A stretch of 64,000 nt of DNA from Akkermansiaceae bacterium (GTDB lineage Bacteria > Verrucomicrobiota > Verrucomicrobiia > Verrucomicrobiales > Akkermansiaceae), in NCBI GenBank assembly GCA_017798145.1, contig CP059069.1:4077226-4141225 (forward strand). The letters are read 5' to 3'. A program made the translations under genes and the position numbers. The notes beneath the pieces are model-generated. The model made no database searches. It was not told the DNA's origin and worked only from the letters and a program-made list of their open reading frames with translations. Positions 1-64,000 of the stretch are shown one piece after another (the stretch's first letter is position 1; every line of letters begins with the position of its first letter).

Positions 1-160
1 ACCAACAGAGGCGAGCAAACGGCGCAAGCCTGAACAAACCTCTGGGACATATCCTTGGTCTCCGATGATAGATTCGGGTACGTTGGCGCAATCCGGGGGG
101 AAAACCGCCGTATGCCCGACTTCGGTCCGGAGTCCATTTTGGGGGGAATGTGCAATAAAG

Positions 161-195
161 GGCGCGGGCTGGAAACAGTCCGCGCCTCTTTTTTG
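161..195 (+). terminator. Rho-independent terminator of a unit left of the window
   Basis: A GC-rich stem (GGCGCGG...CCGCGCC with a GAAA-containing loop) is followed directly by TCTTTTTT, a textbook intrinsic terminator on the plus strand. It closes a plus-strand transcript that begins to the left, either the tail of a gene or a small RNA. I could not recognise a coding sequence or a known RNA family in bases 1-160; no tRNA, SRP or tmRNA signature was seen. Confidence 0.8.
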
Positions 196-257
196 TCCTG
201 CACTCGGCCGCCAAGTCCGCTTGCCAAGCCCCGCCGGAGCGCATAGGACTCGTGCCG

Positions 258-863
258 ATGAAAAGACGATACGCAATCATTTCCATGGCCAGCCTTGCCC
301 TGCTCGGCGCCTGCAACGCGGATAAGGCAACCGGGCCTGCTGCCTCGGAAGCCGCCGCAACCGCTCCTGCGGAAGGCTCGCCCAAGGTCAGCATAAAGAC
401 CAGCAAGGGTGAGATCGTCGTGCAGCTGGATGCGGCGAAGGCACCCATCACCGTGAAGAACTTCCTCGGATACGTGAACTCGAAGCACTACGATGGCACG
501 GTCTTTCACCGCATCATCGACGGATTCATGATCCAGGGAGGAGGGATGGCGCTCGATGCGGGGAGGCTCGTGGAAAAGCAGACCGGAGCCGGCATCAAGA
601 ACGAGAGCAGCAACGGACTCAAGAACGACACCGGGACCATCGCCATGGCGCGCACGCCGGATCCGGACAGCGCCACCGCTCAGTTTTTCATCAACGTCGC
701 GGACAACGACGCCCTCAACTTCCCGAGCAACGGCGGCTATGCCGTGTTCGGAAAGGTCATCGAGGGCATGGAGGTGGTCAATGCCATCAAGGCGGTGAAA
801 ACCGCAGCGGGGGATGTTCCCGTGGAGCCGGTGGTCATCGAGAGCGCCAGGGTGCTTGAGTGA
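258..863 (+). CDS. Cyclophilin-type peptidyl-prolyl isomerase, lipoprotein
   Basis: 201-residue protein that should catalyse cis-trans isomerisation of proline peptide bonds in exported proteins. Residues 1-19 form a lipoprotein signal with lipobox LLGAC (Cys19), then an Ala/Pro-rich linker, then a cyclophilin domain from about residue 48. Hallmarks are [13 protein letters not shown], containing the catalytic Arg, [10 protein letters not shown], and [15 protein letters not shown] near the end. The ATG at 258 is preferred over an in-frame GTG at 252 because it places MKRR directly before the hydrophobic core. The gene follows the terminator at 161-195, so it probably starts a new unit leading to plsY 21 bp downstream. 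Confident on family; the physiological substrate is unknown. Confidence 0.93.
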
Positions 864-884
864 AGCCAACCCCACGCCGCCACC

Positions 885-1610
885 ATGCAAGTCTGGCTCT
901 GCCCGCTCCTCGCCTTCCTCTGCGGCTCCATCCCTTTCGGGCTGATCATCGCGAGGGCCAGCGGCATCGATATCCGCAAGCACGGCTCCGGAAACATCGG
1001 CGCCACCAACGTGTTCCGCATCGTCGGGAAAAAACACGGGCTGACATGCCTCCTGCTTGATGCGCTCAAAGGCTTCGCGCCCGTGGTGATCGCCATCAAC
1101 CTCGTCCGCTTTTCCGGCCACGTCCCGCAGATCCACATCGGGCTGCTTGACGCATTCAGCCTTGAGCTGCCCGCCGGGGAGCAGCTCAAGGCCCAGCTCA
1201 TCCATGTCGTCACAGCGCTGGCCGCCGTGCTGGGGCACAACTATTCGCCCTGGATTGGCTTCAGGGGAGGGAAGGGGATCGCCACCTCCGCCGGGGTGCT
1301 CATCGCCCTGATGCCCATGGCCGTGCTCATCCTGCTGGTGCTTTTCCTCATCACCCTCATTGCCACCCGCTATGTGGCCGTCGCCAGCATGGTTGCCGCG
1401 GCGTCGCTGCCGGTGCTCACGCACATCGGGGCGCGTTTCCACGGGAAATGGGAGGACGGCACCTGGAACAAGCCCCTTTTCGCCTTTTCACTGGCCATCG
1501 CCATCCTCGCCATCTGGAAGCACCGCACAAACATCCGGCGCCTGCGAGACGGAACGGAATCGCGCTTTTCATGGGGCGGGAAATCCAAGCGGACGGAGGT
1601 GGCGGAATGA
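885..1610 (+). CDS. plsY: Glycerol-3-phosphate acyltransferase PlsY
   Basis: 241-residue integral membrane acyltransferase that makes lysophosphatidic acid from acyl-phosphate and glycerol-3-phosphate, the first step of phospholipid synthesis. The N-terminus has the family pattern GSIPFGLIIAR followed by GSGNIGATNVFR, and the second signature GHNYSPWIGFRGGKGIATS lies at about residues 120-138. Several hydrophobic helices are evident. The protein is about 40 residues longer than typical PlsY, partly from a segment near residues 80-105 between membrane helices. The stop overlaps the gpsA start in ATGA, so the enzyme producing its substrate is translationally coupled to it, as expected functionally. 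Confidence 0.95.
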   Translation: MQVWLCPLLAFLCGSIPFGLIIARASGIDIRKHGSGNIGATNVFRIVGKKHGLTCLLLDALKGFAPVVIAINLVRFSGHVPQIHIGLLDAFSLELPAGEQLKAQLIHVVTALAAVLGHNYSPWIGFRGGKGIATSAGVLIALMPMAVLILLVLFLITLIATRYVAVASMVAAASLPVLTHIGARFHGKWEDGTWNKPLFAFSLAIAILAIWKHRTNIRRLRDGTESRFSWGGKSKRTEVAE

Positions 1611-2608
1611 GGTTCGATGGCGCCGCCATCCTCGGCTCCGGGTCGTTCGGCACGGCAATCGCCATGCTGCTGGCTCCGAAGCTCGCCCGCATCACGCTCA
1701 TCGGGCGCGATGCCGCCGTCGCGGAGGGCATCAACGCCCGGCACCGCAATCCCCAGTATCTCAGCGATATCCTCCTGCCCGCGAACATCACCGCCGGCAC
1801 GGATGTCGCTGCGGCCGCAGGCTACCCGCTGCTCATCTTCGCCGTGCCAACCGCCGCCACCCGAGCTTGCGCCGAAGAGATCGCGCGCGCCGGCCTTCCG
1901 GGCTCTGCGGTGCTGCTTTCCTGTGCCAAGGGCATCGAGAAAAGCACAGGGGAAAGGATGAGCGGGATACTCCATTCCGTCCTTCCCGGCAATCCCCTGG
2001 CGGTTCTCTCCGGCCCCAACCATGCGGAGGAAATCGCGCGCGGCCAGCCGGCATGCGCGGTCATCGGCTCCGAGGATGCCGACCTTGCCGACGAACTGCA
2101 GCAACTCTTCACACTACCGCATTTCCGCCCATACACCAGCACCGATCTGGCGGGCATCGAGCTGGGCGGCGCAATCAAGAACGTCTATGCCATCGCCGCC
2201 GGAATCGCCCACGGCCTCGGTCTCGGTGACAATGCCGTGGCAGCCCTCGTCACCCGCGCCCTGGCGGAGATGAGCCGTCTCGGGATCGCCCTTGGAGGCC
2301 GTATGGAGACCTTCGCCGGGCTTTCCGGAGTGGGCGACCTGCTCGTCACCTGCTTTTCCGAACACTCGCGCAACCACCGCGTCGGATATGCCCTCGGCCA
2401 GGGCAAAACCCTTGAGGAAACCGTCGGCAGCCTCGGGATGGTGGCGGAGGGCGTCCCGAACACCCTCTCAATCCATGAGGCCGCCCGCCGCGCCGGTGTC
2501 AGGACTCCCATCATCGACGCCATGTATTCCATCCTCTATGAGGGGAAGCCCGCCGCCAAGGCGCTCATGGAACTGCTTTCCCGCGACACCCGCACCGAGT
2601 GCGAATGA
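1607..2608 (+). CDS. gpsA: Glycerol-3-phosphate dehydrogenase [NAD(P)+]
   Basis: 333 residues, the usual length. Reduces dihydroxyacetone phosphate to sn-glycerol-3-phosphate for phospholipid synthesis. The N-terminus carries the Rossmann motif GSGSFGTAIA; SGPNHAEEIARG and the catalytic-lysine segment GGAIKNVYAIAAG are at about residues 137 and 185, followed by the helical C-terminal domain (LSGVGDLLVTC). The start at 1607 (ATGA overlap with plsY) was chosen because the reading frame extends upstream as unrelated sequence inside plsY and the Rossmann fold normally begins within 10 residues of the start. Operon with plsY and the DedA-like gene 10 bp downstream. Confidence 0.96.
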   Translation: MRFDGAAILGSGSFGTAIAMLLAPKLARITLIGRDAAVAEGINARHRNPQYLSDILLPANITAGTDVAAAAGYPLLIFAVPTAATRACAEEIARAGLPGSAVLLSCAKGIEKSTGERMSGILHSVLPGNPLAVLSGPNHAEEIARGQPACAVIGSEDADLADELQQLFTLPHFRPYTSTDLAGIELGGAIKNVYAIAAGIAHGLGLGDNAVAALVTRALAEMSRLGIALGGRMETFAGLSGVGDLLVTCFSEHSRNHRVGYALGQGKTLEETVGSLGMVAEGVPNTLSIHEAARRAGVRTPIIDAMYSILYEGKPAAKALMELLSRDTRTECE

Positions 2609-2618
2609 AAATTTCCAA

Positions 2619-3236
2619 ATGAACGAAGCCATCCCCGCCAAGAAACCAAACATCATCCGCCGCCTCTACGCATGGACGGTATCCTGGGCGGATCACCCCG
2701 GCGGCTCATGGGCGCTCTTCCTCATCGCCTTCGCCGAGTCCTCCTTTTTCCCCATTCCGCCCGATGTCCTGCTGCTCGCGCTATGTTTCGGTGCACGTGA
2801 AAAATGGCTCAGGTATGCGCTCATCTGTACCGCGGGCTCCGTCCTCGGCGGCATCGCCGGATGGTGGATCGGCTACGGCCTGCGGGATTCCCTCGCGATC
2901 CCGCTGCTCAATCTCTTCGATCCCAGCGGCGACACCCAACTCAAGATCCAGGGTTGGTATTCCGTGTATGGCTTCTGGGGGATACTCATTGCCGCCATCA
3001 CGCCGATCCCGTACAAGGTCTTCACCGTCTTTTCCGGCATGATGAACTACAGCCTGCCGCTGCTCATCGGAGCATCCATCCTGGGCAGGGGCTTCCGCTT
3101 TTTCTTGGTCGCCTGGGTCATACGCCTCTTCGGGAACAGGGCCAGGCCCTTCATCGAGAAGCACCTGGAATGGTGCTTCGTCATCGGCTGCATCCTGCTG
3201 ATCGGCGGCTTCGTCGCCATTAAGTATCTGCGGTGA
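2619..3236 (+). CDS. DedA/YqaA-like VTT-domain membrane protein
   Basis: 205-residue integral membrane protein of the SNARE-associated/VTT superfamily (DedA, YqaA, YdjZ). Visible features are the helix pair containing FAESSFFPIPPDVLLLALCFG (about residues 34-55), a Gly-rich helix GGIAGWWIGYG, and the re-entrant-like stretch ITPIPYKVFTVFSGMMN typical of YqaA-type members. DedA relatives act in membrane lipid or undecaprenyl-phosphate translocation; the role of the YqaA branch is less certain. It lies 10 bp after gpsA in an apparent lipid-biosynthesis operon, which fits a membrane-lipid role. The ATG at 2619 is the first start after gpsA. Confidence 0.85.
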   Translation: MNEAIPAKKPNIIRRLYAWTVSWADHPGGSWALFLIAFAESSFFPIPPDVLLLALCFGAREKWLRYALICTAGSVLGGIAGWWIGYGLRDSLAIPLLNLFDPSGDTQLKIQGWYSVYGFWGILIAAITPIPYKVFTVFSGMMNYSLPLLIGASILGRGFRFFLVAWVIRLFGNRARPFIEKHLEWCFVIGCILLIGGFVAIKYLR

Positions 3237-3341
3237 CCCGCCTCGCCTCTTTTGATTCCCTGCGGACCGCGGCTTGTTGGGTTATGTCCTGAGGAAACCT
3301 ATGCCGGTTCATTGCCAGCCTCCGAAACAGAAGCGCGAAGA

Positions 3342-3494
3342 AGCAATGATTCCATGCTGGGAGCCGCCGGATGGGTGGTGCAGGACATCAGGGGGCTGTA
3401 CCTCTCCGCCTCTCGTGAAGTCGCCGTCCGCGAGATGCAATCCTTAGGCGGCCCCGCCGGCTGCGTTCTCTTTGTCGATGCCGTCGGCGTCACC
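3342..3494 (+). pseudogene. Remnant of type I restriction subunit HsdR (N-terminal fragment)
   Basis: In the 400-bp space between the DedA-like gene and the next gene, one frame encodes about 50 residues resembling the N-terminal region of HsdR of the EcoEI-type group: LGAAGWVVQDIRGLYLSA, then REVAVREMQSLGGPAG, then VLFVDAVGV. In intact proteins this segment reads approximately AAGW-VQD--N-SASRGVAVRE-P---GPADYLLFVD-KAVGV and continues into the nuclease motif. Here the similarity stops after VGV and the frame closes at 3560; no nuclease, helicase, HsdM or HsdS sequence follows. It is a decayed fragment, presumably left by loss of a restriction locus. The identification is from recalled family pattern, not alignment. 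Confidence 0.55.
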
Positions 3495-3635
3495 TCGTCC
3501 GACAAGGCCGCCCTCGCGGGATTCGGCGCCGTGGAGCAAGCACCCGCATTGGAGGGGTAGGATGGAGAGCCGGGCGGGTGATGGGGATGGAATCCGGGCT
3601 TGTCGATTACGGTGGAGCGGCAAGGCTCTTCCGGC

Positions 3636-4325
3636 ATGAAGCCCTATGTGAAGCTTGCCGAATCCACGATGCCGGACGGCACCCATTACTCGCTGCACAA
3701 GCATGATGGGAAGATCTACCTGAAGTACAACGGCTACGAGCTGATGAGCACATCGCTGACCTTTTCAGAGCAGCAGCTGGCGGATCTGGGTTGCCAGGGA
3801 TTGCTGGAGGGCAGCCCTTCGAGGCCGCAGCACCCGCGGGTGCTCATCGGCGGGCTGGGGTTGGGCTTCACGCTGAAGCGGACACTGGAGCTGGTGGGCA
3901 GCCCGGCGACGGTGGATGTGGCGGAGCTGATGCCGCCACTCATCGAGTGGAACCGGACACATCTGGTGGAGTTCAACGGCCCGCTTCTGGAGGATGTGCG
4001 CACCGTGATTTTGCAGGGGGATCTATTCGACATCGTCTCCGGGAAAAAGCCGGGATCCTACGATGCGCTTCTGCTGGACATCGACAACACGCCGGACGAC
4101 CTGATCACGAAGGGCAACGCGCGGCTTTACTCCCCCGGATTCCTGGAAAAGCTGCGGCAGGTGGTGACCCCGAAGGGCTGCATCGCGTATTGGCTTTCGG
4201 AGCCTGCGCCGAAATTCAAGAAGCTTCTGCTCAAGGCCGGTTTCACGGTGGAGGAGCATGCCTCCAAGACGCATGAGCGGGCGAAGCGATCCCGGCACTG
4301 CCTGCTGCTGGCGCGGTGGCGCTGA
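3636..4325 (+). CDS. Spermidine-synthase-like SAM-fold protein
   Basis: About 229 residues with a Rossmann-type fold of the spermidine synthase/methyltransferase class. The nucleotide-binding loop is IGGLGLGFTLKRTLEL at about residues 70-85; an acidic strand end VDVAELMPPLIEW follows, and YDALLLDIDNTPDDL corresponds to the catalytic/substrate region. Relatives are annotated spermidine synthase or SpeE-like, but without a clear aminopropyltransferase gate-keeper motif the reaction cannot be assigned. The ATG at 3636 is preferred to a TTG at 3600. It converges with the decahaem cytochrome gene at 4356 and has no operon partner. Confidence 0.7.
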   Translation: MKPYVKLAESTMPDGTHYSLHKHDGKIYLKYNGYELMSTSLTFSEQQLADLGCQGLLEGSPSRPQHPRVLIGGLGLGFTLKRTLELVGSPATVDVAELMPPLIEWNRTHLVEFNGPLLEDVRTVILQGDLFDIVSGKKPGSYDALLLDIDNTPDDLITKGNARLYSPGFLEKLRQVVTPKGCIAYWLSEPAPKFKKLLLKAGFTVEEHASKTHERAKRSRHCLLLARWR

Positions 4326-4355
4326 GGGCACGGGTTTCCGGGCCGGGGCGTCCCG

Positions 4356-7300
4356 TCACCGCAGGTCTTCCGGTGCCCTTCGCCTGCGCAGTCGCCCTGT
4401 GTAGGGTTCGTCTTCTCCCTCATCCGCCATTGGGGAAACGAAGTCCTCAGTGGGCGTGAGGGTTTTCCCGTGGATGTCAGTGAGCGCGCCATCCTCGCCG
4501 GCCTTCACATCCGCCACCTTGTACACCGGGCCGTTGCGCTCCAGCGAGTCGGTGCCGTACTCGCCGGTGCTGGCTTTTTGGTAGAAGGGTTTCATCTCGT
4601 CCAGGGAGAACGGCCGTGAGCCGCGCCGCCCGAAGACCACCGTCTGGTGGCCGCTTTCATCGACCACGCGGTCGCGGTCCAGGCCGCGGGAAATCGTCAG
4701 CGCCGCCGCCTTGGTCGGGTAGGTGGCTATGAGTTTCGGGTTCGGCACCGGCGAGAATCCCATGTGCCCGGGGACGTTTTCCGGTGAGATCATCTGGATC
4801 ACGCGCATGCCGTTTTTCCCGTCGGCAACAAGAGCGTACATCGAGGCGCTGATGGATCCGATCTGCACGTCGCGGGCATCGTTGATCGCGCCGTCGGCAT
4901 CGAAGTTCTTGATCAAACGGGGTTTCTCCGGGTTCTTGATATCGATCATAGCCAGGCCCTGTGTGCCGTTGGCCGCGTAGAGGTATGTCCGGGCGGCGTA
5001 GAGGCCGTTCGCATTCCCGAGGGAAACGCTTGCGCCGGCGATGGGGCGCGGGCTGGCGGGATCGGAAACATCGAAGACCTTCACGCCCTCCGCATCGGTG
5101 ACGAAAAGGTAGCGCCATTGGACCGCCGACTGCCGCGCACCGTGCAGCGCGGGTCCGGTGTAGGTGCAGGCGAGCTGCGGACTGAGCGGATCCGCCGCAT
5201 CGACGACGGCCAGCCCCTTGTCGGTCGTGATGTAGATCCACTGCCCGGCCATGTTGGCGTGCCGGGCGCCATCCAGTGCGCCGCCGGGATTGAAGACCAC
5301 GTCTTTTTTGATGAAATTGTTGTCGGGGTTGCCGTCGAGCATCGTTGCGACATCGGTGACGATGAGGCCTTCCTCAAGATCGGTGATGAAAGCGTAGCCG
5401 TGGTAGGAGGCGATGGGCTGCTCCTCGTTTTCCGGCAGGCGCTTGCGTTTCGGATCGTTGATCAGGGTGCTGGGCAGGGCTACGGAGGTGGCGTAGGGCG
5501 TGCTGAAAAAGGTGTCGTGACCGAGCGGTGAGAAAGGTGTGGCGATGATGCGCTCGGAGAAATTCTTGTTGTCGATGTTGGCGATGTCGAAAATGCCAAA
5601 ACCTTTTTTCCCGAGGGCGGCGTAGAGGTATTCGCCGCGGTGCTGGAGATCGGTGACGGTGCCGCCCTTGGCTGGGTGGTGGTAGGAGGTATCCAGGATG
5701 GAATTCCCGTCCAGGTGTTTCTGATGGAAATCAGGGTAGGCGTAGCGGTGGAGGTGGCTGCCGATCGCCGCCTGCGGCTCGCTGCGTTCCGTCCAGGCAA
5801 CCCCGCTCAGGCCGTGGTGATCGGTGCCGACGAATGCGAAGCGCCCGAAGAAATTCACCGTGCCCGTGCCAAAGCCGAGCAGCTGGGTCATGATCGCGTT
5901 GTTGTCGTTGGTATCGGAAATGTGGCAGTCGGTGCAGTTCTTGGTGGTGCCGACCCCGCTGGTGGTATGGGCGAAGTGGGGGTTGAAAGCCTGGCCGGAA
6001 TAGCCTTCCGAGGAAACCGTCTGCTGCTGGGTGTAGAACCACTCGCGGTTCGACCCCTGGGAGCCGACGAGCATGGCGCTCGATGAGCGCAACACTGCTA
6101 GACGGTTGCCTTTGACCGTGGAGTCCTTGCCGAGCATGAAGACATCGTCGCGCACCACCTGCGGGTTGTAGGAGGAGTAGTTGCGCGTCGTCGTGCCCTC
6201 GAACTTGTTTGCCGCCATCTTGTAGTTCGCCTCCATCGGGATGTGGCAGCCGAAACAGCTCGTGGCCCATGCGGTGTGGCAGGTCTGGCAGTCCATCGCC
6301 TCGTTGCTATGGGCGAGCTGCTGGCGGCATTTCTTCGGGTCGTCCGGGACGCCGCCCCAGCTCTTGCCATCGCGGTTGAGTGTCTTCGCGTAGGCGCTCA
6401 TGGCATTGTAGTGCTGGGAGCCGGGATCCACGGTATCGAGCGTCTGGGGAATTTCCCAGACCAAGCCCTTTTCCATGGAGGACTGCTGGTAAAGCCTGTC
6501 CCCATCCCAGCGGAAACGCGGCCCGAAGGGGGTGTTGCTTTCCTTGAGGTCGATGGGGACGACCTTCCCATCCTTGGTCAGCTCGCCGCCGGTGCCGGAG
6601 GTGACGAGGGATGGCCGTGCATTGGCGGTGCCGTGGCAGTCCACGCAGGTGATCGCCGTGGCCGCGCGCGGCTCGACGTAGAGCAGGCCGTTGCCGTGGA
6701 CGTCGTTGAGGAAATGGCAATCCACGCACTGCATCCCGAGGGCGAGGTGGATGTCCTTCATGTGGACGGCCTTTTTGAACTTGTCCTTGTCGCCGTGGGC
6801 GATCTTCTCGCCGGACTTGGTCAGGAGGTTTCCCTCGCGATCCTTCTTGAAGATCGCCCGGAAGACCCAGCCGTGGCCGTGGTAATCGGCAAACTGGGTG
6901 TCCTTGAGCCTGGGGTTGAGCTCGGCGACCTTTTCGAGGAAATTCACATCGCCCCATAACCCGCGTGCGGCGGCGGCCTCGGGGTTTTTCCGCAGGGACT
7001 CAACCATTTCCCCGTCGGTCGGGTATTTCTGTTTTTTCGGATACATGTGCTCTGCGTCGGATTCCTGATCCCACCAGGTGTAGCCGAGATAAGGGTTCAC
7101 GAAGAGGTTCCCCTGGTGCATGTGGCATGTCATGCATTGGCTCGATGGGATGCTGCGGGTGAACTTGTGCTCGATGGGATGGCCTTTCTCCTTTTTCGAG
7201 ATCATCGGATCCGGGTTGAAGGAAAGCCCCTGGTTGCCGTAGGCGCTGTACCAGCCGGAATTCGAGGGAGAGCGGTCATTCGCGTAAACTACGTGACATG

Positions 7301-8252
7301 CCGTACATCCGCTTGAGCGGTAGTCGCCGGCTCGGTCGTTGGAGCCGAAGAAATCCAGCAGCGGATCGTGCAGGCGGGTCTTGTGAGCGCCGATGATGAC
7401 CGGATCGACGCGCGAGAGCGTGCCGAGGCCGCGCTCGCCGAGGCGGCGCAGCGGCCTGCCGGGAGGATCGAAGGGATCGGGGTTGCCGAGATCCAGCAGC
7501 CTTGTGCCGCCTTTCTCGAAGATGCGGTAGATGTTGCCTGTCTGGCCGACGTTGAAACGGGGCAGTGGGAAAATCTCATCGACGATCCCCATCTTTTTCA
7601 TCTCCTCCTTGGGGTATTTGAACGGGCTTTTCAGGGCGAGCGGAGCGCCGTTCGCGCCGTATGCCTGGCCGAAGATCGAGTCCTTGGCCGGGAATGCGCC
7701 GTTGTTGTAGGCCGCCGCGCCCCACAGCATCGCGCCGTGGCGCATCATGCTGTGGCCGACGTTGTCCACTTCCTTGGCATGGCAGTCGCCGCAGGTTTTC
7801 TTGGCCACCCGGAGGTCGCCGGGATTTACGAATTGGATGAACTCCTCGGACTCATGATTGAGCAGGACCGTGCTGTCGCTTGGGTTTGCGGAGCTTTCGA
7901 AGAACACCGGATTGCGCGGCTCCACGTGCGCCTGCCTCATCGTGAGGCCGGGGGTCGCATCGCCGCCATGGCAATCGGTGCAGCCCAGCCGCACAAACTC
8001 GCTGCCGTGCGGATCGTGGGAGTTCTCATGGCAGTCGATGCAGCCGCGGCTCTTCGCCATCTGCGCGGCCTTGGATTGGTCCACCTTGTTCGGCCTGGGG
8101 ATCGCGACGGATGTCGGCGCGGCTTCGCTGGCGGCCGTCCGTGGGCCGAACAGGCTGCGGTATTCCGTTTCCTGGGAAAGGGCGGGCAAAGAAAGGAAGG
8201 CCGCGGCGAGTGCGAGGGCGGCGAGGGGGCGTATGGCTGGATAATGGGTCAT
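4356..8252 (-). CDS. Large decahaem cytochrome c with C-terminal LVIVD beta-propeller
   Basis: 1298-residue exported protein. A signal peptide (IRPLAALALAAAFLSLPALS) precedes ten CXXCH haem-c sites: CIDCH, CTDCH, CGDCH, CTACH, CMTCH, CVDCH, CVDCH, CQTCH, CFGCH and CTDCH, spread from about residue 71 to 830, with many free histidines as distal ligands. The last 400 residues hold no haem site but repeat the LVIVD-type pattern (GLAVVDAADPLSPQL, GVKVFDVSDPASPRP, GLAMIDIKNPEKPRL), predicting a beta-propeller. The start at 8252 overlaps the porin stop by one base (TGATG), so the two are coupled. Being last in a cytochrome-porin-cytochrome operon suggests an outer-surface electron-transfer terminus; the substrate is unknown. 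A longer upstream frame is only porin-gene shadow. Confidence 0.88.
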   Translation of the reverse strand: MTHYPAIRPLAALALAAAFLSLPALSQETEYRSLFGPRTAASEAAPTSVAIPRPNKVDQSKAAQMAKSRGCIDCHENSHDPHGSEFVRLGCTDCHGGDATPGLTMRQAHVEPRNPVFFESSANPSDSTVLLNHESEEFIQFVNPGDLRVAKKTCGDCHAKEVDNVGHSMMRHGAMLWGAAAYNNGAFPAKDSIFGQAYGANGAPLALKSPFKYPKEEMKKMGIVDEIFPLPRFNVGQTGNIYRIFEKGGTRLLDLGNPDPFDPPGRPLRRLGERGLGTLSRVDPVIIGAHKTRLHDPLLDFFGSNDRAGDYRSSGCTACHVVYANDRSPSNSGWYSAYGNQGLSFNPDPMISKKEKGHPIEHKFTRSIPSSQCMTCHMHQGNLFVNPYLGYTWWDQESDAEHMYPKKQKYPTDGEMVESLRKNPEAAAARGLWGDVNFLEKVAELNPRLKDTQFADYHGHGWVFRAIFKKDREGNLLTKSGEKIAHGDKDKFKKAVHMKDIHLALGMQCVDCHFLNDVHGNGLLYVEPRAATAITCVDCHGTANARPSLVTSGTGGELTKDGKVVPIDLKESNTPFGPRFRWDGDRLYQQSSMEKGLVWEIPQTLDTVDPGSQHYNAMSAYAKTLNRDGKSWGGVPDDPKKCRQQLAHSNEAMDCQTCHTAWATSCFGCHIPMEANYKMAANKFEGTTTRNYSSYNPQVVRDDVFMLGKDSTVKGNRLAVLRSSSAMLVGSQGSNREWFYTQQQTVSSEGYSGQAFNPHFAHTTSGVGTTKNCTDCHISDTNDNNAIMTQLLGFGTGTVNFFGRFAFVGTDHHGLSGVAWTERSEPQAAIGSHLHRYAYPDFHQKHLDGNSILDTSYHHPAKGGTVTDLQHRGEYLYAALGKKGFGIFDIANIDNKNFSERIIATPFSPLGHDTFFSTPYATSVALPSTLINDPKRKRLPENEEQPIASYHGYAFITDLEEGLIVTDVATMLDGNPDNNFIKKDVVFNPGGALDGARHANMAGQWIYITTDKGLAVVDAADPLSPQLACTYTGPALHGARQSAVQWRYLFVTDAEGVKVFDVSDPASPRPIAGASVSLGNANGLYAARTYLYAANGTQGLAMIDIKNPEKPRLIKNFDADGAINDARDVQIGSISASMYALVADGKNGMRVIQMISPENVPGHMGFSPVPNPKLIATYPTKAAALTISRGLDRDRVVDESGHQTVVFGRRGSRPFSLDEMKPFYQKASTGEYGTDSLERNGPVYKVADVKAGEDGALTDIHGKTLTPTEDFVSPMADEGEDEPYTGRLRRRRAPEDLR

Positions 8253-10738
8253 CAGAAAGTCATGGTTGCGCTGAGGAAGCCGCTGTAGAGCACCCCGTCG
8301 ATATCGCCGGAGCCGCCGCTGCTGAAGCCGCCCGCAGCGGGGTTTGAAATGCGGTAGATATCCTTGAGGCCTTTTCCGGGAAACAACATGCCCAACCCGG
8401 CGACGAGCCTGACATTGTCCGTGAGATAGGGCCTGTATTCCATGCCGAAGCTCAGATCCCAGCCGATCTCCCGATCTATCCCTCCAGTGAGCAAGGCTGT
8501 GGAAAGCGGATCCGTTTCCATGAACAGCATGTAGTTGAGGTTGGCGAAAAAGCGAAGCCTTGGGGTCAGCTCCCACTCCTCTCCGATGCCCGCGATGAAA
8601 ATGCCAGGGTTCACAAAGCTGGATTGGCCGAGGAACTTGCTGGAGCGCAGGTTCGGGATGAGGCTGAGGCGCTGCTTGAGCGCCACCGCCGTTCCTCCGA
8701 GGTTGGGCCCCTGCCGCTGCCAGTAGCTGAATGGGCCGCCGACGAGATTCGGGCTGTCCACGATCGAGTCCCAGCCCTTGGCCGTGCCGTCCGTTGCGTC
8801 GTCATCTCCGGATGCCCAGAAAAATGTGAGCTTGTGGCGCATCCAGTCGGTGTCCACGGAAAGCTCAAGCGCGGCCATCCATGCGTCGATGTCCACCGAT
8901 TGCCCGGCGAGTCCGTTGAGATCGTCCTCGCCGAAGACGTGGTAGAGCGAGTGGCTGATGTTGAGCCGCCCGAAGTGACCTTCTCCGTTCCAGCCGAGGT
9001 AGTAGGCCTCAAGATCATGGGCTGCGATCGTGCCGATGGGGGTGGGCCGGGCGATGTTGCCCGCGCTGTCGAAGGTCAGGCCGGCATCGCTGCCCTTATC
9101 CCAATTCGCCAGAAAACTGATTTGTGAGGTGTAGCCTTCGATGAAAAGATCCTGCCAGTAGAGGTTCGCCACAAACACCGTCTGGTCCCGGTCATCCCAG
9201 GTGTTGAGCTCGGAAAACGACTCTTTCTCAAAGAGGTCGAAGAGTGCGATGTTATATTGGATGCGGTTCTTGTTGAGGTTTCCCAGCAAGCGGTAGCCCC
9301 AGTTCGAATCGAAGAACACGTGGCCCCGGAAATCCGCGTTGAAGGTCTGGGTGCCGACGCGCATCGCGGCGAAGTCGTAGTTTTCCGAGACATCCAGCAG
9401 GTGCGTCTCTAAGAAAAACTGCTGGAGTGCGAAGTGATTCTGGAAGCGCTCGGTGGCCTTTGATCCCCGGAAATCGCCGCCTGCGGGGAAGAGCAGGGGA
9501 TCGAGGAAGAAATCGATGTCTCCGGGGTTGAGGCCGCCGGGGTTGGTGCCAAATCCGCTGGGTGGTGCGCTGCCGGTGGATTGGTTGAGTCCGCGCGGAT
9601 CGGGGGAGATGAGGCTGGTTTCGTCCACCGAGACGTAGTTGGTGTTGAACACGGGCTGGATGCGGAACAGCCACTCGACGGGCTTGAAGGAGGTCTCACC
9701 ACGGAAGAGGTCGAAGGTGAGGCTGGTGTTGGTGACGATCCCAGCCTGCTCGCCGCGCCCGTAGAACTCCGCGTTCCCCCCCCGCGCCGTGCTGACACCC
9801 GCAGGGGTGGGTATGGAGCGCGTCTCCAATTCCGAGAAGCTCTGTAGTGTGAACGAAGCGAAAATGTCCTGCCCGCGTACCGGGACATCGCCCTTGTATT
9901 TGCTCTGGTAGTAGGGATGCCAGAGATAGGGGGTGCTGCGGGCGTAAGGCGTTTCCGCGATGCTGTCGTCCTCGTAGCGCTGCCATTTTCCAGTGGCGAT
10001 GTTCCAGCGGTCTTCCACCGAAGTCATGTTCGCGGGATCCTCCGCATGGTCGTAGTGGCCGGCGTGCCAGTGCTCGTAGATGCGCTCCTCGAAGCGGATA
10101 TCGCCGCGCGGCAGCTCGAAGGCTTTGGTGATGTCCGGATCGAAGGGCTCCTCCGGGCCGTGCTCCACGATCTCGATGTCGATGCGATTCTGCTCCACGC
10201 CTCGGCGGGGCAACACCATTCCCTCGGGGATGTCCGGGACGAACCTGCGCCCGCCCTGCGTGAAGCCCGCATCGTTCCCGAAGAAGCCGCTGTTACCCGG
10301 ATCCGCGTCGTTTTCGAAGAAAGGCCGCTTGGTCAGGCCGGACTCGTTGAAAAATGGGTTGTCGCGTCCTTCCGTGACGGGCTTTTCCTCGTCAACGGTT
10401 TCCTCGGTCCAGCCCTGACCGGGGTCAGGGTTGAACTGGGAAGGCGGCAGCGGCGGCTCTTCGGTGAGGATCGTTTCACGCCCGATGCGGAATTCGGAAA
10501 AAGGGTTTCCCGGCCTGCGGTTGGCGGCTCCGGCATCCGGGGAGAAATCGGAGGGCGCGGCGGGGGGTTGGGTGGCGCGTTGCTGATGCGCGGTTAGCCG
10601 ATCCGGTTTTTTCTCCCCCGGTTCGAGATCCCAGTCCGGGGTCCGCCGGTGAGGCGGGTGGTAGCAGGTCGTCATGAGCACAACGCCAACGCAGGTGGCG
10701 GTGAACCTACCGCTGGTCTTGGGGCTGGTGTTGTTCAC
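8252..10738 (-). CDS. Outer-membrane beta-barrel protein of a porin-cytochrome operon
   Basis: 828 residues. A hydrophobic export segment near residues 11-25 is followed by about 230 Pro/Asp-rich residues and then alternating amphipathic strands with many aromatic residues, ending LSATMTF; a terminal Phe is the usual outer-membrane assembly signal. No haem motif is present. It sits between two multihaem cytochrome genes, 30 bp after one and overlapping the next, the arrangement of porin-cytochrome conduits (MtrAB- or OmbB-like), though I see no recognisable MtrB sequence motif. The inferred role is an insulating sheath that lets a cytochrome pass the outer membrane. The GTG start at 10738 is used because an upstream ATG runs into a stop after six codons. 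Confidence 0.8.
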   Translation of the reverse strand: MNNTSPKTSGRFTATCVGVVLMTTCYHPPHRRTPDWDLEPGEKKPDRLTAHQQRATQPPAAPSDFSPDAGAANRRPGNPFSEFRIGRETILTEEPPLPPSQFNPDPGQGWTEETVDEEKPVTEGRDNPFFNESGLTKRPFFENDADPGNSGFFGNDAGFTQGGRRFVPDIPEGMVLPRRGVEQNRIDIEIVEHGPEEPFDPDITKAFELPRGDIRFEERIYEHWHAGHYDHAEDPANMTSVEDRWNIATGKWQRYEDDSIAETPYARSTPYLWHPYYQSKYKGDVPVRGQDIFASFTLQSFSELETRSIPTPAGVSTARGGNAEFYGRGEQAGIVTNTSLTFDLFRGETSFKPVEWLFRIQPVFNTNYVSVDETSLISPDPRGLNQSTGSAPPSGFGTNPGGLNPGDIDFFLDPLLFPAGGDFRGSKATERFQNHFALQQFFLETHLLDVSENYDFAAMRVGTQTFNADFRGHVFFDSNWGYRLLGNLNKNRIQYNIALFDLFEKESFSELNTWDDRDQTVFVANLYWQDLFIEGYTSQISFLANWDKGSDAGLTFDSAGNIARPTPIGTIAAHDLEAYYLGWNGEGHFGRLNISHSLYHVFGEDDLNGLAGQSVDIDAWMAALELSVDTDWMRHKLTFFWASGDDDATDGTAKGWDSIVDSPNLVGGPFSYWQRQGPNLGGTAVALKQRLSLIPNLRSSKFLGQSSFVNPGIFIAGIGEEWELTPRLRFFANLNYMLFMETDPLSTALLTGGIDREIGWDLSFGMEYRPYLTDNVRLVAGLGMLFPGKGLKDIYRISNPAAGGFSSGGSGDIDGVLYSGFLSATMTF

Positions 10739-10768
10739 GGCTTGCTGATGTCCATGGTTCGGGCGATC

Positions 10769-11887
10769 CTAGGGAGCTGATGATAGGGCTTGGGCGACAA
10801 TACCAAGCTTTTCGGAAAATCCGCCGGATACGGCGGCATCGAAAGCCTTGGGCGGCATAGCGGCATCGAAAAGATCGTTCACCAGCCCGTCCGCGATGGG
10901 TTTTCCGCAGGTTTCGTTGAGCCGATCTATGGCCAGGGCGAGGCGTTCCGCGTAGTGCCCTGCCGCCCACATCCGATGATCCTCGGCTACCGAAGCGAAG
11001 GCACCCTTGCCGAAAGGTTCACGGTTTCCGGCAAGGCGGGTGAGGATGGCCAGCGCCTCTCCGTCTTTGGCGGGTTGGGCGGAAACACGTTTCGCATAGG
11101 CATCGGCCTCGGAGACGAGGGTTTCCCCTATGCCGGGAAACTCCGCGCCCGCCGCCCTGAGCAGTTCCTTGATCGCCTCGATCTCCGCCGTCCGGATCTC
11201 GCCCGGCTCACGCAGCGCCTGGGCGGCGGACTCGCGCAGGGCGACGGCCTGTCCCACCAGCCATGTCCGGGCATTGGAAAAGCCCTCCTCCTCGTGCCAG
11301 TGCTTCGGCTGGGCAACAAGGAGGCCGTCGAGTTCGAAGACCAGCGGCGGGTGCTTCGCGGCGACAAGCTCGTCGCTGAGGTTCTGGTGGCATGCCACGC
11401 AATTGTTGGCGCGTTGGTAAGCGCTGCCGAGCTGCCGCATGCCGAGCTGTGCCAGCGCATCCCTGGGGAAATCGTCGCGGGTGTGGGAGAGGATCCAGTT
11501 TTCCGCCCCTCCGTGGCAGTTCGCGCAGCTCACGCTATTCATTTCACGGGCGCGATCCGCACCGGCCGCGAACATTGACGGATCCACCTGTCGGTTGGGG
11601 GCATGGCAGATTGTGCAGCTTTTGGATTCCGCAGCCCCATCCAGCCCCATCTGGGCGGCCATCGCCTTGGACCTGCCGTTCCCTAGGGTCGCGGCGGAGG
11701 AGGTGTGCGGATCGTAGTTCAGCCAGATCGAATGCGCACCCCTGTTAGGGCCGGCCCCGCCGTGGCAGCCGCTGGTGGCGCAGGAATCCGCGCCGAGTAT
11801 CCTCGACCCGCGCGCCGGCTCGGCATGGGCCGCCCCGCAAAGGCAGACAAAAACCGATGCCGCCATTGATCTGGGAACGCTTCTCAT
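10769..11887 (-). CDS. Secreted multihaem cytochrome c (c554-like)
   Basis: 372 residues. The start at 11887 gives a classical signal peptide (MRSVPRSMAASVFVCLCG ending AHA) and has AAGG nine bases upstream; a longer in-frame extension to 12040 is rejected. Haem sites in order are CATSGCH (a CX4CH spacing), CTICH, CANCH and CVACH, all in the first 190 residues, giving three standard and one atypical site. The C-terminal half is helical with many Ala/Glu and a conserved-looking HRMWAAGHYAERLALA. The haem spacing suits a small periplasmic electron shuttle of the cytochrome c554/tetrahaem kind. First gene of the minus-strand operon; 30 bp separates it from the porin gene. Confidence 0.85.
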   Translation of the reverse strand: MRSVPRSMAASVFVCLCGAAHAEPARGSRILGADSCATSGCHGGAGPNRGAHSIWLNYDPHTSSAATLGNGRSKAMAAQMGLDGAAESKSCTICHAPNRQVDPSMFAAGADRAREMNSVSCANCHGGAENWILSHTRDDFPRDALAQLGMRQLGSAYQRANNCVACHQNLSDELVAAKHPPLVFELDGLLVAQPKHWHEEEGFSNARTWLVGQAVALRESAAQALREPGEIRTAEIEAIKELLRAAGAEFPGIGETLVSEADAYAKRVSAQPAKDGEALAILTRLAGNREPFGKGAFASVAEDHRMWAAGHYAERLALAIDRLNETCGKPIADGLVNDLFDAAMPPKAFDAAVSGGFSEKLGIVAQALSSAP

Positions 11888-12064
11888 CTTGGTAAACCTT
11901 GTGATTCGCCTTGCCTGTATGGCAAGCCATTTCATGTCTTTCCAATCGGATAAATATGTTAAATGATAATTTTCTATCATGCAGGGAAGTTTGCGTAATT
12001 TCCCATCGACAGTTTTTTCGGGGCTGGATAGCCTATCCAAGCCTGTGAATCGGCGAAAAAGGTT
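11888..12064. promoter_or_regulatory. Divergent promoter region with three palindromes
   Basis: The 177-bp space between the two electron-transfer operons is AT-rich in its middle and carries three perfect dyads: CTTGCC-TGTAT-GGCAAG at 11910-11926, ATGATA-ATTTTC-TATCAT at 11963-11980, and TGGATAG-C-CTATCCA at 12025-12039 (extendable by GGC/GCC with one bulged A). They are placed as operators for a shared regulator would be. No confident -35/-10 pair could be fixed. Confidence 0.55.
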
Positions 12065-13363
12065 GTGGACACTGAAAATCTGTTAGGACTGGTATCCTCC
12101 AGTCCCCTGCTTGCCGTCGGGCTCACCGGGGGGACGTTGATGGTCGGTTATCTGGCGACCCAGTGGTGGGCGGTGGGAAGCCGGGCGCGCACCGAGCGGA
12201 TCCGCAGCCGGCTTGAGCTGGAGATTCTCAGGAAAAAGATCGAGGCGCTCGACAAGATGGCTGCGGCGGCACCCGAGGTGGCGTGGAACGGTTTCCGCAA
12301 GTTCACCGTGGCAAGGAAGGTGCTGGAATCCGAGGACACATATTCCTTCTACATGAAGCCGCACGACGGCAAGCGCCTGCCACCCTTCAAGCCCGGCCAA
12401 TACCTGACCTTCCAGTTCCACCTCCCGGGAAAACCCAAGCCGGAGATCCGCTGCTACTCGCTCTCCGATGGTGCGATCAGCGACGGGCACTACCGGGTCA
12501 CCATCAAGCGCGCGCTCCCGGACAAGAACCACAGGAGCTACGATCCGGCCAGGGTCGGCCTGATATCCAGCCACTTCTGCGACAACGTCCGAGAGGGCGA
12601 TATCATCGACACGAAGGCTCCTTCCGGGAAATTTTATCTCGATGTGGAGGTCGAGCGCCCTGTGGTGCTGATCGGCGGCGGCATCGGAGTGACCCCGATG
12701 ATTGCGATGGCCCGTTACCTGACACATATCGGGGACAAAAGGGAGATATATTTCTTTTTCGGATGCCGCAGCGGGCAGGATCATATGTTCCGCGAGGAGA
12801 TGATCGAATTGCAGAAATCGAATCCGAAGATGAGGCTGCATGTGTGCTACAGCCGCCCGGATCCCAGCGATGAGCCGGGCAAATCGTTCAACCACGAGAG
12901 CCGCGTCACCGTTGGCCTGATCAAGGAGATCCTCCCTTCAAGCAACTTCGAATACTATCTTTGCGGGCCGGGGGCCTTCATGGACAGCCTGGTCAACGGA
13001 TTGTATGAATGGGGGGTGCCGAAGAAGGATGTGTATTTCGAAGCCTTCGGGCCATCCACGGTGAAGGCGGTGCCGAAGGGGCCAGCCGCAGGCACAGGGG
13101 CGAGTGTGGTGGACATCGAGGTGGAGTTCTCAAAGTCCGGGAAGAAGCTCAAATGGGATGCACAGGCCGGCAACCTTCGGGATTTCGGGAACGACAACGG
13201 CATCGACATGGGCGGCTTCTGCGGAGCGGGGAGCTGCACGGAATGCATGGTTGCCATCAAGGAGGGCGAGGTGGAGTACCCGGATAGCGCCGCCGATGTG
13301 GAGGAAGGATGCTGCCTGCCCTGCCTCTGCCGACCCAAGGGCAAACTGGTAATCGACGCCTAA
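12065..13363 (+). CDS. Membrane-anchored FAD/NAD(P)H reductase with C-terminal 2Fe-2S domain
   Basis: 432 residues. One N-terminal membrane helix (about residues 12-32), a short basic/acidic coil, then a ferredoxin-reductase module: FAD-binding motif RCYSLSDG at about 140, NAD(P)-binding VVLIGGGIGVTPMIA at about 200 and YLCGPGAFMDSLV at about 298. A plant-type [2Fe-2S] domain ends the protein with CGAGSCTEC (CX4CX2C) and the final cysteines in CCLPCLC. It should oxidise NAD(P)H on the cytoplasmic side and pass electrons to the Fe-S protein encoded 9 bp downstream. The GTG at 12065 is the only start before the helix. First gene of the plus-strand electron-transfer operon. Confidence 0.88.
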   Translation: MDTENLLGLVSSSPLLAVGLTGGTLMVGYLATQWWAVGSRARTERIRSRLELEILRKKIEALDKMAAAAPEVAWNGFRKFTVARKVLESEDTYSFYMKPHDGKRLPPFKPGQYLTFQFHLPGKPKPEIRCYSLSDGAISDGHYRVTIKRALPDKNHRSYDPARVGLISSHFCDNVREGDIIDTKAPSGKFYLDVEVERPVVLIGGGIGVTPMIAMARYLTHIGDKREIYFFFGCRSGQDHMFREEMIELQKSNPKMRLHVCYSRPDPSDEPGKSFNHESRVTVGLIKEILPSSNFEYYLCGPGAFMDSLVNGLYEWGVPKKDVYFEAFGPSTVKAVPKGPAAGTGASVVDIEVEFSKSGKKLKWDAQAGNLRDFGNDNGIDMGGFCGAGSCTECMVAIKEGEVEYPDSAADVEEGCCLPCLCRPKGKLVIDA

Positions 13364-13372
13364 GCGAACAAC

Positions 13373-15136
13373 ATGGCAGCAAGCGACATCTCATTGGCCG
13401 AACTCACCCGCAAGGCGGCCAAGCCCGACCGTTGGGACGACCCCATGGATCCGAACATGACGGATGCGGATGTCGAAGGCTTGATGGCGGTGGAGCCGTT
13501 TTGCGTGATGGACGAGAAGGCGTTCCCCTCCTCCATGCCGCTGCGCGAAATCCTCAGGGCGGATACCGCGATCCGCAGCTATCAGCCGGGCGAGATCGTC
13601 GTGCGCCGTGGGGATTACGGCACCTCCGCATACCTTGTTCTCGGCGGCGAGGTGGAGGTGATCCTCAAGCCGCACCTAGATCCGCGCCTCCTCGGGCGGG
13701 CTGCGACCGAGAAGAAGAAGGGCTTCGTTTCCCGCCTGGCGCAGCTTTGGTCGAACAATCCGGAGCCGGAGGGTTGGGACGAGGCCTCGCTGCGGGTCAG
13801 TGACGATTTCAAGAACTCGGTGAACTCGGAGGACAACTCGGTTTTCCTACAGGATTTCCCAAGGGTGATTTCAACCACGGAGACGGCGAAGCTGCACGAG
13901 GGTCAGATGTTCGGGGAAATTTCCGCACTGAGCCGAATGCCGCGCACGGCGACCGTGGTGGCATCCGCGCAGGGCACGCGGCTCCTCGAGTTCAGCTGGC
14001 AGGGTCTGAGGGACCTGATGAGATACGATGTGGCGCTCAAGGGGCAGATCGATTCGAACTACCGCAAGTACTCGCTCAGCTCCTTCCTGGCGAAGCTGCC
14101 CTTGTTCAGCCACATGGAGGTGAACAGCCCGCAGTTCCACGCACTTTGCAATGAGGCCCAGCTTGAGACCTTTGGCGATTACGGGTGGTCCGGGGAATAC
14201 AAGAAACTGGCGGCCGGTGGGGATCCGGACACCAAGGCCACAGAGCCTCTCGTCGTCAAGGAGGGTGAGTATTGCAACGGCATCCACCTCGTGCGCGCCG
14301 GGTTCTGCAGGGTGAGTCAGAAGTATGGGGGCGGGGAGAGGACGCTCAAATACATCGGTGCGGGCCAGGTGTTTGGCTTCGATGATGTGGTGAGGCAGCG
14401 TGTGAATCCGGAACAGGATGCGGTGTCGCTCTTCACGCTCCGGGCGATGGGTTATGCGGATTTGATTTTCATCCCAACCGCCACGCTCGTCCGCTACGTC
14501 CCTTCCCACCTGCTGGATGCGGATCATGCCGCAGTCGATCCCCAGGGGAAAAAGCCGAGCAAGAAAGCGCGAGCCCGCCAGGGAGATGAGCGCATCCATC
14601 CGCCGACGAAACTGATGGAATTCGTGGCGGAACAGCGGTTCTTCAACGGCACCCAGTCCATGGTGATCGACATGGATCTCTGCACCCGCTGCGACGATTG
14701 CGTGCGTGCCTGCGCCTCCACGCACGATGGCAACCCGCGCTTCCTGCGCCACGGCCCGATGATGGACAACCTGATGGTGGCCAACGCCTGCATGCACTGC
14801 GTAGATCCGGTTTGCATGATCGGCTGCCCTACGGGAGCGATCCACCGCAGCAGCCATGGCGGCGAGGTGGTGATCAACCCGGCGAGCTGCATCGGCTGCA
14901 CGATCTGCGCGAACAATTGCCCCTACGATGCGATACGGATGGTGGAGGTGCGGACGAAAAAAGGGCATTTCTGGGTGGACGAGCAGCAGAAGCCCTTGCT
15001 CAAGGCGACGAAGTGCGACCTCTGCATCGAGCAGGCGAGCGGGCCGGCCTGCCAGAATGCCTGTCCCCATGATGCGCTGACGCGCTCGGATCTCTCGCAG
15101 GAAAACTCCCTCATCCAGTGGCTGAAGAAACGATGA
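13373..15136 (+). CDS. Fusion: tandem cyclic-nucleotide-binding domains plus 4x[4Fe-4S] ferredoxin
   Basis: 587 residues. The first CRP-like sensor domain spans about 55-225, with PGEIVVRRGDYGTSAYLVLGG and the phosphate-cassette-like segment FGEISALSRMPRTATVVAS, interrupted by a loop of about 65 residues. A second, more degenerate cNMP fold covers about 235-385. No DNA-binding helix-turn-helix follows; instead residues 415-580 are a DmsB/NrfC-like iron-sulfur subunit with CTRCDDCVRAC, CMHCVDPVCMIGCPTGAI, CIGCTICANNCPYDAI and CDLCIEQASGPACQNACP, enough cysteines for four clusters. It probably relays electrons from the upstream flavoprotein to the membrane subunit, with the sensor domains gating flow or assembly. 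The stop overlaps the next start (ATGA). Confidence 0.85.
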   Translation: MAASDISLAELTRKAAKPDRWDDPMDPNMTDADVEGLMAVEPFCVMDEKAFPSSMPLREILRADTAIRSYQPGEIVVRRGDYGTSAYLVLGGEVEVILKPHLDPRLLGRAATEKKKGFVSRLAQLWSNNPEPEGWDEASLRVSDDFKNSVNSEDNSVFLQDFPRVISTTETAKLHEGQMFGEISALSRMPRTATVVASAQGTRLLEFSWQGLRDLMRYDVALKGQIDSNYRKYSLSSFLAKLPLFSHMEVNSPQFHALCNEAQLETFGDYGWSGEYKKLAAGGDPDTKATEPLVVKEGEYCNGIHLVRAGFCRVSQKYGGGERTLKYIGAGQVFGFDDVVRQRVNPEQDAVSLFTLRAMGYADLIFIPTATLVRYVPSHLLDADHAAVDPQGKKPSKKARARQGDERIHPPTKLMEFVAEQRFFNGTQSMVIDMDLCTRCDDCVRACASTHDGNPRFLRHGPMMDNLMVANACMHCVDPVCMIGCPTGAIHRSSHGGEVVINPASCIGCTICANNCPYDAIRMVEVRTKKGHFWVDEQQKPLLKATKCDLCIEQASGPACQNACPHDALTRSDLSQENSLIQWLKKR

Positions 15137-15954
15137 CACCCGCCAGGAAAAGACCGGTCGGCATGCTTGCCACGTTGCTGATCTGCGCCGTGCTGGCGCT
15201 TGCATCCCTGTGGTTCATCCCGGATTTCCCGCACCATGCCTACCTCAGCGGCTGGCTTCTCTTCGCGCTGATGCTCATCCTAACCTTTTTCAACTTCCGG
15301 AAAAAGGTGCCCTTCCTGCGCATGGGTAAGGCCAGCTTCTGGCTGAGGATGCACATCTGCCTCGGGATTTTTTCGGGTGTCCTCTTCTTCGTCCACATGG
15401 GCTGGTCCTGGCCTTCCGGATTGTTCCGGCAGATCTTCGCCTGGTGTTTCCTCATCGTCTTCGCCTCCGGCCTGGTGGGCTGGTGGATGAGCCGTTCTTT
15501 CCCAAAGAGGCTTACGGTGGCCGGATACGAAACTCCCTTCGAGCGCATGGCGGATGCGCGCAACAAGCTCCGCAAGCAGGCGGAGGCTCTGGTGCTTGCC
15601 AACGGGGAGGGCAAGAGCCCCTCGCTCGTCGCCGTCCGCTATGCGGATCTCTTCGGGTCGTTTTTCACCAAGCCATGCAACTTCTGGGCGCACCTGATGG
15701 AGTCCCGCTCGCCGCAGGCGGCGCACGCCTCGCAGTTCGACGAGATGCAGAGATACATCGAAAAGAGCGAACAGGAGAGGTTTGAGGAGTTGCGCGAGCT
15801 TGTGGCCCGCAAGCACATGCTAGATTACCAATATTCTCTCCAACTCGCGCTGCGGCTCTGGCTTTTCGTCCACATCCCACTGAGCTACTCGTTGCTGGCC
15901 TTTTCCGTGCTTCACATCATCCTCGTCCATTCGTTCTCCGCCGCCGTCTCATGA
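15133..15954 (+). CDS. Integral membrane protein, cytochrome b-like electron carrier
   Basis: 273 residues with five likely membrane helices (about residues 9-30, 36-55, 68-92, 100-120 and 235-268). Histidines occur inside or at helix ends: MHICLGIFSGVLFFVHMGW in the third, and VHIPLSY, LHIILVHSF in the last, a pattern compatible with b-haem ligation as in ferric-reductase or cytochrome b561-like proteins. A soluble loop of about 100 residues separates helices four and five. The start at 15133 (ATGA overlap with the ferredoxin fusion) is preferred over a GTG at 15118. Inferred role: move electrons across the inner membrane to the cytochrome encoded next. No confident Pfam match is claimed. 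Confidence 0.7.
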   Translation: MTPARKRPVGMLATLLICAVLALASLWFIPDFPHHAYLSGWLLFALMLILTFFNFRKKVPFLRMGKASFWLRMHICLGIFSGVLFFVHMGWSWPSGLFRQIFAWCFLIVFASGLVGWWMSRSFPKRLTVAGYETPFERMADARNKLRKQAEALVLANGEGKSPSLVAVRYADLFGSFFTKPCNFWAHLMESRSPQAAHASQFDEMQRYIEKSEQERFEELRELVARKHMLDYQYSLQLALRLWLFVHIPLSYSLLAFSVLHIILVHSFSAAVS

Positions 15955-17660
15955 AGGACAAGAAGCCATCATCCGCATTCGACAGGAAGGACTACGCCCG
16001 CCCGAACCAGGACTGGGTGTGCGGGCACCTTTGCAAGGGCGAGGCCTGCCGCATCGGCCCCTCGCCGAAGGGGAAATGCCGTGCCTCCTTCGAGTGTGTG
16101 CCGCTGCTCGATCTCAAGCCGGGCGAGGGCAAGGGGCAGTTCAAGTGCACCCGCCCGGCATCCGCCGGAGGCAGGTGCGACCGCGGCCCCATGCCGGACG
16201 GCAGCTGTTGCAACGCGATCCCGAAATGCCAGCCGCGCCGCAGCCTGCGCAACATCCGCAAGCGGGTGATCGCCTTCACGGTGATCGCCACCTTGCTCCT
16301 GCTCTGCATCGGAATCGATCACAGGACGCGCGATCGCTTCGTCAATCCCGGGCCGATCTCCAGCCCACATGCGAGCGTTCACTTTTCCGGACTGACGAAG
16401 GAGAAGTGGGGGGATCCGAGCAACTGCGCGGCCTGTCATGAAAGCGCCCGCCGCAACGCGGGGGCATGGCCGGGCAAGATCGGAGAGGCACTCAGCGGCG
16501 GCCTGTCACCCCACGCGCTCATCCGCAAGGGGCCGTCGGCACCGACGGGGATGGATAAGAACTGCCTGGCTTGCCACACGGGCAAGGATTTCCACCAGCC
16601 GAACATGGCCGTGGAATTCGCCTGCCATACCTGCCACAAGGAGCACGGGACAAGCGGCTTCATGCCGGAGGTGGCGAATTCCTCCTGTCTCGACTGCCAT
16701 GCCTCCGCAGAGTTGATGTCGAAGTCCAGGGAGATGGTCGCGGGCACGGATTATCATGCGTTCCCCTCATCGGCGGGGAAGTCGGCGGCGGACAATCCAT
16801 CGCTGCGGCGGCCGGAGGGCGGCTACACGAAGGTCATCCGGGATTTTCACGACGGTCACCCCGAGTTCCGCGTGATCCGGGACAAGGTGAGGGATGTGAA
16901 CACGCTGAAGTTCAACCACAAGCTGCATCTCTCCTCCGGGGAAATCCCGGAGCTGCATGGCAAGGCGCTGGGCTGCACGGATTGCCACCAGACGGATGCC
17001 CAGGGCGAGTATCAGCTTCCAATCACGTATGAGGAAAACTGCGCGGGGTGCCATGCCCTGCAGTTCGACAAGGACACGCCGGGGCTGACCCTTCCGCACG
17101 GGGATCCGTTCTATGTTAGATCCTTCCTCCGCAGCCTGAGCATCCAGTATGAGGAATACGCGAAGACCACGGAGGGCATCACGAGCCGGGACACGCTCCG
17201 GGAATACGTGCAGAACAGGGGCAGGAAGGTCGAGAAACTCTATCAGACCGGCGCGTACATGGAGCGCGCCGTGTTCTTCGCCGACATGAAGGGGGAGGTG
17301 CCGGGTGGCCGCCGTGCTCCCTTTGCCGGCTGCGCGACTTGCCATGACGTCTCCGAGCCCGCCGTGGACAACGGCGCGCCCGTCATCGCCAAGGTCGCGG
17401 CGCCGAACCGTTGGATGAATGTTGGGAATTTCAACCACTCCATGCACGTGAAAGGACTGAGCTGCCTGGATTGCCACAATGTGATGAAAAGCGAGCTAAC
17501 ATCCGATGTGAACCTGCCTTCGATCAAGAGCTGCGTGGATTGCCACAGCCCCGGAGGCGGCATCGACCACCGCTGCATCACCTGCCACAGCTACCACAAC
17601 ACCCCGCCCGGTTCCCTCTTCGGGGAGGGAGAAAATAAGGCGTCGGGGAAGGGGAAATGA
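15951..17660 (+). CDS. Membrane-anchored decahaem cytochrome c with Cys-rich N-terminal domain
   Basis: 569 residues. Residues 24-93 hold about 12 cysteines in two similar units, GEACRIGPSPKGKC and GGRCDRGPMPDGSC, each followed by a further Cys. A single helix (about 105-122) follows, then ten CXXCH sites: CAACH, CLACH, CHTCH, CLDCH, CTDCH, CAGCH, CATCH, CLDCH, CVDCH and CITCH. With a signal-anchor topology the haem domain is periplasmic and the Cys-rich domain cytoplasmic, so the latter may bind Fe-S or another metal and meet the ferredoxin fusion. ATGA overlap couples it to the membrane gene. NapC/NrfH-like in role, not in sequence. It ends the plus-strand operon. Confidence 0.85.
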   Translation: MKDKKPSSAFDRKDYARPNQDWVCGHLCKGEACRIGPSPKGKCRASFECVPLLDLKPGEGKGQFKCTRPASAGGRCDRGPMPDGSCCNAIPKCQPRRSLRNIRKRVIAFTVIATLLLLCIGIDHRTRDRFVNPGPISSPHASVHFSGLTKEKWGDPSNCAACHESARRNAGAWPGKIGEALSGGLSPHALIRKGPSAPTGMDKNCLACHTGKDFHQPNMAVEFACHTCHKEHGTSGFMPEVANSSCLDCHASAELMSKSREMVAGTDYHAFPSSAGKSAADNPSLRRPEGGYTKVIRDFHDGHPEFRVIRDKVRDVNTLKFNHKLHLSSGEIPELHGKALGCTDCHQTDAQGEYQLPITYEENCAGCHALQFDKDTPGLTLPHGDPFYVRSFLRSLSIQYEEYAKTTEGITSRDTLREYVQNRGRKVEKLYQTGAYMERAVFFADMKGEVPGGRRAPFAGCATCHDVSEPAVDNGAPVIAKVAAPNRWMNVGNFNHSMHVKGLSCLDCHNVMKSELTSDVNLPSIKSCVDCHSPGGGIDHRCITCHSYHNTPPGSLFGEGENKASGKGK

Positions 17661-17696
17661 TGCTGGCGGGGATGGCTGGTCAGCTTCCTGCTGCTT

Positions 17697-19406
17697 TCAT
17701 TCGCCATGATGGGAGAGGATCTGCCCATCGGCCAGCAGGCGTTTTCTGAGATCCTCGTAAGGGAGGTCCTGGACGGGGATTTTTCCGTCGATGGACATGG
17801 AGGCGGCTGTTCCGGCGCTCTGGCCGAGGATCATGAAGACAGGCTCCATGCGCATCGAGCCGTAGGCGACGTGGGATGAGGAGATGCAGCCCGGCACGAG
17901 GAGGTTTTCGCACTCGGATTTTTTCGGGACGATGGAGCGGTAGGAAATGGGGTAGGGTTTCGGGCATTTGTGGCCGAAGCCGCCTTCGTTGCGAACGGTG
18001 GTGACGCCATCGAGCACGACCGGAACCCGCTGGCAGAAATGGGAATCCATGGCGTATGCGGCCAGCCCGACGGAGTCCTCCGCGACGCGTGTCGATTCGC
18101 AATCCGCCTGGGTCATCACATATTCCGAAACCATGCGCCGCCCCTCGCGGACGTAGAGGGCGTGCGGCCAGTGGCCGGTTTCCCGGAACTCATCGGGAGC
18201 TAGGCCGAAGCGGTTCACCCGCTCCCTGAACTCTGCGGGCACCTGCGGATCGTTGGCGAGAAAATACATGAGCCCTTGCTGGTAGCTGACGTGGTCTTGG
18301 AAAATTTTCTCGCGCAGCTCATAAAGCTCCGGAAGCGGAACCGGCAAACCACGCCGAGGCGCGGGCAACTCCGCGAACGAATCCGGGCTGTAGGTGCCAT
18401 CCGGCCAGCGGTGGCTGCCGCCCACCAGATCGGTGGAGAAGCTGCCGGCGTTGTTGCTATCGCCCTCGCGCATCTGCACCGGGCCGTCGGTCATGGGTTT
18501 GGTTGTGTAGTTGAGCGGCCAACTGACAGAGGGATCGAAGTTCATGAAACGTGCAAGCAGGGCGAAGCGGGCGGGATCGTATCCTGCGGGTTTCGGGAAA
18601 GGGATTTTGCCTTCCCGCTGGGTCAGGTGCATGCGGAAATTATAGGCCTGCACGCGGTAGTCGCCTTCGCCGGGCTTGCCGGGCGTTTCGGAGGAAATTT
18701 CCGGAAGCAGCCCTGATGCGGGGTCGCCGGGTTTGTTGTATGGATCGACGGGCAGGTCGCAGAACTGATAGACGCCTTTCCAGGAAATCTCCTGCCACTG
18801 TCCGGCGAGGGATTCACCGTAGGTGCCGCGCGGCTCGCGGCCGACATGGTATGAGATATTCGCGGCGGCGAGAAGGTCACCCTCATAGGTGGCGTCCACG
18901 AACATCGAGGCGGCGATGGTCTCGCCGGTTTCCATGGCGATGGATGTGATTTTTCCGTCCTTCATGTCAACGGATTCGAGGGCGCGCCCGTAGAGCACGC
19001 GTACGTTTTGCTCCTCTAACATCTTGCGGAATTCCGCCTCGGCCAAGGATGGGCTGAAGTCCTTGAGTTTCCCGAGGCGTCCGTAGAACTCCCTAGCTAT
19101 CCCGCCGATGGCCTCACGGTCACCGATATCGGTGGCGGTAAGGCCGCCCGAGGTGAGACCGCCGACATGCTGGTTGAAGGAAAGCAGCACCGCTTTTTTC
19201 CCCATGCGCGCAGCTTGCAGGGCTGCGGCGAAACCGGTGGGCGTGCCTCCGTAGATCGCGATGTCGCAGGTGATGGCCTGCGGTGCGGTACGCTCGGCTT
19301 TCCTGTAATAGTGCGGTGATTCTGCGAAAGCGGGGCTGTGGGTTCCGCAGGCCAAGAGGATGGCGAGAGAAGAAGCGGACAGGAAAGGACTTACGGCGGT
19401 TTGCAT
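17697..19406 (-). CDS. Secreted FAD-dependent oxidoreductase
   Basis: 569 residues. A signal sequence (about 1-28, ending AFA) precedes the FAD-binding fold: AIYGGTPTGFAAALQAARM with AVLLSFNQHVGG, and ATYEGDLLAA further on, typical of the FAD_oxidored family common in Planctomycetota and Verrucomicrobiota. Substrates of this family are mostly unknown; members occur in polysaccharide-utilisation settings and are sometimes mislabelled xanthan lyase. It converges with the decahaem gene (36 bp apart) and lies downstream of nuoL on the same strand across 125 bp of structured DNA, so it is probably transcribed separately from the electron-transfer operons. Confidence 0.85.
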   Translation of the reverse strand: MQTAVSPFLSASSLAILLACGTHSPAFAESPHYYRKAERTAPQAITCDIAIYGGTPTGFAAALQAARMGKKAVLLSFNQHVGGLTSGGLTATDIGDREAIGGIAREFYGRLGKLKDFSPSLAEAEFRKMLEEQNVRVLYGRALESVDMKDGKITSIAMETGETIAASMFVDATYEGDLLAAANISYHVGREPRGTYGESLAGQWQEISWKGVYQFCDLPVDPYNKPGDPASGLLPEISSETPGKPGEGDYRVQAYNFRMHLTQREGKIPFPKPAGYDPARFALLARFMNFDPSVSWPLNYTTKPMTDGPVQMREGDSNNAGSFSTDLVGGSHRWPDGTYSPDSFAELPAPRRGLPVPLPELYELREKIFQDHVSYQQGLMYFLANDPQVPAEFRERVNRFGLAPDEFRETGHWPHALYVREGRRMVSEYVMTQADCESTRVAEDSVGLAAYAMDSHFCQRVPVVLDGVTTVRNEGGFGHKCPKPYPISYRSIVPKKSECENLLVPGCISSSHVAYGSMRMEPVFMILGQSAGTAASMSIDGKIPVQDLPYEDLRKRLLADGQILSHHGE

Positions 19407-19457
19407 GGTTTTGGGTTACGAAATGATGAGCCGGAATCCTTCTCGGCAGGGAGCGGC

Positions 19458-19534
19458 GTGTCTCTCACCGCCGGATAGGGAAAAAGGAAATAGCTAGGTA
19501 TGTGCAGGCGCCCGGAGAGACACCTCTCTAGCTA
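19458..19534 (-). repeat. Interleaved inverted repeats downstream of nuoL
   Basis: Two perfect inverted repeats interlock after the nuoL stop: GTGTCTCTC (19458-19466) with GAGAGACAC (19515-19523), and TAGCTAG (19491-19497) with CTAGCTA (19528-19534, including the stop). A local hairpin GAGAG-ACAC-CTCTC (19515-19528) competes with both. The order A-B-A'-B' permits a pseudoknot or alternative folds in the RNA. There is no clear terminal U-tract at the stem base, so a simple intrinsic terminator is not claimed. Confidence 0.5.
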
Positions 19535-21328
19535 CTTGTAAAACACCGTGAAATAAATGAGCAGCAGCACACCGATGCCGAAGCTGAAGGCGTAGGCCTG
19601 TAGGTTGCCGGACTGGGCTTTGCGGAAAAAATTGCCGGTGGATTCCGCGAGGCGCGAGAGGCCGCCGACGAGTAGGCTGCTGACCAGTAGCTCGTCGATG
19701 AAATGGACGATGGCCGCGAAGCCGTCCTGCAGGTATTTCACGATGCCTTTCTCGTAGATCGCATCGAGGTAGAAGCGGTTCCGGAACAGCGGGATGGAAA
19801 GCGGGTCTTTCGTTTTGCCCTTGTAGAGGACGAATCCTGCGGCGAGGCCAAGAACCAGCGAGGCGATGGAGGCGCCCAAAATCACGTAGTGGCCTTCTAC
19901 ATGATGGCCACCGTGATCCGGGCGGTATGCGTTGAGGGCGTTAGAGAGTAGCGGGAATCCCGAGAAAATAGCCATGCCAGCGAGGGCGATGAGTGGGATG
20001 AACATCAGCGGGCCGACCTCGTGGGCGTGATCCGCGTTTTCCGAACGGGTCTTGCCGAGGAAGGTGATGACGAAGGCGCGGGTCATGTAGAAGGTGGTGA
20101 GGAAAGCGACCAGGACTGCGATGGCGAAGAGCGCCTTGTTGCCGTTGTATGCGGCGGCGAGGATCTCCTCTTTGGACCAGAAGCCGGAGGTGACGTATGG
20201 GAGGGCGATGAGTGCCGCGGTGCCGATCGCGAAGGTGATCGCGGTGACGGGCATTTTTTTCAGCAGGCCGCCCATTTTCCAGATGTCCTGCTCGTGGTGG
20301 CAGGCATGGATGATCGCTCCGGCGCCGAGGAAGAGGAGCGCCTTGAACCATGCGTGGGTGAAGAGATGGAACATGCCCGCCTCCCCGACAAGCAGGCCGA
20401 CGGCCATGACCATGTAGCCGAGCTGGGAGAGGGTGGAGTAGGCGAGGATCTTCTTGATGTCGTCCTGTTGCGTGGCCATCAGCGCGGCCGCCAGAGAGGT
20501 GATGCCGCCGACCCATGCGATGGTTGTGCCGGAGAAACCGTCAAACGAACCGGGTGGCAGGGAGATCTGGACGCGGAAGAGCATGTAGACACCCGCCGCA
20601 ACCATCGTGGCGGCGTGGATGAGGGCGGAGACGGGGGTGGGGCCTTCCATCGCATCCGGCAGCCAGACGTGGAGGGGAAGCTGGGCGGATTTCCCGACCG
20701 CGCCGCAGAAGACGCAAAGCAGCGCCGCGCCGAGGACACCGGCGGAGACGGTGATCGGGGCGGACATTTCCGCGAAAGTCAGGGTGCCGGTGATGCCCCA
20801 GAGCATGAGGATGCCGATCATGAAGCCGAAGTCTCCGATGCGGTTGGTGAGGAAGGCCTTTTTCGCGGCGTCCGCGGCGGAGTCCTTCTGATACCAATGT
20901 CCGATGAGCAGGTAGGAGCTTAGGCCGACCAGCTCCCAGAAAATAAAGGTCATGATGAAATTCGAAGCCAGTACGATGCCGGTCATCGAGAACATGAACA
21001 GGGCGAGTCCGGTGAAGTAGCGGGCCTTCGCGGAATCGTCCTTCATGTAGGCGAGCGAGAACACATGCACTAGCAGGCCGACGCCGGTGACGACGATCAT
21101 CATGCCGGTGGAGAGCTTGTCCAGGGTGATGCCGATATCGATCTGGAAGGAGCCGACGGTGGCCCACGGGAAGGAGAAATCGCCGGTCTTGCCGAGGCAG
21201 AGGATGGCGATGGTGAACGTTGCGGCGGCGGATGCGGTGGAGACCCAGTGGGCGATGCCGATTTTCCGGAGGAAAAGCTGGTTCGCGGCGGCGGCGAGGA
21301 GAGGCAGGATGAGGAGAAGCCAGGGCAT
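19532..21328 (-). CDS. nuoL: NADH-quinone oxidoreductase subunit L
   Basis: 598 residues, near the standard NuoL length. Proton-pumping antiporter-like subunit of respiratory complex I in the cytoplasmic membrane. Hallmarks are FIFWELVGLSSYLLIGHW (TM5 glutamate), KSAQLPLHVWLPDAMEGPTP with the TM7 lysine and ALIHAATMVAAGVYML, and a C-terminal lateral helix region. The start at 21328 (MPWLLLILPLLAAA) opens directly into the first helix; a longer in-frame extension to 21481 has no membrane or family character and overlaps the divergent gene's leader. No other nuo gene neighbours it. A DabB-type bicarbonate transporter is the alternative, but no DabA is present. Confidence 0.93.
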   Translation of the reverse strand: MPWLLLILPLLAAAANQLFLRKIGIAHWVSTASAAATFTIAILCLGKTGDFSFPWATVGSFQIDIGITLDKLSTGMMIVVTGVGLLVHVFSLAYMKDDSAKARYFTGLALFMFSMTGIVLASNFIMTFIFWELVGLSSYLLIGHWYQKDSAADAAKKAFLTNRIGDFGFMIGILMLWGITGTLTFAEMSAPITVSAGVLGAALLCVFCGAVGKSAQLPLHVWLPDAMEGPTPVSALIHAATMVAAGVYMLFRVQISLPPGSFDGFSGTTIAWVGGITSLAAALMATQQDDIKKILAYSTLSQLGYMVMAVGLLVGEAGMFHLFTHAWFKALLFLGAGAIIHACHHEQDIWKMGGLLKKMPVTAITFAIGTAALIALPYVTSGFWSKEEILAAAYNGNKALFAIAVLVAFLTTFYMTRAFVITFLGKTRSENADHAHEVGPLMFIPLIALAGMAIFSGFPLLSNALNAYRPDHGGHHVEGHYVILGASIASLVLGLAAGFVLYKGKTKDPLSIPLFRNRFYLDAIYEKGIVKYLQDGFAAIVHFIDELLVSSLLVGGLSRLAESTGNFFRKAQSGNLQAYAFSFGIGVLLLIYFTVFYK

Positions 21329-21561
21329 GGTCGTGTGCGGGGGAAGATGGGGGAGGGGATGCCGGTTATCCAAGCATGAAATTCGCATCGGGATCGCCTT
21401 TTGGCGGCTGAGGCCTTTCCCTGCGGCGGAGGGTGAGATTTCGGGAGCATTTGTCTTGCCAGTGCCGGTGGCAGGCTCCACAACGTGCGCGCCCGTTCCG
21501 CTGGTGCATCATCCCTTGTTGCGCCAGTCGCAGCGCGCGCAATCCCAATCAAAGCGCAACC

Positions 21562-22728
21562 ATGCACAGCATCTCATCACGTATCGAAAAGGTCTCGCCC
21601 TCACTTACCCTTGCCGTCACCGCACAGACCAAGGCCATGATCGCCCAGGGCGAGGAAGTCTATGCACTCGCAGGCGGCGAACCGGAGGTTGACACCCCGC
21701 AGTTCATCAAGGATGCGGCTGTGAAGGCTCTCATGGAGGGACGCACGAAATACACCCCTTCCGGCGGCATCCCCGAGCTACGCCAGGCGCTTTCCAAGAA
21801 ATTGAAGGATGACAACGGTATCGACTACCCGGCCAGCCAGATTTGCGTCACGTCCGGTGCGAAAATGGCCTGCTTCAACGCCATCCTAGCCATCGTGGAG
21901 GAAGGCGACGAGGTGATCATCCCGACCCCTTACTGGGTTTCCTACCCGGAAATGGTCAAACTCGCCGGCGGTGTGCCTGTCCTCGTTGAGACCAAGGAAT
22001 CCACCGGCTGGAAAATGACCCCGGCGCAGTTCGAGGGGGCCATGACCCCGGCGACCAAGATGGTGATCATCAACTCCCCCGGCAATCCAACCGGTGCCGT
22101 TTACTCAAGGGAGGAGCTGCTCGCCCTCGGTGAGATCGCCCTTGAAGAGGATATCATCATCCTTTCCGATGAGATTTACGAAAAACTTGTTTACGGAGAG
22201 ACGGAGCATGTTTCCATCGCCTCTCTCAGCGAGGATCTCTACAACCTGACCATCACCGTCAACGGCTTCTCCAAGGCCTATTCGATGACAGGCTGGCGCC
22301 TCGGCTACACGGCTGCGCCGAAAGCCATCGCGGATGCCATCGACAAGATCCAGAACCACTCGGTTTCCAATGCGACCACTTTCGCCCAATACGGGGCGCT
22401 CGCAGCCCTGGAGGGCGACCAGTCATTCATCGAGGACCTGCGCGGCGAGTATGATGTGAAGCGCCAGTTCGTATTCTCCCGCCTCAGCGCGATCAACAAC
22501 ATCCGCGTGGTCGAGCCGAAGGGTGCGTTCTACTTCTTCATCTACACCGGCCAGACAGGCCTGAAGTCGATGAACCTCTGCGACAAGCTCCTCTCCCGCT
22601 ACAAGGTTGCGGCCGTCCCCGGCATCGCCTTCGGCTACGACGAGGGCATCCGCATCAGCTACTGCACCACGCTAGACGTCCTCAACGAAGGTCTCTCGCG
22701 CCTGGAGCAGTTCTTCCGCGAGCACTGA
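21562..22728 (+). CDS. Class I aspartate/aromatic aminotransferase
   Basis: 388 residues, fold type I PLP enzyme of the AspC/AAT-I-beta subgroup, transferring amino groups between aspartate (or related amino acids) and 2-oxoglutarate. Visible motifs are LAGGEPEVDTP near the N-terminus, INSPGNPTGAVYSREEL, SDEIYEKLVYG and the PLP-lysine segment NGFSKAYSMTGWRLGY, with the substrate-carboxylate Arg in the last third (EGIRISYCTT). The ATG at 21562 matches the family start; the frame extends upstream only as unrelated sequence. Divergent from nuoL across 233 bp, and followed by a strong terminator, so it forms a single-gene unit. Confidence 0.93.
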   Translation: MHSISSRIEKVSPSLTLAVTAQTKAMIAQGEEVYALAGGEPEVDTPQFIKDAAVKALMEGRTKYTPSGGIPELRQALSKKLKDDNGIDYPASQICVTSGAKMACFNAILAIVEEGDEVIIPTPYWVSYPEMVKLAGGVPVLVETKESTGWKMTPAQFEGAMTPATKMVIINSPGNPTGAVYSREELLALGEIALEEDIIILSDEIYEKLVYGETEHVSIASLSEDLYNLTITVNGFSKAYSMTGWRLGYTAAPKAIADAIDKIQNHSVSNATTFAQYGALAALEGDQSFIEDLRGEYDVKRQFVFSRLSAINNIRVVEPKGAFYFFIYTGQTGLKSMNLCDKLLSRYKVAAVPGIAFGYDEGIRISYCTTLDVLNEGLSRLEQFFREH

Positions 22729-22750
22729 AGCGGCATGCCATTCACGGAAG

Positions 22751-22784
22751 AAGGCGCACGGGAGTTATCCCTGCGCCTTTTTTC
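22751..22784 (+). terminator. Rho-independent terminator of the aminotransferase gene
   Basis: AGGCGCA pairs with TGCGCCT, with GGGA/TCCC pairing inside the loop, followed by TTTTTT; it lies 22 bp after the aminotransferase stop on the plus strand. The arms also allow some opposite-strand function, but the T-run is on the plus strand. Confidence 0.85.
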
Positions 22785-23018
22785 ATCTCCCCGGCGGGGT
22801 TTCTGTCTCGGGGGAAATGAAGATATGCCAACCTCGGATATCAGGGGTTCTGATTCGGTGAGGGCGAGCCAAGGGCCTGATTTCTTCCGTCTCCCTCCGT
22901 GGAATCCGTTGTGATTCGCGCATTCTCCTCAGTCTGAGCCTTGTGGATGAAACCTGTATTACGAACGGGGGATTTCATTTGACATCTTCGTGATATTTGG
23001 ATTTCATGATAATCAGTC

Positions 23019-23837
23019 ATGTCAAATCAGGATTTGGAAAAACTGTTCGAGGCCGCGCTTCACGAAAAACAGGCACCCAGCCGTTTCGGCACTCCCGAGG
23101 AGCTCAGGAAATCAGTTCCGGCCGCATTCAGCCGCCCGGCCCCAGGCAGTGAGGCGCAGGGAGACGCGTCAGCGATCCGGGCAGCGCCGAGCGCGTTTCA
23201 GGCGGCGCCACCTGTTGGTCAGGCCGCGCCTTCCGTTTTCCGGGCAGCAGCGCCGACTCCCTCGGCATTCCAGGCGGCGCAGTCCGTCCCGATCCGAGAT
23301 TCGAATGCGGAGGCCTCTCTGGACGTCTCGATCAACGCCGAACTCGCCGCCATCATGGATGCGAAGGTCTTGAGGGAAAAACGCCGCCGCCGCCGTGGTT
23401 TCGTTTTCACGCTGTTGTTCTTCCTGGGTGTGACGGGTGGCGCGACAGGCTGGGTTGTCATCAATCCGGAACGCTACCAGGCGCTGAAGGCGGTGATCGC
23501 AGAGATCAAGTCCGTCGGTGACATCCAGGGAATGGTCGCGAAATACCAGCAATCCCTGGATAAGATCGCGGTGCGCGGCACGCAGATCGATGCGGCAACC
23601 ACCGCCATGGGGATAGATCCGAGTACGGTGGATGAGCATGAGGATCCCGGATTCGACAAGGAGATGCAGGAGATGATGGGCAAGGAAGGTGGCAAGACCA
23701 CGGCTGCCCGCGACAAGCTGCTGCGCGAGAAATTCAAGGACGTCCAGGAATCGGGAAGCCTGGTTCCCAAAAAGGATTCCGAGAAGACGAAGGACAAGCA
23801 AAGCGAAACCAAGGACAAGGCGAAGGTGGCTGAGTGA
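23019..23837 (+). CDS. Unknown single-TM protein with Ala/Pro repeats
   Basis: 272 residues, no family recognised. Residues 1-30 are helical and charged; 50-95 are low complexity with three copies of an (A)PSAFQAA/PSVFRAA-like unit; KRRRRR at 121-126 stops a single membrane helix at about 127-147. The rest is Lys/Glu/Asp-rich and ends in a run of Lys, Asp and Glu. By the positive-inside rule residues 1-126 are cytoplasmic and the C-terminal half is periplasmic. It stands alone between a terminator-bounded aminotransferase and a convergent gene. Function cannot be inferred. Confidence 0.7.
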   Translation: MSNQDLEKLFEAALHEKQAPSRFGTPEELRKSVPAAFSRPAPGSEAQGDASAIRAAPSAFQAAPPVGQAAPSVFRAAAPTPSAFQAAQSVPIRDSNAEASLDVSINAELAAIMDAKVLREKRRRRRGFVFTLLFFLGVTGGATGWVVINPERYQALKAVIAEIKSVGDIQGMVAKYQQSLDKIAVRGTQIDAATTAMGIDPSTVDEHEDPGFDKEMQEMMGKEGGKTTAARDKLLREKFKDVQESGSLVPKKDSEKTKDKQSETKDKAKVAE

Positions 23838-23871
23838 GGCCGGCCTTTGCGCCATCCCGGCGCGGCCCCTC

Positions 23872-26163
23872 TTACTTCAAGTCCTGTTCGGTGTAAGGGC
23901 GGCCTGAGCGTCCGGCGGTTTCCTTGCGGAGCTTTTTGATGAGATCCGGGGAGACGGGGGCGGCCTTGTTCGACCATTCGTTGCGCGTGTAAGTCATGAT
24001 GTCGGCGATCTTTTGGTCGGTGAACATCGGGTTGGCGGAAAGGGCGGGCATCTCGGCGGGGGTTTCGTATTTCACGCCATTCACATGGACAGGGCCTGTC
24101 ATGCCGTGAAGGAGGAGCTTGGCGAAAACCTCCTCCTTGCCCGTGACCCATTCCGAGCCGTCGAGGGGCGGGCCGAGGTTGGGCATTCCCGCACCATCCG
24201 GTGCGTGGCAGCCGAAGCAGGCGGCCTCGCCGTGGAAGAGCGCCTTGCCGCGCTCGAAGGAAGCCAGCTGGGCTCCCTTGAGCTTGGGGCCGGTGGGGCC
24301 TTTCTTTTTCGCGGACTGCTCGATCCAGCCGGAGAGCTGCTTGTCGGTGAGCTTGGCGCCGAGGGCGGCCTTGAACGAAGCTTCATGCCCGGCGAGTCCG
24401 GAGAAGGCGGCGCCTTTCACCAATGGGTTTTTCGAGCCGTTGACGAGTTCGTTGATTTTCGCGAAAGCGGCCGGCGTGGCGAGTGGGCCTAGCGCGCGGG
24501 TGAGATAGACGGATTGTTCCTCGGACTCGGGAGAAAATGCGAGTAGCGCCGGACTGGCGGCGGCGAGTTCGGAGGCCGGGAGTTTCGAGGCGGCCCAGAG
24601 TGCGGAAACGATCACCTTGGGATCCTGCGCATTGATCGCCATGGTGACATGGGCTGCGCTCAATTTGCCAAGGCCTTCGAGCACCCACAGCGCATGGATT
24701 TTGGCGAGGGGCTGGTTGCTGCCGGTGATTGTCCGCTCCAGGAGCGAATCGACGGAGGTGTCCTTGCGGTCGACGAGGACGCGCTGCGCCATGTCGCGGT
24801 GCCAGCCGTTGGGATGGGCGAGGAATTTCACGAGTTCGGCGGAGGGGAGGGATTCCATGTCCGGCACGGGCTCCACCTTCCCGCCCTTGGCGGTGATGCG
24901 GAAGATGCGTCCGTGGCCGGTGCCGGGGCCGTCGAGGCCGAGGTCGGTGTAGTATTTCCGCAGGTAGCTGGTGACGTAGGTCTTGTGCTGGATGATACCG
25001 TGATACATGTCGAGCACGTGGACTGAGCCGTCCGGCGCGTTATAGATGTTCACGGGGCGGAAGCGCTCGTCGGTGGAGGCGAGCCATTCGCTGTCCTTGT
25101 AGGTGTGGGAGCCGCTGAGCTGGGTGCCGGATTCGGCGATGTCCATGGCCTTGATGAGGTTGATCGAGGGTTCGGTGATCAGGCCTTTGCCGACCCATTC
25201 CGAGGGGAAATTGGTGCCCCGGTAGATGGTCATTCCGGCGGCGGCGGTGCAGGAGAGCAGTTTGTGGGTTTCCGGATCGAGGGTGTTGGAATCGTAGCCG
25301 TTGGACTTCTGGATGTAGGCGCGGTTGAGGCCGGGGGTGACGCGGATGGGGAAGGGTTTGTTGGAACCGATCCTGCCGGTGCTGGAGACCCGTGTGTTCA
25401 CCGAGCGGTTGCCCTCAAGCACGTTGGGGGCGATGAAATCGCCCATCAGGAACTGGGAGTTGTTGTTGTGGTAGATGCGGCCTTGGTTGTCGAAGGCCAC
25501 ACCCCATTGGCCGCGGAAGAGGGTCGGTTCGGAGACGAATTTGCCGTCGGTGCGGCGGATGCGGATGGCGGATTTGGCGTTGTAGAGCCAGTTGTCGAGG
25601 CCGCGGACGAGGCCGTTGGCGCGGTGCTCGACATTGCCGCCCTCGATATAGCCTTTGACGGCGACTTCCGCTTTTCCGATGGGCTTCAAGCCATCCCGTT
25701 TGATGAAATACAGGTCTTCCTGGGTGGCGTAGAGGAGGCCGTCGGGATACACGGCGACGGCGCGGGGCAGGAGGAGTTTGTCCAGGAACACGGTGCGCCT
25801 GTCGGCCTGGCCGTCCTTGTCGGTGTCTTCGAGGATGACGATGCGACCCATGGGTGTGTCTTCCTCGGTGCCGTCGATATCTGTCATGTAGCCTATCATT
25901 TCGCAGATCCAGAGGCGGCCTGCGGGATCGTAGTCGAGGGCGACGGGCTTCTCGGTCATCGGCTCGGTGGCGAAGGGCTTGATTTCGAAGCCGGGTGCGA
26001 TGACGAAGGATTTCATCGCGTCATCCGGTGAGAGCACGGGCGCGGGCGGGACGAGATTTGCTGGAACGACGGGTTCCATGTTGTCGTGGCCCTTGCGGTT
26101 ACCCTGTTGGGCGGGAAGCGGGGCGGCCAGGGCTAGGAGGAGGGCTAGGGGCTTTAATTTCAT
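23872..26163 (-). CDS. PVC-type haem-binding dehydrogenase (propeller, HEAT-like, cytochrome c)
   Basis: 763 residues. The signal peptide MKLKPLALLLALAAPLPAQ fixes the start at 26163; the frame is open further upstream without meaning. Residues 50-420 resemble the membrane-bound dehydrogenase (glucose/sorbosone dehydrogenase-like) beta-propeller of Planctomycetota and Verrucomicrobiota (LDYDPAGRLWICEM, RAVAVYPDGLLYATQ). A helical repeat region follows at about 430-620, and a C-terminal cytochrome c carries CFGCHAPDGAG with a distal Met in AEMPALS. It is a periplasmic oxidoreductase, probably oxidising sugars or alcohols; the substrate is not deducible. It converges with the one-TM protein gene; upstream is nusB, 94 bp away. 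Confidence 0.88.
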   Translation of the reverse strand: MKLKPLALLLALAAPLPAQQGNRKGHDNMEPVVPANLVPPAPVLSPDDAMKSFVIAPGFEIKPFATEPMTEKPVALDYDPAGRLWICEMIGYMTDIDGTEEDTPMGRIVILEDTDKDGQADRRTVFLDKLLLPRAVAVYPDGLLYATQEDLYFIKRDGLKPIGKAEVAVKGYIEGGNVEHRANGLVRGLDNWLYNAKSAIRIRRTDGKFVSEPTLFRGQWGVAFDNQGRIYHNNNSQFLMGDFIAPNVLEGNRSVNTRVSSTGRIGSNKPFPIRVTPGLNRAYIQKSNGYDSNTLDPETHKLLSCTAAAGMTIYRGTNFPSEWVGKGLITEPSINLIKAMDIAESGTQLSGSHTYKDSEWLASTDERFRPVNIYNAPDGSVHVLDMYHGIIQHKTYVTSYLRKYYTDLGLDGPGTGHGRIFRITAKGGKVEPVPDMESLPSAELVKFLAHPNGWHRDMAQRVLVDRKDTSVDSLLERTITGSNQPLAKIHALWVLEGLGKLSAAHVTMAINAQDPKVIVSALWAASKLPASELAAASPALLAFSPESEEQSVYLTRALGPLATPAAFAKINELVNGSKNPLVKGAAFSGLAGHEASFKAALGAKLTDKQLSGWIEQSAKKKGPTGPKLKGAQLASFERGKALFHGEAACFGCHAPDGAGMPNLGPPLDGSEWVTGKEEVFAKLLLHGMTGPVHVNGVKYETPAEMPALSANPMFTDQKIADIMTYTRNEWSNKAAPVSPDLIKKLRKETAGRSGRPYTEQDLK

Positions 26164-26257
26164 GCAGGCGAAAAATATGGGCAAATGGGCGCTTGGTCGA
26201 ATGGAAATATGGGGAGGGCGGAACGCCCTTTTCACGGCCTGCGGCGGGAGGCCACAG

Positions 26258-27148
26258 CTACGCGGTGCGACTTTTGGCGATCTTGTCGAGCAGGCCGTTG
26301 ACAAAGCGGCCTGAATCGGTGGTGCCGAAGCGTTTCGCCAGCTCGACGGCTTCGTTGATGATGGCTCCGGGCGGGGTGCCGGTGTGGAGTATCTCGTGGG
26401 TGCCGAGGCGGAGGATGGCACGATCCACGGGATCGATGCGCTCCGGAGAGTAGTTTTCCACGATCGAGGCGATGGTGCCGTCGATGCTTTCCTTGGCGGC
26501 GAGGATTTCATCGACCAAGGAGTCGGTTCGGGAGCGGAGATCGGCGATCTCCGCCTTGGTCTGGCGGAGTTTCGCCATGTCCGCCTGCTCGGGGAACTTT
26601 TCCGGTTCCTCAACCATGCGGAGCCGGTCCGAAATTCTCTGGAGGCGGCGTATGGGAGCGGAAACCGGCTCAAGCTGGGCTTTCAGGGATGGGAAATCCC
26701 CGGCGCTTTTGAGGAATTGCCCGCGATGGAAGGCGAGGTCGCGGTCGGTTTTGAAAAATGCCTCAAGGGCATCTCCGAACTCGTCGGCGACGGCGGAATC
26801 CTCCCTGTCCCTTGGGATTTTCCCGAGCTTGGAGAAAGCGAGGCTCCATGTGGACTCGAGTGCCAGCAGGCGGTTGAGTGAAATTCTCAGGTCTTCCGCC
26901 TGCGGGAGTGCGGAGAGGTGGGCGAGGGCGGTCTTGGATCGCTCAACGAACTCGGTGAGCCTGTCCCCACGGCCAGCGGCTAGGTGATGGACAGTGCGGA
27001 AGGTTGCGACCTGAAGGTTCCTGCGGTCAGTTTCCGTGAGGAACTCCCAGAAAGGCTCCCTCAGGCCGGATGGGTCGGCTCCGCCTTCCAGGTCGGAGCA
27101 ATAAAGGAACTGGACGGCGGCTTCCCGGATTTGCCTGCGGCTCGGCAT
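26258..27148 (-). CDS. nusB: Transcription antitermination factor NusB with large insertion
   Basis: 296 residues, about twice the normal NusB size. The first helix RRQIREAAVQFLYC and the C-terminal core (VDRAILRLGTHEIL, then INEAVELAKRFG and RFVNGLLDKIAK) match NusB, which with NusE/S10 binds boxA RNA during rRNA transcription. Between them, about residues 40-215 form an additional predominantly helical, charged region with no recognised family. ATG at 27148 is used; a GTG at 27157 would overlap ribH by GTGA and is an equal alternative. The ribH-nusB order is conserved in many bacteria. Confidence 0.88.
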   Translation of the reverse strand: MPSRRQIREAAVQFLYCSDLEGGADPSGLREPFWEFLTETDRRNLQVATFRTVHHLAAGRGDRLTEFVERSKTALAHLSALPQAEDLRISLNRLLALESTWSLAFSKLGKIPRDREDSAVADEFGDALEAFFKTDRDLAFHRGQFLKSAGDFPSLKAQLEPVSAPIRRLQRISDRLRMVEEPEKFPEQADMAKLRQTKAEIADLRSRTDSLVDEILAAKESIDGTIASIVENYSPERIDPVDRAILRLGTHEILHTGTPPGAIINEAVELAKRFGTTDSGRFVNGLLDKIAKSRTA

Positions 27149-27153
27149 ACTAT

Positions 27154-27660
27154 TCACTTGCCCTTTCGTTTGTCTTCCTTCGGCATCGTCTTCGCGATCT
27201 CCGCGAACACATCGACAATTCCGGCGGCAGCGCGCGCGGCCTCGCGTCCGCGGTTCTTGGAGGAGGAGTTGCAGCGGGCGTGTGCCTGTTTCTCATCGTC
27301 CACGAGGAGCACTTCGTGGATGACCGGGACGATTTTCCCGATGGCCAGGGACTGCAGGGAATCGGTGACGGAGGCGGCGACGAGATCGGCATGGCCGGTA
27401 TCGCCGCGGATGATGACGCCAAGGGCGATGACGCAGTGGATTTGCTCGCGATCCATGACGGCTGCGACCGCGACAGGGATCTCGAAGGCTCCGGGGACGC
27501 GGATCAGGTCGATGCGTGACATCGGGATGAGGTCGCCGAGTTCCTCGATGCAGTTCTCGACGAGGGAGTCGGTGAATTTCTCGTTGTATTTGGAGGCAAC
27601 GATGCAGATACGGACCTTGTGGCCGATGATGCGGGGCTTGGGCTGCAACGCGGTTGACAT
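27154..27660 (-). CDS. ribH: 6,7-dimethyl-8-ribityllumazine synthase
   Basis: 168 residues. Condenses 5-amino-6-ribitylaminouracil with dihydroxybutanone phosphate, the penultimate riboflavin step. Family motifs: IVASKYNEKFTDSLVENC at the N-terminus, VPGAFEIPVAV at about 58, and the loop IRGDTGHADLVA with the catalytic-site histidine. The C-terminal substrate segment is unusual (VIHEVLLVDDEKQAHARC), with extra Lys/Glu at the end. MSTALQPK at 27660 is chosen; the frame runs further upstream but the extra 19 residues are not family-like. Upstream of nusB in the same operon. Confidence 0.93.
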   Translation of the reverse strand: MSTALQPKPRIIGHKVRICIVASKYNEKFTDSLVENCIEELGDLIPMSRIDLIRVPGAFEIPVAVAAVMDREQIHCVIALGVIIRGDTGHADLVAASVTDSLQSLAIGKIVPVIHEVLLVDDEKQAHARCNSSSKNRGREAARAAAGIVDVFAEIAKTMPKEDKRKGK

Positions 27661-27830
27661 GTGATGGCTATGGGGGGCGAGGACGGAAATGTCAACTGGC
27701 GCGGAGAATTTTCCCATGCAGGGCAGGACGATCTCCGGGTTTGCTCTTTACGCGGGGCTCCGTGCGGCTAAACAGGTGCCCCGCGCACCGATTTGGCCGC
27801 GACATCCAAACCAACCACCACATCCAAGAC

Positions 27831-28259
27831 ATGGACATACAAATTGCAACGCTTTGCGACTTCGCCGCCGACTACAACGGCAAGCTGGTCATCACCGGAA
27901 CCTTCGACACCCTCGCCGCCCGTGCCCTGCCGGTGGTCCACCCATCGTGCGCGCTGGCGCTGCGGTTCTGCTTCACGCAGGAAGACGTCGGCAAGCACAA
28001 GCTCTCCATCAACATCATCGACGAGGACGGTGAGCCGCTCGATCCGAACAACATGCCCATTGAGCCGGAGTTCGAGGTGCAGCTGCCGAAAGGCGCGCCC
28101 TTTCTGACCCGCAACATCGTCATGAACCTCCAAGGCCTGCGCTTCAACAAGGATGGCATCTACTCGATCGACCTCGGCTGCGACGGCGAGCTGCTCATGC
28201 GCGTGCCGCTGCGTGTGTTGAAAGTGAATGCTGACGGCTCTGCGGCGCAGGCGAACTGA
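27831..28259 (+). CDS. DUF6941-like conserved protein
   Basis: 142 residues, a predicted beta-sandwich without signal peptide or membrane helix. The N-terminus (MDIQIATLCDFAADYNGKL) and FNKDGIYSIDLGCDG near the end match a small family of unknown function widespread in Bacteria and annotated DUF6941. These proteins begin with a short statement-like strand set (VITGTFDTLAARALPV) and end in a strand giving LRVLKVN. Monocistronic: divergent from ribH across 170 bp and closed by its own terminator. No function is known. Confidence 0.75.
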   Translation: MDIQIATLCDFAADYNGKLVITGTFDTLAARALPVVHPSCALALRFCFTQEDVGKHKLSINIIDEDGEPLDPNNMPIEPEFEVQLPKGAPFLTRNIVMNLQGLRFNKDGIYSIDLGCDGELLMRVPLRVLKVNADGSAAQAN

Positions 28260-28275
28260 TTGCCGCGTCCCCACC

Positions 28276-28311
28276 GACGCCGTCCCATGGAAATGGGCGG
28301 CGTCTTTTTTT
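28276..28311 (+). terminator. Rho-independent terminator after the DUF6941-like gene
   Basis: GACGCCG(T)CCC pairs with GGGCGGCGTC around an ATGGAAAT loop, with one bulged T, then TTTTTTT; 16 bp after the stop codon on the plus strand. Confidence 0.85.
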
Positions 28312-28358
28312 GGTAATGGCCGCTTGCACGCGGGCTCCGGCGCGTTTCATGTGGGCTT

Positions 28359-29156
28359 ATGGAAATGCACTACAACTGCGCGATGATCACCGGAGCCTCT
28401 TCCGGACTGGGGGAGGAGTTCGCATGGCAACTTGCGGGCGGGGTGGGCAGGCTGGTGCTCGTCGCGCGGCGTGTGCAACGTCTGGAGGCGATTGCCGCGG
28501 AGCTGCGTGATGCGTTCCCCGGCACGGCGGTGATGGTGCTTTCCGCCGATCTCTCGGATGCCGGGGAAAGGGCTGCGGCAATCGGAACGGCATCCGCCGC
28601 AGGCTTCGCGCCGGATCTCCTGGTGAACAACGCCGGTCTCGGGGACTATGGTGAATTCGCAACCGCGGAATGGCGAGCCTTGGAGTCGATGCTGGATGTG
28701 AACATCACCGCGCTCACCCACCTGAGCCACCTCGCCCTGCCGGAGATGATACGGCGCGGCGGTGGGGCGATCCTCAACGTTTCCTCCCTGGCAAGCACCC
28801 TGCCTATCCCGGACTTCGCCGTCTATGCCGCCACCAAGGCATACGTCAGCAGTTTTTCCGAGGCTCTCAGGATCGAGCTCGCGGAGCACGGCGTGAAAGT
28901 GCTCTCGCTCTGCCCCGGGCCTGTGAAAACGGAATTCGGCGAGGTCGCAAGGCGCGGGGGCAGTGCCGGTGACATACCGACCAGCCCCTATTTCTATGTG
29001 GCCAAGGAGCAGGTGGTGCGCGAGGCGCTGGCCGGGCTGGCGCGTGGCAAGGCCAGGGTGCTGCCCGGCCTCCAGGTCGCCGCGGCCGGACTACTCATCG
29101 GTGCCCTGCCGCTCTTCGCCCTTCGTGTGATCATGTCCCTTCGCCCGAGGCGCTGA
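28359..29156 (+). CDS. Short-chain dehydrogenase/reductase (SDR)
   Basis: 265 residues of the classical SDR type: NAD(P)-binding TGASSGLGEEFA at about residue 11, LLVNNAGLGDYG at about 88, the active-site serine in NVSSLAS and YAATKAY at about 155, giving the Ser-Tyr-Lys set. The C-terminus ends in a hydrophobic helix (LLIGALPLFALRVIMSL), suggesting membrane association like some retinol/3-oxo-acyl SDRs. The substrate is not assignable. A nearby ATG six bases downstream is an alternative start. The following amidase lies immediately after, so the three plus-strand genes to 30260 may be one unit. Confidence 0.88.
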   Translation: MEMHYNCAMITGASSGLGEEFAWQLAGGVGRLVLVARRVQRLEAIAAELRDAFPGTAVMVLSADLSDAGERAAAIGTASAAGFAPDLLVNNAGLGDYGEFATAEWRALESMLDVNITALTHLSHLALPEMIRRGGGAILNVSSLASTLPIPDFAVYAATKAYVSSFSEALRIELAEHGVKVLSLCPGPVKTEFGEVARRGGSAGDIPTSPYFYVAKEQVVREALAGLARGKARVLPGLQVAAAGLLIGALPLFALRVIMSLRPRR

Positions 29157-29199
29157 GGGTTTGGCTTCACAATGCGCCGCGAAGGGCTACGCTGTCCGG

Positions 29200-29886
29200 G
29201 TGATTCCGCGCCTTTGCATGCCCCTCGTCCCGGTTGTCCTGTTAGCCCTGGCAGCCTGCGCACCTGTCGGCCCGCCGTCGGGGATTGCGACGCGGACGGA
29301 GGGGAAAGTCCCCGTTTCAGCCTTGTTGCGCGAGGTGCGGCTCAAGGTGGACTTGGTTCCGAAAGGCACGCACGGGCGCAAGGTGGTGAGGCCGATGACG
29401 CCCCGCTACATCACCATCCACAGCACCCAGAATTTCACGGCGGATGCCGAGAAGCATTCGCTGGCACTGAAGCGGGGCGCCCTGCGTGCGCCGAAACGCC
29501 GGGGAGGCAACCGCATCGGCTATCTCATCTGGCATTTCACGGTCGATCAGGGAAGGGCGATCCAGCACCTGCCCACCTCCGAGCAGGGCGAGCACGCTGA
29601 TTTCGACGGGCCTGGAAACCGGTATTCGATCGGCATCGAGATGTGCGAGGAACGCGGGTCGAGCATCGCCGCGACCGTGGAGCGGACGGCGAAGCTGACC
29701 GCCGTGCTGATGAAGAAACACGGGATACCGGTCAGCAGAGTGGTTCCCCACTACCACTGGCCGCGCCGGGGTGCCAAGCCGCCCAACAAGGACTGCCCGC
29801 ACTTCCTGCTGGATAATGGCAGGCCGGGGAGGAAGTGGAGGGTGTTCCAGGAAAAGGTGAATTTTTATTACCGGAGGCTGGAGTGA
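29200..29886 (+). CDS. N-acetylmuramoyl-L-alanine amidase (Amidase_2), lipoprotein
   Basis: 228 residues from a GTG start that gives MIPRLC followed by a hydrophobic segment and a lipobox-like ALAAC; TTG at 29161 is an alternative. The Amidase_2 domain covers roughly 65-215: YITIHSTQN has the first zinc His, IGYLIWHFTVDQG the core strand, YSIGIEMCE the catalytic glutamate, VVPHYHW the second His, and DCPHFLL the third ligand region. It should cut the lactyl-amide bond of peptidoglycan at the outer membrane's inner face, in turnover or recycling. Its stop overlaps the next gene start. Confidence 0.87.
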   Translation: MIPRLCMPLVPVVLLALAACAPVGPPSGIATRTEGKVPVSALLREVRLKVDLVPKGTHGRKVVRPMTPRYITIHSTQNFTADAEKHSLALKRGALRAPKRRGGNRIGYLIWHFTVDQGRAIQHLPTSEQGEHADFDGPGNRYSIGIEMCEERGSSIAATVERTAKLTAVLMKKHGIPVSRVVPHYHWPRRGAKPPNKDCPHFLLDNGRPGRKWRVFQEKVNFYYRRLE

Positions 29887-30260
29887 TAGGCGCAAATCAC
29901 GGTAGTCCGGGAAACGATCTGACGGTGCTGGAGCCGGGCTTGCATTATGTCTGCCAGCGGTGCAACGCCTGCTGCAAGTGGCCGGGCGATGTGCGGCTCG
30001 CGGAGCGTGAGATCGCCCCCATTGCCGCGCATCTCGGGATGGCGGAGGAGGATTTCATCGCACGCTACACCCGCCTGCGAACCAACCGGCAGGGGCTTTC
30101 GCTCATCGAGAAGGATAACCATGAGTGCATCATGCTGGAGGGTTCCGGCTGCCGCATCCATGCCGTGAAGCCTTCCCAGTGCGCCGGTTTCCCCAACAAA
30201 TGGAACTTTCCCGGGTGGCGCGAGATCTGTGAGGCCATCCCAATCCCGGCCAGACCCTGA
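29883..30260 (+). CDS. YkgJ-type Cys-cluster protein
   Basis: 125 residues. The N-terminal cluster CQRCNACCKWPG and later cysteines in CIMLEGSGCRIHAVKPSQCAG match the YkgJ/UPF0153 family of small zinc- or iron-binding proteins with a conserved cysteine set (CxxCxxCC ... C ... C). Its role is unknown. The start is a GTG overlapping the upstream amidase stop by GTGA; the upstream frame inside the amidase gene is shadow. Translational coupling to the amidase is probable. It converges with smc. Confidence 0.85.
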   Translation: MIGANHGSPGNDLTVLEPGLHYVCQRCNACCKWPGDVRLAEREIAPIAAHLGMAEEDFIARYTRLRTNRQGLSLIEKDNHECIMLEGSGCRIHAVKPSQCAGFPNKWNFPGWREICEAIPIPARP

Positions 30261-30303
30261 AAACCGGAAATGCGATACGATGTGAGGCGACCTTGGATCG
30301 CCC

Positions 30304-33300
30304 CTACGCATCCAGCCTGAGGGCGGCTTTCTGGGCGGCGGATTTTGCTTCGGTTTTCTGATCCTCGTTGGAGGCGGTGAGGCGCATGCCGACGGGTTTC
30401 GAGACGCCGAATTCCTCCATGGTCACACCATACATCACGTCGGCACGGGCCATGGTGCGCTTGGAGTGGGTGACGATGATGAACTGGGAGCGGTCGATGA
30501 AGCGGTCGAGCACCTTGACGAAGCGGTTGATGTTCGATTCGTCGAGGGGGGCGTCGAGCTCGTCGAGGACGCAGAAGGGCGAGGGCTTGATCATGTAGAT
30601 CGAGAACAGCAGGGCGACGGCGGTCATCGAGCGTTCCCCACCGGAGAGCAGGGTGATGGACTGGAGTTTCTTGCCGGGTGGTTTGGCGATGACCTCGATC
30701 CCGGATTCCAGCGGGTCGTTCTCGTCGATGAGTGTGAGGTCGGCCTGGCCTTTCTCGCCGAAGAGTTCCTTGAACATGTCGCGGAAGTTGATGCGCACCT
30801 GGGCGAAGGTTTCCGAGAAACGGCGCTGGGTTTCCTCGTTGATGCGCTCGATGACGGCCAGCAGCTCGGTCTTGGAGGCGACGAGGTCGTCGTGCTGGTT
30901 GCGGAGGAAATTATGGCGTTCCTCAAGCTCGTCGTATTCCTCGATGGCATCGACATTGACCGGCCCCATGGATTCGATCTTGCGCTTGAGGTCGTGGACG
31001 AGGGACTCGACGTGGGACCAGTTGGGCTCGCCCGGGGTGTCCTGGATCTCTTCGTGCAAGACGGTCTGGGGCGGGCAGTCCGGGGACAGCCCGTCCTCGA
31101 TGTCGCCGGAGTCGTTTTTGGCTTTCCGGGAGCTGAGCGTGGCGAGGAGGAGGTGGGCGTCCGGCTCGAAGGTGGCGAGGGTGATCTGGTGGCGGTCTTC
31201 GGTGGCGGCGAGAAGGTTTTCGAGCCGCAGGTCGAGTTTGGTGGCGGCGATCTCCTCGCGGCCTTTCTGCTCGTTGGTGGCGGCGAGTTCGCTGCGCAGC
31301 TTCGAGAGCAGCACTTCCGCATCCTCGATGGCCTTGATGAGTTCGGAGCGTCCCTGGGCTTTCTCGGATAGCGCCTGCTGGAGGTCTTCGGCTTCGATCT
31401 TGGAATCCTCGGACTGGGCGATGAGCGCGAGGTTTTCATCGGCGGCCGACTTGATGCGGGTGGTGAAATTTTCGATCTCCGCCTCGCGGCGGATGGCGAG
31501 CTCGCGAAGCTCGGAGAGGCGAGCCTCCATGGGGCGCTGCTGTTCCTCGGCGGCCTGCTTCGCGCGTTTTTCGACGGCGAGGTTGGTGCGGAGTTCGTTG
31601 AGTGCGGCGGTGAGATCCTGCTCGGCGGCGATGGACGAATCGAGCTGCGACTGTAGGGAACGGGTCCCGTCCTCGATGGCGGCGAGGCGCTCGCGGGAGG
31701 CGGCGAGTTCGGATTCCAGGGACTGGCGGGAATCGGCGGCAGCGGTCTCACGCTTGTCGAGCTCGGAGCGTTCCCATCGGACGTTCTCGATGCGGGTGTT
31801 GAAGTTTTCGACTTCCTTGGAGGCGAGCGAAAGCTGGCCCTGGAGGGTGGATAGCTCGACCTTCTGTCTCTGGAGGCGCTCGCGGGAGACTTCGACGGCC
31901 TCGCGGTGTGCCTCGAGGTTTTTCTCAAGTGTGGCGACGAGGGCGCGAGCTTCCTCGTCGGATACCTGTAGGGATTCGACTTCCTTTTCGAGGGAGCGGA
32001 TTTCGTTTTGCCTTTCGAGAAGTGAGGTGGGAGCGCCGGATGCGGCTCCGCCCTGGATGGTGCCCTCGGGCGAGAGCGTTTCACCGGCGAGGGTTGCGAA
32101 GGTGAGCTCCGGGTAGCCGGAGCGCAGGCTGAGGGCGGTCTTGAGATCCGGGACGATAAGGGTTTTCTCCAACAGCTGCTCGATGATGGCGGCGACCTGC
32201 GGTTCGGATTTCACCTTGTCGAGCGCCCATGCGGTGGCGCCGGCGGGAAGGGTCTCGATCTGGGTGCCGGATGGTTTCGGGATGAGGTTTTTCGGGAGGA
32301 TGGCGGCTTGGCCGAGTTTCTTTTCCGTCAGGCGGGCGATGAGGGTTTCAGCGACGGCGGAATCGGAGACGAGAACGGTTTGGAGTTTTGCGCCGAGGGC
32401 GGCCTCGATGGCCCGTGCGGCGGAATCATCTGCTTGGATAAAGGTGGCGAGAACGCCTTCGATGGAGGGCTGGAATTCTGCGGGAGAGTCGAGTCCTTTG
32501 AGGAGACTCTGGGTGCCCTTCGCGAAGCCCTCGCCGGATGCGACGAGCTGTTTCACTGCATCGAGACGGGCGGAACGCTGGGCGAGGATTTTGTTAGATT
32601 CGGTGGCGGCGTTGCGGGCGGAATCGAGATCTCCGCGGGTGTGTTGGTGGCTGCGCTCGGCGGCTTGGAAGGCTTCCTCCAGATCGGTGAGCTTGTTGCC
32701 CGTTTCCATGACGAGGGAGGAGATTTCCGACTGCCGGGAGATGTGCTCCTCGACCCCGAGGTTCAGGCGCTGCTCCTCCTCGGCGAGCTGCCTGGCGCGA
32801 TCGCGGTTGCCTTCGAGCTGAGCGAGGGAGGACTCGATCTTGGCCTGCATCGAGGCGATGAGTGTCTGGGCCTTGTTCGCCTCGGCGCGGGAGGAGCGCA
32901 GGGAGGCCTCGAGGTTGGCGCGGGTCTCGCGGGCCGTCAGGGTTTGCTCTTCCTGTTTCTGGAGCTCGAGCTCTTGCTCGGCGATGCGGCGGTTGAGCTG
33001 GTCGAGGGATTCGTTGGCGGCGGTGAAATCGAATTCCTGCTGGGCGAGCTTTTCGCGGGTGGCGGAAATGTCGGAATGGTTCTGGGAGATCCGGCCTTCG
33101 AGTTCGGCCTTGCGCTCGTTGTTGAAGGCGATGCGCGCCTGGGCGGAGGCGAGGGCGTTCTGGTGGGTGTTGAGCTGCTGGCGGAGCTCGGCGAGCTCGG
33201 ACTCGAAGAGGCGGGCGGCGGAACGGGCTTCGGAAACGGCCTCTTCCTTTTCCGGCAGCTGGCGCTCGAGGTGTGAGTCCTGCGCGTCGAGGGAGCGGAT

Positions 33301-34041
33301 CGAGTTGGTGAGCTCCGCGCGCTCGGCGGTGATCTCCACATAGCGCTTGTGGGCGAGGTGGGTGTCGAGGATGCGGTGGTCGGTGGAGAGGGATTGGAAA
33401 CGGCGGGCTTTTGCGACCTGGCGTTTCAGCGAGTTCATTCGGCGCTCCTGCTCGGCGAGGACGTCGGAGACGCGGAGCAGGTTCGCCTCGGTGTATTCGA
33501 GTTTGCGCAGCGCGTCCTTTTTCTCGCGCTTGAACTTCGTGATGCCGGCCGCTTCCTCGAAGACCGCGCGGCGCTCCTCGGGTTTCGAGGAAAGGATCTG
33601 GTCGATCTGGCCTTGCGCCATGATGGAGTACGCGGTGCGGCCGATGCCGGTGTCCATGAAGAGGTCGTGGAAATCGCGGAGGCGGCAGAGGGTGCCGTTG
33701 AGCCGGTATTCGGAGCGGCCGTCCCGGAACACGCGGCGTGTGATGGCCACCTCATTGAAATCGACTTTCAGGGAATCCTCGCAATCCGCCATGGTCAGGG
33801 TGACCTCCGCCATGCCGAGCGGCTTGCGTTTCTCCGTGCCGTTGAAAATGACATCCGCCATCTCCCCGCCGCGCAGGGCCTTTGCGGAGGTCTCGCCGAG
33901 CACCCAGCGGATCGCATCGACGACATTGGATTTCCCGCAGCCATTCGGGCCGACGATGCCGGTGACGCCTTCGGCGAACTCGAACACGGTCTTGTCTGCG
34001 AATGATTTGAAGCCTTGGATTTCGAGGGTCTTGAGGTACAT
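30304..34041 (-). CDS. smc: Chromosome segregation protein SMC
   Basis: 1245 residues. Chromosome-condensing ATPase of the SMC-ScpAB complex. Walker A GPNGCGKSNVVDAIRW is at about residues 31-46 and the C-terminal half-ATPase has the LSGGERSMTAVALLF signature and Walker B FCVLDELDAPLD. Between them are two long coiled-coil arms around a hinge at about 510-680 (with SGEGFAKGTQSLL at its edge). The start at 34041 (MYLKTLEIQGFKSF) matches the family; the extra in-frame 20 residues upstream do not. No scpA or scpB is in the window. A single-gene transcript by its position, convergent with the YkgJ gene. Confidence 0.96.
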   Translation of the reverse strand: MYLKTLEIQGFKSFADKTVFEFAEGVTGIVGPNGCGKSNVVDAIRWVLGETSAKALRGGEMADVIFNGTEKRKPLGMAEVTLTMADCEDSLKVDFNEVAITRRVFRDGRSEYRLNGTLCRLRDFHDLFMDTGIGRTAYSIMAQGQIDQILSSKPEERRAVFEEAAGITKFKREKKDALRKLEYTEANLLRVSDVLAEQERRMNSLKRQVAKARRFQSLSTDHRILDTHLAHKRYVEITAERAELTNSIRSLDAQDSHLERQLPEKEEAVSEARSAARLFESELAELRQQLNTHQNALASAQARIAFNNERKAELEGRISQNHSDISATREKLAQQEFDFTAANESLDQLNRRIAEQELELQKQEEQTLTARETRANLEASLRSSRAEANKAQTLIASMQAKIESSLAQLEGNRDRARQLAEEEQRLNLGVEEHISRQSEISSLVMETGNKLTDLEEAFQAAERSHQHTRGDLDSARNAATESNKILAQRSARLDAVKQLVASGEGFAKGTQSLLKGLDSPAEFQPSIEGVLATFIQADDSAARAIEAALGAKLQTVLVSDSAVAETLIARLTEKKLGQAAILPKNLIPKPSGTQIETLPAGATAWALDKVKSEPQVAAIIEQLLEKTLIVPDLKTALSLRSGYPELTFATLAGETLSPEGTIQGGAASGAPTSLLERQNEIRSLEKEVESLQVSDEEARALVATLEKNLEAHREAVEVSRERLQRQKVELSTLQGQLSLASKEVENFNTRIENVRWERSELDKRETAAADSRQSLESELAASRERLAAIEDGTRSLQSQLDSSIAAEQDLTAALNELRTNLAVEKRAKQAAEEQQRPMEARLSELRELAIRREAEIENFTTRIKSAADENLALIAQSEDSKIEAEDLQQALSEKAQGRSELIKAIEDAEVLLSKLRSELAATNEQKGREEIAATKLDLRLENLLAATEDRHQITLATFEPDAHLLLATLSSRKAKNDSGDIEDGLSPDCPPQTVLHEEIQDTPGEPNWSHVESLVHDLKRKIESMGPVNVDAIEEYDELEERHNFLRNQHDDLVASKTELLAVIERINEETQRRFSETFAQVRINFRDMFKELFGEKGQADLTLIDENDPLESGIEVIAKPPGKKLQSITLLSGGERSMTAVALLFSIYMIKPSPFCVLDELDAPLDESNINRFVKVLDRFIDRSQFIIVTHSKRTMARADVMYGVTMEEFGVSKPVGMRLTASNEDQKTEAKSAAQKAALRLDA

Positions 34042-34294
34042 GTTTTTGGGAAACCAGAATTTGGGAACCAGAGGCCGGAACAGGGCTTTGGTTGCTGGCA
34101 AGCCTACGTTTTATTCCTGCGCAAACAAGAAGGGAATGAGCTGAAATACAATATATGGTGGTTAAATCATTGTGAATATCCCATATGAAGTGTTTTTGGG
34201 TATTTCGGAAAACCTAATGAAAATGCCGGATGACAGGCGCGAAAGGGAAAATGACGCTTGCGAAACGGGGGCTGAATGATACTTCTAAGCGCTG
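34042..34294. other. Divergent intergenic region, nothing recognised
   Basis: 253 bp between smc (minus) and the coiled-coil/TPR gene (plus), with AT-rich stretches near 34140-34200 that probably hold both promoters. No clear -35/-10 pair, operator palindrome or RNA gene was identified. Confidence 0.5.
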
Positions 34295-36775
34295 ATGTTC
34301 AAGGGATACGCGCCAACCCAAGCGCCCAATGTATGGGCGGCTGTTCTCTGGATTTCCGGGCTTTTGCTCGCCGGAAGTATGGCGCAGGCTCCCGAAAACC
34401 CTCAGTTTGACCCATCGGATGTCTATTTCCAGGCATACCTTGAGGCAAGGGCTGGCGAGCAACTGGAGAAGGATGGTGATTTTATGGCCGCCCTGAAAAA
34501 GTACGAGCAGGCGGGCAAGCTTTTCGATTCCGTAGGGCGTTTCTATCCGGATTGGAAAAGCGGGATGGTGCAAAACCGCCGGGAACTTACGGCCAAGGCG
34601 GTGGAGGTGGTGCGTGGCAAGGCGGGCGAGCAGATCCGGGAGCGCCAGGGTGTCATTGCGGAGCTCGAGGGCGGCGCGAAGGTCGGCGCTGCGCCGAATG
34701 GGAATCCAATTCCCGAGGTGCAGGTTGCGGGCAAACAACCGAGGCCACGGGAGGGCGGATTGGCTGCCAATCCAGTGGAAGCCTTGCAGGACCGTCGTCT
34801 CAGGGATGCCGAGGCGGAGGCGGCTAGGCTGAGGAAAATGATCGCCGAAGCCGATGCCCGAAGCACCGAGGCGATGCGGAACGCCACGCGTGTGGATGAT
34901 TTGAAAAAGCAGAACGAGCTGCTTGCCCAGAAATTGAGGGAGGCGGACTCGAAGGTGGAGCAGATGAGGCAGGATGCCGCAGCCCAAAGGCGTCAGGAAG
35001 AACTGAACAGGGGGGTGCTTGAGGTCGATCCCTTGCTGGCGCGGCGACTCAAGGATGCTGAGGCGGAGATGGAGCGCCTTAGAAAAATGATCGCCGAAGG
35101 GAATGCCAGCAGCAATGCGGCGATGCGCAACGCCACGCGGGTGGATGACCTCAACAAGCAGAACGATCTTTTGGCGCGCAAGCTCAAGGCTGCGGAAGCC
35201 GATGCCCGCTCGTTGCGCGCCGAGATGGCCGCCGCGCCGGTGAAGAGTGAGATGGATGCCCTGAACAACCAGATCGAGCGTCTTGAGCAGGAACGCGAGG
35301 CGATGGGCATGGCATTGCGGACAAGCAGGGGAGACCACACGGAGGCGCTTTCCAAGATCGCAATACTCAATGCGGACATGGATATCCTGAAAAAGCAGGC
35401 AACGGAGCTCCGCCAGGCGCAGGCGAACATGCAGCGCGACCTGGAGAAGGAGCGGAAGGTGGCGAACGATGTGGTCGCCGGCCAGCGCAGGCAGATGGAA
35501 GCCCTTGAAAAAGCCCTGGAAGAAAAATCGTCCGAGCTGGAGAATGCGCGCGGTGAGATTGCAGCTCTTCACGAGCAGCTTGAGGAAAGCCGCGAGGCCT
35601 TCGCCGCACTTCGGGATGAGCGCGACGGATTACTCCAGGAGCGCGACCAGATGGCGGCCCTGCTCAAGCAGGACGATGCCGGTCGCACCGTCCAGCTCAT
35701 CGAGCAGAACATGGGGCTCGTGAAACTGCTGCGCGAGGCGAACGAAAAGGTCGAGCGTCTCAACCGCGATAACAACGCAGCCAAGGACGATGTGGTCGAT
35801 GCACTGCGTGACCTTGCTATTGCGAAAAGCCAGATCAACCGGCTGCATCAGGACAAGCGCGAGCAGGACAAGCGGATCAGTGATCTGATGGCCAAGCTCC
35901 GCAACGAGGAGACCGCGCTGGCAAGCGGACAGGTGGATGCCGATCCCGTGGAGGTGGAGATGCTGCGTGAGGTGATACGCCGCCAGCTGCGGGTGCAGGA
36001 GCGCCGCAGGCAGGCGAAGGAACTTCTGGTCGAGGCTGCGAAGGATCTCGGCAAACAGGATGGCAAGATCAACGAGGCGGTGGATCTCCTGGACGGTGCC
36101 GAGCTTGTCCTTACACCGGAAGAACAGAGGCTGGTGGCTGACCAGCAGGTGGACGGCGAGTTCATCTCCCCCTTCGCCCGCGACCGTGCCACCGTGAACA
36201 GGGCAACCGGCGAACTCAACCGGGAGCTTGAAAGCTACGACCGCGCGGCCACCAAGGCATACCTCGCAGGCCGCCTGCTGCCGACGCGCGAACTCTTCGA
36301 GCTGATGGTGGAGCAGCATCCCGGCCATGTGCCCGCACTCTGCAAGCTCGGTGTCGTACAGATGAAATTGGAGCAGCCCATCGAGGCGGCTGAGTCCTTC
36401 CAGAAGGCCATTGAGCTGGATGGCAACAATTCCTACGCGAACCGCATGCTCGGATACGCCATGATGAAAACCGGCGATCTTCCGTCCGCCCAGCAGCACC
36501 TGAGGCGGGCCGTGGATCTCGCCCCCGACGATGCGAAGGCATACCTGCTGCTTGGCACGGTATCCTTCCGCCTCGGCGACACCAAAGATGCGGAATCGAA
36601 TTTCAAGGCGGCGATCAGCGCCGATCCGGTGCCGAGCGAACCGTATTTCAATCTCGCCGTCATCCACGCGAAGGCCGGCAATGGCAAGGAAGGGTTGGAT
36701 TGCTACAACAAGGCGCTGGAGCGCGGTGCGGTGCCTGACCAGGCGTTGTTCGAGAAACTGGGAGGCAAACCATGA
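34295..36775 (+). CDS. Exported coiled-coil/TPR protein
   Basis: 826 residues. One hydrophobic segment (about 12-31, ending AQA) looks like a signal peptide or anchor. A short TPR-like region (about 45-95: YLEARAGEQLEKDGDFMAAL) precedes a long, highly charged coiled coil (about 150-600), and the last 150 residues are clear tetratricopeptide repeats (LCKLGVVQMKLEQPIEAAES, YLLLGTVSFRLGDTKDAESN). The coiled coil has an internal duplication near residues 166-220 and 249-303. Envelope-scaffold or tether proteins often look like this; no partner is known. The stop overlaps the next gene (ATGA), so a complex with that lipoprotein is likely. Confidence 0.85.
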   Translation: MFKGYAPTQAPNVWAAVLWISGLLLAGSMAQAPENPQFDPSDVYFQAYLEARAGEQLEKDGDFMAALKKYEQAGKLFDSVGRFYPDWKSGMVQNRRELTAKAVEVVRGKAGEQIRERQGVIAELEGGAKVGAAPNGNPIPEVQVAGKQPRPREGGLAANPVEALQDRRLRDAEAEAARLRKMIAEADARSTEAMRNATRVDDLKKQNELLAQKLREADSKVEQMRQDAAAQRRQEELNRGVLEVDPLLARRLKDAEAEMERLRKMIAEGNASSNAAMRNATRVDDLNKQNDLLARKLKAAEADARSLRAEMAAAPVKSEMDALNNQIERLEQEREAMGMALRTSRGDHTEALSKIAILNADMDILKKQATELRQAQANMQRDLEKERKVANDVVAGQRRQMEALEKALEEKSSELENARGEIAALHEQLEESREAFAALRDERDGLLQERDQMAALLKQDDAGRTVQLIEQNMGLVKLLREANEKVERLNRDNNAAKDDVVDALRDLAIAKSQINRLHQDKREQDKRISDLMAKLRNEETALASGQVDADPVEVEMLREVIRRQLRVQERRRQAKELLVEAAKDLGKQDGKINEAVDLLDGAELVLTPEEQRLVADQQVDGEFISPFARDRATVNRATGELNRELESYDRAATKAYLAGRLLPTRELFELMVEQHPGHVPALCKLGVVQMKLEQPIEAAESFQKAIELDGNNSYANRMLGYAMMKTGDLPSAQQHLRRAVDLAPDDAKAYLLLGTVSFRLGDTKDAESNFKAAISADPVPSEPYFNLAVIHAKAGNGKEGLDCYNKALERGAVPDQALFEKLGGKP

Positions 36776-37377
36776 TGTTCTCGAAGGAACCTGATTGGGT
36801 GGGGAGGGGGCTTGTTCTCGGGCTTTGCATCCTCACCGGTGCTTGTGCCGAGATGGGGGAGGATTCCGCTAAACCTGCCGTGGCCGAGCACAAGGGCCTC
36901 CAGGAAAGGCTCACGGAGGGCGGCGGATACATACAGGATGCAAACGGCCAGTGGGTGCCGAGATCCGACAAACGGAGCCAGTACGACAGCAAGGGAGAAT
37001 CCCCGTATTTCAAGGGGAAACTTGAGAAGGAAAGCTACAAGACCGGGGATTACGCGAAGAAAACCTGGTGGGGCGGCAAGGACTACCAGACCAAGGGGTA
37101 TGAAGGGAATACCGATGCCTCGCGCTTCCAGACCAAGGCGCGGCAGGATGGGATGACGGCCAGGGACAGCGGCAAAGGGGCTCGGGAATCCGGCATTTTC
37201 AAGACCAATACCCTCGATGGCAAGAGCGCCCGGGAGACCGGCGCTTCCGCGGTGAGCCGTCCGGCGGACGCCGAAACAGAATTTAGGAGAGGGGTGTTCC
37301 AGGCGCCGTCAGTGATCGGCTGGAGGGAGCAGCGCTCGATGAGCATGGAGCGCTCCAAGGGGATCTTGGGAAGGTGA
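36772..37377 (+). CDS. Small lipoprotein of unknown function
   Basis: 201 residues. A signal sequence with lipobox ILTGAC (Cys25) is followed by a hydrophilic, Gly/Lys/Asp-rich chain without predicted domains. Features are a YIQDANGQWVPRSDKRSQYD region, a KTWWGGKDYQTKGYEG motif and repeated ARxSG/ARETG stretches (ARDSGKGARESG, SARETGAS). It overlaps the coiled-coil/TPR gene by ATGA, so the pair is probably one functional unit at the envelope. I do not recognise a named family; relatives are likely confined to Verrucomicrobiota. Confidence 0.75.
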   Translation: MMFSKEPDWVGRGLVLGLCILTGACAEMGEDSAKPAVAEHKGLQERLTEGGGYIQDANGQWVPRSDKRSQYDSKGESPYFKGKLEKESYKTGDYAKKTWWGGKDYQTKGYEGNTDASRFQTKARQDGMTARDSGKGARESGIFKTNTLDGKSARETGASAVSRPADAETEFRRGVFQAPSVIGWREQRSMSMERSKGILGR

Positions 37378-37411
37378 TCCTCCTCGCCCACCCTCGTTTG
37401 CTGCAACGCCA

Positions 37412-38344
37412 TCAGCCCCCAGGGACTTGGACGAGCTTCGAATACTCGTAGGAGTTTTGGGCGATGAACTTGGCTTTCGCATCGTCATTCGCGAACGAAC
37501 GCCTGCGGAGCTGCTGAAGCCCGAAATCGGTGAGCACCGTCATGGAAATCTCCACGGAAGAGAGCTGGGATCCCTTGATCTGATCCAGTGAGGCGCCGTT
37601 GATCGCCGAATCGGTGACGATCCCGGCTCCAGTGATGGAAAGCTTCCTGGACGCGTTTGTCCCCTGTCCGACCGGAATGCGGACCGTCCTTATCGTTGCC
37701 GGATTGGTGGTGGAATCGGTGATCCTGATGTGGAAGGTGACGGTGAACTGATAGACATTCTCGCAGATGAAGTTTTCCTTTGCGGTCACCGCGTTGGCGC
37801 CGCCGCCGGTGAAATCGACTTTGCCTTCGAGCGTGGCCTGGCCGAGGTTTTTTTCGAAGGTCTCCTTGGGATCGACCAGTTTCCGGTAAAGCACGAATGT
37901 CTTGTACTCATCGGTTCCGGAGGAATCGATGGGATCCTTGTAAGCGAGCTGGTAACCGATGGTCGAGACATCCCCGCCCTTGTCATCCGCAGTGCCGATC
38001 TTGCCGTTGTAGCGGTCGGTTGCCGCGGAGAAGAAAATCAGGTCGGTTGCATTGGGGCTGCCGTTGCCCTTGGGCCCGTCGGTGGATGGGTTGGACTTTG
38101 CATAAAGCCATTCGAAGGCGTTGCCCTTGCGGACCACGAGGGACTCGAAGTCGCGGGCGATCGTGTCGATCATGGCCTTGCCCTGGCGTGCGGCGCGTAC
38201 TTCGGAGCGGCTGCGGTTCCATGTGTCGAGCGACATGGAGGTGACGGAAACGAGGATGGTGATGATCACCGTGGTGATCGCCATCGCAACGAGAAGTTCG
38301 ATGAGCGTGAATCCGTTCGCTGGGTTCTTGGTGCGGGTCTTCAT
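37412..38344 (-). CDS. Type IV/II pseudopilin, Verru_Chthon cassette protein C type
   Basis: 310 residues. The type III signal NGFTLIELLVAMAIT (processing after Gly) and the following hydrophobic helix mark it as a pseudopilin; the length and ITTILVSVTSMSLDTWNRSRSEVRA portion fit the GspJ-like member of the Verru_Chthon cassette (protein C). The remainder is a periplasmic domain rich in beta-strands. It is the third of three pseudopilin genes here, 19 bp after the preceding one. The cassette A partner normally found in such loci is not adjacent. Probable role: part of a type II-like secretion pseudopilus or a surface structure. Confidence 0.8.
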   Translation of the reverse strand: MKTRTKNPANGFTLIELLVAMAITTVIITILVSVTSMSLDTWNRSRSEVRAARQGKAMIDTIARDFESLVVRKGNAFEWLYAKSNPSTDGPKGNGSPNATDLIFFSAATDRYNGKIGTADDKGGDVSTIGYQLAYKDPIDSSGTDEYKTFVLYRKLVDPKETFEKNLGQATLEGKVDFTGGGANAVTAKENFICENVYQFTVTFHIRITDSTTNPATIRTVRIPVGQGTNASRKLSITGAGIVTDSAINGASLDQIKGSQLSSVEISMTVLTDFGLQQLRRRSFANDDAKAKFIAQNSYEYSKLVQVPGG

Positions 38345-38363
38345 GGGAAATCTCGGTTTGGAT

Positions 38364-39089
38364 TCAGCGGCGGATCGCCAGGTTGCGGGTGAAGACAGGC
38401 TTTGTGACGGAGTCGAAGCGGGTCTTGAATGCGGCTCCGGTCAGGTAGCCGATGGATTTTGTTGGGACGCTGTGGAACTCGGCGGAAAAGGGGATCACCG
38501 CGTCCCTGAAATCGGCGGCTGTGGCCGCCGTGGCAGGGCTGCTTCCGGTCGGGTTTGCTATCGTGCCCTTGGTGCCAAGCACCATCTGGTTTCCGCTGAA
38601 GACCAGTTGTGTCGGTTTCACGAAGAAAATGGCGCCTTCCATGGCCTTGAGATCCTCCCTGAATTCCGCATCGTCCGCACGGCGAGCCATGGATTGCACG
38701 ATGTAGTCTGTTCCGGGTTGGCCGGTTATCACAATCTTTGGTTTCGGGGTTCCGTCGGGCCGGATGGCGCTTGGATCCCCGCGGTATTGGTAAACGAAGA
38801 TCGCGTTGGCTGCGACGTTGCCTTCCTTAAGCCAGGTGAAACCTTTCTCGAAGCCCGTTTTTGCAGCGGCGGGTGTCTGACCGCTGCGCAGGGTGACAAG
38901 TTCGCGCTCCAGGGTGGTGGTGAGCCGATCCGCCTGCTGGGAGCTTATGGAGCGGCGTATGCCCTGGGCGGCGGGGGTGAAGACCGCGATGAAGCCGGTG
39001 AGAAGCACGGCGAGTACGCCGATGGCGATCACCGTCTCCATGAGGGTGAAGGCCGGCGTTCCGTTGGATGATGTCTGGGGTTTTTGCAT
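38364..39089 (-). CDS. Pseudopilin, Verru_Chthon cassette protein B type
   Basis: 241 residues. N-terminal GTPAFTLMETVIAIGVLAVLL is a prepilin-peptidase site with hydrophobic helix, with Ala rather than Gly before Phe at the cut position. The body contains ISSQQADRLTTTLERELVTLR, a helix that continues the pilin spine, followed by a strand-rich domain. Sequence pattern recalls the Verru_Chthon cassette protein B (GspI-like position). Spacing to the neighbouring D- and C-type genes is 6 and 19 bp, so they form one operon. Function of the cassette is undetermined. Confidence 0.8.
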   Translation of the reverse strand: MQKPQTSSNGTPAFTLMETVIAIGVLAVLLTGFIAVFTPAAQGIRRSISSQQADRLTTTLERELVTLRSGQTPAAAKTGFEKGFTWLKEGNVAANAIFVYQYRGDPSAIRPDGTPKPKIVITGQPGTDYIVQSMARRADDAEFREDLKAMEGAIFFVKPTQLVFSGNQMVLGTKGTIANPTGSSPATAATAADFRDAVIPFSAEFHSVPTKSIGYLTGAAFKTRFDSVTKPVFTRNLAIRR

Positions 39090-39095
39090 TTAAGG

Positions 39096-39788
39096 TCAGA
39101 AGTTGAACGGTATGTCGCTTTTTGGGAGTCCGGTGATCTGCTCCGGGCTGCGGAAAGTGGATGTGCGCCCGTTGCGCCATACCACGAATCCTGCGAAGTC
39201 GCGCTTTGCCGATGGGGTGGTCTTCGGCTCCTGCCCCTTTGGGCGTACGCCGGCTCCGATCACGAAGCTTGAGCCGGGCTTGTCGAAGATGCCCTCGCCA
39301 TTGAATTCATAGTAATAATATTTCCCGGCATAATCGGCCTTCGCTGTTGTCAGCGTGAATTCCGGGATTTTCCCGCCGGGCTCCAGTTCGGAGTATTGGT
39401 AGCTGAAATAGGTGCCGCTGGGCATGTCATAGCCCCGGCTGGCCAGGATCCAGCGATCCGGGACGACGGCTCCATTCGCATCGATTTCCTCATGGATGAT
39501 GACCACGCGCTGGAGATATTTTTCCTTGGTGGGATCCGCCGCAAGCACCATCACGCGCGCTTTGCAGCGTTTCGAGACAGCGATGGTGCGGGCTTCCTCA
39601 AAGAGGGCTTCGCAGGAGGCGATGGCACTCGATGTGCCCTTGCCAGCGTTGATGTTGCCCAGTCCGATGGCTCCCGCACCCATTAGGATGGCGATGATTG
39701 CAATGACGGTCAGGACTTCCACGAGGGTGAATCCACTGCGGATTCCCGCTCGGAACGGAAAGGCGGCGTTTGTTGGGCTCTTGTTCAT
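39096..39788 (-). CDS. Pseudopilin, Verru_Chthon cassette protein D type
   Basis: 230 residues. The start at 39788 (MNKSPTNAAFPFRAGIRSG) puts the signal RSGFTLVEVLTVIAIIAILMG about 20 residues in; an in-frame extension to 39887 is not pilin-like. GspH/FimT-like core with a long C-terminal beta domain (FSYQYSELEPGGKIPEFTLTT, then YYYEFNGEGIFDKPG). Matches the Verru_Chthon cassette protein D in general pattern. First gene of the D-B-C operon on the minus strand. The gene upstream (galE) is separated by 123 bp. Confidence 0.8.
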   Translation of the reverse strand: MNKSPTNAAFPFRAGIRSGFTLVEVLTVIAIIAILMGAGAIGLGNINAGKGTSSAIASCEALFEEARTIAVSKRCKARVMVLAADPTKEKYLQRVVIIHEEIDANGAVVPDRWILASRGYDMPSGTYFSYQYSELEPGGKIPEFTLTTAKADYAGKYYYYEFNGEGIFDKPGSSFVIGAGVRPKGQEPKTTPSAKRDFAGFVVWRNGRTSTFRSPEQITGLPKSDIPFNF

Positions 39789-39911
39789 CGGGCTCTCGGA
39801 TGGGTCTTGGGTTTCATGGCTAATGTGGCTTTTTGGGGCTGGTTCCGCAAGTATTAATGTCAATACATCGCAGATACCCCCATTCATTGTGATGCCGCAG
39901 GGGAAATCTCA

Positions 39912-40916
39912 TCAGGAGGGGAAGCGCCCACCGCCAGGTCCACTCATCCAGGCCCATGCGGAGGCGACGATTTCCTGCACATCCTTGTGTTTTGCCGACC
40001 AACCCAGGGTTTGCAGCGCGAGCGAAGGGTCGGCAACAAGCTCGGGCGGATCCCCCTCGCGGCGCGCGCCGAAGATGACAGGAACTTTTTTGCCAGTGAC
40101 CGCCTCGGCGGCGTCGATGATCTCCCTGACGGAAATGCCCTTGCCGGTGCCAAGGTTGCAGCGCACGGATGGTTTTCCTGAAATCAGGTGGTCTAGGGCC
40201 AGTCCGTGCGCCTCCGCGAGATCCTCGACGTGGATGTAATCGCGGATGCATGTGCCGTCCGGGGTTGGGTAATCCGTTCCGTAGACTTCCAGGGTTTCTA
40301 TCTCGCCGGTGATGGCCATGAGCACGCGCGGGATGAGGTGGGTCTCGGGATCATGGTCTTCGCCGATCTTGCCGTCCGCAGAGCATCCGCTCGCATTGAA
40401 ATAGCGCAGGCAGGCGGAACGCAGGCCCCATGCATGGTCGCAGTCCCGAAGGATGCGCTCGACCATAAGCTTGCTGTGGCCGTAGGGATTGATCGGGTTC
40501 TGCGGGTTGGACTCGTCGATGGGCACACGCTCCGGGGTGCCGTAGGTTGCGCAGGTGGAGGAAAAAACAAAGGCCTTGCAGCCGTGCCGCTGCATCGCCT
40601 GTAGCAGTACGATGGGCTCGGCGGTGTTGTTCCAGTAGTATTTCAAGGGATCTGTCACCGATTCCCCGACATAGGCGAAGGCGGCGAAGTGGACGACGGC
40701 GCAGAAGCGATGTGTCTCGAAAAGCGATTGCAGCAAGGCGCGATCCCCGACATCGCCTTTCACGAATTCCACGCCCGCATCCACGATGGCCTCGGGGTGG
40801 CCGTAGGCGAGGTTGTCGAGGACGACGATTTTCTTTCCGGAGGAGGCGAGGTGGCGTACGGTATGCGAGCCGATGTATCCGGCACCGCCGGTGATGAGGA
40901 TGGGTTGGTCGGTCAT
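39912..40916 (-). CDS. galE: UDP-glucose 4-epimerase
   Basis: 334 residues. Extended SDR enzyme interconverting UDP-glucose and UDP-galactose (or the N-acetyl forms) with bound NAD+. ILITGGAGYIGSHTV is the nucleotide loop, FSSTCATYGTP the active-site serine/threonine region, and YGHSKLMVE the Tyr-X3-Lys pair; RDYIHVEDLAEAH and GTGKGISVREII are conserved later. The start at 40916 (MTDQPILITGG) is correct for the family; the longer frame to 41105 is unsupported. Supplies galactosyl donors for envelope polysaccharide; not in an evident polysaccharide cluster here. Confidence 0.94.
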   Translation of the reverse strand: MTDQPILITGGAGYIGSHTVRHLASSGKKIVVLDNLAYGHPEAIVDAGVEFVKGDVGDRALLQSLFETHRFCAVVHFAAFAYVGESVTDPLKYYWNNTAEPIVLLQAMQRHGCKAFVFSSTCATYGTPERVPIDESNPQNPINPYGHSKLMVERILRDCDHAWGLRSACLRYFNASGCSADGKIGEDHDPETHLIPRVLMAITGEIETLEVYGTDYPTPDGTCIRDYIHVEDLAEAHGLALDHLISGKPSVRCNLGTGKGISVREIIDAAEAVTGKKVPVIFGARREGDPPELVADPSLALQTLGWSAKHKDVQEIVASAWAWMSGPGGGRFPS

Positions 40917-41170
40917 TTGGCGCAGCCCAGAAAAGCTGGGAACCCAAGCAAGTGCAAGACCCGATGATGCCATTGCGCCTGGATTCATCGCCCAGCGATG
41001 AAACCTGGGCCGCGCGCCCGGCCTTGGTGCGGGATCATTGCCGACAGTTGCAATTGTGTCCCGGACACGGCTTAACCCATGCTTTTCCCCGGATTTCCAG
41101 ATCACGCTCAGCGATTTCAGGATAACAAAAGGCTAGACGAATCGCGGATACAGTGTCGATTGGTTTGGTA

Positions 41171-42157
41171 ATGAAAATTTCCGCAATTGTGATGACCGCC
41201 GCCCTATTGGCCGCGACGCTCCACGCAAGGGAGCCCGCCGCTTCCGTGGCAGATCTCCGCAACCTCGAATCCATGGTTGCCCAAGTGGCGGCAAAGGCCA
41301 TGCCCGCAACAGTGGCGCTGGTATCCGAGAAATCCGGTTCCTCGGGATCCGGCGTCATCGTTTCCCCGGACGGGCTCATCCTTACCGCCGCCCACGTGAT
41401 CCAGGGCATGGGCGAGGTGGACGTGTATTTCCCCGACGGCAAAAAATGGCTGGGGAAGGTGCTCGGTGCGAACTATTCCAAGGACATCGGCATGGTCAAA
41501 ATGACCGATCCCGGCCCGTGGCCTTTCGTCTTGATCGGCGAGTCCAAGCCACTGGAAGCCGGCGATTGGGTGGTTGCCCTCGGACACTCCGCAGGCTTCG
41601 ACCCGGCCCGCACCCCGCCGGTCCGCTTCGGGCGCGTGATGTCCGACGGCCCGGGGAACTTTTTCACAACCGACTGCACGCTCATCGGCGGCGATTCCGG
41701 CGGGCCGCTCTTCGGCATCGACGGGAAACTCGTCGGGATCAACTCCTCGATCGGGGTTTCCTGGAAAAACAACAACCATGCCGGGGTTGACGGTTTCCGC
41801 GAGGATTGGGACAGGCTGACCGAAGGCCAGACATGGGGTATCCTGCAGATGAACCCGCTTGCCAATCCAGAGACCCCTGTGCTCGGCATAGGCATGGCCA
41901 TGCAGCGCGGCCGCGATGTCGGAGTTTCGATCCAGAAGGTGGAGCCGAATTCGCCCGCCGCTGCCGCCGGTGTCAGGGTGGGTGATATGATCCGATCCGT
42001 CGATGGTGAATTGGTCCGCGAGGGCGCGGATCTCCAGCAGGTGCTGGTGAAACGCGAGGTCGGCGACAAGGTCAAGCTCGGCATCCTGCGGGGAGAGGAA
42101 TCGCTGGAAATCGAGGTCGAGCTGGTAAAACGGGAGGAACTTTACAAGGTAAGATGA
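41171..42157 (+). CDS. HtrA/DegP-like periplasmic serine protease with PDZ domain
   Basis: 328 residues with a signal peptide (MKISAIVMTAALLAATLHA). The chymotrypsin-fold protease domain keeps the full triad: His in TAAHVI, Asp in SKDIGMVKM and Ser in GGDSGGPLFG. One PDZ domain follows at about 215-325 (VEPNSPAAAAGVRVGDMIRS). Probably a quality-control protease of the periplasm. The ATG at 41171 gives the signal peptide directly; a GTG at 41153 is an alternative. Its stop overlaps the start of a second, inactive protease-like gene (ATGA), so both are probably made in a fixed ratio. Confidence 0.92.
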   Translation: MKISAIVMTAALLAATLHAREPAASVADLRNLESMVAQVAAKAMPATVALVSEKSGSSGSGVIVSPDGLILTAAHVIQGMGEVDVYFPDGKKWLGKVLGANYSKDIGMVKMTDPGPWPFVLIGESKPLEAGDWVVALGHSAGFDPARTPPVRFGRVMSDGPGNFFTTDCTLIGGDSGGPLFGIDGKLVGINSSIGVSWKNNNHAGVDGFREDWDRLTEGQTWGILQMNPLANPETPVLGIGMAMQRGRDVGVSIQKVEPNSPAAAAGVRVGDMIRSVDGELVREGADLQQVLVKREVGDKVKLGILRGEESLEIEVELVKREELYKVR

Positions 42158-43383
42158 ACATCACCCATACCATACGCTGCTGCGCCCTTTTGGCCGGCCT
42201 CGCAACAATGGCCTCCGCACAGCGCGGCAACGAAGAGGTGCCGCTGATGCGGTCCGACGAGAAGAAGACCGTGGATGGCCAGACGGATGCCTTCAACAAG
42301 GCGCTGGAATCCGTGGTCAGGGACGCAGCGGAATCGACTGTCCTCATTTGGGGAAGGGCGAACAACCCGCTTGAACTCGCCTACGGCACGGTCATCGGGG
42401 ACGGCACACAGGTTCTCACGAAATGGAGCCAGATCATGCCCTATGCGGATACCCTTTACCTCCAGGGAGGCAATGGCCAGGAGGCGAAGGCGGAGGTGGC
42501 CGGGATCTATACGGAGGAGGATCTCGCCTTGCTGACGGTCAGGGGAGCTGCCTTCACCCCCGCGAAGTTCTACGAAGCGCCCCTCACCCTGGGCCGTTTC
42601 CTCGCGGCCTCCCGCCCTTCCGGAAAACCGGGCGCCTTCGGGGTTGTCGGAGTGTTGGAAAGGAATTTGCGCGAGACCGACCAGGCTCACCTGGGCATCC
42701 TGGCGGACCAGAAGTACAGAGGCGAGGGTGTCCGCATCGCCGACGTCCAGCCGGAATACGGTGCAGCCGCTGCCGGTATCCAGGCCGGGGATGTCATACT
42801 GAAAATCGGTGATCGCGCGATCTCCGGCTTGCAGGAGCTCAAAAATGCGATGAGCGGGAAACGTCCGGGAGATACGATCAAGATCTTGGTGGACTCCGCC
42901 GGCAAGGAGCGCAGCATTGATGTGCGTCTCTCGAACCGTCCGGTGCTAGGCCAGTTTTCCGGAGACCGCCTCAACCAGATGGAGCGCATGGGCGGGGAGC
43001 CGAACCGTGTGCGCAGCGGCTTTTCCCGTGTCGTCCAGTCCGACATGCAGATCGAGGCAAACCGCGTCGGCGGCCCCGTCGCGGATCTCGATGGGCGCAT
43101 CGTCGGGATCACCATGGCGCGAGCGGATCGCACGCGCACCTACATCATGGGAAGCTCTGCGGTCATGGAAATGCTGAAGGGCAAAACCGATACCGTGGCC
43201 GAGGCGATGATCAAGATGGAGGAGGAGAGGCAACAGCTCGCCGAGCAGCGCCGCGCCATGATCCCGCAGCTCCGCGCCCAGGGCAAACCACGCGATGCAC
43301 AGCGCATGCGCAGGCACCTCGGCGACATGGAGCGCCTCATCGAGCGGATGAACCGCGAGATGGAGGAGCTGGGCGAGAGGTGA
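42154..43383 (+). CDS. Catalytically inactive HtrA-like protein with PDZ domain
   Basis: 409 residues with a signal peptide (LLAGLATMASA). The fold follows the upstream protease but the triad is broken: the His motif (TAAHVI in the neighbour) reads TKWSQI, the Asp is kept (EEDLALLTV), and the Ser motif GGDSGGPLF reads EANRVGGPVAD. A PDZ segment (VQPEYGAAAAGIQAGDVILK) sits in the middle, and the C-terminal 70 residues are a charged helix (MIKMEEERQQLAEQRRAM), unlike the active paralogue. The likely role is a pseudoprotease regulator or substrate tether for the protease. Overlaps it by ATGA. Confidence 0.85.
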   Translation: MNITHTIRCCALLAGLATMASAQRGNEEVPLMRSDEKKTVDGQTDAFNKALESVVRDAAESTVLIWGRANNPLELAYGTVIGDGTQVLTKWSQIMPYADTLYLQGGNGQEAKAEVAGIYTEEDLALLTVRGAAFTPAKFYEAPLTLGRFLAASRPSGKPGAFGVVGVLERNLRETDQAHLGILADQKYRGEGVRIADVQPEYGAAAAGIQAGDVILKIGDRAISGLQELKNAMSGKRPGDTIKILVDSAGKERSIDVRLSNRPVLGQFSGDRLNQMERMGGEPNRVRSGFSRVVQSDMQIEANRVGGPVADLDGRIVGITMARADRTRTYIMGSSAVMEMLKGKTDTVAEAMIKMEEERQQLAEQRRAMIPQLRAQGKPRDAQRMRRHLGDMERLIERMNREMEELGER

Positions 43384-43394
43384 CCCTGCCCCAG

Positions 43395-43411
43395 GCATGG
43401 CCTCGCCATGC
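43395..43411 (+). terminator. Hairpin after the HtrA-like pair
   Basis: GCATGGC-CTC-GCCATGC, 12 bp after the stop of the inactive paralogue: perfect 7-bp arms and a 3-nt loop. No T-run follows, so it may be a stabilising or Rho-assisted end rather than a typical intrinsic terminator. Confidence 0.4.
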
Positions 43412-43545
43412 GGGAGGCCGAATCCGATCGGAGCGAAATCCAACAAATGCGGAGCTTTCCGACGGATAGGCTTGGCAAGGGCGGGCGGGATATGCGAGAT
43501 AAGGACTGATAGCGATCCTACGGCGGCTCCCCCGCTTCCAAACAC

Positions 43546-45126
43546 ATGCCAAAATCACTCAAGACAACAAACCCGAGGATTCTCATCGTCACCCCGGAAA
43601 TTACGTATCTTCCGGCCGGCATGGGGAACATGGCGCAGAGGATGTCCGCCAAGGCCGGCGGGCTGGCCGATGTGTCCGCATCGCTCGTATCCGCGCTTTT
43701 TAACCTCGGTGCCGATGTGCATGTGGCGATGCCGAACTACCGCAAGCTCTTCCAGGGCGATGTCTTCAACCTCCATGAGAAGGAGCTGAAAAAATACCAC
43801 GAGGTGCTTCCCGAGGCGCACATCCACCTCGCGGAAGACCGCATTTTCTACTACCGGGACCGCGTTTACAGCAATCATTCCGATGAGGCGATGCGCATCG
43901 CTCTGGTGTTCCAGCGGGAGGTGATCAACCACATCGTGCCCAAGGCGCGTCCCGACCTGATCCACTGCAACGACTGGATGACCGCGCTCATCCCGGCCAT
44001 GGCGAAGCGGCGCGGGATCAAGAGCCTGTTCACCGTTCACAACATCCACACCAGGCAGGTGAGCCTGGAGCAGGCGGAGGGCACCGGGATCGATGCCGCG
44101 GAGTTCTGGATGAACCTGTATTTCTCCGCGAACCCCGGCGGATACGACCATGCCCGCTCCCACGTGCCGGTTGATCTGCTGACCTCCGGGATCTTCGCCT
44201 CGCATTTCATCAACACCGTCAGCCCGCGCTTCCTATGGGAGATCGTGGAGGGCTGGCATCCCGTGGTGCCATGGTCGGTGCGCGAGGAAATCCGCAACAA
44301 ATATCACGCCGGCTGCGCCTCCGGCATCCTTAACGCGCCGGATGCCTCCTACAGCCCGAAGACCGATGATTCCCTCGTCCGCAACTTCACGCACAAGGAC
44401 TTCTGGGATGCGAAGCGGGAGAACAAGCTCGCCCTACAGCACGAGCTGGGACTGGATCAGAATCCGGACGCTCCGCTCTTCTTCTGGCCATCCCGCCTGG
44501 ATCCCGTCCAAAAGGGGCCGCAGCTTGTCACCGATATCCTGGTGAAAACCGTTTCCGATTACTGGGACCGCGGCCTGCAGATCGCAGTGATCGCCAACGG
44601 GCCGCATGAGGTGCATTTCAAGCAGATCATCAAGGATTTCAACCTGGGGAACCGCGTTGCCATCGTGGATTTCAATGAACGCCAGTCGCGCTTGGCCTAT
44701 GCGGCCTCGGATTTCATGCTGATGCCTTCGTTGTTCGAGCCGTGCGGGCTGCCGCAGATGACCGCGCCGCTCTACGGATCCCTCCCTGTGGTGCACGGCA
44801 CCGGCGGGCTTTACGACACGATACGGCCCATAGATGTGCAGAACTCGACGGGCAACGGCTTCCGCTTCGACAATTACGATGCCGGTGCGCTGCGCTGGGG
44901 TGTGGATCGTGCGATGGAATTCCATGCGCTGCCCTTCGAGATCAGGGAGCCTCAGATCCGCCGAGTGATGAAGGAGAGCAAGAAGGAATTCAGCCACGAG
45001 GAGGTGGCTCGGCGTTACATCGAGATCTACGAGCAGATGCTTGCCCGCCCGCTCGTCGAGCAGGAGGCGGGTGAGGAGTTCAAGGGGCTGACGGCCGCGA
45101 ATTACTCGTTCCTTCCCAGTTCGTAG
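43546..45126 (+). CDS. glgA: Glycogen synthase (ADP-glucose type, GT5)
   Basis: 526 residues. Transfers glucose from ADP-glucose to glycogen chains. The GT5 motif KAGGLADVSASLVSAL appears early (normally KTGGLADV), with an unusual extra segment LPAGMGNMAQRMSA in front of it. C-terminal GT-B features are FFWPSRLDPVQKGPQLV and LMPSLFEPCGLPQMTA, containing the conserved glutamate, then GTGGLYDTI. The start at 43546 gives MPKSLKTTNPRILIVTPE, a typical opening strand. It stands alone; 163 bp separates it from the protease pair. Confidence 0.93.
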   Translation: MPKSLKTTNPRILIVTPEITYLPAGMGNMAQRMSAKAGGLADVSASLVSALFNLGADVHVAMPNYRKLFQGDVFNLHEKELKKYHEVLPEAHIHLAEDRIFYYRDRVYSNHSDEAMRIALVFQREVINHIVPKARPDLIHCNDWMTALIPAMAKRRGIKSLFTVHNIHTRQVSLEQAEGTGIDAAEFWMNLYFSANPGGYDHARSHVPVDLLTSGIFASHFINTVSPRFLWEIVEGWHPVVPWSVREEIRNKYHAGCASGILNAPDASYSPKTDDSLVRNFTHKDFWDAKRENKLALQHELGLDQNPDAPLFFWPSRLDPVQKGPQLVTDILVKTVSDYWDRGLQIAVIANGPHEVHFKQIIKDFNLGNRVAIVDFNERQSRLAYAASDFMLMPSLFEPCGLPQMTAPLYGSLPVVHGTGGLYDTIRPIDVQNSTGNGFRFDNYDAGALRWGVDRAMEFHALPFEIREPQIRRVMKESKKEFSHEEVARRYIEIYEQMLARPLVEQEAGEEFKGLTAANYSFLPSS

Positions 45127-45132
45127 GAGGGC

Positions 45133-45798
45133 CTATCTTGCCCTGGTGATCAGCGAGCCGGGGACTTCGATCACCTCATCCCTGTGGCTTACGAAAAACC
45201 TGTCCCCCTTTCCGGGGTGGACGATGTGGCCGCCGGTGAAACTCCCGAAGGCTGGCAGTGTCAGGCGGTTTCCCGATAGGTGGAAGCAGGGCAGGCGCAG
45301 CGATGTTTTCCGCCCGTCCGGGATGCGCAGCACGGGGTGGATGTGGCCGCAGGCGGTGGGCATGCCATGCACCGCATCCTCCGGGCTGTGGACGATGCGG
45401 ATACCGCACAGATCAAGGTGATCGGATGTGCCGATGCTGGTGGGAAGCCCGCGAATCCTGCGGTCATGGTTCCCGGTTACGAGTGAAAAGGGGATTCCGA
45501 TCTCTTGGGTGAAATCGGCAAGTTCCTCCATCAGCGAGGAGTTGGCTCCGGCGGGGGCGTGGAAGAGATCGCCGGCGATGACGAGCTGGTCCGGGCGGTG
45601 CACGCGGATGAGCTTGGCGAGGCGGGCGAGATCGCGGGCGGTGTCACCCTCCGGAACAGGCAGTCCGTTGGCGCGGAAGGCGGCGGATTTCCCAAGGTGG
45701 ATATCGGCTGCAACAAGATGCGTGCGCTCGCCGAGCACCAGAAGTGCGCTATCGGGCAGGAGCTTCAGTGGGACGGGTGCGAAACTTTCGATAAGCAT
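45133..45798 (-). CDS. Metallophosphoesterase (PdeM-like)
   Basis: 221 residues, calcineurin-fold: DIHLGKSAAFR (normally DxHxG), GDLFHAPAG, TGNHDRR and CGHIHPVL give the metal-binding sets. The small size and lack of extra domains match the ligase-associated DNA-damage-response endonuclease PdeM, usually next to a helicase and ligase; neither is present here, so an uncharacterised phosphodiesterase is equally possible. It ends 6 bp from the convergent glgA stop. Downstream of the esterase gene on the same strand (13 bp), so the two may be co-transcribed. Confidence 0.8.
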   Translation of the reverse strand: MLIESFAPVPLKLLPDSALLVLGERTHLVAADIHLGKSAAFRANGLPVPEGDTARDLARLAKLIRVHRPDQLVIAGDLFHAPAGANSSLMEELADFTQEIGIPFSLVTGNHDRRIRGLPTSIGTSDHLDLCGIRIVHSPEDAVHGMPTACGHIHPVLRIPDGRKTSLRLPCFHLSGNRLTLPAFGSFTGGHIVHPGKGDRFFVSHRDEVIEVPGSLITRAR

Positions 45799-45810
45799 GG
45801 CGTCCTGTGT

Positions 45811-47409
45811 TTACCGGCGGTTGGCGGGTTTGCCCTCCTCCTCCAGGTGAAGCAAAAGGATGCGGCGGATCTCATCGGATGCCGCCGGATGGTTCGGCAC
45901 CCCATGGTTTGAGGGCACGATGAGCTCAGAGGCGACCGGGCTGACCCGCGACGACCAGTAAGGCACCACGCCGTCGCTGCTTTCAGGCGTGTCTCCCTGG
46001 CCCTTGTCGCCGATGATGGAGTGGAATGCCATCCCTGCGGGTAGGGGCATCCGTTCCAAGGCCCGGAAGCCGCGGCTGTTTGGCGAGAGGCTGCTGATCG
46101 CGGTCGGCGGGCGTAAGGTCTCGGACTCCGCGCTGCCGTCAAGGGAGCTTCCGAGGCCTTGCGCGGTCGCATCAAGTATGCCGATCGTGAGGGTCTTCGG
46201 CAGCCGGATCAGGTTGGAAATGAGTGCCGTCCCCCTGAAGTTGGCCATCGGGCTGCCGCGGTGCGGGACGGCCATGAAGACGATCCGTTTCGGATCGGCG
46301 TAGGGCTTGTAGAGCAAACCTTCCCGGATCAGTTCACGGGTTGTGGCACTGCTTTCCAGCTGGTCGAAGGGTGTGCTGAAGTGGGCGTCGTAGAGAGCCG
46401 TGCCGGGATCGGTGACCGCCGTCCGCGTGAGAAGCCCGCCCATGGAGTGGGTCAGGACCACCATCTTTTCCAGGTTCCTGTCGTCGCCCTGGGAGCGTGC
46501 GTATGAGGATGCCTCCTCCATGTTCTGGCGGAATTTCATGGCGTTGTAGAGCCAGGGGGTGCCGGTGGGGTAGTTGTAGAGCCAGATCTGGTAATTTTCC
46601 CTGAACCATGGCTCGGGCGAGAGGTCGTTGATGATATCGCGGTAGGCTTCCGGGCTCGATACCAGGCCGTGCACCATCACCAAGGGGATCTTGTCGGTGG
46701 TGTAAGGTTCGAGGAAATAGAGCCCCGTTTCCTTGGCAAAGCGCTCCGGGATGATGACGTTCTGGATGCGGAGGTTGTCGAGTTCACACATGTACCAGAA
46801 GAAATCCACGGGTGCGGTCCAGTCCGCCGCGAGGTGGTGGGTGTTCCTTCCGACCCTGTAATCGTCCTGCACCCAGCGCTTGGGGAAACGCCATTCGGGA
46901 ACCGGTTTTCCGAAATCGAGCATGACCGTGAGGTTCCGCGGCTGTCCGTTGGGCGGATAGAACTTCGGACGCTCGACCCCGACCGGGGTTGTTGCCGTCC
47001 AGGCAACGGCAGGGATTCCCAAACCGTCGGTATAGTTGTGGCGATCCTTGGTGCGGATTTTCACCTTCGAGGCGGGGAAAAGCGCATCGACACGGGCAAG
47101 ATCCTCATTGAGCCGGCCGGGCTTGGAAATGACGGTTCCGATTTTCGACGCCCGGGAATTCCAGTCGCCTCCACCGCAGCGGAGCTTGTCGAACAGAACG
47201 CCCACGGATTTGTTGTAGCTCTCCTGCGCCAGATGCCACTCCTCCTTTTTTCCGGGATCGGCAAGGATCGCCCAGTTGCGCCGCGCGTTCTCGAGCACTT
47301 CGTCGGCATTCCCGCGCGAGGCGATGGGAAGCATCCTGCAGGTTGGCGGCTGGGGTGAGCCGCAATTGAAGAGAAGGACAAGCGGGAGGAGAAAAACAAT
47401 GGAACGCAT
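45811..47409 (-). CDS. Lipoprotein alpha/beta-hydrolase (esterase-like)
   Basis: 532 residues. Lipoprotein signal with lipobox LLFNC at residues 13-17. The hydrolase fold occupies the second half: the oxyanion region PLVMVHGLVSSPEAY, nucleophile elbow THSMGG (usually GHSMGG), acid in SSDGVVPYWSS and His in SNHGVPNHP give a plausible catalytic triad. The first 200 residues are unlike standard lipases, with many Lys/Arg and Asp. Probably a cell-envelope esterase or lipase; the substrate is unknown. Adjacent to, and on the same strand as, the metallophosphoesterase. Confidence 0.82.
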   Translation of the reverse strand: MRSIVFLLPLVLLFNCGSPQPPTCRMLPIASRGNADEVLENARRNWAILADPGKKEEWHLAQESYNKSVGVLFDKLRCGGGDWNSRASKIGTVISKPGRLNEDLARVDALFPASKVKIRTKDRHNYTDGLGIPAVAWTATTPVGVERPKFYPPNGQPRNLTVMLDFGKPVPEWRFPKRWVQDDYRVGRNTHHLAADWTAPVDFFWYMCELDNLRIQNVIIPERFAKETGLYFLEPYTTDKIPLVMVHGLVSSPEAYRDIINDLSPEPWFRENYQIWLYNYPTGTPWLYNAMKFRQNMEEASSYARSQGDDRNLEKMVVLTHSMGGLLTRTAVTDPGTALYDAHFSTPFDQLESSATTRELIREGLLYKPYADPKRIVFMAVPHRGSPMANFRGTALISNLIRLPKTLTIGILDATAQGLGSSLDGSAESETLRPPTAISSLSPNSRGFRALERMPLPAGMAFHSIIGDKGQGDTPESSDGVVPYWSSRVSPVASELIVPSNHGVPNHPAASDEIRRILLLHLEEEGKPANRR

Positions 47410-47459
47410 ACGAACTGCGCCCTACGTAATCCATCAGTCTGGATGGAACAAGAGGTTCC

Positions 47460-50051
47460 TCAAGGACTGTAAAGCACCCGGAAGCGGCCGAAATGGGCGG
47501 GAGGCGGCGAGGGAATGTCGTAGCGGTAGGTTGTGCGCTGGTAATTGGCGTTGAAAGGGTTGCTCGTTACGGTGATCCCCGCCGGCGGCGCTCCGAAAAC
47601 CAGGTTTGTGGCCGCCTCCAGGCGGTAGTCGATCACATCCGCCCCGATGCGCTGAATGGTTTCCGCCACGAAAGCGCGGTTCGATCCGTTGACCTCGACA
47701 CGGAACACCGGCAGTCCCTTGGTTGCCGTCGCGAAATTCCCGATCACCGCGCTGTCGGCAAGGTTCGGATTCATGTTGAATGCGTATTCCTCGTAGTTGG
47801 ATACGCCGTCGAGATCGGGATCCTCGAAAGGTTCCGTGTCGGTCCCGGTCAGTCCGAACGACTCGGCGTATGCCTGCACCGCAGCCGCTCCCTGCGCCCA
47901 CAGGATATGGTCGCCCGCTTGGCTGGCCACGAAGATGTCCATATCGCCGTCGCCGTTGAAGTCCGCCGCGATGACGGCCTCGGTTGTTTGGCTCCCGTAT
48001 GTCGGTGTCTCAAGGACAAAGGACCCGGAGCCGTCGTTCGTCCATAGCTGATCCGGATTGGAGAAAAAGCCCCTGCCGAACCAGAGGTCGAGATCGGTAT
48101 CCCCTTCGAGGTCGAATGCCGCAGCGGAAGTGGTGTTGTTGCCTGTGAAGACCTGCGCGGACTCCGTGAAGGTGCCGGAGCCGCTGTTCGTGTAGAGTTT
48201 GCTGCCTCCGGAAGAGTTCGCGCAGAGGACGTCGAGCCCCGGGCTGCCATCGAAATCCCCTAGCAGGACGGCGCGGGTATTGCCGGTGCCGAGCGACTGC
48301 CCGCTGTCGGTGAAATTCCCGGTGCCATCCCCGAACCAGATGGTCGTCGGGAGATCAATGCTGCCGACAACGATATCCACGTGCGCGTCGTTGTTGATCA
48401 GCCCGACCGCGATCCCGCGCGTGTTCCCGGTGCCGAGCGCATCGTATGGGGTGAATGTGCCGGTGCCGTCGTTGCGGTAGATGCGGTTCTGCCCCGCGCC
48501 AAATCCGTATGGCGCGTTGCCCACGATCGCATCCAGGTCATTGTCTCCGTCGACGTCCGCGATGGCCACGCAACCGCCGTTTTCCGCGCCGATCAGCTGC
48601 GGGCTCATGGTGAATCTCCCGGTGCCGTCGTTGAACCACACCCGATCCGCAAGATCCGCGTTTCCTCCCCTGGGATTGTTCACGACAAGCAGGTCGATGA
48701 AATTGTCCCCATTGAAATCACCCGCGCCGATGGCTCCGTTGTTGTTCCCGAACCCGTTGGGGAGGGGGTTTGGAGTGTCCCTGAATTGGCCGGCTCCGTT
48801 GTTCCGGAGGATGCGCACGATCCCCCCTCCGTTGCCCATTGCGATATCGATGTCGTTGTCACCATCGAAGTCACCCTGCGCCAGGCAGGATGCGCTGCTG
48901 CTGCCGAATCTCTGCCCGCTGTCCTTGATCGGGCCGCCCTGGTTGACGGGCACCCGGTTCCAGAGCTCGCTGGGGTAGCCGTTGATCGCGAGGAAAAAGT
49001 CGGTGTCGTTGTCCCCATCGAAATCCGCCGCCTCGATATCGATCGCGTTGTTGATGCCGAGGGTGACGGGTGCCAGCGTGAACGTCCCCGTGCCGTCGTT
49101 GCGCCAGACCTCGTTGGGCTGGGTGGTGTTGTTCCCCACCACCGCATCGATGTCCGAATCATTGTCCAAATCCGTCAGGACCACGCAGAACGAATAGCCG
49201 TCGCCGAGGCTCTGTCCGCTGTTCGTGAACGTTCCGTTGCCATCGTTGAACCACACCTCGTTGTCGTCGGCGAAGGGCGGATTGAAACCGTCGGCCACGA
49301 ACGCGTCCGGAAAGGTGTCGCCGTTCAGGTCTGCGAACTGGATGTCAAAGGTGGTGCCGCCTCCGAGCTGCGTCGCGCTCAGCGTGAAGACACCGCTGCC
49401 ATTGTTGATCCAGAGCTTGTTCTGGCCGTTGATCGAAAGGGCGATGTCCGGAAACGTGTCTCCGTTGACATCGAACACCGTGGACGACTGCGCAAAGGCG
49501 CTGCCCAATTGCTGTCCGCTGTCCGTGAAAACGCCGTTGCCGTCGTTGAGCCAGACCTCGGTGTAGATCACCGTGCTGCCGCTCATCGGGCTGTTTGCCG
49601 GAAGCACGACATCCAGATCGTTGTCCCCGTCGAGATCGGCAAGCGAGACCGCCACCCGCGAGTAGCTCCCGCTGATCGACTGCCCGCTGTCCGAGAAATT
49701 CCCGCTCCCGTCATTGAGCCACACCTTGCAAGGGCCCAGGTGGGTGGCGAGGAAAAGATCGGGATCCCCGTCGCCATCCAGATCGCCCAGCTGGGCGGCA
49801 CCTGCAGCGGGAAGGGGGGCGGCGGTGGGGCTTTGTGTGAAGACGCCGCTGCCGTCATTCAGGAGGACTGTCCCTTCGTCGACGAGATGGATCAGGCAGA
49901 CATCGAGATCGCCGTCATCGTCAACGTCGGCGGAGGTTGAGTCGATTGCAGTTGTGCCCTTGATTTTCTCCGCCCATGCGACCTGGAATTCCGCAAGGGC
50001 GGCGAGGCTGGCGATCAGGGAGAGGCCTGTTAGGAGGATTGGTGTCTTCAT
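47460..50051 (-). CDS. Secreted FG-GAP/VCBS repeat protein
   Basis: 863 residues. A signal peptide (about 1-20) precedes 13 or so repeats of about 55 residues, each containing a calcium loop DxDxDxDxD (DVDDDGDLDVCL, DLDGDGDPDLFL, DLDGDNDLDVVL) and WFNDGTGxF-like strands, forming integrin-like beta-propeller(s). After residue 725, FEDPDLDGVSNYEEYAF and a beta-rich C-terminal domain, often seen at the end of verrucomicrobial secreted proteins, complete the chain. Likely an exported adhesion or sugar-binding protein needing Ca2+. The repeats are at protein level, not a CRISPR. The start at 50051 was set by the signal peptide. Confidence 0.9.
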   Translation of the reverse strand: MKTPILLTGLSLIASLAALAEFQVAWAEKIKGTTAIDSTSADVDDDGDLDVCLIHLVDEGTVLLNDGSGVFTQSPTAAPLPAAGAAQLGDLDGDGDPDLFLATHLGPCKVWLNDGSGNFSDSGQSISGSYSRVAVSLADLDGDNDLDVVLPANSPMSGSTVIYTEVWLNDGNGVFTDSGQQLGSAFAQSSTVFDVNGDTFPDIALSINGQNKLWINNGSGVFTLSATQLGGGTTFDIQFADLNGDTFPDAFVADGFNPPFADDNEVWFNDGNGTFTNSGQSLGDGYSFCVVLTDLDNDSDIDAVVGNNTTQPNEVWRNDGTGTFTLAPVTLGINNAIDIEAADFDGDNDTDFFLAINGYPSELWNRVPVNQGGPIKDSGQRFGSSSASCLAQGDFDGDNDIDIAMGNGGGIVRILRNNGAGQFRDTPNPLPNGFGNNNGAIGAGDFNGDNFIDLLVVNNPRGGNADLADRVWFNDGTGRFTMSPQLIGAENGGCVAIADVDGDNDLDAIVGNAPYGFGAGQNRIYRNDGTGTFTPYDALGTGNTRGIAVGLINNDAHVDIVVGSIDLPTTIWFGDGTGNFTDSGQSLGTGNTRAVLLGDFDGSPGLDVLCANSSGGSKLYTNSGSGTFTESAQVFTGNNTTSAAAFDLEGDTDLDLWFGRGFFSNPDQLWTNDGSGSFVLETPTYGSQTTEAVIAADFNGDGDMDIFVASQAGDHILWAQGAAAVQAYAESFGLTGTDTEPFEDPDLDGVSNYEEYAFNMNPNLADSAVIGNFATATKGLPVFRVEVNGSNRAFVAETIQRIGADVIDYRLEAATNLVFGAPPAGITVTSNPFNANYQRTTYRYDIPSPPPAHFGRFRVLYSP

Positions 50052-50210
50052 GGGGAATCGTCTTCGTTGGGGATTGATTGGGAGGGGCGGAAAAATGCAA
50101 TTTCTCCATTACAACATGCACGCAGTGCGGGTCAATCATGAAGCCACCCCGTTTTCCCGTGCATTTGGTGTCGCATCCCTGCCCTGCGGGTGGTTTGTTC
50201 GCTGCGAGAC

Positions 50211-51839
50211 ATGAAAGTCGGCATTGCACAGATCAACGCGGTGGTGGGGGATTTCCCGGGGAATGCGAAACGCATCCTGGCGGCCTACAGGGAATGCCTG
50301 GAAAAAGGTGCGGAACTCGTGGTCACGCCTGAAATGAGTCTCGTCGGATATCCACCGCGCGACCTTGTGTTCAAATCACAGTTCGTCCCCAAGTGCCTGC
50401 AGGCACTCGACTACCTGGCCGATGAGATCAAGGATGTGCCTCTGCTCGTCGGCTATGTCGATCACCACGAAGGGAAAGTCGGCAAGCCTTATCGAAACGC
50501 CGCCGCATGGCTGGAGAAGGGCGGGATCAAGGCGAAGTTCTGGAAAACCCTGCTGCCGACCTACGACGTCTTCGACGAGCGCCGCTACTTTGAGCCGGGC
50601 GAGTTTTGCGAGCCGTTCACCTGGCAGGGGAAGCGCATCGGCGTAACGATCTGCGAGGACATCTGGACGGAGGACTACCTGCAGCGCCCGTTTTACGACC
50701 GCGATCCGGTCGAGGAACTCACCGCCAGGGGTGTCGATCTGCTGATCAATCTGAGTGCTTCGCCATTTCATCTCGGAAAGCCGGAGAACCGCCGGAAGAT
50801 GCTCGGCGATGTTGCGCGCGAGGCCGCCGTCCCTGTGGTCTATTGCAATTCCCTCGGTGGCAACGACCAACTCGTCTTCGATGGTCACTCGATGGTCGTG
50901 GATGCATCGGGAAATGTCGTTTCACAGTTCGCCGGTTTCGCGGATGAGTGCCGGGTGGTCGATCCCTTCTCTGCCGGTGGGATCGAAGTCCTCAAGACCT
51001 GTGACTCCCAACAGCTCTACGACGCCCTCGTGCTCGGCCTCCGCGATTACACCTCGAAATGTGGTTTTTCCACTGTCTGCCTCGGCCTCAGCGGCGGGAT
51101 CGACTCCGCCCTCACCGCCGTCATCGCCGCAGATGCGCTGGGGCCGGAAAATGTGCGCGGCCTGACCATGCCCAGCCCATACTCATCCCGGGGCAGCGTG
51201 GAGGATTCCTTCGCACTCGCGGAAATGATCGGCATCCGCTGCGATGAGGTCTCCATCTCCGCCGCATTCGATGCGGTGAAGCATTCCATGGCACCCATTT
51301 TCGAGGGCAAGGCCGAGGATGTGACCGAGGAAAACATGCAGGCTCGCCTGCGCGGGCTTTTCCTCATGGCGCTCTCCAACAAGGACAACCACCTCCTCCT
51401 CACCACAGGCAACAAGAGCGAGCTCGCCGTCGGCTACTGCACGATCTACGGCGACATGTGCGGAGGGCTCGCCGCCATTTCCGACCTCCCCAAGACCAAG
51501 GTCTTCGAGGTGGCGAAATGGGTGAACCGCAATGGTGAGCGCATCCCCTGGAACACGATCAACAAGCCCCCCAGCGCCGAGCTCCGCCCCGACCAGAAAG
51601 ACCAGGACACCCTTCCGGAATACGATGTCCTCGATGCCATCCTCGAACTCTACGTCGAGCAACACCTTGGCGCGGAAGAGATCGTCGAGCGCGGCTTCGA
51701 GGAGGCCATGGTTCGCTGGATCCAGCGCCGCGTCGATCTGAACGAGTGGAAACGCCAGCAGGCCGCGCCGGGTATCCGCGTCACCACCAAGGCCTTCGGC
51801 ATGGGCCGGCGCATGCCCATCGTGCAGAGGTTTCTGTGA
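50211..51839 (+). CDS. nadE: Glutamine-dependent NAD+ synthetase
   Basis: 542 residues. Final step of NAD biosynthesis: amidates deamido-NAD with ammonia from the N-terminal glutaminase domain. The nitrilase triad is TPEMSLVGYPP (Glu at about 41), the lysine in FWKTLLPTYDVFDE and cysteine in GVTICEDIW. The synthetase half has the P-loop LGLSGGIDSALTAV and GNKSELAVGYCTIYGD. MKVGIAQINAVVGDF at 50211 is the expected start; an in-frame ATG upstream at 50190 does not fit. A typical two-domain length, so no separate glutaminase is needed. Confidence 0.96.
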   Translation: MKVGIAQINAVVGDFPGNAKRILAAYRECLEKGAELVVTPEMSLVGYPPRDLVFKSQFVPKCLQALDYLADEIKDVPLLVGYVDHHEGKVGKPYRNAAAWLEKGGIKAKFWKTLLPTYDVFDERRYFEPGEFCEPFTWQGKRIGVTICEDIWTEDYLQRPFYDRDPVEELTARGVDLLINLSASPFHLGKPENRRKMLGDVAREAAVPVVYCNSLGGNDQLVFDGHSMVVDASGNVVSQFAGFADECRVVDPFSAGGIEVLKTCDSQQLYDALVLGLRDYTSKCGFSTVCLGLSGGIDSALTAVIAADALGPENVRGLTMPSPYSSRGSVEDSFALAEMIGIRCDEVSISAAFDAVKHSMAPIFEGKAEDVTEENMQARLRGLFLMALSNKDNHLLLTTGNKSELAVGYCTIYGDMCGGLAAISDLPKTKVFEVAKWVNRNGERIPWNTINKPPSAELRPDQKDQDTLPEYDVLDAILELYVEQHLGAEEIVERGFEEAMVRWIQRRVDLNEWKRQQAAPGIRVTTKAFGMGRRMPIVQRFL

Positions 51840-51882
51840 AGCGGGTTGCAAATCCCGGGCCAGCCCCTACCTTGCGCCCAAC

Positions 51883-52254
51883 ATGAACACCACCCAGCCC
51901 AAGATCACAGCCTACCTGAAAACCTTCTGCGGATGGAGCGAGGGAGTCCGCGCCATCATGCGCAAGTATGAACTGCCCTTCGAGGAAAAGGACATCATCA
52001 AGAACCCCGCCTTCCGCTGGGAGATGGAGCAGCGCAGCGGCCAGCCGCTCTCCCCCTGCGTCGAGATCAACGGAATCATGCTGCCCGATGTCAGCGGTGA
52101 GGAAGTCGAGAAATGGATGTTGGAAAACGGGGTCGTCACCGAAAACGAAGTCCAGCCCGACGCCCCGATCGACTCGGCCTGCACCGACGAGCAGCATGAG
52201 GCGATGGCCGCCGGTAGGCTGCCGCTTCCCGGGAAGATCAAGTTCTTCGATTGA
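51883..52254 (+). CDS. Glutaredoxin-like protein with CGWS site
   Basis: 123 residues. Glutaredoxin/thioredoxin fold: the N-terminal strand then KTFCGWSEGVRA (active site Cys16-x-x-Ser19), the cis-proline segment PLSPCVEINGIMLPD with an extra cysteine beside it, and a C-terminal helix. A CxxS site points to a monothiol mechanism, either for deglutathionylation or Fe-S handling. A C-terminal stretch of about 40 residues (beyond ENGVVTENEV, with one extra Cys) is not usual. Located 43 bp after nadE. Confidence 0.82.
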   Translation: MNTTQPKITAYLKTFCGWSEGVRAIMRKYELPFEEKDIIKNPAFRWEMEQRSGQPLSPCVEINGIMLPDVSGEEVEKWMLENGVVTENEVQPDAPIDSACTDEQHEAMAAGRLPLPGKIKFFD

Positions 52255-52260
52255 TCGCCG

Positions 52261-53436
52261 CTAGAGCGCGAGCCGGTGCCTCACCTCCGGCGGGGTGTCT
52301 GCGTTTTTGCCCAGCTCTATGGCATGGAAGCTGGCCCAGTTGGGGGCCGGATGGGTCAGGCTCTGGAATTGCGCGATGGATTTCCTGTCATCCAGCCCGC
52401 CTTCCAGCATGAGCGGCTTCGCGAGGTGGGTCAGGTAGCTGCCCTGGTTGGAAAAGACCCTGGGCATGAATCCCAAAGACCCGGCGGCATGCGCGAGATC
52501 GGTGAAATCCACATGCGCGGTGATGTCTTTTTCCCCGGGCGCCTCCAGCGCATCCTCGCCGGCCTTGTGGCTGGAAAAGGTGCGGAGCGTGCCGGTGGTG
52601 CGGTGGCGGTCGTAGTATTCCGGGGCGGCGAATCCGTAGTCGGTGAAGAGCATGGTGCCGCCTTCCATGCCGGCCGCGATGGGTGTCAGGAAATCCAGGA
52701 AGTTTGTCCGCATCTCCGTGCGGTAGCCTTCCGGGAAATCATTTCCCAGCTCCACTAGCCGTGCTGACAATGCGCTTCCCTCCTCGATTTCCCTCGGCCT
52801 GTAGCCCAGTTGGCCGCCGGTGGCCACAACGTGGAGTTCCATCCATTTCCCGGAGCGCATTTCGATGAGATGGAAGGGCAGGGCATCGAGGATCTCGTTG
52901 CCGAACGCGAAGCCGGGAAGCGGCTCGGCTGCGAGTCCGCCCGGATCCGCAACGATGTTCAGCTTTTCCGTGAACTCCGCAAGCCGCTCCGCCTGAAGGT
53001 TGCGCAGCAGCGGCAGGGGCTCCGCGATGGCATACCGGAGGGCATCCCATGCATCGGGGCGGATTCCGCGGAGTTCGCCAAGGATGTCGGCGGCGAGCTT
53101 CCCGTCGTGCGCACCGATCTCAAGGATACGCCAAGCGCCGGGACGCCCCGCATCATCCCAGCCTGCGGCGAAACGGCGGGCCAGAAGCCTCCCGAAGAGA
53201 TCGCCGACGCTGACGCTGGTGTAAAAATCGCCCCCGCGCCCGACCTGCCCGCCGGTTTTCGCGTAGTATCCGAGTTCCGGATCGTAGAGCGCCATTTCCA
53301 GATATTCCGGAAATGGCATCGCTCCCCGTTCCGTGATCATCGCATGCAAGGAAGGGGTTGCCGAGACATCTGGATTCGGGTAGTTCTGTGGGCGCAAAGA
53401 GTCGCCGGAAGGCGTCTTGGGATCGGCATCGGGCAT
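52261..53436 (-). CDS. MidA-type SAM-dependent methyltransferase
   Basis: 391 residues. Family of NDUFAF7/MidA (protein-arginine methyltransferase acting on complex I in eukaryotes). GRGGDFYTSVSVGDLFG, SAM-loop RILEIGAHDGKLAADIL, NEILDALPFHLIE and LFTDYGFAAPEYYDR are in the family order. The start at 53436 is adopted, but MITERGAMPFPEY at 53340 is where the family domain starts and may be the true start. If 53436 is right the start codon overlaps the opposite-strand PBP start. The nuoL gene elsewhere is compatible with a complex-I role, though not proof. Confidence 0.82.
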   Translation of the reverse strand: MPDADPKTPSGDSLRPQNYPNPDVSATPSLHAMITERGAMPFPEYLEMALYDPELGYYAKTGGQVGRGGDFYTSVSVGDLFGRLLARRFAAGWDDAGRPGAWRILEIGAHDGKLAADILGELRGIRPDAWDALRYAIAEPLPLLRNLQAERLAEFTEKLNIVADPGGLAAEPLPGFAFGNEILDALPFHLIEMRSGKWMELHVVATGGQLGYRPREIEEGSALSARLVELGNDFPEGYRTEMRTNFLDFLTPIAAGMEGGTMLFTDYGFAAPEYYDRHRTTGTLRTFSSHKAGEDALEAPGEKDITAHVDFTDLAHAAGSLGFMPRVFSNQGSYLTHLAKPLMLEGGLDDRKSIAQFQSLTHPAPNWASFHAIELGKNADTPPEVRHRLAL

Positions 53437-55870
53437 GGCGGAAAACAGGAGCAACTACCGGAGGAAGGGCGGCAAGCGCCGTTTCTACAAGCGCAAAACC
53501 TTTTGGATTGTGAGCTTCATGCTTGTTCTGGTCGCGGGGGTTTTCGGATTGCTGTTTGCGGAGCAATACACCCGTGAATACCGCGAAAGGGCGGCCCGCT
53601 ACGATCTCTCCCAGATCAACAAGATCGAGGTGCCCAGCGTGATCCAGGATCGCAGCGGAAAGGAGATAGGGCGCATCTTCGTCCAGAACCGCAGCATCAT
53701 CCCGGTCGGCGAGGTTCCTGAGCTTTTCATCGATGCGCTCCGGGCCGGCGAGGACCAGCGTTTCTATACGCACGGCGGGGTTGACTACTTCGGGGTTGCC
53801 AGGGCGGCGAAGGATTGGCTCCAGGAAGGGCAGGCGGTGTCGGGCGCGAGCACGATCACCCAGCAGCTAGCCCGGAACGCTTATCCCCTCAAGCAGGATG
53901 CGATGGCCAAGGGCGAGGGCGGGCTGCAGCGCAAAATGGTGGAAGCCTTCCTCGCGATGCGCATCGAGGAGAGGTATTCCAAGCCGGAGATCCTCGGTTT
54001 CTATCTCAACAGGATCTATTTCGGAAGCGGCTTCTACGGGATCAAGTCCGCCTCGCTCGGCTACTTCGGCAAGCCGCCGGAAGATCTCACCCTGGCGGAG
54101 TGCGCGACGATCGTGGGACTGATCAAGAACCCTACGAAAAACTCGCCTCTCAACAACATCGCCGCCAGCACCAAGGCGCGCAACATGGTGCTTACCCGAA
54201 TGCGGGATGAGGGGATGATTTCCGGTAAGGAAATGGCCGCCGCCCAGGCGGAGGCCATGGTCATCTCGCCGGATCCCTTGCGGCGCGGCACTTCCCACCT
54301 CTACGAGCGCATCGCGGACAGCGTCGGCAGGGCCTTGGGTGCGGATGCGCTGGCGGCGGGGGGCTTTACGATCCACACCACCATTTCCGCAGAGGCGCAG
54401 GACGCTGCGGAGAAAGCCTTGGCTGTCTCGCTGGCGGATGCGGAAAAGCACCCCGGATTCACCCGCCAGAAATACAGGGACTACGACCGAAAGGCCGGCG
54501 GCATGGCACCCGAGTATCTCCAGGGAGCCGTGTTCATGGTGGATCACAGGACCGGTGAGGTGCTCGCGCATGTCGGCGGGCGGGACTATGCGGAGGTGCC
54601 CTTCGATTTCATCGAGATGGGGAAACGGCCTCTTGGCACCGCGTTTTTCCCTTTCCTCTATTCCGCCGCCCTTGCCGACAAGCATACCCCGGCATCCCCG
54701 CTGGAGGACGAACCGATGGACAACCGCGCGGTCATGGTCGGCGGGCGCGAGGGCATACTCGGGGAGTGGGGCATGGAAGTGCCTTCCCCGAAATACGAGG
54801 GCTGGACGACGCTCCGCAATGCCTTCGAGAATTCCAAGATCGCGGCAACCGTCCGCCTCGGCTCGGAAATCGGGATACAGCGCATCATCGATGCCGCGGT
54901 TTCCTTCGGATTCTCGATGAAAGGCTCCAAGCCTTTGCCACGGGTCAGCGTGGGCTGGGAGCCAGCCTCCCTCAAGGAAGCCGTCACGGCGATGTCCACC
55001 TTTCCCCTGGGCGGCAGGAGAGGGCCGGCGAAATTCCACTACATCGATCGGATCGAGGATGCCGATGGGCTTGTGGTCTATCGCAGGGCGAAATCCGCAA
55101 ACCCGCCCGGACGCCTTCTTGATGAAGGCGTGGCGTGGCAGATGCACAGCATGATGGCTGGCGGCATGAAAGATGGAAGCGCGCGGGGGTTGGCCGGTTC
55201 GCTCATCGAAAAACCATTTTCCGGGGCTGGAAAAGGCGGGACGACCCATGATTTTTCCGATGCTTGGTTCCTCGGCTACAATGGGCGCGTCACCTGCGGC
55301 GTCTGGACCGGATTCCTCCAGGGCAGCAGCGATCCCATCTACCCCGGGGCATTCAGCCGCGATCTTGCCATGCCCGTCTGGGCGGCAGCCATGAATGCGG
55401 TGACACCCGCCTTCGGGGGGAAGGCAATCGAAAAGCCGGATTCCATCGTGGATGTCGAGATCTGCTCGGTCTCCGGGCAGCGGGCGACCGAGTTCTGCCA
55501 GGAACTCGTCGAGGATGTCGCCAGTGGCACGGTGAAATCCGTCAGAACCGTGAGGATGGAGGGTTTCCGCGAAGGTGCGGACAAGCTCCCTTTCTGCGGC
55601 CTGCATTCTGGTGGCGGCGCTGCGGAGATCGATTCGGGCCTCGCGCTCAGCCACCTGCCCGCCCTCGACACCTTGCCCATAAGGCCCAAGGCTGCGGTGC
55701 TGCTGGGGGAGGATCCGTATCACTCGGAGCTGCCCAGCTATGCGCCGGCAGGCAGCGCCCGCAGTGGGATGCGGGGCGGCACCAACGTCCTGGATAGCCT
55801 TGAGCTGGAAAACTTCGACGAGGAGATACGCATGCGCAGGCCGCCGAGGCTGGAGATCCAGCCGGACTGA
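53435..55870 (+). CDS. Class A penicillin-binding protein with degenerate transpeptidase
   Basis: 811 residues. A basic N-terminus and one membrane helix (about 23-43) precede a GT51 glycosyltransferase with its motifs intact: RAGEDQRFYTHGG (catalytic Glu), GASTITQQLARN and EERYSKPEILGFYLNRIYFG. This part should polymerise lipid II. The transpeptidase fold follows but all motifs are changed: SxxK reads GTAFFPF (Ser to Thr, Lys to Phe), SxN reads SKI, and KTG reads KGG. It therefore cannot crosslink by the usual mechanism. A C-terminal tail with Cys and Arg follows. Start at 53435; a longer frame to 53417 is unlikely. Confidence 0.88.
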   Translation: MAENRSNYRRKGGKRRFYKRKTFWIVSFMLVLVAGVFGLLFAEQYTREYRERAARYDLSQINKIEVPSVIQDRSGKEIGRIFVQNRSIIPVGEVPELFIDALRAGEDQRFYTHGGVDYFGVARAAKDWLQEGQAVSGASTITQQLARNAYPLKQDAMAKGEGGLQRKMVEAFLAMRIEERYSKPEILGFYLNRIYFGSGFYGIKSASLGYFGKPPEDLTLAECATIVGLIKNPTKNSPLNNIAASTKARNMVLTRMRDEGMISGKEMAAAQAEAMVISPDPLRRGTSHLYERIADSVGRALGADALAAGGFTIHTTISAEAQDAAEKALAVSLADAEKHPGFTRQKYRDYDRKAGGMAPEYLQGAVFMVDHRTGEVLAHVGGRDYAEVPFDFIEMGKRPLGTAFFPFLYSAALADKHTPASPLEDEPMDNRAVMVGGREGILGEWGMEVPSPKYEGWTTLRNAFENSKIAATVRLGSEIGIQRIIDAAVSFGFSMKGSKPLPRVSVGWEPASLKEAVTAMSTFPLGGRRGPAKFHYIDRIEDADGLVVYRRAKSANPPGRLLDEGVAWQMHSMMAGGMKDGSARGLAGSLIEKPFSGAGKGGTTHDFSDAWFLGYNGRVTCGVWTGFLQGSSDPIYPGAFSRDLAMPVWAAAMNAVTPAFGGKAIEKPDSIVDVEICSVSGQRATEFCQELVEDVASGTVKSVRTVRMEGFREGADKLPFCGLHSGGGAAEIDSGLALSHLPALDTLPIRPKAAVLLGEDPYHSELPSYAPAGSARSGMRGGTNVLDSLELENFDEEIRMRRPPRLEIQPD

Positions 55871-55874
55871 CCTG

Positions 55875-57248
55875 CTAGCGCAGCCGCAGCGGCTCGGCCA
55901 TGGGATCGGGTTTGAAGAAGATCACTCCCGGCCTTCCGTAGAGCTGCAGATCCAGGGCGGAGCGCTGGGGTGTGCTCAGCGGTGTGAGATGCGGCGCTTT
56001 CCCACCCGGCTGCGTGAACTTCGAGATGGCGGCCAATGCCTCCGGGGAGGCAATGACGCGGGCATTTGCCGCAAGCCTGCCATCGCTCAAAAGCATGCCG
56101 TTCCCGATGATGCATGCCTCCTCGCTGACCAGCCGAGCATCCGGGCAGCGCAACGCCCCGTTCTGGAAAAGGAAGATCGCCTGCCCGCGCTCGAAGCGGT
56201 TCCTCTGCGCCCCATGCCCGGCATCCACCCCGCCCGCCTCAACGATCCACTGCCCCTGCCATGTTGCGGGAGCCTGGAGATAGCCTTGCACGCGGCCTTG
56301 TGCTGCGATCTTCCCGGCTTTCGCCTCCAGACCGCTGCCTGTCCGCATCTCCCAGCCGTTTTGCTCCGGCACCACGCACTCCACGAGGAATGGCAAGCCC
56401 TGCACCAGCCCGACCTGTGCCCCAATCCGGAAATCCAAGCCGAAGATCCCTCCGTCCACGGTTCCGGCCGTGAGCGCGGGAGCCGACCACTTGAGCGGGA
56501 TTTCGGTTTTCCCGGGAGCTGTCCCGCCTGTTCCGGTCAGCCGTTCAATGCTGATGAGCGACGTCGCATCCTTGCCTGCCAGCGGCACTCCGCCATTGAT
56601 CCCGGATGCGTGGAAAAGCGGCGTGCGCAACATCAGGGTGACGATGCGCAGGCTGCCGCCGCGCACATCCATCCAGGTGGTCGGCTCCGTGGGCTTGCTG
56701 GGCGGGGCTGTCAGAACATGGGGCCGCTGCCCGGCCCCGGCTGACGGCGGAGGGGAGGGCACGCCACCCTCCGGCGCGGCGGGCACCTGCGCCTGGGGCC
56801 TTGCGGTGGCGGGATTCGGATTGGTGGCGGCCAGCACGGGCACGTCCTCTTTCTGCTGGATTTGCGAAAGCAGCTCGATGGGGATGCACAGCTCCGGCTT
56901 CACGATCTCCATGCCCTTGATGGAAAGCCTTTTCCGCGCCAGCTCCATCCAATCCGGATGGATGCGCACGGATTCCACGGATACCAGCGGCCTGCCAAAG
57001 GCCTTGCGGAGGGCGGGCGGCTGTTCCGCACGCAATCCGTAAACGGTGATCCCGTTCCAAGGCGACCATGTGGCTCCCTGCACGCTCGTTTCCAAGGGCA
57101 GCAACCGGGATATTTTCGCAGCGATGAATGCCCTGCCCTTGGGGCTGACGAGGTAAAGGTTGCTGATGCCGAACGCGAGCGGAGGTGCGGCCAGCGCCAG
57201 GGCCAGAAACGCAAGCCCAAGTCTCCGTTTCCAACTCCAGCTGCTCAT
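55875..57248 (-). CDS. AsmA-like envelope protein (tentative)
   Basis: 457 residues. An N-terminal helix (about 8-30) with SPKGRAFIAAKISRLLPLETSVQGATWSPW-type content resembles AsmA/TamB-like inner-membrane-anchored lipid-transport proteins: a beta-rich, repetitive chain with VRGGSLRIVTLMLRTP and the C-terminal domain LDLQLYGRPGVIFFKP. A Pro/Ala-rich linker occupies 140-180. The similarity is weak and based on the general build, so function is provisional. It ends 4 bp from the convergent PBP stop and is 3 bp from the next minus-strand gene. Confidence 0.5.
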   Translation of the reverse strand: MSSWSWKRRLGLAFLALALAAPPLAFGISNLYLVSPKGRAFIAAKISRLLPLETSVQGATWSPWNGITVYGLRAEQPPALRKAFGRPLVSVESVRIHPDWMELARKRLSIKGMEIVKPELCIPIELLSQIQQKEDVPVLAATNPNPATARPQAQVPAAPEGGVPSPPPSAGAGQRPHVLTAPPSKPTEPTTWMDVRGGSLRIVTLMLRTPLFHASGINGGVPLAGKDATSLISIERLTGTGGTAPGKTEIPLKWSAPALTAGTVDGGIFGLDFRIGAQVGLVQGLPFLVECVVPEQNGWEMRTGSGLEAKAGKIAAQGRVQGYLQAPATWQGQWIVEAGGVDAGHGAQRNRFERGQAIFLFQNGALRCPDARLVSEEACIIGNGMLLSDGRLAANARVIASPEALAAISKFTQPGGKAPHLTPLSTPQRSALDLQLYGRPGVIFFKPDPMAEPLRLR

Positions 57249-57251
57249 GGC

Positions 57252-57971
57252 TCAGCGTGGAGCCGGTGCGGTCGGCGGTTGCATGTGCCCGGCCTTGCCC
57301 AGCGCGAAGCGGATCACAAGGCTCTTGTCCAGAAGGCGGCTGCCCTCCGAGGAGATCTCCTGCGCACGGTAGACGACAATGCCGAAGCCCTTGCCATCCA
57401 TTTGTCCGACCGCGAAATTTTCCTTGGTCTTGCCCAGGCCGGTCTCCTCCTCGAAACGCCATTCCCGACCGGACCACGCGCCGAGTATGCTCGAGGGATC
57501 CGCCTTGATGTCCTCCAGTCGCTTCAACTCGCCGCTGGGCGAGCGCACCACATCCTTCTCGGGATCGTAGCGGAGGGTGGAAATCACACCCGCATCGCCT
57601 GTGGCGGTGATCGTCCAGGTTTTCCCGAAGGTTTCGCGCAGCATCAGCATGACCTCCGAGGTGGCCTTGAACTCGCGCTTCGCCCAGAGGGCCAGGTAAT
57701 CGTCATACTCCTCCTTGGTGAGTCCCAGGTTCTCATGGTAAGGCAGGGGGGCGCCGGGCTTCGCAGACTTTGAGTATTCCGCAAACCACTCCGCATTCTT
57801 GCGAGCCGAGGCCTCCACTTTTGCGATGTACTTTTCGATCTCCGGCGGCGGCACGACGATCCCGATGTTCGCACGCACCGCCACGTCCTTTTCGAAAAGC
57901 CCTTCGAAAACCTTGGGGACGTCGGCGGCCAGCGGGGAGGCGAGCAGGAAAAGGAAGCTGAGGAATTTCAT
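57252..57971 (-). CDS. Secreted protein of unknown function
   Basis: 239 residues. Signal peptide (MKFLSFLFLLASPLAADV) fixes the start; the frame further upstream has no such element. The mature chain is a mix of helices and strands, with FGKTWTITATGDAGVISTL and LGAWSGREWRFEEETGLG as the most conserved-looking parts; no domain recognised. Nearly abuts (3 bp) the AsmA-like gene, so it is presumably its partner in a two-gene operon. Function not inferable. Confidence 0.7.
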   Translation of the reverse strand: MKFLSFLFLLASPLAADVPKVFEGLFEKDVAVRANIGIVVPPPEIEKYIAKVEASARKNAEWFAEYSKSAKPGAPLPYHENLGLTKEEYDDYLALWAKREFKATSEVMLMLRETFGKTWTITATGDAGVISTLRYDPEKDVVRSPSGELKRLEDIKADPSSILGAWSGREWRFEEETGLGKTKENFAVGQMDGKGFGIVVYRAQEISSEGSRLLDKSLVIRFALGKAGHMQPPTAPAPR

Positions 57972-58069
57972 GGCAGGCGGCAGAGAGTGGGGGCACCGCG
58001 CGGACAACTCAAGCCGCAATCCCGGGCGGCGACGCGGATTTTTTCCCGGGCTGTTCGCCGAGTTCATCG

Positions 58070-58714
58070 TCAGCGCCGGGCGAGCCAATCCTTGCAGCCG
58101 TATTTGGCCCCGACGAGCGCGGCAACCCTGGACTCGTCCACGCTGAGATCCGCCTCCCACCAGCTTTCCGCCAGCCGCTCCGCGAAAAGCTCGCCCCGCA
58201 GCCTGGAATCCCCGCCCGTGGCGACGGAACCCTGGTGCAACAGCCCGAGCTTGCCGCGCCTCTGGGCGGCTCCCGCCAGCTTCGCCCCCCCGGCATCCAT
58301 GAGATCATGCTCGACGGGGTTCTCAAAACACATGTCCCCGGTCTTCCTCCTCCCTGCGGAGAAATCCGGCGAGCCGCCCTCCGCAACCAGCACTTCCAGG
58401 AGGATGTGGTGGATGGCCCGGTAGCTCTCGCCGCCCTTCATGCGCGCGATCTCCCTGTCCCTGGGGACGATGAGGCTGTATGTCCAGTCGGCGCGGTGAT
58501 CGACGATGCCGCCGCCGGTCCACCTGCGCACGAAATCCACGCCCGGCAGCCCGCCCGTCGCCTCGGAGAGTTTCCCGAAATAGCCGAGGCTGCCCCATGC
58601 TCCATCCCAGCGGTAGATGCGCAATACAGGGCTTTCCGCCCGCTCCAGAAGCCATTCGTCCACGGCCATGGCCTCCGGCCCGCTTCGCGGGACAGGATCG
58701 AACCACAGCTCCAT
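58070..58714 (-). CDS. Lipoate-protein-ligase-like protein (BPL/LplA/LipB)
   Basis: 214 residues. Biotin/lipoate transferase fold: the nucleotide-binding RRWTGGGIVDHRADWTYSL (family RR-TGGG-V-H), and GAKLAGAAQRRGKLGLLHQG, with the lysine that anchors the acyl-adenylate. The N-terminal stretch LRIYRWDGAWGSLGYFG is also typical. It could attach lipoate or octanoate to a carrier domain, but it is shorter than LplA and lacks a C-terminal domain, as in LplA-like/LipL relatives. ATG at 58714 is used; GTG at 58729 is an alternative. Isolated. Confidence 0.82.
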   Translation of the reverse strand: MELWFDPVPRSGPEAMAVDEWLLERAESPVLRIYRWDGAWGSLGYFGKLSEATGGLPGVDFVRRWTGGGIVDHRADWTYSLIVPRDREIARMKGGESYRAIHHILLEVLVAEGGSPDFSAGRRKTGDMCFENPVEHDLMDAGGAKLAGAAQRRGKLGLLHQGSVATGGDSRLRGELFAERLAESWWEADLSVDESRVAALVGAKYGCKDWLARR

Positions 58715-58828
58715 TTCCCTGAATATCACGGTAAAAACCTAGGTGCCGCAGCTAGCATGGAAAAGCCAAAAACACAGTCGTGTGACTGCGGGCGGAATGA
58801 AAGCGGATGCGCCGGGGTGGGGGAGGGC

Positions 58829-59383
58829 TCACTTCCGCTTGCGCGTTTTCTTCGCCTCGAAATCGACGGCAGCGATGTCAAAAACCTCAGGATCGTAGCC
58901 GGGATGCGCCCACTCGATTTCCCCAGCCAGCGCCTGCATGTATTGGAATGCGCCACCAAAGTCCTCCGGAGGGCAGGCGCGCTCCCCGGCGATCATGACC
59001 GGCGGGCCCTCGCCCTCCTCGCGTTTGTCGAAGACCACCTCGTGGATCCATTCGTCGGCGAAATCATAGCGGTAGAGCATGCGCAGGGGCAGGCGCTTGC
59101 GGCCCATGTAATCGGCGACGGTGAGCTTGGCCTCGTCCTGGAAATCGCCGAGCGTCTGGTCTTGCAGGCCAACCGGGCCGATGACATCGACGAGGCGCTT
59201 GCCCTTGCCGTGGCGGAACTCGTGGGGATGCTTGTTTTCCCAGCCCATGGCCGCCTGGATCGCATCGCTTAGCCCAAGGAAGGTGACGGATGTGGGGATG
59301 GAGAAATGCCTCCAGACCTTCGGCTGTATGCCGTAGGTGAAGACCTTTACAAGCACCCGTTCCGCTCCGCTTTTCTTTGGCAT
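58829..59383 (-). CDS. pRiA4b ORF-3-like protein
   Basis: 184 residues. Matches the plasmid pRiA4b ORF-3 family (PRiA4_ORF3): the N-terminal strand VFTYGIQPKVWRHFSIP, LSDAIQAAMGWENKHPHEF, YRYDFADEWIHEVVF and MIAGERACPPEDFGG are the family's hallmark sequences, in the right order. The fold has been seen as an independent domain in plasmids and chromosomes; no biochemical function is established. The C-terminus ends with a run of Lys/Arg. Confidence 0.88.
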   Translation of the reverse strand: MPKKSGAERVLVKVFTYGIQPKVWRHFSIPTSVTFLGLSDAIQAAMGWENKHPHEFRHGKGKRLVDVIGPVGLQDQTLGDFQDEAKLTVADYMGRKRLPLRMLYRYDFADEWIHEVVFDKREEGEGPPVMIAGERACPPEDFGGAFQYMQALAGEIEWAHPGYDPEVFDIAAVDFEAKKTRKRK

Positions 59384-59432
59384 GCCCGAATCCTAGGAAA
59401 TTCGCACCGCCGGTTCAAACCGAAACATGCGC

Positions 59433-60329
59433 TCAGTTCCGGGGTGCGAACTGGTTCAGGTTCTCCGCGGATTCCAGGATGCCCGCCTGGTAACGCTGCA
59501 ATTGCGCGGGGGTGAGTATGCCCTCGAATTGGCCCATCCTGCGCTCCATTTCCTCCCTGTGGATGGCGGCGATCTCCTCAATGCCCATCGGGCCGCCCGC
59601 GCCGGAGGCTGCCAGTTTTCCGAGGAGCCGGTAGCCGTCTTCTGTGATGCGCCGCTGGCCTATGGGCAGCACGGACCCATCGAGGAGCAGGCGGGCGCCG
59701 GAGGGGATGGAGGCCGCCTCCTCTTCGGCATGCTTTCGCAAAACTCCAAGCGCTTGATCCGTTTGTTCGGCAGTTAGGTCGAGCTTGCCGAGTTCCTGGA
59801 CATACTGCTCCATCGCCTTGGAATGGAGCTGGTTGTTCAGGCTGCGCTCCTGAAGCTCTTTGAACGCCTTGGCCTGGTCCTCGCTGAGCATGGAGAGGAT
59901 CGACTGCTGGAGCTTTTCCCCCGCATCCGCGTAGGCTGCGCCCAGTTCCTCACCCTCGGACAGGCTTGGCTCCGACTCCCTGATGGCCGACTCAAGGGTT
60001 TTGGCCTGGTCCGCATTCAGCCCGAGGACTTCGATGAGCCTGTTCCACTTCGCCTGCTCGGCCTTTTCGGCTGATTCCGGGGGCTTGGCGTCGCCCACAG
60101 GAAGATCCCTTTGTGGAGAGATGGCTCGGTCGATGTCGCTGGGAGCCATGCGCTCCGGCGGTATGGCCAGAGGGTCGCCGTTGCCTGTGGTGGGGCGCTT
60201 CCTATCCTTCTCGATGACAACGATCTTGTTCTCGATGCCATCGAGCTCGGCCGTCGCGGATCGGATCAGCCATCCGAAGGTGAAACCGATGGCGATGGAT
60301 ATGGCGGAGCTGATGAGGATGGTTTTCAA
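59433..60329 (-). CDS. Unknown membrane-anchored helical protein
   Basis: 298 residues. One N-terminal helix (about 5-22: ILISSAISIAIGFTFGWLI) anchors or exports the protein; a Pro-rich spacer follows, then a helical region rich in Gln/Glu/Leu (LGLNADQAKTLESAIRES, LTAEQTDQALGVL) reminiscent of Spy/CpxP-like or LTxxQ-type chaperone-like helices, though no assignment is possible. The C-terminal half repeats a similar pattern (EGILTPAQLQRYQAGIL). It lies 19 bp after rpe on the same strand. Confidence 0.65.
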   Translation of the reverse strand: MKTILISSAISIAIGFTFGWLIRSATAELDGIENKIVVIEKDRKRPTTGNGDPLAIPPERMAPSDIDRAISPQRDLPVGDAKPPESAEKAEQAKWNRLIEVLGLNADQAKTLESAIRESEPSLSEGEELGAAYADAGEKLQQSILSMLSEDQAKAFKELQERSLNNQLHSKAMEQYVQELGKLDLTAEQTDQALGVLRKHAEEEAASIPSGARLLLDGSVLPIGQRRITEDGYRLLGKLAASGAGGPMGIEEIAAIHREEMERRMGQFEGILTPAQLQRYQAGILESAENLNQFAPRN

Positions 60330-60348
60330 ATGACGGTTGGTTTGGGTT

Positions 60349-61017
60349 TCATGCTTCGCGTATGGCGGCGATGGCGGCGGCCATGTCCTTCGCCCCGAAG
60401 GTGGTGGAGCCGGCGACCATCACGTTCGCCCCGGCGGCGTAGGAAATGGCTGCTGTTTCGGCTCCGATCCCGCCATCCACCTCGATGTGGTAGGCCAGGC
60501 CTTTCTCTTTCCGGAAATCGGCGGCGGCACGGACTTTTCCCATCACCTCCGGCATGAACGGCTGCCCGCCGAAGCCCGGGACAACCGTCATGCAAAGCAG
60601 GAGATCGATCTTTCCCAGGAACGGAATGACATTTTCGAAAGGGGTCGCGGGATTCAGCGCGAGCCCGGCCAGGCAGCCCGCCTCCCGGATCCGCTCCAAT
60701 GTTTCCGTGACATCGTGCTCCGCCTCCACATGCACCGTGATGCAGTCCGAACCCGCAGCAATGAAGCGCGGCAGGTAATGGTCGGGCCGCGAGATCATCA
60801 GGTGCACGTCGAGGAAAATGTCGTTCGACTCATGAATTGTCTGCACCATCGCAGGGCCGAAGGAGATATTGTCCACGAAATGCCCGTCCATCACGTCGAG
60901 GTGAAGCCAGTCGGCGCCCGCCGTGATGGCGCGGGAGGTTTCCTGGCCGACTTTCGAGAAATCCGCAGCGAGCAGGGACGGGGCGATGATACGGTCTTGG
61001 AAGGTTCTGGCGATCAC
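60349..61017 (-). CDS. rpe: Ribulose-phosphate 3-epimerase
   Basis: 222 residues, the normal length. Interconverts ribulose-5-phosphate and xylulose-5-phosphate in the pentose-phosphate/Calvin pathways. TIM-barrel motifs are IIAPSLLAADFSKVGQE, HLDVMDGHFVDNISFGP (metal site), DVHLMISRPDHYL, VVPGFGGQPFMPEV and HIEVDGGIGAETA. The GTG at 61017 is the only start compatible with the barrel's first strand; the frame runs upstream into unrelated sequence. Followed 19 bp later by the unknown helical protein. Confidence 0.93.
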   Translation of the reverse strand: MIARTFQDRIIAPSLLAADFSKVGQETSRAITAGADWLHLDVMDGHFVDNISFGPAMVQTIHESNDIFLDVHLMISRPDHYLPRFIAAGSDCITVHVEAEHDVTETLERIREAGCLAGLALNPATPFENVIPFLGKIDLLLCMTVVPGFGGQPFMPEVMGKVRAAADFRKEKGLAYHIEVDGGIGAETAAISYAAGANVMVAGSTTFGAKDMAAAIAAIREA

Positions 61018-61526
61018 GCGGACTAACGAAGCATGGTGGGGCTGGATGGGAAAGAAAATCCGGGGTTGCCACAACGGAGGTGGGTGTCGCCGCGAGATTT
61101 CACGGGAGGAAATTCGGCATCCGCCCGACCAAGCTGGGCTCGGAAAAACCTTTTTTGCCAAGGCAACGCGTATGGCATGCCGGCTTTTCATGGGCAGCGA
61201 GTAAGCCGCCCGCATGGCAGCAAGAACCGGCGATAAGCGACGAAATCTCACTCATGGCCGATTTCGGGTTGCGATTTCTTTTGTCGTGCTGTCTGCGGTT
61301 TCTTCTAACGCATTGGTGAATTCGCGAAGCCATTCGGCAAGCGCTCCGGGCGACAAGCCGGCGCCGCGTCCGCGCATGGTCGGCAGGTTCGCCGAGCCTT
61401 GCCTCCCTGCCATTTTCCGGTTGCTCCCCCAAGCCCCCCTGACCGTCAGGGACGGCGAAGGCTTCGTGACCAACCAACACCTACGACGTCCTCGGCCGCC
61501 TCCTCGTCCACACCAAGGCCGATGGG
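61018..61526. other. Gene-poor stretch upstream of rpe
   Basis: About 500 bp without a convincing gene. It must hold the rpe promoter at its left side. The minus strand has a 73-codon frame at 61252-61473 (GRQGSANLPTMRGRGAG, LAEWLREFTNALEETAD) that looks like a possible repeat or remnant of unknown origin. At 61487-61524 the plus strand reads TNTYDVLGRLLVHT, similar to a YD/RHS repeat. Both may be debris from the broken element to the right. Confidence 0.4.
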
Positions 61527-62130
61527 GTGGAGGAAAAAGAGCGGTTCCGAACCCTGATGCGGATGATGGAGAATTTCACGGGCTGCCGGGTTCTGTCCTA
61601 CTGCCTGATCTGCAACCAGATCCACATCCTGCTGGAGGTTCCGCCGATGCCGGAGGGCGGATTGCCGGATGCGGAGTTTCTGAAAAGGCTCTCGGTGCCT
61701 TATGGCGAGGTGGTCGGTGGCGGACCGAGGGGGAATGGTAAAATGGCGCGGGAGGTGCTGGTAAGGGCGATCACATCGGATGCCGATACAGGTTTTTTAT
61801 GCAGGGGAATGGAAGGAGGCATCGAAGAGATACCGGAGGTTGCTGGGGATGGCTTTGGAAAGGAAACCTTCAAATTCCAGATCTCAAGTTTCAAGGAAGA
61901 GCACGGCGGTGGACGGGATGAATGATGCGGAGGCGGTGGCGGCGGAAGGTGAAGGGACAGCGACCGAAGGGCGCCCCCACGGTGTCTTACCGGTGCTGGA
62001 TATGGCGAAAATGCTGCGCTGCCGGGTAAGGTATTTTACGGACGGAGCGGTGATAGGCGGCAAGGGCTTTGTGAACGTTGCGTTCGCGGCGGCCCGGGTG
62101 CGATTTCATCGGTTGATCCATGGTCAATAG
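61527..62130 (+). pseudogene. Broken REP-associated (Y1) transposase
   Basis: Two separate frames reproduce parts of a REP-associated tyrosine transposase (RAYT, IS200-like). In one frame, MENFTGCRVLSYCLICNQIH then ILLEVPPMPEGGLPDAEFL (about 61566-61690) is the HUH-type core, but the histidine pair (normally NHFHIL) has become NQIHIL. The second frame at about 61980-62120 has LRCRVRYFTDGAVIG, the usual C-terminus. The middle is missing and a frameshift lies between, so it cannot be active. No terminal hairpins were identified. Confidence 0.7.
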
Positions 62131-62229
62131 GGGAGAAGGGGACTGCGTTCCCTTCCGCTATCCAGTCGTTCTCCCGTTCCCTCCCAAAGGGGTTTCAAAC
62201 CCCTACTACACACTGGGTGCCGATCAAAA

Positions 62230-62892
62230 TCAGCCCGCCTGCGGCGGCTGGCGAGACCTTCCCCCGCCCCTGCGTATCCACCACTCCGCGAAAATGATGT
62301 TCGGGATGAAGCCGAGCCATGCTACGATGCGGTAGGTATCCATCGGGGGCGGTTCGAAGGCAATGACGATGAGGTATTTCCATGCCCGCAGGGTGATGGC
62401 GGAGAGCGTGAGGGCGTAGCTGCGTATCATCCACTCGCGGTGCGCGGCGAAATCGCGCCGCATCACGCTTCCCCAACCCATGGCCGTGGTGCCCAGCCAC
62501 AGAAGCGCCAGGGTGGCGAAGGCGATGCGGGAGGTGATCCCGCCGTTCGCATAAAACGCCATCACGAGGCTTGCCGGGCCGGTGACGAAGAGGACGGTCA
62601 AGACATACAGCTTGCCCATCACGCGGTGGAGCTTGCGGTGTTTCCGCAAAACCCATCCGGAGAACTGGGTGAAACCCGCAAGCAGCGGGATCATGCTGGT
62701 GAAGACATGGATCCAGAACGCCAGCTCCCAGTGGCGGATGCCGATGTATTGCTGCTTGATCCGGAGAAAGGCGGCATCGCTGCGCACCGGCCAATATTCC
62801 AGGGTGATCCGCAGCATGAGCCATGAAAAGAATGCGAGGGCTGCCAGCGATAGGCCGCCAAGGATGATCCGTTTTGTTTCAGCCCGCCCCAT
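62230..62892 (-). CDS. DUF2306 membrane protein
   Basis: 220 residues with about six membrane helices. RKHRKLHRVMGKLYVLTVLF (with paired histidines), FAAHREWMIRSYALTLSAIT and WLGFIPNIIFAEWWI are the DUF2306 family's characteristic segments, suggesting a small helical membrane protein possibly haem-binding through the conserved His residues, though the function is unknown. The ATG at 62892 is the first Met of the frame. It is transcribed divergently from the YARHG gene 59 bp away. Confidence 0.86.
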   Translation of the reverse strand: MGRAETKRIILGGLSLAALAFFSWLMLRITLEYWPVRSDAAFLRIKQQYIGIRHWELAFWIHVFTSMIPLLAGFTQFSGWVLRKHRKLHRVMGKLYVLTVLFVTGPASLVMAFYANGGITSRIAFATLALLWLGTTAMGWGSVMRRDFAAHREWMIRSYALTLSAITLRAWKYLIVIAFEPPPMDTYRIVAWLGFIPNIIFAEWWIRRGGGRSRQPPQAG

Positions 62893-62951
62893 GATTTCCT
62901 TGCTTTGGAATCGCGTTTCGGGATGCTCTTAGCCAGCTCAAAAACAGAACC

Positions 62952-63653
62952 ATGAAAAACATCGCCGCTCTCTGTGTTGGTTTCTCCATGTTCGCCTTTG
63001 TGTCCGCCCAGGATGATGCGGATGTCAGCAGCCCGGACAAGGCCGCCGCCGCGATGAAGGGCACGTACGTGGGCGATTTCGGGGGAAAGAAAATCACCGT
63101 TTGCCTGGATCGCATCGTTGGGAAAACGGTCACGGGCTATAGCATCGTGGCGGGCAACGAGCGTGCCTTCAGCGGCTCCTTCAAGGCATCGGAGAAGGGT
63201 TTCGAGATCGTGGCCGAGGAGCCGGGGGACAGGCCGGATGACGGGCTTTTCAAGATGATCTACTCCCCGGAAAGCGACGACCTGGGCGGGATCTGGAAAC
63301 CGAACGACCCGAAGAAGATCACCGAGCGTGTGTTCGTGTTGCCGAGGCGCATCTACAAGTATGACCCCAAGGTCGGGGACTACCCGCAGTCCTCCACCAA
63401 AAAACTCGCCGAGAAGGATGTGGAGAACATGCGTCCGGCGGAGCTGCGCATCATGCGCAACGAGATCTACGCCCGCCACGGGTATACCTTCCAGCTTGCG
63501 GACATGCGCCAGCACTTCGATAGGCAGGGCTGGTACATGGCGGTGAACAAGGATGTCACCGACAAGCTCACGGCCACCGAGAAAAAGAACGCGGAGCTGA
63601 TCAAACGCTACGAAAAATACGGCGAGGAATACTATGACAGCTTCGGGAGATAG
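62952..63653 (+). CDS. YARHG-domain secreted protein
   Basis: 233 residues. Signal peptide about 1-19 (ending VSA). A central region (about 30-140) resembles a small lipocalin-like or beta-barrel domain (GTYVGDFGGKKITVCLDRI), and the C-terminal YARHG domain (about 155-225) is unmistakable: RIMRNEIYARHGYTFQLADM then HFDRQGWYMAVN. YARHG occurs in extracellular bacterial proteins, with peptidoglycan or surface roles proposed but not established. It precedes the iron-sulfur scaffold gene by 48 bp. Confidence 0.88.
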   Translation: MKNIAALCVGFSMFAFVSAQDDADVSSPDKAAAAMKGTYVGDFGGKKITVCLDRIVGKTVTGYSIVAGNERAFSGSFKASEKGFEIVAEEPGDRPDDGLFKMIYSPESDDLGGIWKPNDPKKITERVFVLPRRIYKYDPKVGDYPQSSTKKLAEKDVENMRPAELRIMRNEIYARHGYTFQLADMRQHFDRQGWYMAVNKDVTDKLTATEKKNAELIKRYEKYGEEYYDSFGR

Positions 63654-63701
63654 CGGACATTTCGGCTGGGAATCGCGCCGCTCCCGCCCCAGAGTCGCGG
63701 T

Positions 63702-64000
63702 GTGAACGAATTCGAGCAGAAAATCGGCGAGGTGCTGGCCGACCCGCAGAACCAGGGCGAAATGGCGGACGCGGATGCCGTCGGCACGGTTGGCTCGCCA
63801 GAATGTGGCGACATGATGCGGGTGTGGCTGAAATTTTCCGAGAAGGACGGCAAGAAAGTCATCGACCGCGCGTCCTTCCAGGCCTTCGGCTGCCAGACGG
63901 CGATCGCCGTGGCCTCGGTGGCGACCAGGCTTCTGCAGGGGAAAACGGAGGAAGAGGCAAGGAACCTTAGCGCCCAGGAGCTAGCGGGCGATCTCGGCAC
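63702..64000 (+). CDS. IscU/NifU-like Fe-S scaffold protein (5' part)
   Basis: The window ends inside this gene; 99 codons are visible. GTG at 63702 begins MNEFEQKIGEVLADPQN. The segment GSPECGDMMRVWLKF carries the first ligand cysteine (NP-x-CGD in IscU), and FGCQTAIAVASVATRLLQGKT has the second, as in the family FGCGAAIASSS--T--VKGKT. The third cysteine would lie beyond the edge. IscU-type scaffolds assemble [2Fe-2S]/[4Fe-4S] clusters, relevant to a chromosome with many Fe-S proteins. Partial: C-terminus missing. Confidence 0.87.
   Translation, partial: MNEFEQKIGEVLADPQNQGEMADADAVGTVGSPECGDMMRVWLKFSEKDGKKVIDRASFQAFGCQTAIAVASVATRLLQGKTEEEARNLSAQELAGDLG

Follow-up and report, generated by a model that had tools for sequence, protein, structure and literature searches.

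Seven genes, here labelled A to G, of an Akkermansia relative from the environment are arranged in two divergent operons at positions 4356-17660 of the window, i.e. the whole 64,000-nucleotide stretch of contig CP059069.1 that was analysed (Table 1). All open reading frames were found where the initial annotation had placed them and with the domains it had listed, but the list had missed the cyclic-nucleotide-binding domains of E, the propeller of A, and the eight-Cys domain of G, and the cytochrome C, rightly called multihaem, can now be specified as having four haem sites. The ATG of A and the stop codon of B share one base, and the start of C was placed at the likely Met of its signal peptide (~11887) within an open reading frame reaching 12040. 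The G+C content of the locus equals that of the window (both 0.617) and gives no sign of a recent horizontal gain, although B and G are both lacking in three further species sampled from the genus. All further close-spaced CXXCH pairs found in the genome belong to one pentahaem protein, so that a competing cytochrome system was not seen outside the locus.

Table 1. Genes and features of the divergent locus, with positions counted from the first nucleotide of the window.
Feature	Position	Strand	Description
A	4356..8252	-	secreted decahaem cytochrome, 1298 aa, 10 CXXCH; non-lipoprotein signal peptide; C-terminal LVIVD beta-propeller
Beta-propeller domain of A	4680..5849	-	seven-bladed, residues about 802-1191; AlphaFold model, Pfam LVIVD
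B	8252..10738	-	outer-membrane barrel, 828 aa; long Pro-rich N-terminus; 18 predicted strands, AlgE-type
C	10769..~11887	-	periplasmic c554-like tetrahaem cytochrome; three CXXCH and one conserved CX4CH
Divergent intergenic region, C / D	11888..12064	none	
D	12065..13363	+	NAD(P)H/FAD reductase; FAD, NAD, and C-terminal 2Fe-2S domains; N-terminal hydrophobic segment
E	13373..15136	+	cyclic-nucleotide-binding domains and four 4Fe-4S clusters (16 invariant Cys)
Phosphate-binding cassette of E	13910..13957	+	FGEISALSRMPRTATV; Gly, Glu, and both Arg invariant in 33/33 homologues
F	15118..15954	+	membrane protein; two HX13H pairs, predicted bis-haem b
G	15951..17660	+	cytosolic eight-Cys domain, one TM, periplasmic decahaem domain (10 CXXCH)
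Duplicated Cys-rich cytosolic domain of G	16014..16229	+	eight Cys; no Pfam family

Cofactor sites and topology signals can be read directly from the proteins of the inner-membrane side. E matches PF00027 (E 1.5e-21), and the invariant Glu and Arg of its phosphate-binding cassette predict a canonical cyclic-nucleotide-binding site. The histidine pairs of F (H79/H93 and H252/H266, numbered from the GTG at 15118) form H-X13-H twice in 37/37 homologues. Two such pairs in membrane helices and a flavoprotein partner are typical of FRE/NOX and cytochrome b types, which F resembles in both respects, albeit without a Pfam match to FRE/NOX or other membrane cytochrome b families. Besides ten haems, G possesses ten more invariant or near-invariant ligand candidates (9 His and 1 Met), and four invariant additional His accompany the four haem sites of C; ligand candidates matching the haem number are expected of wires without an open catalytic haem. 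In the cytosolic domain of G, seven of the eight Cys are kept in 35/35 homologues spanning the column and one in 35/38; some relatives lack the domain and Sphingobium has another in its place, so it is not an obligatory wire. G matches the Cytochrome_C7 and paired-CXXCH families, with NapC/NirT not reported for it, and C, which has no membrane anchor, matches NapC/NirT below the cut-off only; a NapC/NirT-type cytochrome that could serve as quinol-linked donor (CymA, NapC) was not found at the locus. The wiring to the periplasm as originally proposed, from NAD(P)H over FAD/2Fe-2S, four 4Fe-4S clusters, and the bis-haem-b protein to G and C, is well supported.

On the outer-membrane side, a sequence search against solved structures gave no significant relative of either A or B. 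In the AlphaFold model of A, the propeller matches structures such as 1l0q and 1ri6 (Z 30) and the haem domain is of low confidence; the top Foldseek matches of A were ordinary propellers, with MtrC-like folds not among the matches listed. At least 14 conserved extra His are enough for ten bis-His haems in A, and neither CXXCK nor any other catalytic haem signature was detected. A lipobox is not conserved either, with scattered motif matches in 7/89 sequences. An assignment of A to ExtM was discarded, as the match was restricted to a short haem stretch and far under the family cut-off. B models as a porin-class barrel rather than a non-porin fold (AlphaFold), in line with its first description, and its best structural match is AlgE (Z 28.5 over 356 residues). 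Six of 66 homologues of B match PF13372 (Alginate_exp, E down to 9.8e-6), B of the window itself does not, and no NCBIfam match to MtrB/PioB-type barrels was obtained for B. By its modelled fold and the PF13372 matches of its homologues, B belongs to the Alginate_exp/AlgE barrel superfamily, which does not imply a shared function; it differs from AlgE/Alginate_exp proteins in its redox gene context and its long Pro-rich N-terminus.

The seven genes are one system. When 289 genomes from across the phylum were sampled, B was present in 9 and full-length G in those same 9, and the gene set is therefore far beyond chance. A and B adjoin in 70 of the 75 relatives with room. C-D-E-F-G and B-A behave as two blocks of variable mutual position that are both retained: where A-B lies apart from the other block, or A apart from B, the genome keeps B in 32/32 and G in 30/32 cases. 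The original claim of one functional unit holds, as the blocks are nearly always both present even when unlinked, and the regular separation of the operons that was named as speaking against it is true for position and untrue for genome content. Conservation is highest for A (median identity 67% vs 44-59% for the others), and no relative of it was found in the viral contigs searched. C also occurs with D-E-F-G' in genomes where barrel B was not detected and hence probably shuttles electrons in the periplasm instead of plugging the barrel. An eighth component, a secreted HbpS-like protein that the initial annotation did not include, is unlinked in this genome. Class III cyclases lie at most 9 kb from A in nine verrucomicrobial loci, and a homologue of these is the sole such cyclase found in this genome.

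Verrucomicrobia bacterium IMCC26134 carries the locus as well, and it shares the set of A, B, and G with Sphingobium herbicidovorans. The search for relatives in other phyla, which covered plasmids and the best 80 loci of one genome-collection scan, yielded Sphingobium megaplasmids (e.g. NZ_CP020539, WP_037469316) on which homologues of A (44% identity), B, C, E, F, G, and the HbpS-like protein occur together in the order C-HbpS-B-A, divergent from G-F-E. With all parts except D on these megaplasmids, the system crosses phyla. Instead of the separate flavoprotein D, a Pyr_redox domain is fused to E, and this non-homologous flavoprotein at D's place supports an NAD(P)H input. The eight-Cys domain of G is replaced by an N-terminus that appears FHA-like by eye, a CpdA-like phosphodiesterase adjoins G, and a two-partner-secretion pair is a further neighbour; the products are annotated merely as hypothetical or multihaem proteins.

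Inner-membrane and periplasmic multihaem proteins, a barrel, and a secreted decahaem cytochrome are likewise encoded together in MtrCAB, PioAB, MtoAB, and OmbB-OmaB-OmcB, and the initial annotation was right that the locus ends at an outer-membrane barrel and a decahaem cytochrome of a sequence different from MtrCAB and OmbB-OmaB-OmcB. However, the inner donor here consists of an NAD(P)H flavoprotein, a cyclic-nucleotide-binding Fe-S protein, and a bis-haem b protein instead of a CymA/NapC-type quinol dehydrogenase, the periplasmic cytochrome is tetrahaem rather than octa- or decahaem, and A differs from the MtrCAB-type terminal cytochrome, an outer-surface lipoprotein, in having a propeller and lacking a lipobox. 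The barrel that accommodates an inserted MtrA-type decahaem has 26 strands (PMC8406198), as opposed to 18 in the model of B, which by strand count is too small for such an insertion; only tetrahaem C and decahaem A would be available to enter it, and no cytochrome of the locus is an obvious plug. Membership of the locus in the MtrCAB-like porin-cytochrome systems is thus not supported, nor is the claim that it supplies every step to the outer surface, with B being 18-stranded and AlgE-like and C probably a shuttle. From the same phylum and with the same general idea, He et al. 2017 (PMC5615132) describe a porin adjoining a periplasmic octahaem protein and name IMCC26134, while no octahaem protein is encoded at our locus. 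IMCC26134 has a second cluster with NapC/NirT-like and octahaem proteins and a 763-aa barrel showing no relation to B, presumably the one published in 2017. Since this octahaem-type cluster is separate, we rejected an identity of the present locus with the 2017 cluster, which appears to be a different system. Our literature searches gave nothing relevant on LVIVD cytochromes or on multihaem cytochromes combined with either cyclic-nucleotide-binding proteins or alginate-export barrels.

The best reading, to which we assign a probability of about one half, is a quinone-independent electron export to the outer membrane with a cyclic-nucleotide-binding component. We infer that D would accept hydride from NAD(P)H and that electrons would leave its 2Fe-2S centre for E, to be received by the four 4Fe-4S clusters there; given its canonical binding site, E probably gates the flow by cAMP or cGMP. 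F might then move electrons over the inner membrane via two b haems to decahaem G as acceptor at the periplasmic face, from where tetrahaem C would shuttle them to A and B. Bound to the 18-strand barrel, A with its ten haems and propeller could pass them to a terminal acceptor located at, within, or beyond the outer membrane. The likeliest acceptor would be an oxidant that is either diffusible or macromolecular, for instance Fe(III) or humic quinones. Export is favoured by the FAD, NAD, and 2Fe-2S domains of D, the 16 Cys of E, the HX13H pairs of F, the homologous Sphingobium locus, and a gene set kept over the phylum despite rearrangements, and the link to cyclic nucleotides by the cassette of E, the CpdA-like phosphodiesterase, and the cyclases near A. 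On the other hand, the high conservation of A would suit an enzyme better than a surface wire, the missing lipobox makes an outer-surface location of A less certain, and an AlgE-like barrel of 18 strands without obvious plug also speaks against export.

These counterarguments lead to the reading that ranks next, a rather less probable but serious one, in which the NAD(P)H chain feeds a periplasmic terminal reductase A and a small soluble substrate or product passes through the AlgE/OprD-type B. The substrate-channel fold of B, the invariable company of A and B, and the strong conservation of A outside its haem motifs fit such an enzyme, as does its missing lipobox, while the lack of a catalytic haem signature, the His ligands available for all ten haems, and the outward-pointing secreted partners (HbpS-like, NHL propeller) and, in Sphingobium, two-partner-secretion neighbours do not. 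A classical conduit in the sense of MtrCAB, with C or part of A inserted in B and spanning the outer membrane, is improbable: the gene content is analogous and B is a porin-class barrel, but its strand number, the missing MtrB/PioB-type match, and the occurrence of C where B was not detected all disagree. Still less probable is a reverse flow in which A oxidises an external donor, e.g. Fe(II), and electrons move inward. Sphingobium is a lineage usually grown aerobically, so hosts of this kind would suit it, and an extra surface cytochrome may be absent here as in the porin-cytochrome systems of iron oxidisers (PMC6344600); however, the chain has a flavoprotein for NAD(P)H at its inner end, neither a quinone nor an oxidase, and reduction of NAD(P)+ by Fe(II) is uphill and infeasible without energy input. 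Two unrelated operons that happen to be neighbours are hardly credible, for although the blocks are not adjacent everywhere, they co-occur genome-wide and are combined in a homologous locus of another phylum.

Extracellular electron transfer in Verrucomicrobiota has, to our knowledge, been proposed from genomes and not proven. If electron export is the true function, it would add a trans-envelope route with direct NAD(P)H input and a built-in second-messenger site to a phylum abundant in lakes, peat, and soil. More tentatively, and doubtful at present, environmental Verrucomicrobiota and aerobic Sphingobium might share a distinct class of extracellular electron transfer in which quinones have no part in connecting cytosolic NAD(P)H with the outer surface, with a cyclic-nucleotide-switched Fe-S relay and a terminus of AlgE-type barrel and propeller decahaem cytochrome. 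A, B, and G form a clear marker set by which genomes can be scored. As IMCC26134 and S. herbicidovorans carry this set, verrucomicrobial humic or iron reduction is directly testable.

The seven open reading frames that the initial annotation read as a conduit for extracellular electron transfer are all present in the window as described, in tight operons where the reading frames of B and A overlap by a single base, those of F and G also overlap, and nine bases separate D from E. A is a secreted decahaem cytochrome whose propeller consists of LVIVD repeats (Pfam), B an outer-membrane barrel and C a tetrahaem, cytochrome-c554-like protein (Pfam). Facing away from them lie D, a reductase with FAD, NAD and 2Fe-2S domains (Pfam), E, with cyclic-nucleotide-binding domains followed by 4Fe-4S domains (Pfam), the membrane protein F, and G, a decahaem cytochrome with one transmembrane segment. 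No significant Pfam family was obtained for B or F, and an NCBIfam search placed none of the seven proteins in a curated family. CXXCH motifs number ten in A, ten in G and three in C, the latter with one additional CX4CH that is kept in close relatives and reads CXXCH in distant ones. The natural reading of these parts, in an order that we infer, is a path along which electrons would pass from NAD(P)H through D, E, F, G and C to A.

Conserved residues are consistent with such a path. H79, H93, H252 and H266 of F are kept in 33 homologues, and all 37 F-type proteins, as well as the Sphingobium homologue, carry HX13H in two hydrophobic regions, pairs that on sequence are a bis-haem b signature. 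The 16 Cys of E kept among homologues account for four 4Fe-4S clusters. Homologues of G with an N-terminal extension share eight conserved Cys, arranged as two groups of four in a region matched by no Pfam model, ahead of the single transmembrane segment; this region would lie on the cytosolic side because a periplasmic position is required for the haem domain. Both C and G resemble wires, since the conserved extra ligand candidates match the haem number (four His for four haems in C, nine His and one Met for ten in G). A could be read either way: it has no CXXCK, and its ten haems are accompanied by 14 or more conserved extra His.

Of 289 genomes sampled from the phylum, nine have B, and these nine are also the ones with full-length G; in the largest sister genus within the window genome's family, whose genomes measure 2.2-3.3 Mb, neither turned up in any listed member. 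The genes lie side by side in five of the eight other genomes with B and G, with C divergent from D-E-F-G-B-A (one contig stops before C), and the window order, C-B-A divergent from D-E-F-G, is common to close relatives with A 76-87% identical. Among the best 80 loci from a search with A over 84,980 species genomes, nearly all verrucomicrobial by title, B adjoins A in 70 of the 75 with room and all of C-G are within reach in 21. Of 32 genomes with separated blocks or with B away from A, all have B and 30 have G, the two absences being weak given the many metagenome assemblies. Pairwise distances of all seven proteins across 21 complete loci correlate strongly (Spearman 0.75-0.93), as joint inheritance would predict; in conservation A stands well above the other six (median 67% identity).

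A protein search of plasmids found an A homologue (44% identity over 92%) on megaplasmids of Sphingobium, whose members are generally regarded as aerobes. The operon there has the order C, HbpS-like protein, B, A; divergent from it are G, F and a large E to which a pyridine-nucleotide oxidoreductase domain is fused. D is absent, so input would run through a different flavoprotein. The first segment of this G resembles an FHA domain by eye, and a CpdA-like phosphodiesterase adjoins it. Class III cyclases lie no more than 9 kb from A in nine verrucomicrobial loci, and the only one detected in the window genome is their relative. Because these neighbours accompany a phosphate-binding cassette of textbook form in E (Gly, Glu and Arg invariant in the homologue alignment), cyclic-nucleotide control of E is likely. 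The Sphingobium loci (L131, L132) also adjoin a two-partner-secretion pair, an ShlB-type transporter and a protein of roughly 2000 aa.

Some genomes carry D-E-F with a different, longer decahaem cytochrome, G', which shares the eight-Cys domain with G, often together with a C relative. B was not found in these among the sampled phylum genomes, and the D-E-F-G block is therefore a reusable input module, with C belonging to this module and not to the barrel. In five such loci without the A-B pair (L026, L027, L028, L029, L030) the module feeds something else, and E of L028 has an N-terminal FHA domain.

The model of B, built with 66 homologues, has 18 strands at a mean pLDDT of 74, with values over 85 for most strands of the barrel. 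Its closest solved fold is the alginate exporter AlgE (Z 28.5, 2.8 Å over 356 residues), with OprD/Occ channels ranking just under it, and six of the 66 homologues match PF13372 by sequence. In MtrAB-type complexes a 26-strand barrel takes in the decahaem protein, whereas the 16 strands of Cyc2 leave room only for a monohaem plug at the barrel mouth (PMC8406198); with 18 strands, the modelled B should not enclose an MtrA-like wire. The model of A reaches a pLDDT of 64, with a well-defined propeller (Z 30) and an unreliable haem domain. A and B may carry electrons across the outer membrane, pass them on to a component within the barrel, or act entirely in the periplasm. The conduit first proposed does not belong to the MtrCAB kind, given the type of its barrel and the lack of a conserved lipoprotein anchor motif in A, but every test applied here is compatible with its operating as an electron exporter.

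Two further secreted components recur: a tandem HbpS-like protein (PF03928), encoded close to the locus in about 50 relatives, and an NHL-repeat propeller whose gene comes immediately after A, with no gap, in about 27 and which is absent from the window.

He et al. 2017 (PMC5615132) described verrucomicrobial porin-octahaem clusters and named Verrucomicrobia bacterium IMCC26134 among their holders. Besides the locus under study (L072), this genome carries a second, distinct cluster (L128), most likely that of He et al.; the two barrels have no similarity to each other, and we found no description of the present gene set in the literature.

Coordinates of additional and comparison features
Feature	Sequence	Position	Remark
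HbpS-like copy (L133, L134)	G000:C1, contig of the window genome	3,494,450-3,496,105	secreted, tandem; 72% identical to the protein beside the locus in relatives; unlinked here
Weak similarity to HbpS/GlcG-like domain	window	47601-47870 (minus)	short stretch
Third cytochrome-c assembly match (PF01578)	G000:C1	3162831-3163418	in-frame TGA
NHL-repeat propeller, example	L049, locus of a relative	13840-15123	
Separate cluster of IMCC26134	L128 (G140, 2588-2593 kb)	8423-13271	NapC/NirT-like protein, octahaem protein, 763-aa barrel

In L128 a very large multicopper-oxidase-like protein comes after the barrel cluster.
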